Made by a program: the position numbers and the translations under genes. 32,736 nt of DNA from Synergistaceae bacterium (lineage in GTDB: Bacteria; Synergistota; Synergistia; Synergistales; Aminobacteriaceae): NCBI GenBank assembly GCA_031272035.1, contig JAISUO010000006.1, forward strand, positions 1 to 32,736. The letters run 5' to 3'. The notes under the pieces were generated by a model. The model was not told the DNA's origin. It searched no databases and was given only the letters and a program-made list of their open reading frames with translations. Below, one piece after another: positions 1 to 32,736 of the stretch (the stretch's first letter is position 1; each line of letters starts with the position of its first letter).

Positions 1-102
1 GCTTACGGCGAAGGGTCACACTCCGCCAGCGAAAACATCGACATCGACCGGCTGCCCGAGAGAAGCGCCCTGATCGCTCTGGTTCTGGCCAACCTGAAGT
101 GA
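1..102 (+). CDS. Probable M20-family peptidase, C-terminal fragment
   Basis: The window opens inside a reading frame that ends at TGA 100-102 and gives 33 residues. The tail contains GEGSHSASENIDID followed by a helical stretch ending in ALVLANLK. A Ser/Gly-His-x-x-x-Glu-N turn followed by a last helix is how M20 peptidases and deacylases (metal-dependent exopeptidases) usually end, the turn carrying the final metal/substrate contact before the terminal helix. The fragment is too short to name the enzyme. A hairpin that could terminate it lies about 35 bases downstream. Confidence 0.5.
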   Translation, partial: AYGEGSHSASENIDIDRLPERSALIALVLANLK

Positions 103-137
103 CCGGGAGGGGAGCACGTTAATAATGTGAATACAAA

Positions 138-197
138 CAGGGGCAGAGGGTTTTCTCGTGTTTTTTCATGTGTTTTCTCTGTCCCTGTCCTTTTGTT
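138..197 (+). terminator. Possible terminator hairpin after the peptidase
   Basis: CAGGGGCAGAG (138-148) pairs with CTCTGTCCCTG (177-187): 11 pairs with one G-T wobble, a 28-base loop, then a pyrimidine-rich TCCTTTTGTTT tract. The large loop makes it weaker than a textbook terminator. Confidence 0.4.
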
Positions 198-662
198 TCC
201 GGGCTTGCCGGCGTCTTTAAGGTGTTGCCGTTTCCCCTGTCAAATGTCGCAGGCAGGCTCTCTGCACCGGTCCTCGGCTCTGTCCGACTGAATGATCCTC
301 ATGGTTCTCCTGAATAAAAGGTCCTGCTTTGGAGTCCTGCGCCAAAGTCTTTTGTACCATGGGAGACGAGTGGCACTCCCTATGATTTCCATAGCCTTCC
401 TCCTGTGTTAATTTTTTAAAAATCTTAATCCATCGCGGGCAAAGACGGCAGAGATTTTTGCTTAAGCCAAAACGGAAGAGTTAAGTATATAAAAATACGT
501 ATTAGCAGAATATTTAAAGTATATTTAACAATAAACTCCGTTTTCCAGAGAAAAAACGCTTCAAATGATGTGCTTCTTGTTCACTCCCCTGGCAGAGAGT
601 ATAATTTAAAATACAGGGGAAATACTGATTTCGGGATAAAAACGGTTCGAGGTAAAGTCTGT
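198..662. other. Intergenic region upstream of the kinase; no gene seen
   Basis: This stretch between the peptidase and the kinase becomes AT-rich from about 400 and holds repeated AAGTATAT-like words near 483-535. It probably carries the kinase promoter, but I could not settle on one -35/-10 pair. The kinase frame stays open from 570, but I see no good ribosome site there, so those codons are treated as leader. Confidence 0.4.
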
Positions 663-1778
663 ATGACGGATAAAATCGGGGACATTGAAGAACGTATCAG
701 CCGTTTTCTGCAGGATGGTCTCGACGAACTTTACCTGCTTCGGCAGGAAGAAACGGTCCAGCTTGACGATGTGCGAGAACGGGGCCGGCAGCTGACCGTT
801 GAGCTGAGGGAGCTTGCGGCTGCGCTGGATCAGGCCGCGAAGGACTACGAACGTTCCCGTGAAGAGCTGCGAGTGAGTTCCAGGGTGGGATTGGCCGAGG
901 AACAGGCCTCCTACGAGCGCGCTTCCGAATTCATGAAAATTCGGGGCTCTCTGGAGGAGCGTCACCGTCTTCTGAGCCTTCAGAGAAATGAACTGCAGCA
1001 GGAGGAGCGCCGTTTGGAACATCTCGTGAAACGGAGCGAGAAAACGGCCAATCGTCTTCGCATGGTCCTGAGTCTGTTCATCGCTCCCGAAGAGTTTGTG
1101 GAAACGGTGATGGAAACGCAGAACAGCGAGGCCCTTTCGGCCGCCTTTCATCTGGCGGAGCGGGAGGCTGTCACTTTTGCCCGGGAACTGCACGATGGTC
1201 CCTGTCAGACTTTTTCCGCCTTGGGACTGACTTTGGAGATGGGGCGGGAATATCTCCACAGAGGGGAAAGCTCCATGGCTCTGGAGGAAATCGACCGGGC
1301 GCTGGAACAGACCAAATCCGGACTCGACGAAATTCGGGCTCTGCTTTTCTGTTTGAGCCCCACGGGTATCCAGGAGGGATTCGAACTGCCTCTCCGGCGG
1401 CTGGCGGTTCAGGTGCGGCAGAACTGGGGCAGCGAACTCAGCTTCACTCTCAGCGGAAATATGGACGAACTGCCCGTCCACGTGCGAATCGGCGCCTTCA
1501 AAACCCTTCATCAGGCCGTGACCAACGCGGCAGGTCATGGGGCGACGGAGGTTAGGGTGAGCATCAACTACGCGAAACACAACCTGCGGGTCCGGATCAC
1601 GGACAACGGCAAAGGTTTCAACGTGGAACAGGAAAAAGAGGCGGCGAAGGAACGGGGGTCCTACGGTCTTGTCAACATGGAGGAGCGCATGAAAATGCTG
1701 GGGGGCAAGCTCTCCATTTCCAGCGTTCTCAACAAGGGCTCCAGCGTTTCCTTTTCCGTCCCCATCATCGCGGGATGA
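663..1778 (+). CDS. DegS/NarX-type cytoplasmic sensor histidine kinase (orphan)
   Basis: This 371-residue protein has no membrane segment. Residues about 20-135 are heptad-rich coiled coil. A HisKA_3 dimerisation/phosphoacceptor segment follows with RELHDGPCQ, whose His177 is the expected phosphorylation site. The HATPase_c domain (about 240-369) has the N-box region HQAVTNAAGHG (283-293), DNGKGF (314-319) and a GSYGLVNMEER lid. This architecture matches DegS-like kinases that sense cytoplasmic signals and phosphorylate LuxR/NarL-type regulators. The usual N-box Glu is Gln284 here. No response regulator is adjacent, so the partner is unknown. I chose ATG 663 because GAGGT lies ten bases upstream; the frame could begin at 570, but without an obvious ribosome site. 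Confidence 0.88.
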   Translation: MTDKIGDIEERISRFLQDGLDELYLLRQEETVQLDDVRERGRQLTVELRELAAALDQAAKDYERSREELRVSSRVGLAEEQASYERASEFMKIRGSLEERHRLLSLQRNELQQEERRLEHLVKRSEKTANRLRMVLSLFIAPEEFVETVMETQNSEALSAAFHLAEREAVTFARELHDGPCQTFSALGLTLEMGREYLHRGESSMALEEIDRALEQTKSGLDEIRALLFCLSPTGIQEGFELPLRRLAVQVRQNWGSELSFTLSGNMDELPVHVRIGAFKTLHQAVTNAAGHGATEVRVSINYAKHNLRVRITDNGKGFNVEQEKEAAKERGSYGLVNMEERMKMLGGKLSISSVLNKGSSVSFSVPIIAG

Positions 1779-1799
1779 AGTAAAAAAAGGATGAAGTGA

Positions 1800-1828
1800 A
1801 AAAAAGACCGGAGAAATCCCGGCCTTTT
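1800..1828 (-). terminator. Bidirectional terminator between the kinase and the feo operon
   Basis: Read on the minus strand, GGCCGG and CCGGTC form a stem with one G-T wobble around a seven-base loop, followed by seven T residues. On the plus strand the same stem has flanking A and T runs (A-C mismatch inside) and can end the kinase transcript. It lies about 30 bases past the Cys-rich mini-gene stop and 20 past the kinase stop. Confidence 0.75.
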
Positions 1829-1855
1829 TCGTGTGTTTACCCTGTCGGATTTACC

Positions 1856-1993
1856 TCAGTTTTTTCCCACGGAGCACTTTGTACAGTCGGAACATCCACA
1901 GGAACTGCTTTTACGTTTTCTAAATCCTCGCGTGAAGGTAAAAAGCACAACCATCGCAACCGGTATGATGACAATCAGATCCACCAGTTTCAT
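1856..1993 (-). CDS. FeoB-associated Cys-rich membrane protein
   Basis: A 45-codon reading frame starts at ATG 1991-1993 with a GGGGG ribosome site about nine bases upstream and ends at TGA 1856-1858. One hydrophobic helix (residues about 4-20) is followed by a basic stretch (RGFRKRK), then a Cys-rich tail containing CGCSDCTKC with five cysteines in eleven residues. That layout, a mini membrane protein just after feoB, matches the FeoB-associated Cys-rich family. Its role is unproven; the cysteines may bind iron or assist FeoB at the inner membrane. It is probably the last gene of feoA-feoB, 57 bases after feoB and followed by a terminator. Confidence 0.85.
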   Translation of the reverse strand: MKLVDLIVIIPVAMVVLFTFTRGFRKRKSSSCGCSDCTKCSVGKN

Positions 1994-2050
1994 AAAATCG
2001 CCCCCTTCGACAGAGAATGTCATGCCAATTTAAAATTAAATTAAATTAAA

Positions 2051-4132
2051 TCAATAGCCCAGCAGGGTTCCCACGCGGAAAATGAGGAACGAGACGACCC
2101 AGGCCATTCCAATCCAGAAAAGGATGGTGAACCACATCCAGCGCCGGCTTTTCATCTCTCCGGCAGCCGTGGCCACAGCCGCCATGCAGGGAACGGAGAG
2201 CAGGTTGAAAGCCATGAAGGAAAGAGCGACCAGGGGGGAGAACGTGGCCGCCAGGGTGGCGGACAGAGCGGTGGAGATCATTCCGCTTTCCGCGTCGCCA
2301 ATGTCCTCGGCCGCGTACAGAACTCCCATCGTGGAAACCACCATTTCCTTCGCGATGAGCCCCGTCAGTATGGCGACGACGGCCTTCCATCCGTCCGGTC
2401 CCTCAGCGAATCCCAGCGGGATGAAAAGCGGCTGGAGGAAGGTTCCCAGAAGGCCCAGAATGCTTTCGGTGCCGTGGGCTTCCACCATGTTGAGTGACGG
2501 GCTGAAGTTCGACAGGAACCAGATGACGACTGTGGCTCCCGCGATGATCGTCGAGGCTCGAATCAGAAAACTCCTCAGCTTGTTCCAAAGCTCGTGGGCC
2601 ACGTTGGTCGCCCGGGGCATGTGGTAGTCCGGGAGTTCCATAATAAAGGGGACGGAGTCCTTCCGGAAAATGAAGGTTCTGAGCAGAATCCCCGCCGCGA
2701 TGGCCGTGAGGATGCCGATGAAATAGACGCCGAAGATCATGATGTCTCCGTGCTGAGGAAAGAGCACGGTGGCGAACATGGCCCAGATCGGAGCTTTGGC
2801 CCCGCAGGAGAAGCAGGGCATCAGCATGATGGTGATGCGGCGGTCTCTCTCGTCCTCCAGGGTGCGGGTGGCCATCATGGCCGGTACCGAGCAGCCGAAG
2901 CCCATCAGCATGGGCAGGAAGGATTTCCCGGAAAGCCCGAAACAGCGCAGAATGCGGTCCATCAAAAACGCCGCCCGGGCCATATAGCCTGAATCTTCCA
3001 GTATCGAGAGAAAGAGGAACAGCATCATAATTTGCGGAAGGAAACTCAGGACGGCCCCCACTCCGGCAAAAAGCCCGTCGATGGCCATGCTGCGCGCCCA
3101 GTCCGACACGCTGAGGTTCAGGAGAAGCTGTTCCACAAGTCCGGTGATCCAGTCCATCAGCGTGCCCGTCAGTTCCTGAAGCCACACCCCCGGAGAGGGG
3201 ATGCCGGTTCCGAAAAGGTTGTCGCTGAAAATCATGTGAAACACGAAAAACATGACGGCCAGAAAAATCGGAATCCCCAGCAGTTTGTGGGTGAGGAACC
3301 GGTCGATGCTGGTGGAGAGGGTGTGCCCGCCCGGCTGACGGACGCGGAGCATCGCCCGGCGGTAGTGTCCCGTGATGTGGCGATAACGCAGGTCGGCTAT
3401 GGCGGCCTCGAAATCCCGTTCCATATTGGCGGGGAGATCGATGGTCGTCCTCATTTCGTCGATGCGGTCCACCAGGTCGGCGGCGTAGCGTTCCCGAAAC
3501 TCCGTTTTTTCCAGAGAATCCCCCTCGATGAGTTTGATGGCGTGAAACAGGGAGTGGGGGATTTTGCGTTCGTCGAGCAGGTTCACCACCTTGTGGATGG
3601 GCGCGGCCAGAGGAGAGGATTCCAGTACGGAACGGCCTCTGCGGGGCGTCGCCGCGGCTTCCAGTCCCCGCCGCATCAGCTCCTTCAGCCCGCTGGCGTC
3701 CAGCGCGCTGATGGGGACCACCGGCAGCCCCAACTCCTGCTCCAGGATGTCCACGTCGATGGCGAGCCCCTCCTTTTCGATGACGTCCATCATGTTGAGG
3801 GCCACGACGATGGGCCGGTCGGTCTCCATGAGCTGGGTCGTCAGGTAGAGGTTGCGCTCCAGGTTGGTGGCGTCGACGATATTGATGACGAGGTCGGGGT
3901 TCTGCTCGACGATGTAGTCCCGGGCGACGATTTCCTCCGGAGAGTAGGGCGACAGCGAATAGATGCCGGGAAGGTCGACGACGGTCACAGGGCCCGAGGG
4001 GCTTCTGTAAAGGCCTTCCTTGCGGTCCACGGTTACGCCGGGCCAGTTGCCCACATGAGCGGAGCTTCCCGTGAGGTTGTTGAAAAGAGTCGTTTTTCCG
4101 GAGTTGGGATTGCCGGCGAGAGCGAACTTCAT
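2051..4132 (-). CDS. feoB: Ferrous iron transporter B
   Basis: The 693-residue protein is an inner-membrane Fe(II) importer with an N-terminal GTPase domain. GTP-binding motifs are clear: GNPNSGKT (7-14), DLPG (53-56), NMMD (113-116) and SALDASG near 142-148. A helical GDI-like region (about 170-275) follows, then roughly ten hydrophobic segments with the FeoB Gate motifs, including [15 protein letters not shown] and [16 protein letters not shown]. Length is normal for the family. Its ATG overlaps the feoA stop (ATGA), indicating translational coupling. The promoter before feoA and the neighbouring DtxR-type regulator imply iron-controlled expression. Confidence 0.97.
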
Positions 4133-4431
4133 CTGGAGCGGCCTCCCTCGTCTTCTCCGGCGTCGAGCTTCATATCGACATCCCCGTCGACTTTCATGGC
4201 GATGGTTTGAGCTTCCGCTCTGCGAATTGAAAGCTGATACCCCCTGATCGTTATTTCAAGCGGGTCTCCGAGAGGCGCCGTCTTGCGGAGAATGATATCA
4301 GCTCCCGGGGTGATCCCCATGTCGAAAAGACGTCTTTTAACGGGGCCCGTAGCGGTGATTGAAACAACTTTACCTGATTCTCCCGGGACGAAATCTCTCA
4401 GGGGTTTCGTCCCGCTGGTGGCTGCTGACAT
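4129..4431 (-). CDS. feoA: Ferrous iron transport protein A
   Basis: This 100-residue cytoplasmic protein has an SH3-like FeoA domain (about 10-80), recognised by [19 protein letters not shown] and [21 protein letters not shown]. FeoA proteins associate with FeoB and modulate Fe(II) uptake. I prefer ATG 4431 because AGGTG lies nine bases upstream. A GTG at 4443 would add four residues but lacks a ribosome site. The C-terminus has an acidic extension ([17 protein letters not shown]) beyond the usual domain. It is the first gene of the feo operon, with a strong promoter and a dyad immediately upstream. Confidence 0.93.
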
Positions 4432-4462
4432 AATCCGTTTCACCTTTTATCGTTATAAATTT

Positions 4463-4508
4463 TGTTCCACTGGTCGAACATATTATATAGGACACCGCTT
4501 GCTGTCAA
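4463..4508 (-). promoter_or_regulatory. feoA promoter with an overlapping dyad operator
   Basis: On the minus strand TTGACA (4503-4508) and TATAAT (4482-4487) are separated by 15 bases; a TAATAT two bases further gives 17. Immediately downstream, where transcription should begin, lies TGTTC-N8-GAACA (4463-4480). A repressor bound there would block initiation. It shares TGGTCRAAC with a dyad upstream of the neighbouring DtxR-type gene, suggesting that protein as the regulator. Confidence 0.65.
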
Positions 4509-4612
4509 TAAGCTGTTGATCCACAAAATAATCGAGATTCTACAGAAAAATGTTTTTTAAGGCCGACGATCCTCCCCGGACAGACGCAGGGGCAAAAGCA
4601 GGATGAAACGCC

Positions 4613-5278
4613 TCAGGCCACGGAACGGAGCCAGACGGTAGCGGCTTCGTAGAGCGGCATTTCGCAGGTGTGCCCCTCAAGGGAAATCGTGATGAAGTTT
4701 TCGGAGGCCTCCAGACACGTGACGCTGGCCCCGGTTATGAACCCCAGATCCTGCAGTTTTCTGCGCAGTCCGTCGTCGGCGGAAAGACGCGTGACAGAAC
4801 CCTTCTGGCCGCTTTCGACCAGGGAGAGAGGGATGAAAAGATCGACGCGGTTTTCCATGGAGGCGAACAGCTCATCCACCCAGGGCGCCCGCTCGGCCCG
4901 GGCCCGGCGGAAAAACTCCAGCATGGCAAAGAGGCGCGCATCCGTGACGGGGTCCATATAATGTTCCATGTTGCACGCCATTTCCGACGACCGGTCCCTG
5001 TCCACGCCCAAAAGTTCGTGAAAAAAGGCGCGCAGTCCCTCGTGGCGGCGATAGACCAAAAGCCCGTTTTTCCGCCCCTCCCTGGTGAGATGAAGGGCTC
5101 CGTAACGCTCGTGCTTCAGCGTCCCTGCGTTGACCAGTTTCTGAACAGTGGCCGTTACCGTCCCCTTGGTGATGCCCAGGCGTTCGGCCAGTTCCGTGAC
5201 CGTGATTTCGCGGCCGGTACATTCCAAAAGGAAAATCTCTTCAAGATAATCTTCTGTGCGAGCCGTTATTTTTTTCAC
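4613..5278 (-). CDS. DtxR/MntR-family metal-dependent regulator with C-terminal FeoA domain
   Basis: The 221-residue protein has a winged helix (about 1-65, with TVTELAERLGITKGTVTATV), a helical dimerisation/metal domain (about 66-140) and a FeoA/SH3-like domain (about 150-220). Metal-site residues His79, Cys102, Glu105 and His106 sit at the positions of DtxR ligands. Cys102 favours an iron-type (DtxR/IdeR) over a manganese-type (MntR, Glu) site, while Asp10 is MntR-like. It would bind Fe(II) and repress iron-uptake genes such as feoAB just downstream. The start is GTG 5278 with GGGAG nine bases upstream. Confidence 0.9.
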   Translation of the reverse strand: MKKITARTEDYLEEIFLLECTGREITVTELAERLGITKGTVTATVQKLVNAGTLKHERYGALHLTREGRKNGLLVYRRHEGLRAFFHELLGVDRDRSSEMACNMEHYMDPVTDARLFAMLEFFRRARAERAPWVDELFASMENRVDLFIPLSLVESGQKGSVTRLSADDGLRRKLQDLGFITGASVTCLEASENFITISLEGHTCEMPLYEAATVWLRSVA

Positions 5279-5319
5279 TGAACATTTCTCCCAAATTCAT
5301 ATAAAGAGCGCCTGTATCA

Positions 5320-5331
5320 GTTTGACCAAAC
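5320..5331. promoter_or_regulatory. Candidate operator upstream of the DtxR-type gene
   Basis: GTTTGACCAAAC has perfect five-base inverted arms around two bases. It sits about 40 bases before the regulator start and shares TGGTCRAAC with the feoA dyad, consistent with autoregulation. It could also affect the divergent MATE gene. Confidence 0.45.
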
Positions 5332-5548
5332 AAACCTCTTCTGAAAACGGTACATTACCAATACTCTTTGTATCCTAACGGCTTGCGTGTTCTCTGTCAA
5401 GGAATTCAGACGACTTAATATTCGCGGAGATTATGTAAATAATTCTGCCGTGCCGGATTGTCCCCTGTGTGGCATAATATTTCACAATCGGGTTATTTGC
5501 GGCGGGAAACAATTTTGTCGAGGAAAGAACAGCGGAGCGAAAAATTTC

Positions 5549-6955
5549 GTGACTTCAATAAAGTGTACCTTTTCAACGTGCCTCAGGATTTTCAGAAGGG
5601 TTCTCTCGAAACCCCGCAATCTCGGCGTGGGGTCGGTGAGGCTGATTTTGCTGCAAATGTCGTTGCCCGCCATCGGCATGATGTTTTTCAACGCGCTGTT
5701 CTTTCTGGTGGACACGATTTTCGTCTCCTGGCTGGGGGAGCTGGCCACCGCGGCCGTGTCCCTGACCTTTCCGACGATCATCGTTTTGAACGCCCTGATC
5801 GAGGGGGTCGCGGGAGGGATCACCGCTCTGGCGGGGCAGAGCCTGGGACGGGGGGAGACCGCCAGGGCGCGGCGGGTAGCTTTGTCCGGCCTGTCTCTGG
5901 GGTACGTTCTTTCCCTCATGATGCTGCCCATGCTTTTTCCCGGAGTCTCCGCCGCTGTGTTCGAGCGGCTGGGGGCGGCGGGGAACCCACAGGTCCTCGA
6001 AATGTGTTACGCCTACAACCTGTGGCTGCCTCTCATGGCTCCCATCATCACTTATATCACCGTCGCCAACTGTATTTTTCGTCTGCAGGGGGACACGGTG
6101 ACGCCTTTGATCTGTATGGGGATTGCCAACCTGGTCAACGGGATTCTCGATCCGGTCTTCATCTTCACCTTCGGATGGGGCATCGGCGGAGCGGCGGCGG
6201 CGACGTTCGTGGGGCGCGCCTTCGCCCTGCTCTACGTCCACCGCAAAATGTCCCGGGACGTGAATCCTTCCCTGTCTCTGCCCCTGCTGCCGCCTTTGAG
6301 ACCCGGCCTTCTCCGCTACTGGCGTCCAACGATCGCCATCGGCTTTCCCGTCGCCCTTTCCTTCGGCAGCGCGGCTTTTGGTTTCGGCGCTGTAAACCGA
6401 ATCCTGGCGTCTTTCGGACATTACGCGGTGGCGGCCTGGATGCTGAGTATTCGCATTGAAGATTTTTACTTTACCATCGCGATGGGCGTTGGCTCGGCCC
6501 TGACCCCGTTTCTGGCCTTCAACTATGGACGGCGCGATTTCGGGCGCATGAAGGAGGGGCTGAAAGCGGCCCTGTGGATTGCGGGCGTCCTCATGGTGAC
6601 GGCAGGAGCCTTTCTTTTCATCTTTCCTCGGTCGTTTTTCGGACTTTTTCGGCCCTCGGTTCGAGTTATGGATTTGGCGGTCCGGTCTCTCCGCGTCAGC
6701 CTGATGGCTTTTCCCGCCGTTATTCTGCAGATCATGCTGAACGCGTCCTTCGTGGCCACGGGGTATTCCTTTCTGGGAACGGCGGTGCAGCTCATGCGCT
6801 CAGTGGTGGGGCGCATCCCCACGGCGTACTTCTTCGCCTGGTGGCTGGGTGAACAGGGAGTCTGGTGGTTTCAGCCCATATCCTGGGCCCTTGGAACCTG
6901 CGTCGCTCTGGCCTGTTTCGTATACCTGAAGAAAAAAATACGCTTCGACGGTTAA
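5549..6955 (+). CDS. MATE-family efflux transporter
   Basis: The protein is about 468 residues with around twelve hydrophobic helices. The start of the fold is typical: LLQMSLPAIGMMFFNALFFL followed by VDTIFVSWLGELATAAVSL, and later a repeat-like second half beginning near PTIAIGFPVALSFGSAA. MATE proteins export drugs or metabolites using Na+ or H+ gradients. The frame is open from GTG 5387, but the first 50 codons look non-coding and Cys-rich. GTG 5549 has GGAG eleven bases upstream and gives a family-typical length, so I chose it; other starts remain possible. No regulator or partner is adjacent except the divergent DtxR-type gene. Confidence 0.88.
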   Translation: MTSIKCTFSTCLRIFRRVLSKPRNLGVGSVRLILLQMSLPAIGMMFFNALFFLVDTIFVSWLGELATAAVSLTFPTIIVLNALIEGVAGGITALAGQSLGRGETARARRVALSGLSLGYVLSLMMLPMLFPGVSAAVFERLGAAGNPQVLEMCYAYNLWLPLMAPIITYITVANCIFRLQGDTVTPLICMGIANLVNGILDPVFIFTFGWGIGGAAAATFVGRAFALLYVHRKMSRDVNPSLSLPLLPPLRPGLLRYWRPTIAIGFPVALSFGSAAFGFGAVNRILASFGHYAVAAWMLSIRIEDFYFTIAMGVGSALTPFLAFNYGRRDFGRMKEGLKAALWIAGVLMVTAGAFLFIFPRSFFGLFRPSVRVMDLAVRSLRVSLMAFPAVILQIMLNASFVATGYSFLGTAVQLMRSVVGRIPTAYFFAWWLGEQGVWWFQPISWALGTCVALACFVYLKKKIRFDG

Positions 6956-7045
6956 TACTCAATCAAATGTGCGTTAAAAGCTCCGGAGGATTACGTAATC
7001 ACGCACCAAAATTGAAATCAGAACAGGGGATTCTTTCGGTCGGGG

Positions 7046-8080
7046 TCAGGCCGCGATATCGAGGTGTTCGTCTTCCTTTTTTCCGGTGTTCGGCTCGAAC
7101 CCCCGTCCCAGCGCCCACATGCCGTTTTTTGAAGCGGCGCGGGAATAGGCTTCTCTGGCTTCGTCGGGCTCTGTGGTTTGGGAGGTGTTTTGCGGCTCTT
7201 CGCCGGAGCGGATTTGCTCGAAGCGCATACCGGCCTGTACGGAGGACGCTCCCGTTTTCAGCCCGCCTGCCTGGGAGTCTTTCTCGTTCCCGCCCTGCGC
7301 CTGCGCGTCGGAACTTCTCTCCGCGGCCATCTGCTGACGGGCCTGAGCCGCCGCCGCCGAAGCCTGCGCCGCAACGCGCATGTCCTGCCCGGAGGGGTCA
7401 GCCGGCGCCAGTGCCGCCCGGGCCACCTGCTCCATGTTGCGCGCCGTCTCTTCGGGAGTGCCGCCCCCCGGGACGCTGATCGGCACTTCTCCGCCCGTGA
7501 TGTATTTCTTTCCGTCAGGGCCCTGGGAGTAAGAGTAGCTTGCGGGTCCCGCGAAACGCCCTCCTGCCGCTCGATGGGCGGCCTCGTGGGCGATCACTTC
7601 CCGTTCCGTCTGTTTCATTTTGCTGACGATTGCGTCTTCCCGGGCCTCGTTCTCCGTTTCTTCTGTATCTTTCGTGGCTTTTGTGTCTTTCAGGGAAGTC
7701 TTACCGGCGGATTCGGCGTCTTCTTCCGTTTTTTGGGACGCCTTTTCCGGGTCGTTCGGGTTGTTCTTCGCCTGGAGGGGCGAGACGGGTTTTATGGATT
7801 CGTATTTCACGCCTCCGGGGATACTGTCGATGGTTTCTTCGTCTCCCGAGACCACCACCTCCGCTCCCGTGATGTAACGCCGTCCGTCCGGACCTACCGT
7901 GTAGTGATAGGTGGTGGATACGGGATTCGCGGCAGTCGTCAGCGCCCGTTCTTCCGCCAGGACCTGTTGCTCCTGCACGGCCAGCGCCGCGGACTGCGCC
8001 GCAGACGCCGACGTTTCTTCGGGCCGCGTCTGTCTTGCCGGCTGCAAATAGCCCTGTGAAAGCATTGAAGTAACGTTCAC
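7046..8080 (-). CDS. SprA-related putative metalloprotease
   Basis: This 344-residue protein has HEAAH (165-169) in TEREVIAHEAAHRAAGG, a zincin-like HExxH motif, followed by YSYSQGPDGKKYITGGEV (182-199) and an Ala/Gln-rich helix with DPSGQDMRVAAQA. This set matches the SprA-related family, whose protease activity is predicted rather than proven. An extra copy of the Y-x-Y-x-x-GPDG-x-x-YITG-x-EV module lies at 58-76 without its own HExxH. The middle (100-160) is acidic, Lys/Glu-rich and probably disordered. No signal peptide is seen. The start is GTG 8080 with GGAG eight bases upstream. Confidence 0.82.
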   Translation of the reverse strand: MNVTSMLSQGYLQPARQTRPEETSASAAQSAALAVQEQQVLAEERALTTAANPVSTTYHYTVGPDGRRYITGAEVVVSGDEETIDSIPGGVKYESIKPVSPLQAKNNPNDPEKASQKTEEDAESAGKTSLKDTKATKDTEETENEAREDAIVSKMKQTEREVIAHEAAHRAAGGRFAGPASYSYSQGPDGKKYITGGEVPISVPGGGTPEETARNMEQVARAALAPADPSGQDMRVAAQASAAAAQARQQMAAERSSDAQAQGGNEKDSQAGGLKTGASSVQAGMRFEQIRSGEEPQNTSQTTEPDEAREAYSRAASKNGMWALGRGFEPNTGKKEDEHLDIAA

Positions 8081-8385
8081 TTCAGACTCTCCTTTCCTCC
8101 CGAATTTTTCCGATTTCTCCGGTTTTTTGTTTCGGACCCGTCTGTCTGTTTCGGACCCGCTGTAATTCTTTATGCTGTTATTTTACGACATTACGAGAAA
8201 AAATCCAATGCCTGAAAATTTTACCGGCTTTTTACTGAGCCTCTGGTCCGCTCTTCGCGGCAGTGACACGCGGCGGGGGGTTGTTTGACGTCCGTGACGG
8301 TGAAAGTTATAATCGCCCTGCAGTTTGCGGTGTACATTATTAAAGTGAAGCGATTTGAAGTGAAGCAATTTTTTGAAATAAAAAA
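8081..8385. other. Divergent intergenic region; no gene seen
   Basis: This region separates the SprA-like gene from the hydrolase and should contain promoters for both. A direct repeat AAGTGAAGC(G/A)ATTT occurs twice between about 8342 and 8373, just before the hydrolase. The hydrolase has no clear Shine-Dalgarno sequence. I see no RNA gene or mobile-element signature. Confidence 0.4.
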
Positions 8386-9114
8386 ATGAAAACAAACCGA
8401 TTCGTGGAGTCGGGGTCTGCCCGAATATATTGTGAAATCTCCGGAGGGAGCGATTGCGGCGTCCCTCTGGTTCTTTTGCATGGCAACAGCGAAAACTGCG
8501 GAATATTCGAACCCCAGGTCGAATATTTTTCGAAAACCCGCACTGTAATCGCTCTGGACAGCAGAGGTCATGGCCGCTCTTCCTTCGGGGCGGACGAACT
8601 GAGCATCACGAACATGGCGGAGGACGTCCGGGCCGTCCTTGACGCGCTGAACGTCAAAACCGCCGACCTCTTGGGCTTCAGTGACGGGGGCAACGTCGCC
8701 CTGGCCTTCGCCCTCAGATACCCGTCGCGCCTGAGGTCTCTGATCCTCTCCGGAGCGAATCTCTCTCCCGGCGGCGTAAAATGGCGCGTGCAGGCGCCGA
8801 TTGTGATCTGTTACTGGTTCCTTTCCCTCCAGGCCCCTTTTTCCGAAAACGCCCGCCGAAAAAGGCAAATTTTCGGTCTGATGGTGAATCAGCCGCATTT
8901 CACGCCGGAGGAGATCGCGGCGATCACGACGCCTGCGCTGGTCATCGCGGGCGAACGGGACATGATTCGGGAAGAACACACGAAACTCATCCATCGCTCA
9001 ATTCCCGGGTCGAAGCTCGTAATCGTCCCGGAGGCGGACCATTTCGTGTCGAGCCGGAAGCCGGACGTATTCAACAGTATTGTCGATGAATTTTTAAAAG
9101 ACGCAACAAAATGA
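8386..9114 (+). CDS. Alpha/beta hydrolase
   Basis: The 242-residue cytoplasmic protein has the alpha/beta-hydrolase pattern: oxyanion-loop LLHGN (30-34), LDSRGHGRS (58-66) and nucleophile elbow GFSDGG with Ser99. The other triad members are likely Asp192 in AGERDMI and His219 in EADHF. A short lid lies at about 125-175. Such enzymes hydrolyse esters, amides or C-C bonds; the substrate cannot be read from sequence. Its stop overlaps an upstream ATG of the next frame, and the two genes are probably co-transcribed. Confidence 0.88.
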   Translation: MKTNRFVESGSARIYCEISGGSDCGVPLVLLHGNSENCGIFEPQVEYFSKTRTVIALDSRGHGRSSFGADELSITNMAEDVRAVLDALNVKTADLLGFSDGGNVALAFALRYPSRLRSLILSGANLSPGGVKWRVQAPIVICYWFLSLQAPFSENARRKRQIFGLMVNQPHFTPEEIAAITTPALVIAGERDMIREEHTKLIHRSIPGSKLVIVPEADHFVSSRKPDVFNSIVDEFLKDATK

Positions 9115-9143
9115 GATGCAGCAAAAGGGAGATGTTTGTAACG

Positions 9144-10181
9144 ATGTACAGCTTCAAAAACGACTATTCCGAGGGGGCCCATCCGCGCATTTTGCAGGCC
9201 ATGATGGCGACCAACACGCAACAGAACGAGGGCTACGGCGAAGATGCGCACTGCCTTGCCGCTGTAAAACGCATTAAGGAACTGCTGGGCGGCGATCCGG
9301 CTTCAGTGGACGTTCATCTGCTCTGCGGGGGAACTCAGACCAACCTGACGGCGATTTCCGCGTTTTTGAGACCTCACGAGGCGGCCATCGGAACGAACAT
9401 GTCCCATATTTTCGTTCACGAAACGGGGGCCATTGAGGCCACGGGGCACAAGATCCTCACCGTCCCGACCCGGGACGGCAAACTGTCCCCCGACGGTCTG
9501 CAGACGATTCTGGACGGGCACCCGAACGATGAGCACATGGTGAAGCCGCGCCTCGTCAAAATTTCCAACTCGACGGAGATCGGGTCGGTGTACAGGCTGA
9601 AGGAACTGGAGGCCCTGAGCCGGTTTTGCAGGGAAAAGAAGCTTCTGCTCTATGTGGATGGAGCGCGTCTGGGTTCGGCTTTGGCCTCGGAGGGCAACGA
9701 CGTGACTCTGGCGGATATGCGACGGCTGACGGACGCGTTCTATATTGGAGGCACAAAGAACGGAGCGATTCTCGGGGAGGCTCTCGTGATCGTCAACGAC
9801 GCGCTGAAAGAGGATTTTCGCTATCACATCAAGCAAAAGGGCGGGCTCATGGCGAAGGGCTGGATCCTGGGCATTCAGTTCGAGGAGCTGTTCCGAGACG
9901 ATCTGTACTTTGAACTGGCACGGCACGCAAACGCAATGGCGCAGCGCATCGCCGGCGCCATCCGAGAGGGCGGTTACGATTTTCTGACGCCCTCGCCCTC
10001 CAATCAGGTTTTCCCGATCCTGCCCAATACCCTGATTGAAAAATTGGGGAAAAACTGGATTTTTTCTCACTGGTCGAAGATTGACGAAAAGCATTCTTCA
10101 ATTCGCCTGGTGACCTCCTGGGCAACAAAGGAAGAAGCGGTGGACGAGTTTATTCGGGAGTTCCGGTCGCTGACCGCCTGA
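9144..10181 (+). CDS. Low-specificity L-threonine aldolase / beta-eliminating lyase family enzyme
   Basis: The 345-residue fold-type I PLP enzyme begins MYSFKNDYSEGAHPRIL, as threonine aldolases usually do. It carries CGGTQTN (PLP phosphate region, 61-67), VDGARL with Asp172 against the PLP ring nitrogen, and GGTKNG with Lys205 as the Schiff-base lysine. Expected reaction: threonine or allo-threonine to glycine plus acetaldehyde, although relatives use other beta-hydroxy amino acids. I chose ATG 9144 over 9111 and 9132 because the GGGAG site (9127-9131) is then about twelve bases upstream. The preceding hydrolase is probably in the same operon, but a functional link is unclear. Confidence 0.9.
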   Translation: MYSFKNDYSEGAHPRILQAMMATNTQQNEGYGEDAHCLAAVKRIKELLGGDPASVDVHLLCGGTQTNLTAISAFLRPHEAAIGTNMSHIFVHETGAIEATGHKILTVPTRDGKLSPDGLQTILDGHPNDEHMVKPRLVKISNSTEIGSVYRLKELEALSRFCREKKLLLYVDGARLGSALASEGNDVTLADMRRLTDAFYIGGTKNGAILGEALVIVNDALKEDFRYHIKQKGGLMAKGWILGIQFEELFRDDLYFELARHANAMAQRIAGAIREGGYDFLTPSPSNQVFPILPNTLIEKLGKNWIFSHWSKIDEKHSSIRLVTSWATKEEAVDEFIREFRSLTA

Positions 10182-10193
10182 ACATCACTGAGG

Positions 10194-10226
10194 GAGCGGG
10201 AAGGGCTTTTATGGTCCTTCCCGCTC
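10194..10226 (+). terminator. Hairpin after the threonine-aldolase gene
   Basis: GAGCGGGAAGG (10194-10204) pairs perfectly with CCTTCCCGCTC (10216-10226) over eleven bases around an eleven-base loop. No T-run follows, so it may act as a weak or bidirectional terminator or as a 3' stabiliser. Confidence 0.6.
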
Positions 10227-10281
10227 AAGAGAGCTGTGAGCTTCGTTTGTTTCTACTGAGTGTTGATGCATTCCATTTAGC

Positions 10282-11763
10282 TTACTCCAATCTCCAATAT
10301 TTCAATGACCCCTCTGTCCCAATGTTGTCATATTCATCTTCCGTCAGTTTATATTTTTTCATGACTTGCTTCTCGTAATTTTCCTGTTTTTTTGTGGTCA
10401 ATATAGTTTCTTCTTCCAAAACTGATCTATCATGTATAGTCATGTAAATTTGGTTCATCAGAGCCAGAAGTTCATCTTCACTTGCATTTTTCTTCGGCTC
10501 TTTATGCATATATTTTTTTATCATTTGACGTCTGGCATCCATCCGAGCATTGTATTCCGCTGCAGCTCCGGCTCGATAAATCTCTCGACGAGTCTTTTCA
10601 TCGATCCTCGTGACAAATTTACTTTCGTCTAATTTCTGAAAATAACTTTCATCAAAATCGACTACCGCTCGCATATCTTTCCGTGTTGTAGTTGGATCTA
10701 TAGCTTTTCCAATTTCTCCAAACGGAGCAAGAGTACATAACGCAGCGCTAAATCCAGTATTTGTCTCATCAGACGCGCGACGCGCATATACAGAAACGGC
10801 TTTTGCTCCGCTTTCGTCCATAATTTTCTCGGCAGCATGTACCATATTTTTTCTAAGCGTTTCCCTGTCAAGACCGTCGGGAACTACAACTAATGCTGAG
10901 AGTCGCTTTGCCCTCGCAACGCTCGTGTCCTCTATTTCCTTGATGGAATATACAGGCTGAAACGATTCATTTGGTGTTGCAGAAGGGACTTCGTTTCCAC
11001 TATTTAAATCAACATAAACGTGAGAATTATTCGTTTTTCCAACAGAAGGTGCAGCTGGTTGAGCCGTCTTTATTGGTTCAGCTTTTTGTGGTTGTGAATT
11101 CTTTTGGAGTTTCTCTTTACCGAAAATATTTACAATTATTATGACGACAGCAGTGACACACAGTATCCCCCAAAAATCTATTTTTTTCTTCGGCTGTTTC
11201 TTTTTTAATGGTTCTGTAATTTCAAGAGATGACGACATTACAGAAGATTGAGGAAGTGAATTTGTATTCAATAACTGTTCCTTACGATTGACATATTCTT
11301 CCTCTGTCAACGCGCCTTTTTCTTTCAAATTGAATAATCGCTCCAATTCATCAATGGAAGTATCTTTTTGAGGTCTTTGTTTCACTTCTGCAACTCTATC
11401 TTTTACAAATGAGACAAAAGTATTCACCTCTGCTTTAGGAACAGTTGTCATTTGGTAATGTCCGCTGGTTGCGGTGAGGTCAATGTTCCCAAAGAAGAAA
11501 CCTATATTACCTTCCGCATAATTTATATCTTCAAAGTGAATTTCTGTTACAATTGGAGCTCGAAACATTGCCGAGCGAAAAATAAAAATACGCATGTTGC
11601 TCAGGACAATACGATGATAAACGTCGTTGATCTGACATTGGAAGACCGTTATTAAAGTCTCCCCTGGTAATAGTTTTTCTGTTAAAAGTGTCAATTCTTT
11701 TGGTTTCAAGTCCAAATATTTAGATTTAGACTGTGCTTTGATCTGCTTCAAATCAATGGACAT
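10282..11763 (-). CDS. PH-like/SHOCT membrane protein of unknown function
   Basis: The 493-residue protein has, in order, a bacterial PH-like domain (about 25-126), a SHOCT helical hairpin (about 136-165, SIDELERLFNLKEKGALTEE), a Lys-rich stretch, one membrane helix (about 196-215), a Pro/Ser/Asn-rich linker and a C-terminal domain (about 275-493) that I do not recognise with certainty. The last may lie across the membrane. SHOCT segments usually mediate oligomerisation. Base composition is visibly AT-richer than both flanks, with many AAA, AAT and TTT codons, suggesting recent acquisition. The start ATG has GAGGGA upstream. No function can be assigned. Confidence 0.8.
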   Translation of the reverse strand: MSIDLKQIKAQSKSKYLDLKPKELTLLTEKLLPGETLITVFQCQINDVYHRIVLSNMRIFIFRSAMFRAPIVTEIHFEDINYAEGNIGFFFGNIDLTATSGHYQMTTVPKAEVNTFVSFVKDRVAEVKQRPQKDTSIDELERLFNLKEKGALTEEEYVNRKEQLLNTNSLPQSSVMSSSLEITEPLKKKQPKKKIDFWGILCVTAVVIIIVNIFGKEKLQKNSQPQKAEPIKTAQPAAPSVGKTNNSHVYVDLNSGNEVPSATPNESFQPVYSIKEIEDTSVARAKRLSALVVVPDGLDRETLRKNMVHAAEKIMDESGAKAVSVYARRASDETNTGFSAALCTLAPFGEIGKAIDPTTTRKDMRAVVDFDESYFQKLDESKFVTRIDEKTRREIYRAGAAAEYNARMDARRQMIKKYMHKEPKKNASEDELLALMNQIYMTIHDRSVLEEETILTTKKQENYEKQVMKKYKLTEDEYDNIGTEGSLKYWRLE

Positions 11764-11794
11764 GACTTTCCCTCTTTCTCTAGATTTTAAGATG

Positions 11795-11800
11795 ATTATA
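11795..11800 (-). promoter_or_regulatory. -10 element of the PH/SHOCT gene
   Basis: TATAAT lies about 32 bases before the start codon on the minus strand. The matching -35 (TTTACG at 17 bases) is weak; a perfect TTGACA exists but is 29 bases away. Confidence 0.4.
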
Positions 11801-11956
11801 AACTATCCTGAATTCCCGTAAAGTTGAGTTGTCAATAGTTTGCCCTGCTGATGCTCGACAATCCATTGGTCAGAAAAACTACTCAACGAAAAGGCGGATA
11901 TTTCACGAGGGCTTTTGAGGTCGGGGTGATTTCTTCGGGGTTAGAACAGATATGAC

Positions 11957-11980
11957 TCCCTGAACCTTCGAGGGCAGGGA
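11957..11980 (-). terminator. Possible terminator hairpin after ruvX
   Basis: TCCCTG (11957-11962) and CAGGGA (11975-11980) enclose a second CCT/AGG stem with a TCG loop. It lies ten bases past the ruvX stop but has no T-run. Confidence 0.4.
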
Positions 11981-11988
11981 TTGCCAAC

Positions 11989-12423
11989 TTAGCGGAAATC
12001 GCCGCCTCCGCTGTCCAGCCAGTTTTGAAGGATCAGCGCGGCGGCTATTTTATCTACTTTCTCTTTGCGTTTCTTTCGTGAAACGTTGCCCTCCACAAGG
12101 GCGCGTTGGGCGATAACCGTGGTGTAACGCTCGTCCCAGGTTTCGAAACGTCGGTGAGGGTACGCGGCCCGCAGGTCTTCCGTCAGGGCGAAAATTCGCT
12201 CGGCCTCCGGGCCGTAACTGCCGTCCGTCCGTCGGGGCATTCCGATGAGGATGAGGTCGGGGTCGTAACGCTTCAGGCTCGCGTCGAGTTTCTCCCTCCA
12301 GTTTTCTTCCGGGGTTTCCACCGGCCACACGTCAATCCCCTGAGCGAACAGCCCCAGGGGATCCGTCACCGCGACGCCGATACGCACGCTTCCCACGTCC
12401 AGCGCCAGGACACGCTTTGTCAT
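11989..12423 (-). CDS. ruvX: RuvX/YqgF-family RNase H-like nuclease
   Basis: This 144-residue RNase H-fold protein has LALDVGSVRIGVAVTD at the N-terminus (first catalytic Asp), LILIGMPRRTDGSYGPEA in the middle and DERYTT near the C-terminal catalytic Asp/Glu cluster, ending with a KVDKIAAALILQNWL helix. Family members process Holliday junctions or pre-16S rRNA ends. Its ATG overlaps the alaS stop (ATGA), so translation is coupled. The alaS-ruvX order is common among bacteria. Confidence 0.94.
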   Translation of the reverse strand: MTKRVLALDVGSVRIGVAVTDPLGLFAQGIDVWPVETPEENWREKLDASLKRYDPDLILIGMPRRTDGSYGPEAERIFALTEDLRAAYPHRRFETWDERYTTVIAQRALVEGNVSRKKRKEKVDKIAAALILQNWLDSGGGDFR

Positions 12424-15059
12424 GCCCGAATCTGTCCCTCCAGAAGCTCCTCAATTTTTTGCAGGGCCTGACTCAGACAGTCTGTTTTTTTGCCGCCGCC
12501 CTGTGCCATGTTGGGACGTCCGCCGCCCCGCCCGTCCAGCAGGGCCGAGGCTTCCTTCACGAGTCCTCCCGCGTTTGCTCCCTTTTTCACCGCGGCGTCG
12601 TCGGCCATGACGACGATCTGACAGCTTCCGTCTTCGTTGGCCGAGGTCATGACGACGACGGTTGGAGAGGTCCCGGTCTTCGCTCTGTCGCCGATCTCCC
12701 TCAGCATGTCGGGGGTGGCTTTCGAAAAAGCGCCCGTCTGGAGACAAACGCCTTTAACATCCTTTCGGGTAAACGCGTCGGAGGCGTTTTCCGTCAGCTT
12801 TTTGAGCTCCAGTTCCTGTATTTTCCGGTGCAGCGCCCTGTTTTCCTCCAGCGCGTCCTCCGCTTTCGTCAGCAGGTTTTCCTCCTCCGTCGAGAAGGTT
12901 TTCTGCAGCCGGTCGAGCAGCGAGGAGGTTCGCTGCACGCGTTCGAGGGAGTTCATTCCCGTAATCGCTGTGATGCGCCGTGTTCCGGAGCCGATGCTTT
13001 CCTCTCTCACGATTTTGAAGAGCCCGATGTCGCCGGTGGCGCGGACGTGCAGCCCCCCGCAGAGCTCTCTGGAGAACCCGGGAACGGAAACCACGCGCAC
13101 CACGTCGCCGTATTTCTCGTCGAAAAGGGCCTTCGCCCCCAGAGATCGCGCCTCTTCGCGGTCGTGTTCCGTCACTTCGAGAAGGGTATTTTTCAGCACT
13201 TCTTCGTTGACCTGACGCTCGACCTCCATGATCTGGCCGACGGTCATGGCTTCATGGTGGGTGAAGTCGAAGCGGAGAAAGCGGTCGGTCACGAGGGACC
13301 CCGCCTGACGAACGTGTCCGCCAAGCACGCGGCCCAGAGCCTCGTGCAGCAGGTGCGTCGCGGTGTGGCTGCGGCGGATGGCGTCTCGTCGTTTGTCGTC
13401 AACCTCGGCGCGAACCTCCGAGCCCAGGGACAGGACGCCGAACTCCAGCTTCACGCTGTGGAGGATCAGACCGCCGTGGGGAACGGTGTTCTCCACCCGT
13501 CCTCCCGCCTCCGGAGACGACATGCGCCCGGTGTCCCCGACCTCGCCGCCCCGCTCGGCGTAAAAGGGCGTCGTGTCCAGCAGCACCTCGCACAGCGCCG
13601 GGGCTTCCAGCCTGTCCACCCGCCCTTCCTCCGTCAGCAGGGCCAGAACCTTACCGGTTCCCGAATGTTCGGCGTACCCCGTGAACACCGTAGCGGGGAA
13701 CTCGTTTTCCAGTTCCGTGTAGACGTCTCCGGTCATGGAGCTTTTTTTCTGCTTGCTGGAGGCGCGCGCCCGTTCCTTCTGGGCATCCATGGCCTTCCGG
13801 AATCCCTCCAAATCGGTGGAAAGCCCCTGTTCTTCGGCCATTTCCAGCGTCAGCTCAGGCGGAAAACCGAAGGTGTCGTAGAGGGTGAAGGTCACGTCGC
13901 CGGGGAGCGCCGTCGCTCCGCTGGCTTTCAGCCGCGCCGCCTCGGCGTCGAAAAGGTCCGTGCCCTGCCGCAGGGTTTTCGCGAACCGGTTTTCCTCCAC
14001 ACCGATGATCTGTTCCACGGTCAGGCGCTGTTCAGTCAGCTCCCGGTAGAAGTCCCCCATGATCTCGATCAGGATGGGGATGTACTCGCACAGAAAAGCC
14101 TCGTCGAAGCCCAGAAGACGCCCGTAGCGCACGGCCCGCCGCAGCAGCCGGCGCAGCACGTAGCCGGGCCCGTCGTTGGCGGGCAGAACGCCGTCCGCCA
14201 GCATGAAGGTCACGGAACGCACGTGATCGGCGATGACCCGCACGGCCATATCGTTTTTGGCGTTTTCGCCGTAGCGGATATTTGCTTTTTTGCATGTATA
14301 TTCAATCATAGGGAGGAACAGGTCGGTTTCATAGTCCGTATCGACGCCCTGCACGATGGAGGTCAGTCGCTCCAGCCCCATGCCCGTGTCGATGTTTTTG
14401 CGGGGAAGGGGAACGAGGGAGCCGTCTTTCTGCCGGTCGTACTGGGTGAACACGAGATTCCATATCTCCATGAAGCGGTCGCAGTCGCAGCCCACTCCGC
14501 AGGTGGGTGAGCCGCAGCCGTACCGTTCTCCCCGGTCGTAGTAAATTTCGGAGCAGGGGCCGCAGGGTCCCTGTTCGCCCATGAACCAGTAGTTTTCCTC
14601 CTGCCCGAAGCGGAGGATGCGCCCCTCGGGAAGTCCGACGATTTTATGCCAGGCGTCATACGCTTCCTCGTCGTCGGTGTAGATGGAGGCGTACAGGCGC
14701 TCCGGCTCCAGCCCGACGACCTTCGTCAGGAACTCCCACGCGCCGGTGACGGCCTCTTTTTTGAAGTAGCTTCCCCAGGCAAAGTTGCCCAACATCTCGA
14801 AAAACGTGTGATGACGGGCGGTTCGGCCGACGTTTTCAATATCGTTGGTACGCACGCATTTCTGGCAGGTGACGGCGTGAGGGCACTCCGGCTGCCGTAT
14901 TCCCAGATACCAGGTCTTGAAGGGAACCATCCCCGCGATGGTGAACAAAAGAGTCGGATCATCCGGCACCAGGGAGAAGCTGGGATAGTGCCGGCTTCCC
15001 CTTTCGGTCCAGAATTTTATGAAAAGATTTCGTATTTCTCCGCCACTGCGATACTGCAT
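12420..15059 (-). CDS. alaS: Alanyl-tRNA synthetase
   Basis: The 879-residue cytoplasmic enzyme charges tRNA-Ala. The class II aminoacylation domain (about 1-460) includes RTARHHTFFEMLGNFAWGSY and NDGPGYVLRRLLRRAVRYGR. The editing domain that removes mischarged Ser/Gly has HTATH (565-569) and CGGLH (667-671), which together hold the zinc. The C-terminal helical and DHHA1-like region ends near GGRPNMAQGGGK. A Cys-rich insertion (CGSPTCGVGCDCDR, about 182-195) sits in the catalytic part. Length is standard. The start has AGGAG about eight bases upstream. I saw no T-box in the 208-base leader. Confidence 0.97.
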   Translation of the reverse strand: MQYRSGGEIRNLFIKFWTERGSRHYPSFSLVPDDPTLLFTIAGMVPFKTWYLGIRQPECPHAVTCQKCVRTNDIENVGRTARHHTFFEMLGNFAWGSYFKKEAVTGAWEFLTKVVGLEPERLYASIYTDDEEAYDAWHKIVGLPEGRILRFGQEENYWFMGEQGPCGPCSEIYYDRGERYGCGSPTCGVGCDCDRFMEIWNLVFTQYDRQKDGSLVPLPRKNIDTGMGLERLTSIVQGVDTDYETDLFLPMIEYTCKKANIRYGENAKNDMAVRVIADHVRSVTFMLADGVLPANDGPGYVLRRLLRRAVRYGRLLGFDEAFLCEYIPILIEIMGDFYRELTEQRLTVEQIIGVEENRFAKTLRQGTDLFDAEAARLKASGATALPGDVTFTLYDTFGFPPELTLEMAEEQGLSTDLEGFRKAMDAQKERARASSKQKKSSMTGDVYTELENEFPATVFTGYAEHSGTGKVLALLTEEGRVDRLEAPALCEVLLDTTPFYAERGGEVGDTGRMSSPEAGGRVENTVPHGGLILHSVKLEFGVLSLGSEVRAEVDDKRRDAIRRSHTATHLLHEALGRVLGGHVRQAGSLVTDRFLRFDFTHHEAMTVGQIMEVERQVNEEVLKNTLLEVTEHDREEARSLGAKALFDEKYGDVVRVVSVPGFSRELCGGLHVRATGDIGLFKIVREESIGSGTRRITAITGMNSLERVQRTSSLLDRLQKTFSTEEENLLTKAEDALEENRALHRKIQELELKKLTENASDAFTRKDVKGVCLQTGAFSKATPDMLREIGDRAKTGTSPTVVVMTSANEDGSCQIVVMADDAAVKKGANAGGLVKEASALLDGRGGGRPNMAQGGGKKTDCLSQALQKIEELLEGQIRA

Positions 15060-15267
15060 AAAGATTCTCCTTCCTTCGCAGCCCCGGGGGGACTGCCCGA
15101 CGATGAGTATCTATCATACACCACGAACTCCCGATGTCACTCCGGGTTTTCGGGTTCAGACAGCCATGCGCGGGCACAGGGGAGTCGTCCGGCGGGAGAT
15201 TGTGCTCTGCGGCGGAAGGAGACGCGGCAATTTTGTTTTTCGTTTCCGAGTTTGCTCCTTTTCGGGT

Positions 15268-15741
15268 TCACTCCGCTTTTTTGTCCGCAACCGCGTCGGT
15301 CGCGCGTTCGTAACGCTGCATGATGTCGCGAATCGCGTGAGGGGACGGCAGGTTGGAAATGCAGATCTCGTACTCCTCCGTTCCGGATGAAGCGATCTGA
15401 ATGTTGCCGATGTTCAGGATTCGCTGTATCACGTTTTGCCGGACCTGGATGGTACGGATGCTCCGGGTGCTGATCTCTATGGAATGATGCGATATAATGC
15501 CCTCCTCCAGAGCGACCTCATCCGGCGACACGCTGAGAGCGACACGAAGGCGCCGTATCACCATGTCCGCCGCCAGCAGCACCACGACGCCCGCAAAGGC
15601 GATCCACGTTATTTCCCACCAGTCCGGCTTTTTTACGGAAATAGCCACAGCGATCACAAACGCGGCGATCATCCCCAGAATATGCCAGTAAAAACTTCTC
15701 CACGCCGGTTTAAAAACCTGTTTAGTCCCCTGTTCAGCCAT
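15268..15741 (-). CDS. Membrane protein with bacterial PH (YdbS/bPH_2-like) domain
   Basis: The 157-residue protein has two hydrophobic helices (about 18-35 and 44-62) followed by a bPH_2-like beta domain (about 66-145). That domain contains the typical GIISHHSIEISTRSIRTIQV strand-turn-strand and then IGNIQIASSG. Such proteins sit in the inner membrane with the PH domain in the cytoplasm; their roles are largely unknown. ATG 15741 follows GGGAGGT with seven-base spacing, so I prefer it to the ATG at 15774. It precedes alaS on the same strand by about 210 bases. Confidence 0.8.
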   Translation of the reverse strand: MAEQGTKQVFKPAWRSFYWHILGMIAAFVIAVAISVKKPDWWEITWIAFAGVVVLLAADMVIRRLRVALSVSPDEVALEEGIISHHSIEISTRSIRTIQVRQNVIQRILNIGNIQIASSGTEEYEICISNLPSPHAIRDIMQRYERATDAVADKKAE

Positions 15742-15977
15742 ACTTTTTACCTCCCTGGTCATTTGAGATGCCACGAATGATATTTATTATAACAACTCTT
15801 TGCGTATTCTTTTAGTTCTTTCATTAAAAAATATCCCTGCATCTCTTTCCGCAGCTTTCCGGAACTTTGATTTACATGTTTTGCCGTTTGACTGCGATTC
15901 GAACTTCAGGCATATTGATTTGTGAGAAGATCAGAGGTGCGAAAGAAAGATGTGCGAAAAAAGGAGGCGCGTCGGCC

Positions 15978-17198
15978 ATGTCCGAGATCTTTAAAACCGC
16001 ACTGCAGTCCCTGTTGGCGAACAAAACCCGTTCCGCTCTGACGATGCTGGGAATTATCATCGGGGTGGGGGCGGTGATTACCATGGTGGCGGTGGGCAGC
16101 GGCGCGGCGATGCGGATCGACCGTTACATTGCCGGAGTGGGGTCCAACCTGCTGATCGTCTTTCCGGGGGCGGCGCGGACGGGAGGCAGCCGCCAGGCCG
16201 CGGGAAGCGCCGCGACGCTTACCCTCGCGGACGTGGAGGTTTTGAGAAACGAGGGAATTTTTATCTCCGAGGCCGTTCCGGAAATCTACGGCGGAACTCA
16301 GCTGGTCTACGGCAACAGCAACTGGAACACCACGACGCTGGGGGGTACTCCGGGAATTTTGGATGTGCGCGAATGGCGCGTGGCCGCCGGAGATTCCTTC
16401 TCGGATTCCGACGTGCGCGCCGCCTCGAAAGTCTGTCTTTTGGGCGACACCGTTGCGCGAAATCTCTTTGGGGACGAGGAGCCCGTGGGGAAAACCGTTC
16501 GCATTCGAAAAGTTCCCTTTCGCGTGGCGGGAGTCCTGGCTCCCAAGGGGCCGAATCCCTGGGGCGGCGATCAGGACGATCTTGTCATTGTCCCCATCAC
16601 CACGGCCCAGCGGCGTCTTTTTCGGACCACGATTCCGGGGGCGGTGCGGCGTCTCACCCTTCAGGCGGCGGATCGGGAATCCCTTTCCGCCATGCAGGAC
16701 GAGGTCCGCGCCATTTTACGCCAGCGCCATCGATTGCCCGAGGGCGTGGATGACGATTTCGTGATTCGGGACATGACGCAGATTCTGGAGAACGTGGCCG
16801 CCTCCACACGGATCATGGGGCTTCTGCTGGGGGTGGTGGCGTCTATTTCTCTGGTTGTCGGGGGGATCGGAATCATGAATATTATGCTGGTGTCGGTCAC
16901 GGAACGAACCCGGGAGATCGGCATACGCATGGCGGTGGGAGCCCGTCCTCTGGACGTGCGGCTGCAGTTTCTGGCGGAAGCCGTCACGCTCTCGGCGCTG
17001 GGAGGCGGCGTCGGGATTTTGGGCGGAGTGGCCGCCTCTCAGGTTGTCACAAAAATTCTGGAATGGCCGACGGTGATTTCTCCGGAAGCCATCCTGACCG
17101 CCGTGGGCTTTTCGGCGATGGTCGGGGTATTTTTCGGCTTCTGGCCCGCCTGGAAGGCCTCCAGCCTGAACCCCATTGACGCCCTTCGATACGAGTAA
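15978..17198 (+). CDS. MacB/FtsX-type ABC transporter permease
   Basis: The 406-residue inner-membrane protein has the MacB permease layout: one helix near the N-terminus (about 20-42, LTMLGIIIGVGAVITM), a periplasmic MacB_PCD domain (about 45-270) and three C-terminal helices including VGGIGIMNIMLVSVTERTRE and IGIRMAVGARP. It ends in the usual NPIDALRYE. Such permeases pair with a MacB-type ATPase and a MacA-type adaptor to export or extract lipoproteins, peptides or drugs. Neither partner is next to it: the upstream neighbour is divergent and the downstream one convergent. ATG 15978 follows AAGGAGG; codons from 15867 lack support. Confidence 0.9.
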   Translation: MSEIFKTALQSLLANKTRSALTMLGIIIGVGAVITMVAVGSGAAMRIDRYIAGVGSNLLIVFPGAARTGGSRQAAGSAATLTLADVEVLRNEGIFISEAVPEIYGGTQLVYGNSNWNTTTLGGTPGILDVREWRVAAGDSFSDSDVRAASKVCLLGDTVARNLFGDEEPVGKTVRIRKVPFRVAGVLAPKGPNPWGGDQDDLVIVPITTAQRRLFRTTIPGAVRRLTLQAADRESLSAMQDEVRAILRQRHRLPEGVDDDFVIRDMTQILENVAASTRIMGLLLGVVASISLVVGGIGIMNIMLVSVTERTREIGIRMAVGARPLDVRLQFLAEAVTLSALGGGVGILGGVAASQVVTKILEWPTVISPEAILTAVGFSAMVGVFFGFWPAWKASSLNPIDALRYE

Positions 17199-17217
17199 AA
17201 TAAAAAAGACGGCGCTG

Positions 17218-17372
17218 ATACCAATTTGAAGTAAAAGGCCTGATGAAGAAACTAAGCGACTCACACGGTTCATACTTCACCGGTTCGCTGCTTATAAAGT
17301 TAGAATAGCTAAAAGCAATGATATTCAAACATTAGTTTCTTCATTAACACTCGATTGAAAGCAAATTGGTAT
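17218..17372. repeat. MITE-like inverted-repeat element, full copy
   Basis: The 155-base element has perfect 11-base ends, ATACCAATTTG (17218-17228) and CAAATTGGTAT (17362-17372). A second internal inverted pair of 13 bases follows, ATGAAGAAACTAA (17243-17255) and TTAGTTTCTTCAT (17332-17344). The core differs between arms and has no coding potential. It lies between two convergent genes. Its right arm recurs near 32532-32572 with 35 of 41 matches. Target-site duplication is not evident. Confidence 0.7.
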
Positions 17373-17401
17373 TACCTCAAATTCTTTCGTTATTTCTTTC
17401 G

Positions 17402-18289
17402 TCATTCCTTCGGGAGCGTTTTCAGCAGCTGTTCGCACAGGACGATGATGTCCTCGTAGTCGAAAGATTCTGCCAAACAGCAGATTTCTTTCAGCAGAGA
17501 GTCCTCCTCCCCGCCGAACGTCATCGTTTTCAACTCGTCCGTTATCGCGTCGATTTGAGCGGAATCGCATCCGCAGCAGGCGTCGTTCAGCGCTTCCAGT
17601 TTTTCGCGCAGAGCTCCGGCTGTTATGTGCGAGCGGTCGTCTCCGTCCGTTTCCGGTTTGTCCATCAGTGACGTCCGCAAAAGTTTCACGTGGAAGCTGT
17701 TCACGCTGTTGCAAAAAAGCCGCGTCTGCTTTCTGCATTGTTCCACGTCCCCCTCGTCGGAGGCCTTTTCGAGATCGCCGGCCCAGTCGGACAGGAACGA
17801 GTTGCCAATATCCGCGAAAACATTTTTCAGTACATGAGTTTGCATGGCATACCTGCCCCAATCCCGGTTCAGTGCAAAATCCTGAAGGGCTTCGATGTCT
17901 CGGTCCAGAGAACAGCAGCACTGCCGTAGGGCCTCGATGTAGACCTCCCTGCAGCGTCCCGCCTGGCTGAGACCGGTCATGACGTTCAAATCGTCCACCT
18001 GGGCGAGTTCTTCCAGCAGAGCGTCCATGCTGGAGGGATCGGTCGGGAAGGCCTGGAGCATCCCTTTCCGTCCGCCGGGCTTCGGCGTCGATTCAGAATC
18101 TTCGTTTTCCTTCTTTTGGCTCTCCCAACCGTCCCGGGTTGCGGTTTCGGCAAGGTGTTGCTTCAGCAGCGCCCGAATTTCCTGCAGCTCTTTCGTCTGT
18201 TTTTCGTTTTCCTCCCGAAGCTCCCGAATGGCCGCGTACAGGGCTTCCCTGTCGGCCGCGGTCAGGACTTCGCCGCTGACGCCATCCAT
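17402..18289 (-). CDS. Hpt-domain phosphotransfer protein with coiled coil
   Basis: This is a 295-residue soluble protein. The N-terminus is a helical coiled coil (about 12-50, REALYAAIRELREENEK), then a charged linker (55-80), then an Hpt-like four-helix domain (about 95-200) with MQTHVLKNVFADIG, where His152 is the expected phosphorylated residue. The usual Gly in HxLKG is Asn156. A further helical region (about 215-295) is unassigned and carries Cys-Cys and Cys-Gly-Cys pairs. It lies 63 bases after a single-domain receiver gene, implying a phosphorelay pair. ATG 18289 has GGAGGT seven bases upstream, better than the ATG at 18307. Confidence 0.75.
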   Translation of the reverse strand: MDGVSGEVLTAADREALYAAIRELREENEKQTKELQEIRALLKQHLAETATRDGWESQKKENEDSESTPKPGGRKGMLQAFPTDPSSMDALLEELAQVDDLNVMTGLSQAGRCREVYIEALRQCCCSLDRDIEALQDFALNRDWGRYAMQTHVLKNVFADIGNSFLSDWAGDLEKASDEGDVEQCRKQTRLFCNSVNSFHVKLLRTSLMDKPETDGDDRSHITAGALREKLEALNDACCGCDSAQIDAITDELKTMTFGGEEDSLLKEICCLAESFDYEDIIVLCEQLLKTLPKE

Positions 18290-18352
18290 TTCTTTTACCT
18301 CCGTCATCTCCCCATCATCTCCGTAACGTTTCGAGTCATCGCCGCCGGCCTC

Positions 18353-18727
18353 TCAGGGTTCCAGGGCTTTCCGGATCTTGCTTCGCAGCAGCGCGGGGGT
18401 GAAGGGCTTGGCGATGTAATCTTTCGCTCCCTTCAGGCCGGCCTCCATCACAAATTCCTTCGTTGCGTGGGATGTCACGAAAATGATGGGAACATCTCTC
18501 AGCTGAGGCCTTGAGCGGATCGTCTCCATGAGATCGAACCCCGACATATCGGGCATCTCAATGTCCAGCAGGATGAGGTCGGGCACGACGCGGTCCAGAA
18601 CCATCAGCGCCATACCGGCGGATTTCGCCAGACGCAGCTCGAAAGAATCTTTCAGTGTGTTTTGAATGATTTTAAGATTTGCCTGGGCGTCGTCCACCGC
18701 TAAAATAATTTTCTTCCCGTTCGACAT
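18353..18727 (-). CDS. Single-domain response regulator (CheY-like receiver)
   Basis: The 124-residue protein is just one receiver domain. Phosphorylation-site residues are all present: Asp12-Asp13 (AVDDAQAN), Asp55 (LLDIEMPDMSGF), Thr85 (FVTSHA) and Lys107 (YIAKPF). With no output domain it probably signals by protein contact or passes phosphate to the Hpt protein encoded next. ATG 18727 has GGAGG six bases upstream. The frame extends further 5', but those residues look unrelated to receivers. Confidence 0.93.
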   Translation of the reverse strand: MSNGKKIILAVDDAQANLKIIQNTLKDSFELRLAKSAGMALMVLDRVVPDLILLDIEMPDMSGFDLMETIRSRPQLRDVPIIFVTSHATKEFVMEAGLKGAKDYIAKPFTPALLRSKIRKALEP

Positions 18728-19128
18728 TTGCATCCTCCGATTTGCAGCTTCCATTTGTATCTTCCATTCCTTAAATATCTTTCTCTTGTATCTTTCATTC
18801 GCATACTCCATCGGGTTCCCGCACGCTCCGATTTCTGCCCGCGCAAAACCTCCGGCTCCTGCGAGACCTTTCTTATCAATCAGCATTTTCTAATTATTCT
18901 TTTAATATATCACGGATTTCAGGTGTGAAAGGATCGGGTATTGAAGGAATGGAAGAAAAAGTTCTTTCTTTTTTGTGATACGGTTCTCTTTATCGGTCTG
19001 GATCGGTCTGGAAAAACCAACTGAAACTCAGGGAAGCGGAGCTTGCGTCACCGCTTCGCTCCCCCGAGGTTAATCAGGCATCTGATTTCTGACACGCAGT
19101 TTTCAATGGATATTATTTTTAATGAATA
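18728..19128. other. Intergenic region between receiver gene and ABC importer
   Basis: No gene is seen. It should hold the receiver promoter and the end of the amino-acid importer transcript. A 10-base unit, ATCGGTCTGG, occurs twice in tandem at 18992-19011. A hairpin described separately lies at 19033-19057. Confidence 0.4.
19033..19057 (-). terminator. Possible terminator hairpin of the amino-acid ABC operon
   Basis: GAAGCGG (19033-19039) pairs with CCGCTTC (19051-19057). On the minus strand it is followed at a distance by T-rich sequence. It is about 70 bases past the binding-protein stop, and the stem is modest. Confidence 0.35.
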
Positions 19129-19917
19129 TTACTCCAGCCTGTACTTCTTTTTCAGAGCCTGAAGCTCTCCCGACTTCTCCAGGTTTTGAAGAGCGCCGTT
19201 CACGGCCTCCAGAAACTTCGGGTCTCCCTTGCGCAGGGCCAGGGAAAAGCCCTCGCTGGGGCTGTTGATCGCCCTTCTGACGGCGATCTTCAGGCTGCCT
19301 TTGAACCGGTCGCTGTCGATGTAGCTGAGTGCCACCACCGTGTCGAGAAAAACTCCGTCGTTACGCCCCAGCACAACCTCCCGAACGGCATCGTCGGTTT
19401 TCTGATAGCGGCGAATCTCGAAGGAGTTCCCCAGAGTGCCCAGGTAGGCGTCTTCCACCGTGCCGAGCTGAACTCCCACCGTCTTTCCTTTCAGGTCATC
19501 GAAGGTTTTCAGGGCCTCGTTGTCCGCCTTCACCATCAGAGCGGCGTCCGTGACGCAATAGACGTCGGAGAAATCCACCTTCTGCCGGCGCTCGTCCGTG
19601 GCGTTGACCGCCGCCGCCACCAGGTGCACCTTGCCCGCCGCCAAAGCGGGAATCAGTCCGTCAAAGGTCATGTCCACAAGGCGAATTTCCCTGCCCAGGA
19701 TTTTTCCAATCGCCTGAACCAGCTCCATGTCGAAGCCCGTCAGAGCGTTGGTTTCGTCATAGTACTCGAAAGGCGGATAGGTTCCCTCCGTGCCGACGAT
19801 GAGGATGTCGCTGTCCAGCGCGGAAGCGGCCAGAGCCGGCCCCGGAATCGCCAAAAACATCAGCAGGACGAAAGCCGCGCTGAGGATTCTCGTTATTTTT
19901 TTCGATATTTTCCACAT
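19129..19917 (-). CDS. Polar amino-acid ABC transporter, periplasmic binding protein
   Basis: The 262-residue family 3 solute-binding protein has a signal peptide (1-30, cleavage likely after ALA). The mature part starts with the family hallmarks ILIVGTEGTYPPFEYYDETN and LTGFDMELVQAIGKILG, then LIPALAAGKVHLVAAAVNAT and later KGKTVGVQLGTVEDAYL. Acidic and Arg residues for the amino-acid backbone appear conserved, but the ligand cannot be told. It is the last gene of the ATPase-permease-binding protein set; GAGGTGAG serves as ribosome site. Confidence 0.93.
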   Translation of the reverse strand: MWKISKKITRILSAAFVLLMFLAIPGPALAASALDSDILIVGTEGTYPPFEYYDETNALTGFDMELVQAIGKILGREIRLVDMTFDGLIPALAAGKVHLVAAAVNATDERRQKVDFSDVYCVTDAALMVKADNEALKTFDDLKGKTVGVQLGTVEDAYLGTLGNSFEIRRYQKTDDAVREVVLGRNDGVFLDTVVALSYIDSDRFKGSLKIAVRRAINSPSEGFSLALRKGDPKFLEAVNGALQNLEKSGELQALKKKYRLE

Positions 19918-19965
19918 ATTAACTCACCTCTGAATAAATTTTAGTATGTTGACAGGCCTCTGGAG

Positions 19966-20619
19966 TCAGGCCACGCTCCACTTCTTTTCCAGGCGTCTCA
20001 GGCACATTCCGGTGATCGTCGTCAGAGTGAGATAGATCGCGCCGACTACGGCGAAGGTTTCGAAGGACGCGTAGGTGGCGCTTCGCACCTGCTGCCCGGC
20101 TTGAGTCAGTTCCGTGATGGCCAGGGTGGAAAGCAGAGAAGATTCCTTGATGAGGGTGACGAACTCGTTTCCGAAGGCGGGCAGCATATTTCGCACCGCC
20201 TGGGGGAGAACCACGAGACGCATGGACTGAAGGTATGAAAGACCCAGCATACGGGCCGCCTCCCACTGCCCCCGGGGAACCGCTTCGATGCCGCCCCGGA
20301 CGATTTCGCCCACGTACCCCGCCGAGTTGAGCGAAAGTCCAATGATCCCCGCCGGAATCGCGGGAAGGTTGACCCCCAGAGCCGGAAGCCCGAAGTATAT
20401 GAAGAAGAGCTGAATCAGGCAGGGCGTTCCCCGGATGACGAAGATGTAGCTCCACGCCAGAGTTCTCAGGGGACCGCAGGGAACCACCCGCAGGACGCCG
20501 ATCGTCAGCCCCAGCGCCGTGCCGAACAGAAGCGCCAGGATGGAGGTCCAGATCGTCACCCAGGTTCCCGTCAGAAAAATGCTCATGCGCGGCAGCAGGA
20601 CGGAGAAATCAAGCTCCAT
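19966..20619 (-). CDS. Polar amino-acid ABC transporter permease
   Basis: The 217-residue inner-membrane protein has about five hydrophobic helices and the HisM/GlnP-family pattern. It includes [17 protein letters not shown] and the EAA loop [19 protein letters not shown] that contacts the ATPase. It begins eleven bases inside the preceding ATPase gene, indicating translational coupling, with GGAGA nine bases before the ATG. It probably works as a homodimer because only one permease gene is present. Confidence 0.94.
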
Positions 20620-21397
20620 GAAAATCTGTCTCCTTTTTCAAAAGCCTTTGCAGAAACTGTCGGGTTCGGGACTGTTGCGGATTCGTCAGGATCCGGGCCG
20701 GCTCGCCTTCCTCCACAACGCGGCCCTCGTCCATGAAAACGACCCGATCCGCGGCGTCTCTGGCGAAGGCCATCTCGTGAGTGATGACCACCATCGTCAT
20801 TCCGGAAACCGCCAGGTCGTCCATGACCTGGAGCACTTCTCCCACCAGTTCGGGGTCGAGGGCGCTGGTGGGCTCGTCGAAAAGCATGATCCTCGGACGC
20901 ATGGCCAGAGCGCGGGCGATAGCCACCCTCTGCTGCTGCCCTCCGGAGAGCTGTCGCGGGCGCGCGTTCGCCCGGTCCGCAAGTCCCACTCTGGCAAGGA
21001 GGCTTCTGCCCAGTTCGTCGGCCTCCGCCCGTTTCATCCCCAGAATGTGAACAGGAGAGAGTGTGATGTTCTGCAAAGCGGACATGTGGGGGTAGAGGTT
21101 GAACTGCTGGAAGATCATCCCCACCAGCCGGGCCAGGTCGCGGTTTCTGTGGGTTCCCCCGGAAAGGTCCGCGCCGCACAGCGTGATCGATCCTCCATCC
21201 ACGCTTTCCAGTCCGCAGAGGCAGCGGGCCAGTGTGCTTTTGCCCGACCCGCTGGGACCAATGATCGCCACCACCTCGCCCTCCGCCACGTCGAGATCGA
21301 TGCCTTTCAGAACTTCGTTATGCCCGAAGGACTTGCGCAGCCCCCTTACCGAGATGATCCCCGGAGAACTGTCCCCAACTGCTCTGTTCACGCGCAT
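20609..21397 (-). CDS. Polar amino-acid ABC transporter ATPase (GlnQ-like)
   Basis: The 262-residue ATPase has Walker [10 protein letters not shown] (47-55), the Q-loop in [15 protein letters not shown], signature LSGGQQQR and Walker [13 protein letters not shown], followed by a switch His in VVITHEM. It powers uptake with the permease and binding protein downstream. ATG 21397 has GGGGG close upstream and matches the normal family length; a frame extending to 21607 is unlikely coding. Confidence 0.95.
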
Positions 21398-21616
21398 ATA
21401 TCCCCCTCTGAAGCTCCCCGCAGACCGGCACGGCGGCTGCGGGGTCCGCGAAATCCATCGGACCATTATCGCATATTTCTTCGTCATGGAAGAGATTCGG
21501 CGGCTGCACAGGATACTGATTCTTTCCCTCTGCGGGAAACCACAAATTGCCGCGAGGCATGGATGCGGATGCGCGAAGGAAATCCGGTTCACTGAAATGG
21601 CCTGCAAGGATGTGGG

Positions 21617-21645
21617 TTGACGCAGTGAAGAAAATACGGTAAACT
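21617..21645 (+). promoter_or_regulatory. Promoter of the tRNA cluster
   Basis: TTGACG (21617-21622) and TAAACT (21640-21645) are separated by 17 bases. They lie about 40 bases before the first tRNA, which fits a sigma70-type promoter for the three tRNA genes. Confidence 0.6.
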
Positions 21646-21682
21646 TCCTTTCGTTCTACTGTACGGCATAGAGAAATCTTGT

Positions 21683-21769
21683 GCCGGACTGGCGGAATTG
21701 GTAGACGCCTAGGACTTAAAATCCTATAGACTCAGGTCTGTGCGGGTTCGAGTCCCGCGTCCGGCACCA
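21683..21769 (+). tRNA. tRNA-Leu (anticodon UAA)
   Basis: The 87-base gene has a seven-pair acceptor stem (GCCGGAC with GTCCGGC), the anticodon loop CTTAAAA reading UAA, a long variable arm typical of leucine tRNAs, the T-loop GGTTCGAGTCC and an encoded CCA end. Confidence 0.96.
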
Positions 21770-21790
21770 GGAAAATTTAGAAAGTTATAT

Positions 21791-21867
21791 CGCGGGGTGG
21801 AGCAGCCAGGAAGCTCGTCGGGCTCATAACCCGAAGGTCGCAGGTTCGAATCCTGCCCCCGCAACCA
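21791..21867 (+). tRNA. Initiator tRNA-fMet (anticodon CAU)
   Basis: The 77-base gene has the initiator hallmarks: an unpaired C1-A72 at the acceptor end and three G-C pairs beside the anticodon loop (GGG/CCC) around CTCATAA. The CCA end is encoded. Confidence 0.96.
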
Positions 21868-21911
21868 TTTTGGGTAAAACAGCCAATTTCCCTTCGATGA
21901 TGAAAATTGAA

Positions 21912-21988
21912 GGCGGCATAGCTCAGATGGCTAGAGCACGCGGTTCATACCCGCGGTGTCACTGGTTCGACTCCAGTTGCCGCCACCA
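21912..21988 (+). tRNA. Elongator tRNA-Met (anticodon CAU)
   Basis: The 77-base gene has acceptor GGCGGCA paired with TGCCGCC, the loop TTCATAC (CAU) and encoded CCA. Its D-arm and anticodon arm resemble Bacillus-type elongator tRNA-Met more than lysidine-type tRNA-Ile, although CAU alone cannot exclude the latter. Confidence 0.9.
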
Positions 21989-22020
21989 AATAAATTTCAA
22001 TAGATTGTCATAGTTACCCG

Positions 22021-22051
22021 AACTCCGGCTAAAACCGGAGTTTTTATTTTT
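22021..22051 (+). terminator. Intrinsic terminator of the tRNA cluster
   Basis: AACTCCGG (22021-22028) pairs with CCGGAGTT (22035-22042) over eight bases with a six-base loop, followed by a T-rich tract. It is a textbook intrinsic terminator 33 bases after the last tRNA. Confidence 0.92.
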
Positions 22052-22210
22052 CAGTTGCCGACGGCAACAAATAACAGTATATTATTGCGGATTTTGGGAT
22101 TCAACATGGGATTCAAAAACATTTGACAAAATACAACGCTTATAGTAAAAATTTTAAAATACAGTTTATTATTTTATATTTTATTAATAAATTCTGCTAC
22201 GTGGAATTTA

Positions 22211-22265
22211 TTTTTCTTTCTTCATTTTTCTTTCTTCATTTTTCTTTCTTCATTTTTCTTTTTTA
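22211..22265. repeat. Short tandem repeat, 14-base unit
   Basis: TTTTTCTTTCTTCA is repeated three times exactly (22211-22224, 22225-22238, 22239-22252), followed by a degenerate fourth copy. It lies about 170 bases before the peptide-binding protein gene. Confidence 0.85.
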
Positions 22266-22333
22266 TTTTCAGGGGCGGGCAGGATTGTCTGTCTCGTGGA
22301 CTCGGACTGATGCCGCGAAGGAGGGAAAGCCTG

Positions 22334-22339
22334 TATAAT
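22334..22339 (+). promoter_or_regulatory. -10 element for the peptide ABC operon
   Basis: TATAAT lies about 85 bases before the first gene. The sequence 17 bases upstream (TGCCGC) is a poor -35, so activator-dependent use is possible. Confidence 0.4.
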
Positions 22340-22421
22340 GTTTTCAGTCTTTTGAAATAGCCGTAGGCACATTGTCAGCTCATTCCTGTTTTTTTACGTT
22401 ACTGCGTTGCGGAAGATCAAG

Positions 22422-23999
22422 ATGAATAATGAGAGGATGAAAAACAATATGAAAAAATTCTTTGGGTTATTCCTTCGTTCCCTGCTGGTTACTGCCTTAC
22501 TTTGGAGCTGTACGGGCGTTATGTCCCCGGCGGCTGCCGGTCCCGCCTCTTCGCGCGACACTCTGGTTATCGTCACAAACGGAGACCCCGGACGGCTTCG
22601 CAGCGATACGATCAACAACCTGGCCAACATGACCTATAATCGTCTGATTTATGACTATCTGTTCACTCGCAACAGACAGGGCCAGTATGAACCCTGCCTG
22701 TGTGAGTCGTACCAGCTGGATAAGGACAATCTGGGCGTCACGATGAAACTCCGAGAGAACGTCAGGTTCCACAGCGGCAACAAAATGACCGCGGAAGATG
22801 TGCTGGCTTCCCTGGTTTATGGCAAAAAGGACACCTCTTCGGGCAGACAGCTGGACTTCATCGACTTTGACAACAGCAAAGCCCTTGACGCAAATACCCT
22901 CTATCTCAAATTTAACCGACTCAATGGCGTCTGGCAGAGCGCTTTCCTTGCGATCGGCATCATCGAAAAGGCTGCCTATGAGGCTGCGGCCTCCCCGGAC
23001 GAGTTCTATCTGAACCCCATGACGACCTCGGCCTATGTCCTTAAGAAATGGGTTTCCGGCGACAGCCTGACCTTCAGGGCGTTCCCGGATCACTGGTACG
23101 GCGCCCCGAAAATTGAGACCATCGTGGTACGTATCATCAGCGAAACTTCCGTGGCTTTGATGGAACTCAAGTCCGGAGGGGTCGACGTTCTCTTCAATCT
23201 GTCGCTTGAAAATTACAATTCAGCCTCCGCCATTGACGGTGTTGTCGGCTATGACAAACAGCCCAGCATTGTCAACGTGTTCCTGGGCTGCAACCTCAAG
23301 AACAAAGCTCTCTCCAGCCTGCCGGTCAGGCAGGCGATCGCCTGCGCCATCGACTGGAAAGCCATTTGCGCCGGCGCGTTCGATAACGCGGCGGAACCCT
23401 GCAGCAGCCCGCTTGGCAAGAATGCTCTGGGCTATGACTCAAGGTGGGAGACCAACTATCCTTACTCCTATAACCCGGAAAAAGCAAAAGAGCTGCTTGC
23501 GAAAGCGGGTTATGCCAACGGGCTGTCGCTTCGTGTCCTCGTTGACGATACCCCCGGCCGTCAGCTGATGGCCGAACAGATCCACAACATGTTTGCCAGC
23601 GTTGGGATTACTCTGGAAATCCAGAAGCATGACATGGCCACGACGAACGATATCGTTTCCAACTCCGACGACTACGACCTCTACATCCGCGGAGCCTACA
23701 ACAACAGCGGCGATATCGTGACATTCCTCAGCACGAGCATGGGTTTTACCGCCATCAACGTCAAGGCGGATACGGTGAATGGACCCAGATATACCGGCTA
23801 TTTGGATAATATTTCCAAAGAAATGAGCACGGAGGCCAGAGTGAAACTCTATAAAGAGTTCCAGAAGGCCTTCATTGAGGACATGATGTACTGGATGCCC
23901 GGCGTGCAGATGACGATTTATGCCGCTTTCAAGAGCGCCCTGACGGACATCGAGATGCCCGGCGAATACTGGATTTGGAACAACGCTTATTTTAAATAG
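22422..23999 (+). CDS. Oligopeptide/dipeptide ABC transporter, substrate-binding protein
   Basis: The protein is about 525 residues, a family 5 solute-binding protein. An N-terminal signal (MKKFFGLFLRSLLVTALLW) is followed by Ser-Cys, which could be a poor lipobox, and an AAA region that could be a signal peptidase I site. The mature part has LYDYLF-type early strands, LRENVRFHSGNKMTAEDVLASL (family hallmark near the first lobe), VRQAIACAIDWKAIC and NPEKAKELLAKAGYANGL. It would capture peptides or similar ligands for the transporter encoded next. The exact start is uncertain: ATG 22422 has GGAAG six bases upstream, ATG 22437 and 22449 are alternatives. Confidence 0.92.
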   Translation: MNNERMKNNMKKFFGLFLRSLLVTALLWSCTGVMSPAAAGPASSRDTLVIVTNGDPGRLRSDTINNLANMTYNRLIYDYLFTRNRQGQYEPCLCESYQLDKDNLGVTMKLRENVRFHSGNKMTAEDVLASLVYGKKDTSSGRQLDFIDFDNSKALDANTLYLKFNRLNGVWQSAFLAIGIIEKAAYEAAASPDEFYLNPMTTSAYVLKKWVSGDSLTFRAFPDHWYGAPKIETIVVRIISETSVALMELKSGGVDVLFNLSLENYNSASAIDGVVGYDKQPSIVNVFLGCNLKNKALSSLPVRQAIACAIDWKAICAGAFDNAAEPCSSPLGKNALGYDSRWETNYPYSYNPEKAKELLAKAGYANGLSLRVLVDDTPGRQLMAEQIHNMFASVGITLEIQKHDMATTNDIVSNSDDYDLYIRGAYNNSGDIVTFLSTSMGFTAINVKADTVNGPRYTGYLDNISKEMSTEARVKLYKEFQKAFIEDMMYWMPGVQMTIYAAFKSALTDIEMPGEYWIWNNAYFK

Positions 24000-24033
24000 A
24001 TTTTGACCGGAACAGGCAGAGGTTTTAAATGAA

Positions 24034-25011
24034 ATGCTCCGGTATTTTTTGAAACGGCTTTTGTCGTTGATTCCTGTGCTGATTGGCGTGGCTTTTTTGA
24101 TTTTTACGATGATGTATTTTACGCCGGGCGATCCGGCGACCGTGGTTCTCGGCGATCAGGCGTCGGCGGAGCAACTCGCCCAATGGCGCGCCGCGCGCGA
24201 TCTGGACAAGCCGTTTCCGGAGCAATTTGGAAAGTACATGTATCGACTTGTTTTTCGGGGCGATTTTGGCGTCTCCTACAAAACGGGCAGGAACGTTACG
24301 GTGTCTTTGCTCGAACGCTTTCCCACGACTTTCCTGCTTGCCATCGCAACCTGCGCCACCGCCATGCTGCTGGGAGTGCTGCTGGGGATTTTGGCCGCCA
24401 ACCGTCAAAGCACGTGGGTTGACAGCGTTCTTCGCATTTTTGGCATGGCCGGTGTTTCGATGCCCATATTCTGGCTCGGTCTCCTGCTGATCCTGTGGTT
24501 TGCGGTGGATTTGAAATGGTTTCCCGTTTCCGGATGGTATGGCCCAAAATATATCGTTTTGCCCGCAATGACCATGGGCCTCACCTTCACCGCCAGCCTC
24601 ATGCGCACAACGCGTTCGAGTATGCTGGACTGCATTCGGCAGGACTATGTCGTCACCGCCCGCGCCAAAGGTCAGAAGGAGCGCGTCATCACCTATCATC
24701 ATGTTTTTCGGAACGCGCTCATTCCCATCATCACCGCCGCGGGCAGCACATTCGGCATTGCGCTCTGCGGCGCCGTGGTCACCGAACAGGTGTTTTCCAT
24801 CCCCGGGCTGGGAAGTCTTATGGTAAATGCCATCACTACGCGCGATTATCCGCTGGTGCGCGGCAGCGTCCTTCTTCTGGCTGTGAGTTTCAGTTTGGTC
24901 AACCTGCTGGTCGATCTTCTTTATGCCTGGTTTGACCCTCGCATCAAGGCGCAGTTTACCGGAAAATCCCGGAAAAAGAGAAAGACCGGAGAGGAAACCG
25001 CACATGAATAG
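24034..25011 (+). CDS. Oligopeptide/dipeptide ABC transporter permease (DppB/OppB type)
   Basis: The 325-residue inner-membrane permease begins MLRYFLKRLLSLIPVLIGVAFLIF, the usual DppB start, with about six helices. It has the EAA-type loop RQDYVVTARAKGQKE followed by HHVFRNALIPIITAAG. It forms a heterodimeric pore with the next product. AGAGG lies about eleven bases before the ATG, and the gene follows the binding protein by 34 bases. Confidence 0.96.
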   Translation: MLRYFLKRLLSLIPVLIGVAFLIFTMMYFTPGDPATVVLGDQASAEQLAQWRAARDLDKPFPEQFGKYMYRLVFRGDFGVSYKTGRNVTVSLLERFPTTFLLAIATCATAMLLGVLLGILAANRQSTWVDSVLRIFGMAGVSMPIFWLGLLLILWFAVDLKWFPVSGWYGPKYIVLPAMTMGLTFTASLMRTTRSSMLDCIRQDYVVTARAKGQKERVITYHHVFRNALIPIITAAGSTFGIALCGAVVTEQVFSIPGLGSLMVNAITTRDYPLVRGSVLLLAVSFSLVNLLVDLLYAWFDPRIKAQFTGKSRKKRKTGEETAHE

Positions 25012-25873
25012 GGAAACGATCCGTATAAAACGGAGGAGCATGTTTGGCGAGGTCATGGGGCGTTATCTGCGCAAGCCCATAGCGGTATTCGGCATGGTGG
25101 TGCTGGCCTCAGTGATCATACTCTGTCTGATGGCGCCGGTAATCGCTCCCTATAATTATGACGCGCAGGACATCACACGCAAGTTTACGGCGCCCTGCAG
25201 AGAGTTCCTGTGCGGAACGGACAACCTTGGCCGCGATATTTTCAGCCGCCTGCTCTACGGCGGACGCATCTCGCTGATGGTCGGCTTCTTTTCGGCATCG
25301 GTAGCCGCTGCCGTCGGCGTCGTCCTCGGCGCTGTCGCCGCCTTCTACGGCAGGCGGACCGATAACACAATTATGCGTATTCTCGACGTGTTTATGGCTC
25401 TGCCGCAGACGCTTCTTGCCATCGCCATATCCGCCATGATCGGTACCGGCATCAAAGGCGCCGTAATTGCCGTGACCGTCGCGACGATCCCGCGTTACGC
25501 ACAGGCGGTACGCGGACCGATTCTGTCGATACGGAATCAGGAATTTGTGGAAGCGGCCTTTGCCATTGACGCCAGGGACTCTCGCATTATTTTGCGGCAC
25601 ATTCTGCCCAACGTGCTCAGCCCGATCATCGTGCAGGTAACCATGGGCGTGGGTAACGCCATTACCATGGCCGCCTCCCTGAGCTTCCTCGGTCTTGGCG
25701 TGCAGCCGCCGTTTCCGGAGTGGGGAGCCATGCTTTCCGCCGCACGCGTGTATATTCTCGATCATGCTTATATGGTCACGTTCCCGGGAATTGCCATTGC
25801 GCTGGTCGTGCTCGCCCTCAACCTCATGGGCGACGGCCTGCGCGACGCCATGGATCCGCGGTGGAAAGACTGA
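25004..25873 (+). CDS. Oligopeptide/dipeptide ABC transporter permease (DppC/OppC type)
   Basis: The 289-residue partner permease has a first helix around KPIAVFGMVVLASVIILCL, the periplasmic CGTDNLGRDIFSRLLYGGR motif typical of DppC, and the cytoplasmic coupling loop RNQEFVEAAFAIDARDSRI. It ends NLMGDGLRDAMDPRWKD, as the family does. ATG 25004 lies inside the end of the previous gene with GAGAGG nine bases upstream, so the two are coupled. Confidence 0.96.
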   Translation: MNRETIRIKRRSMFGEVMGRYLRKPIAVFGMVVLASVIILCLMAPVIAPYNYDAQDITRKFTAPCREFLCGTDNLGRDIFSRLLYGGRISLMVGFFSASVAAAVGVVLGAVAAFYGRRTDNTIMRILDVFMALPQTLLAIAISAMIGTGIKGAVIAVTVATIPRYAQAVRGPILSIRNQEFVEAAFAIDARDSRIILRHILPNVLSPIIVQVTMGVGNAITMAASLSFLGLGVQPPFPEWGAMLSAARVYILDHAYMVTFPGIAIALVVLALNLMGDGLRDAMDPRWKD

Positions 25874-25923
25874 ACTGACGGAAAAGACTGATGGGAAAGA
25901 CTGACGGATCAGAGGGCTCCATT

Positions 25924-26922
25924 ATGAATCAATCGATGAGCGAAAACATTTTAGAAATCAGGAATCTGAGCATTACATACGTAACAAAGGACCTCGGTAC
26001 CTGTTACGCCGTCAATGACGTCAGCTTCTCGCTCCCAAAGGGCCATACGCTCGGCCTCGTCGGTGAAACGGGCGCGGGTAAAACGACCATTGCCAAAGGA
26101 ATTCTCAGGCTTTTGCCGAAGCCTCAGGGGCGCGTGACGAGCGGCACCGTGCTGTTCGGCGGAGAGGATCTGTATAAAAAGAGCGAAATCGCCATGCGGA
26201 GCGTCCGCGGCAAACAGATTTCCATGATATTCCAGGATCCCATGACCGCGCTGAACCCGATCGACACCGTCGGAGACCAGATCGCCGAGGTCATTCGTCT
26301 GCATTCGAAAATCAGCAGGAAGGAAGCGTTTCTCCGCACGGTGGAAATTCTCAAAATGGTGGGCATTCCCGGAGAACGCGGCGTCGAATACCCCCATCAG
26401 TTCTCAGGGGGCATGAAACAACGCGTGGTCATCGCCATAGCCCTTGCCTGTTCTCCCGAGCTGCTGATCGCGGACGAGCCCACCACGGCGCTTGACGTGA
26501 CGATTCAGGCGCAGGTGCTGGACATGATGAACGAACTCAGGGAACAGCTCGGAACCTCCATGATCCTGATCACCCACGATCTTGGCGTCGTCGCGGAGAT
26601 GTGCGACGAGGTCGCGATCATCTACGCGGGCGAAATCGTTGAAATTGGCAGCGCGCGCGACATCTTCAAACATATGGCGCATCCCTATACAATCGGGTTG
26701 TTCGAATCGTTGCCCGACCTGACGTCCAAAAGCAGGCGCCTGAAGCTGATTCCCGGCCTTATGCCCGACCCGACGGCTCTTCCGGAGGGCTGCAAATTTG
26801 CGCCGCGCTGTTCCCGCCGCTCGACGGCCTGCGAAGAGGCGGCGGTTCAGCTGAGGGAAATATCGCCCGGACACTGTTGCCGTTGTCTGCAGCCACGGCG
26901 CATGAAGGAGCAGGTATCTTGA
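25924..26922 (+). CDS. Oligopeptide/dipeptide ABC transporter ATPase (DppD/OppD type)
   Basis: The 332-residue ATPase has Walker [10 protein letters not shown] (47-55), Q-loop [10 protein letters not shown], signature FSGGMKQR (160-167) and Walker [13 protein letters not shown]. The C-terminal oligopeptide extension carries [12 protein letters not shown] and a following Cys pair that could bind an Fe-S cluster as in many DppD/F proteins. It pairs with the next ATPase. ATG 25924 has AGAGGG upstream; an ATG at 25891 is also open. Confidence 0.95.
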
Positions 26923-27881
26923 GTATCATACTCGAAGTGAAGAACCTGAAAAAGTATTTTAAGGTGAACGCGGGCTTTCTGCACGCGGTGGACGGCGTGA
27001 GTTTTCAGATTGAGGAAGGGCAGACGCTGGGCGTGGTCGGAGAATCCGGCTGCGGTAAATCCACGCTGGGCCGTGTGGTGCTGCACCTGCTGGACAACAC
27101 CGACGGACAGATCCTGTACCGCGGCGAGGACATCACGAACGTCAGCCGTACAAAACTTTCTGAACTGCGGCGAGAAATGCAGATCATTTTTCAGGATCCT
27201 TTTTCTTCGCTGAACCCGCGCATGACGGTGTTTCAGACTATTGCGGAGCCCATGCAGATAGCGGGCGGCTGTACGCGGGCACAGATCGAGGAACGCGTCT
27301 CCGAAATGATGGACATCGTTGGATTGTCCAGGCGTTTTGTCAACACCTACCCCCATGAACTGGACGGCGGACGCCGCCAGCGTATCGGGATTGCCCGCGC
27401 GCTGGTGCTGAATCCGAAATTCGTGGTTTGTGACGAACCCGTCTCAGCGCTGGACGTGTCCATTCAGGCGCAGGTACTCAATCTGATGCTTGATATTCAG
27501 GAAAGCATCGGCCTGACCTATATCTTCATAACGCACGATCTGTCTGTGGTCAAATATATCAGCAACGACATCATGGTCATGTATCTTGGCCAGGTGGTTG
27601 AAAAAGCCCCGTCGGAAGAGCTGTTTCTGCATCGTTACCATCCTTATACGCGCGCGCTGATCGCGGCGGTCCCCGTACCGGACACAGACCGCAAGCGTGA
27701 GCGCATCCGGCTCAGAGGAGAGGTGACTTCCCCCGTAAACCCGAAGCCCGGCTGCCGCTTTGCCGCGAGATGCACGGACGCGAAACCCGACTGCTTTGTG
27801 AACGACCCGAAGATGGAGGAGATCACACCAAAGCATTTCGTGCGCTGCCACTGTGTTCGGGAGATCAGCCAGGGAGTATGA
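26919..27881 (+). CDS. Oligopeptide/dipeptide ABC transporter ATPase (DppF/OppF type), unusual signature
   Basis: The 320-residue ATPase has Walker [10 protein letters not shown] (41-49), Q-loop [10 protein letters not shown], Walker [12 protein letters not shown] and switch His in FITHDLS. The C-terminal Cys-containing extension is present ([14 protein letters not shown]). The ABC signature reads [10 protein letters not shown] (146-155) where DppF proteins nearly always have SGGQ: the Ser that contacts ATP is Asp and the Gln is Arg. I chose TTG 26919, which overlaps the previous stop and follows GGAG; other starts are less supported. Confidence 0.93.
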
Positions 27882-27915
27882 CGCGGTGTTGCCAGCCACT
27901 GGAAAGGACAGGAAA

Positions 27916-29427
27916 ATGAAACCGTCTTTACCCGAACTGAGAGAATATGCGAAAGGATACCAGCTGGTTCCCGTTTATAAAACGATTGAAACAGGCCGCC
28001 GGTCGCCTGTCGATGTGCTGCGTCAGTTAAAAATTCGCAATAATCAGCTGTTTATGCTCGAACATACGGGCAACGATGATTTCGGCAACGTGGTTCGTGG
28101 CCGCTATTCCTATATTGGATACGCGCCCCCGCTGGAGGTTTCCTGTGTGGATCATACCGTGAAGATCACGACGGCACAGACCTCCTTTTCTTTCGATGCG
28201 GAAGCCCCCATTGATTTTCTGCGTAATATCCTTGCTCAAAACACGGCGCCCAGGCTGCCTGGCCTGCCGCCTTTCTTCGGTGGATTTGCGGGATATTTTT
28301 CCTATGAATATATCCATCTGAGCGAACCCTCATGCCATTTTTGTACGGATAATATTGAAGGTTTCCGTGATTTTGATTTGATGCTTTTTAACAGACTGTA
28401 TGTATTTGACTGGAAAGAACGTCTGCTATATTTAATTTGCAATATATCAACCCGTTCACTGGAAAGAAATTATCAGGAAGCTGTCTATATTTTAGACGAT
28501 ATGGAACGTCTCCTCCAGCAGACGTTTGAGCCAGGTAAAAACGAATGGAAACCGCTGCGTCTGCTGGGCGGATTTTCCAGCATCCATCAAAAAGACGCTT
28601 ATATTGAAATGGTGGAAAAAGCGAAGCGCCGCATTCGTCAGGGCGACGTGGCGCAGATCGTGCTTACGAATGGGAAAAAGGCCAGAGCGGAAGGAAATCT
28701 GATCGATACGTTTGATATCCTCCGGAAAACGGATCCAACCCGATACATGTGCTACTTCTCCTCGGAGGATGTGGAAGCCGCCATGGCGTCGCCCGAGCCG
28801 ATCGCAAGACTGCAGGGCGGGACGGTCATGACGGAGCGTTTGGCCGGAAGCTGTGCCAGAGGCGCCACTCCTGAAGAGGACAGGGCGCGGGAGGAGGCGC
28901 TGCGAGCCGACCCGAAAGCGGTGGATGAACACAATATGCTGGTGGACGATTCAAGAAATGAATTTGGATATATAAGCAAAATCGGTACCGTTGCCGTCAG
29001 TGGGTATCTGAACGTCGTCCGCTGCTCGCGGGTCATGCATTTGGCCACAACCGTAACGGGAACGTTGAAAGAGGGCATGACCGCATTGGACGTTATCGGC
29101 GCGATCGTGCCCTCCGGTGCCGTTTCCGGCGCTCCGAAAATCCGGTCCTGCGAGGTCATCAACGAAATCGAGCGGGAACGCAGAGGAATATACGGAGCCG
29201 CGTTTGGTTACACAGGTTTGGATGGAGACGCGGACTTTTTCGTCTTTATCCGGTCGGCCTTCCTGAAGGATGGAGAACTCGTCGTGAGGGCCGGCGGGGG
29301 CATTGTCATCGACAGCGTGCCGGAAGAGGAATATAACGAATGCATGCTCAAAGCGGAAGCCGTACTTGGCGCCATCAGGCTTGCGACGGAGGGAAAAGAG
29401 AATGATTCTCCTGATCGACAATTATGA
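27916..29427 (+). CDS. Divergent anthranilate synthase component I-like enzyme
   Basis: The 503-residue protein belongs to the chorismate-utilising TrpE/PabB family, with an N-terminal Anth_synt_I_N region (about 15-170) and a chorismate-binding domain (about 225-490). Conserved features include RGATPEED (315-322), Glu338-His339, His375 in RVMHLATTV, PSGAVSGAPKIR and GGIVIDSVPEEEY. Ala310 in LAGS favours TrpE-like over PabB (Lys) chemistry. Several motifs are off-type: the feedback site LLES reads MLEH, RND reads RNE, PIAGT reads RLAGS, and the QVVLSQR segment reads QIVLTNG. It follows the peptide ABC genes by 34 bases and overlaps the trpG-like gene. Anthranilate formation is likely but unproven. 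Confidence 0.85.
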   Translation: MKPSLPELREYAKGYQLVPVYKTIETGRRSPVDVLRQLKIRNNQLFMLEHTGNDDFGNVVRGRYSYIGYAPPLEVSCVDHTVKITTAQTSFSFDAEAPIDFLRNILAQNTAPRLPGLPPFFGGFAGYFSYEYIHLSEPSCHFCTDNIEGFRDFDLMLFNRLYVFDWKERLLYLICNISTRSLERNYQEAVYILDDMERLLQQTFEPGKNEWKPLRLLGGFSSIHQKDAYIEMVEKAKRRIRQGDVAQIVLTNGKKARAEGNLIDTFDILRKTDPTRYMCYFSSEDVEAAMASPEPIARLQGGTVMTERLAGSCARGATPEEDRAREEALRADPKAVDEHNMLVDDSRNEFGYISKIGTVAVSGYLNVVRCSRVMHLATTVTGTLKEGMTALDVIGAIVPSGAVSGAPKIRSCEVINEIERERRGIYGAAFGYTGLDGDADFFVFIRSAFLKDGELVVRAGGGIVIDSVPEEEYNECMLKAEAVLGAIRLATEGKENDSPDRQL

Positions 29428-30028
29428 CGGCTGTGCAAATAATATTTATCAACTGGCTGGACAGGTAAATTCAGATATTCGAATTGTCCGAAATGATCGA
29501 CTGGAAATGGAAGATATTCAGAGGATGGCCCCTTCCCATATCATCATCTCCGGAGGAAGCGCCGCACCGGAAATGGCCGGAAACGGGATGGATACTGTAA
29601 GAACTTTTGCCGGGCGGATTCCGATTCTGGGAATTTGTCTGGGCTATCGAATCATCTGCGCCGTTTACGGCGGTAAATGCACTCAAATGGAAAAAATTAT
29701 GCAGGGAAAACGCTCTTTGGTCAAAACAGAACATGCATCCGACCTCTTTAACGGAGTGCCAGACGCCTTTTATGCCGGATTTTATCATTCCTGGACCGTT
29801 TTGGAAAAAGACATTCCTGAAAGCTTCCACATCATCGCCAGAAGCGAAGACGACGTCGTTGGAATTGCGCATGGAACATTGGCCATTTTCGGATTGCAGT
29901 TCCATCCGGAATCCTTTCTCTCCGAGTATGGAGAAGTAATTTTGCGAAATTTTTTGCAGATGCGCCCAAACGGACAGCCTGACTCCGGCTGCGGAGTCGA
30001 TGACTTCAAATTTCCGGCTTCATCTTGA
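29402..30028 (+). CDS. Divergent TrpG-type glutamine amidotransferase
   Basis: This is a 208-residue class I glutamine amidotransferase. The catalytic triad is present: Cys79 in GICLGY, His168 and Glu170 in FHPESF. It should supply ammonia to the TrpE-like partner, whose gene it overlaps by 26 bases. Unusual points: the oxyanion-hole loop SPGPG reads SGGSA (50-54), CLGHQ reads CLGYR, and the opening DNYDSFTYN reads DNYDGCANN. About 20 extra residues form the C-terminus. GGAGG precedes the ATG by about nine bases. Glutaminase activity is possible, but the lost PGPG loop is a warning. Confidence 0.85.
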   Translation: MILLIDNYDGCANNIYQLAGQVNSDIRIVRNDRLEMEDIQRMAPSHIIISGGSAAPEMAGNGMDTVRTFAGRIPILGICLGYRIICAVYGGKCTQMEKIMQGKRSLVKTEHASDLFNGVPDAFYAGFYHSWTVLEKDIPESFHIIARSEDDVVGIAHGTLAIFGLQFHPESFLSEYGEVILRNFLQMRPNGQPDSGCGVDDFKFPASS

Positions 30029-30053
30029 CAAAGGGACTTCTTCGGTTTATAAA
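30025..30053 (+). promoter_or_regulatory. Strong promoter before the DAHP-synthase leader
   Basis: A perfect TTGACA (30025-30030) and TATAAA (30048-30053) are separated by 17 bases, the optimal sigma70 spacing. It overlaps the stop codon of the trpG-like gene and makes the downstream pair an independent unit. Confidence 0.75.
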
Positions 30054-30087
30054 TTATTTCATTACAGGTGGAAGAGGTATTGAAGAT

Positions 30088-30192
30088 ATGGCGTTGTACC
30101 AGGCGGCAGTTCAGGGAAACAGCTTTTATGTCGTGGGGTTCTCCTTTAGAAGCACAGATCTCGGTTTGCAGGAGATCTGTGCAGTGGGTTGA
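30088..30192 (+). CDS. Small leader ORF (34 residues)
   Basis: ATG 30088 has AGAGGT (30073-30078) nine bases upstream, and the frame ends at TGA 30190-30192. The middle reads NSFYVVGFSFRSTD, with three Phe and one Tyr codon in eight positions just before a strong hairpin. A Phe/Tyr leader peptide would suit the downstream aromatic genes. The segment GFSFRSTDLGLQE also resembles the start of glutamyl-tRNA reductases, so a degraded gene fragment is an alternative. Confidence 0.4.
   Translation: MALYQAAVQGNSFYVVGFSFRSTDLGLQEICAVG
30152..30182 (+). promoter_or_regulatory. Leader hairpin
   Basis: GCACAGATCTC (30152-30162) and GAGATCTGTGC (30172-30182) pair perfectly over eleven bases around a nine-base loop, inside the small leader ORF and directly after its Phe codons. 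No T-run follows, so it is a pause or regulatory stem rather than a terminator. Confidence 0.7.
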
Positions 30193-30247
30193 TGACCCCG
30201 GGTTGTCGCAGCTAAAAAAACAGGACAACAAAGCACATATTGAATGT

Positions 30248-30281
30248 AAAGCCGGGATTCGAAAGGGGATCCCGGCTTTTT
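30248..30281 (+). terminator. Intrinsic terminator in the leader (putative attenuator)
   Basis: AAAGCCGGGAT (30248-30258) pairs with ATCCCGGCTTT (30269-30279) over eleven bases and is followed by T residues. It lies 35 bases before the DAHP-synthase-like start and downstream of a promoter, so read-through must be controlled or partial. Confidence 0.88.
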
Positions 30282-30315
30282 AATTGAGTTAATAATATCT
30301 AACGGGGGGCTTGGA

Positions 30316-31335
30316 ATGATAATCATACTGAAGCCGGAAGCTACGCAGGAACAGATCGATTCTGTCAAAAACGAGATGGCGCAAAAGAAGATTCTGGCTC
30401 AGGAAATACAGGGTGAAACCGCCAGGATGATCGGGCTTGCCGGCGACATATCCGCTGTTCCCGTCGATATGCTGACTCGCCGCGAATATGTGGAACGGAT
30501 CGTCAGAGTCTCCGAGCCGTACAAACTTGCCGGTCGGCATTTTCATCCTCAGGATACCGTGGTGGAGCTGCCCGGCGGTCAAAAAATCGGAGGAGGAAGT
30601 CTCGCCGTCATTGCCGGCCCCTGTGTAGCGGAAAACGAGGAACAGATTCTGTCCATCGCGCGGGATGTCAAACTTTCCGGTGCGGATTTTTTGCTGGGAG
30701 GGGCCTTTAAGCCTCGCAGTTCGCCTTATTCATTCCAGGGACTCGGATTGAAGGCTCTGCCTCTTTTGAAAATTGCCCGTGAAAAAACAGGATTACCCAT
30801 CGTTACCGAGATTGTATCCCAGGAACACTGTGAAATTTTCGCGGCGGATGTCGACGTCATCCAGGTGGGGGCGCAAAATATGCAGAATTTTCCCCTGCTG
30901 ATGGAAGCGGGCAGAATTGGAAAACCCGTCATTCTGAAGCGAGGTCCCTCCTGCACCCTTGATGAAATGCTGCAGGCAGTGGACTATATTCTCCGAAGCG
31001 GAGGAAGCCAGGTCGTCCTCTGCGAGGGAGGAATTCGTACCTTCGAAACGGCGACTCGAAATACTCTCGACCTTTCTGCCGTGGCGATTCTTAAAAAAAG
31101 ATCGCATTTGCCGGTTATTGTGGACCCCTCGGACGGAACGGGACGCTGGGACCTTGTCGTTCCCATGGCGACGGCAGCGGTAGCGGCAGGGGCGGACGGC
31201 CTGTCAATCGAAGTCCATAACCAGCCGGAAAAAGCGCTTTGTAACGGTCAGCAGGCTATAACGCCTTTTCTTTTCAACCAGCTGATGCAAAAAGTTAAAA
31301 AACTGCATAACTTCAAATTAAATTCAGAAGCGTAA
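30316..31335 (+). CDS. DAHP synthase-like protein (type I-beta) with altered active site
   Basis: The 339-residue protein has a ferredoxin-like regulatory domain (about 1-70) and a TIM-barrel aldolase domain (about 85-330), like the Thermotoga-type DAHP synthase that condenses PEP and erythrose 4-phosphate. Conserved parts include GPC (101-103), KPRSSPYSFQG, QVGAQNMQNF, LKRG, RTFE and IEVH. Of the four metal ligands expected at C102/H272/E298/D309 of the Thermotoga enzyme, Cys103 and Glu299 are kept, while the others are Asp273 (VDPSDG) and Asn310 (CNGQQ). ERG of the phosphate site reads EGG (237-239). Activity may be altered or lost. A leader with a terminator precedes it. Confidence 0.85.
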   Translation: MIIILKPEATQEQIDSVKNEMAQKKILAQEIQGETARMIGLAGDISAVPVDMLTRREYVERIVRVSEPYKLAGRHFHPQDTVVELPGGQKIGGGSLAVIAGPCVAENEEQILSIARDVKLSGADFLLGGAFKPRSSPYSFQGLGLKALPLLKIAREKTGLPIVTEIVSQEHCEIFAADVDVIQVGAQNMQNFPLLMEAGRIGKPVILKRGPSCTLDEMLQAVDYILRSGGSQVVLCEGGIRTFETATRNTLDLSAVAILKKRSHLPVIVDPSDGTGRWDLVVPMATAAVAAGADGLSIEVHNQPEKALCNGQQAITPFLFNQLMQKVKKLHNFKLNSEA

Positions 31336-31354
31336 AAAAATGGAGGAGAATAAA

Positions 31355-32482
31355 ATGATCAGCAGGGAACGACTGAACCCTTTGCGTAAGCGCATCACCG
31401 AAATCGACAGCCAGCTCATACCGCTTTGCGCGGAACGGATGAAAATTGCCCGGGAGGTGGCGATGGTTAAAATTGGAGAAAACATGGCCATTCTGGACGA
31501 AAATCGTGAACAGGAGGTTGTGGAGCGCGCCCTCGCCCTTGCAGACGGAGAGCTGAAAAGTGAAATTTCTCTGTTGATGCGCTCTATTTTGGCCCTGTCG
31601 AGAAAACATCAGCGCAGCCAAATGCTGCAGGGCGCATCGTCGTTACTGCTTCCGGCGCGCCCGTCCGTCCGCGAAAACGTCACCTGTGCCTTTCAGGGAG
31701 CGCCCGGCTCCTGGAGCGAACAGGCCCTGATAAAACTCTTTCCGGAGGCGTCCCGTCTGCAGGTCGACCTTCCCGAAGACGTGTTCCTCGCTGTAAAAGA
31801 GGGACGTGTGAATTACGGCGTTATCGCCATAGAAAACTCACAGACAGGGGCCATAGGGGAAACCTACGACCTGCTCAGGCAATATGGCTGCTTTATCGTC
31901 GGACGTACGGAAATAGAGATTCGTCAGTGTCTTTTGGCTCCTCAGGGAACAAAACCTGCAGACGTCCGCAGGGTTTTTTCTCATCCTGACGATTTCAAAC
32001 AGTGCGGACATTTTCTGAGAGACCGCGCCTGGGATCTGACCGCCTGCCGGGACACCGCCGAAGCGGCGAAAATCACCGCCGAAGCCAATGACAACCGAAC
32101 CGCGGCCATCGGTTCCCAATACGTCGCTCAACTCCATAACCTCACGGTGCTCGTTTCGGACGTCATGGATTCTGAGGATAACCGGACGGCTTTCGTCGTC
32201 ATTGCCACGGCGCCGGAATACGACGAAAGCTCCAACCTCATCTCCATCACTTTTTCGACGGAACACCGCGCCGGAGCGCTCTGTGAAACGCTGATGCCCT
32301 TCATGGCTCAGGGCATCAACCTGAGAAGAATAGAATCCCGACCTTCTTCAGGACCCGACAGTTATCGTTTTTTCGCGGAACTTGAGGGCAATATTCTGAA
32401 CGCCGACATGGTCTCGACCCTGCAACAGGCAATGGCCTCCTGCAGATACCTGGAGGTCATCGGCTGTTATAAAAGCGTGTGA
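31355..32482 (+). CDS. pheA: Bifunctional chorismate mutase / prephenate dehydratase-like protein
   Basis: The 375-residue protein has an AroQ chorismate mutase domain (1-90), a prephenate dehydratase-like domain (about 108-285) and an ACT domain (about 293-372). Mutase residues Arg11, Arg28, Lys39, Asp48, Arg51 and Glu52 sit exactly as in E. coli PheA, so this activity looks intact. In the dehydratase part IENSQTG, SHPDDFKQC and DTAEAAK are kept, but the catalytic TRF motif is Thr278-Ala279-Phe280. The ACT domain keeps GALCE and ESRP, the Phe-binding motifs. ATG 31355 has GGAGG eight bases upstream; ATG 31340 is possible. It follows the DAHP-synthase-like gene directly. Confidence 0.9.
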   Translation: MISRERLNPLRKRITEIDSQLIPLCAERMKIAREVAMVKIGENMAILDENREQEVVERALALADGELKSEISLLMRSILALSRKHQRSQMLQGASSLLLPARPSVRENVTCAFQGAPGSWSEQALIKLFPEASRLQVDLPEDVFLAVKEGRVNYGVIAIENSQTGAIGETYDLLRQYGCFIVGRTEIEIRQCLLAPQGTKPADVRRVFSHPDDFKQCGHFLRDRAWDLTACRDTAEAAKITAEANDNRTAAIGSQYVAQLHNLTVLVSDVMDSEDNRTAFVVIATAPEYDESSNLISITFSTEHRAGALCETLMPFMAQGINLRRIESRPSSGPDSYRFFAELEGNILNADMVSTLQQAMASCRYLEVIGCYKSV

Positions 32483-32526
32483 TTTTTGACTTTGGTATTT
32501 GGTTCTGAAGACACAAGGGAGATTCG

Positions 32527-32572
32527 TACCAATAGCTTCTTTATTAACGCTTGATTGAAAGCAGATTGGTAT
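32527..32572. repeat. Truncated relative of the MITE-like element
   Basis: Bases 32532-32572 match the right arm of the 17218-17372 element at 35 of 41 positions. The copy ends in ATTGGTA and begins with its inverse TACCAAT (32527-32533), so it looks like an internally deleted form. Like the full copy it lies between the 3' ends of convergent genes. Confidence 0.65.
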
Positions 32573-32589
32573 CATCCCTCATGATCAGG

Positions 32590-32736
32590 TCAGACGAAGA
32601 GCTGATGCGCAATTTCAACGCAGATTCGCTGAAGTTCCGGAATGAGAGCGAGGGCCTTTTCCTCAGTGAAGCGCAGGGCGGGGCCTGCCAGAGAAAAGGC
32701 GTAGACGGCATTGCCCTGCCAGTCGAAGATTGGAAC
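32590..32736 (-). CDS. IclR-family transcriptional regulator, C-terminal fragment
   Basis: The minus-strand frame runs off the right edge and ends at TGA 32590-32592, giving 48 residues. It reads VPIFDWQGNAVYAFSLAGPA then a helix ELQRICVEIAHQLF, which is how the IclR effector-binding domain ends (P-V/I-F-D-x-x-G, A-x-S-x-x-G-P, final helix). IclR proteins sense small carboxylic or aromatic metabolites. It converges on the pheA-like gene, so it may or may not control that cluster. Confidence 0.75.
   Translation of the reverse strand, partial: VPIFDWQGNAVYAFSLAGPALRFTEEKALALIPELQRICVEIAHQLFV

Follow-up and report, generated by a model that had tools for sequence, protein, structure and literature searches.

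A putative ribosome-mediated attenuator with a covarying antiterminator precedes aromatic amino acid genes in Synergistaceae

The window analysed here is a stretch of 32,736 nucleotides from a Synergistaceae bacterium (assembly GCA_031272035.1, contig JAISUO010000006.1), and two consecutive forward-strand genes within it are the predicted targets of the leader described below. The first (30316-31335) had been called DAHP-synthase-like from its sequence, and profile searches agree, since its product scores 443 bits against NF006421 (cut-off 335) and 355 bits against TIGR01361 (cut-off 268), as expected of an aroF-type DAHP synthase. The second (31340-32482) is a predicted chorismate mutase/prephenate dehydratase gene, pheA; its product matches NF007910 with an E-value of 3e-54, under the curated cut-off, and PF00800 above the cut-off (G000:C6:31688-32212). 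Genes resembling trpE and trpG lie upstream of the leader. Although the window thus holds trpE, trpG, aroF and pheA, we did not find aroC, or a clear aroA, in the source genome, an assembly estimated to be 98% complete. This reflects either an assembly gap at the shikimate operon or a genuine loss.

Between these gene pairs, on the forward strand, lies a compact leader (30025-30315). It opens with a sigma-70 type promoter, TTGACA (30025-30030), a 17-nt spacer and TATAAA (30048-30053), which an exact-match scan found nowhere else in the window and in none of 100 shuffles; its spacing is optimal. A purine-rich stretch, GGAAGAGG (30070-30077), is the likely ribosome-binding site already proposed for the leader ORF, and its counterpart in the leaders of relatives is AAAGGAGG. 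The ORF itself has 34 codons (30088-30192, ATG at 30088, TGA at 30190-30192), encodes MALYQAAVQGNSFYVVGFSFRSTDLGLQEICAVG and has in-frame counterparts in homologues. The Phe and Tyr codons reported for it are indeed present, five in number (Tyr4, Phe13, Tyr14, Phe18 and Phe20), and we regard Phe13/Tyr14 (30124-30129), Phe18 (30139-30141) and Phe20 (30145-30147) as the candidate control codons. The last two frame a Phe-Ser-Phe (FSF) block that ends 4 nt upstream of the segment we call S1 (30152-30167). The 5′ part of S1 (30152-30162) forms a perfect 11-bp hairpin with S2 (30172-30182); the preliminary description had noted this hairpin correctly but placed it abutting the ORF, whereas it lies inside, at codons 22-32. 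Downstream stands the expected intrinsic terminator, a 13-bp stem of S3 (30248-30260) and S4 (30267-30279) closed by a loop, plus five T residues (30277-30281), with a folding energy of -22.9 kcal/mol (z -5.3) and an end some 35 nt before the aroF ATG at 30316. The fold of the whole leader has a z-score of -4.5, reached by none of 200 shuffles. We consider the leader, with its promoter, ORF, hairpin and terminator, confirmed as real; it is kept at about 60 other loci, which puts the unit far beyond chance.

These loci were found in several ways. Searching 61 related genomes at the DNA level showed the same leader before pheA (G001), aroB (G022), aroA (G010) and tyrA (G026), the gene names in relatives being read from sequence unless profile-scanned. 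Six copies were used to build a covariance model, which yielded about 60 strong matches, in two families, among 188 phylum genomes. Some genomes have two to four; the window's own genome has one. The matches were fetched and re-scored, and 63 leaders were kept. Weaker matches, below about 30 bits (L072, L075, L076, L078, L080 and others), were judged false; one weak match (G158:C137; L079 2415-2535, minus strand) carries a candidate leader, MNKNYYFSFIRS, and a sodium/solute-symporter-like gene follows it. GTDB was also scanned, independently of the model, for an exact pattern, and of the 32 records obtained 30 were Synergistaceae, Synergistes or Caccocola. The two outside this group, from Edaphobacter and Bacillus, are about the number estimated for chance, and no leader was evident by eye in their surroundings; with the single copy in the window's genome, this led us to reject a mobile element. 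A comparable promoter precedes 59 of the 63 leaders, with a spacer of 17 in 56.

The next gene belongs to aromatic (shikimate, Phe or Tyr) biosynthesis in 18 of the 63 loci (aroF, pheA, aroB, aroA or tyrA) and is phenylacetate-CoA-ligase-like in 36; the nine in neither class include an MFS-type transporter, identified by reading, and a tryptophan-dehydrogenase-like protein. In one genome (G020) the leader is followed by a DUF262-like gene, so called by reading and its product without an NCBIfam match, and then by aroB, aroA, aroC, aroK-aroE, aroF and pheA, so that the leader heads a shikimate operon with one inserted gene. This protein of 703 amino acids (G020:C40; L113 601-2712) would, from its position between attenuator and aroB, fall under aromatic control.

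The preliminary description had proposed comparing covariance across relatives as a check, and we did so by counting pairs on a MAFFT alignment of the 38 distinct sequences. All three helices considered, S1:S2, S3:S4 and an alternative S1:S3 that had previously been missed, show covariation. S1:S2 is paired in 95.9% of cells and shows both-sided changes at 7 of 11 pairs, and S3:S4 is paired in 95.7%; together the two helices have both-sided changes at 14 of 22 pairs. The alternative helix joins S1 to the 5′ arm of the terminator (30157-30167 with S3 in the window), and its pairing was not used in building the covariance model. S1 is complementary to S3 in 63 of 63 leaders, and the helix is paired in 91.7% of cells; sliding it lowers the figure to 25-68%. 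At 6 of its 12 pairs both sides have changed (for example CG 16 / UA 12 and CG 16 / UA 11). Its covariation score is 0.261 compared with 0.208 after shuffling (0 of 500 shuffles), and the summed energy of each S1 with its own S3 is -1131 kcal/mol compared with -887 (sd 24; 0 of 5000) when S3 is permuted among loci, a mean loss of 4.5 kcal/mol per locus; kinship of the sequences inflates both the shuffle and the permutation statistics, but the slide control, in which relatedness is retained, points the same way. Nested inside S1:S3 is a further helix between S2 and a segment S2′, whose lower half (TGTGC 30178-30182 with GCACA 30233-30237 in the window) is well supported, being paired in 80.6%, while the upper half (GTTGTC 30202-30207 with GACAAC 30224-30229) is paired in 61.7% and belongs to part of the family. 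The nested antiterminator is the minimum-energy structure when folding begins at 30158, the bases up to 30157 having been removed. We also looked by eye for a trp-style S2:S3 pairing, which was unsupported. By these sequence comparisons the leader has a predicted terminator and a mutually exclusive antiterminator, supported by covariation.

Such a device fits poorly with an independent gene for a small RNA or small protein with no cis effect on aroF. The promoter and terminator of its own would suit such a gene, but the next gene in most of the 63 loci is a same-strand aromatic biosynthesis or ligase-like gene, and the 5′ arm of the terminator coevolves with S1, something for which an ordinary terminator has no need. 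On these two grounds we reject this explanation, which we find scarcely credible.

The codons ahead of S1 point to what is sensed. Nearly all 63 leaders carry an FSF or a Tyr-Ser-Tyr (YSY) block, the first codon being TTC or TTT in 57 of 63 and TAC in six, and the third TTT in 56 and TAT in six; the change from FSF to YSY occurs as a unit in six loci. In the leaders of biosynthesis genes 31% of the eight codons before FSF are Phe or Tyr, against a background of 6.3% (p ~9e-20), so these leaders carry what appear to be control codons for the amino acid made downstream. The ligase leaders, with 7%, show no enrichment. The nucleotides of the FSF block are conserved beyond what the codons require, UUCUCCUUU(A) being nearly invariant. 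We noted that UUCUCCUUUA (30139-30148 in the window, and in homologues), conserved in this way, is complementary to the AAAGGAG-type Shine-Dalgarno sequences of relatives' leaders; pairing of the block with the leader's own Shine-Dalgarno sequence has a suggestive mean energy of -8.2 kcal/mol in relatives but a weak one of -4.4 in the window, and we set it aside as evidence. It is possible that this pairing adds control of leader translation.

The near invariance of these nucleotides could also be read as the mark of a protein- or metabolite-binding leader, in which the choice between S1:S2 and S1:S3 is made by some factor besides the ribosome, the ORF being incidental; in the folding model described below most homologues can form S1:S3 with no ribosome present, as such a leader would allow. 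However, the start codon, the ribosome-binding site and an open frame through S1 and S2 recur in homologues, the FSF-to-YSY change takes place as codons, and neither the window nor ten homologous loci matched an Rfam family at gathering score. We judge a binding leader very unlikely.

Our preferred explanation, at a probability of about 0.86, is transcription attenuation mediated by the ribosome, with charged Phe-tRNA as the signal (in many relatives, Phe and Tyr) and aroF-pheA as the genes under control. That a translated leader brings about attenuation had been suggested at the outset, and the conserved ORF and terminator, the covarying antiterminator, the fixed codon spacing and the fitting genes support it. 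Sequence analysis shows the parts and how they are conserved, the alternative helices with their covariation, and the spacing of codons; we infer a transcription start near 30060, translation of the 34-codon ORF, stalling and regulation. While S1:S2 stands, or while a ribosome moves through S1 and S2, the terminator S3:S4 would form and transcription would stop. Under a shortage of Phe-tRNA the ribosome would stall at the FSF block, above all at Phe20, and its leading edge would cover the lower part of S1 and break S1:S2. The remainder of S1 could then pair with S3, and S2 with S2′, so that the terminator would be blocked and aroF-pheA transcribed. A weak point of the proposal may be the leader's five aromatic codons only; enterobacterial pheL has more.

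The spacing was examined with a masking model in which 30 nt are hidden per ribosome position, codon by codon, and the transcript is folded up to S3. In the window the modelled S1:S3 value is 0.04 without a ribosome; placing Phe13 in the A site raises it to 0.40, at Phe18 it is about zero, and it reaches 0.84 at Ser19 and 0.77 at Phe20. One codon beyond it is 0.54, and then it stays near zero through S1 and S2. These values place the second Phe of the FSF block inside a predicted switch-flipping window of two or three codons. The same model also gives about 0.8 for S1:S3 when the ribosome waits at the stop codon, where S1 is free for S3, and fast ribosome release must therefore be assumed. For most homologues it has S1:S3 as the favoured pairing at equilibrium with no ribosome present, and in these the order of folding must matter.

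The value at the stop codon would also suit nascent-peptide arrest of the TnaC type, where a conserved leader peptide lies near an aromatic-metabolism gene. Here the peptide FSFxGxxPxxxGICA would sense an aromatic compound and halt the ribosome near the stop codon, freeing S1 for S3, and aromatic abundance instead of shortage would switch the genes on, as would suit the ligase genes if these are catabolic. The peptide is also highly similar among ligase leaders, which have little Phe or Tyr outside FSF (7% over the last eight codons). However, the residues conserved downstream of FSF fall on S1 and S2, so that the RNA alone can explain their conservation; the C-terminal ends of the peptide differ in length and sequence; and induction by abundance would make no sense for aroF, pheA, aroB, aroA or tyrA. 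In contrast to TnaC-type systems, the leader combines an intrinsic terminator and a covarying antiterminator with candidate control codons at a fixed distance from the switch helix. We therefore consider peptide arrest unlikely, and return to the attenuator that responds to charged tRNA.

If starvation does switch the ligase genes on, their products would be anabolic rather than catabolic, since control by starvation is odd for a catabolic ligase and sensible for salvage of arylacetates to Phe and Tyr. The six YSY loci all precede a second phenylacetate-CoA-ligase-like paralogue, and six genomes have the two in tandem, the YSY leader with the second paralogue lying 1.6-1.8 kb downstream of an FSF leader with the first. 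The ligase-like proteins score under the curated PaaK cut-off. Of the 29 genomes with ligase leaders, 17 yielded no chorismate synthase, four of the 17 being at least 96% complete, and IorA-like proteins occur in nine of nine genomes checked, above the curated cut-off in eight. We suggest, tentatively and at less than even odds, that the ligases with FSF or YSY leaders are under the same attenuator and make Phe or Tyr from arylacetates, the ligase acting with an indolepyruvate ferredoxin oxidoreductase run reductively. The missing chorismate synthase and the IorA-like proteins fit this proposal and do not separate the two directions. If it is true, the leader codons reveal the substrate of each ligase, and the swap from FSF to YSY between tandem leaders would let sequence predict the aromatic acid for each enzyme; the question bears on whether these ligases make or break down aromatic amino acids in gut synergistetes.

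Rfam searches of the window gave no leader family at gathering score and no T-box match, and at E-values up to 5 only chance-level matches (mir-254 and two Bacteroides sRNAs); the ten homologous loci were likewise without a family, T-box included. The leader belongs to no Rfam leader family tested, as the first reading of the sequence, which recognised no riboswitch, T-box or standard leader, had held. In the open-licence literature on leader peptides or attenuation in Synergistetes and Synergistaceae we found neither a description of this family nor a published leader-peptide attenuator for Synergistota; for synergistete his genes a HisR repressor was reported, not attenuation (PMC9413887). 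The uORFC-13-1 motif shares with our leader a promoter, a short ORF with one or more Phe codons and a terminator before a DAHP synthase gene, and is known from Acholeplasma and environmental sequences only, with 24 representatives, all before aroF (PMC8632094). The same idea is embodied by two unnamed uORF candidates that are associated with shikimate genes and have Phe/Tyr codons (PMC6429828, Fig. 6b); the five genomes of that study include the synergistete Thermovirga lienii, and as its text does not give the candidates' source genome, overlap with our family is possible.

Leaders of other kinds occur in the phylum. In the window's genome a separate leucine leader, MTKRLRMHLCTLNFSLLLLGLYVNADSLFFEPALFDA (LLLLGL), with a terminator precedes leuA (G000:C39:14202-14315; L149 215-328), and we count its presence in favour of the attenuator before aroF. 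In the three leucine loci tested, the part of the ORF beyond the Leu run pairs, at -17 to -21 kcal/mol, with the 5′ arm of the terminator. The leucine leaders of relatives read LLLGLCxHADSLF, and a second type, LLLGCRFPPGTPAA, is found in other genera. A methionine-rich leader, MTRRIDMMMCSMMMCGV, with a terminator (G040:C15; L011 ~1390-1540) stands before a gene that by eye resembles a methionine-transport substrate-binding protein. With the aromatic family, the leucine leaders and, probably, methionine leaders in one phylum, ribosome-mediated attenuation seems to be widespread in Synergistota.

The enterobacterial trp, phe and his attenuators (Trp_leader, Phe_leader and His_leader) combine a translated ORF, a first hairpin and an antiterminator that competes with the terminator. 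The leader described here resembles them in its short ORF with putative control codons, its hairpin, its mutually exclusive antiterminator and terminator, and its amino acid biosynthesis genes. It differs in that S1 and S2 both lie within the ORF, and in that one RNA family serves aroF, pheA, aroB, aroA, tyrA and ligase-like genes. Whereas the trp attenuator pairs segment 2 with segment 3, here the 5′ arm of the first hairpin, S1, is predicted to pair with the 5′ arm of the terminator and to enclose S2:S2′, so that the topology departs from the textbook trp scheme. Our best reading is thus a known mechanism, ribosome-mediated attenuation, in a new RNA family with a topology of its own.
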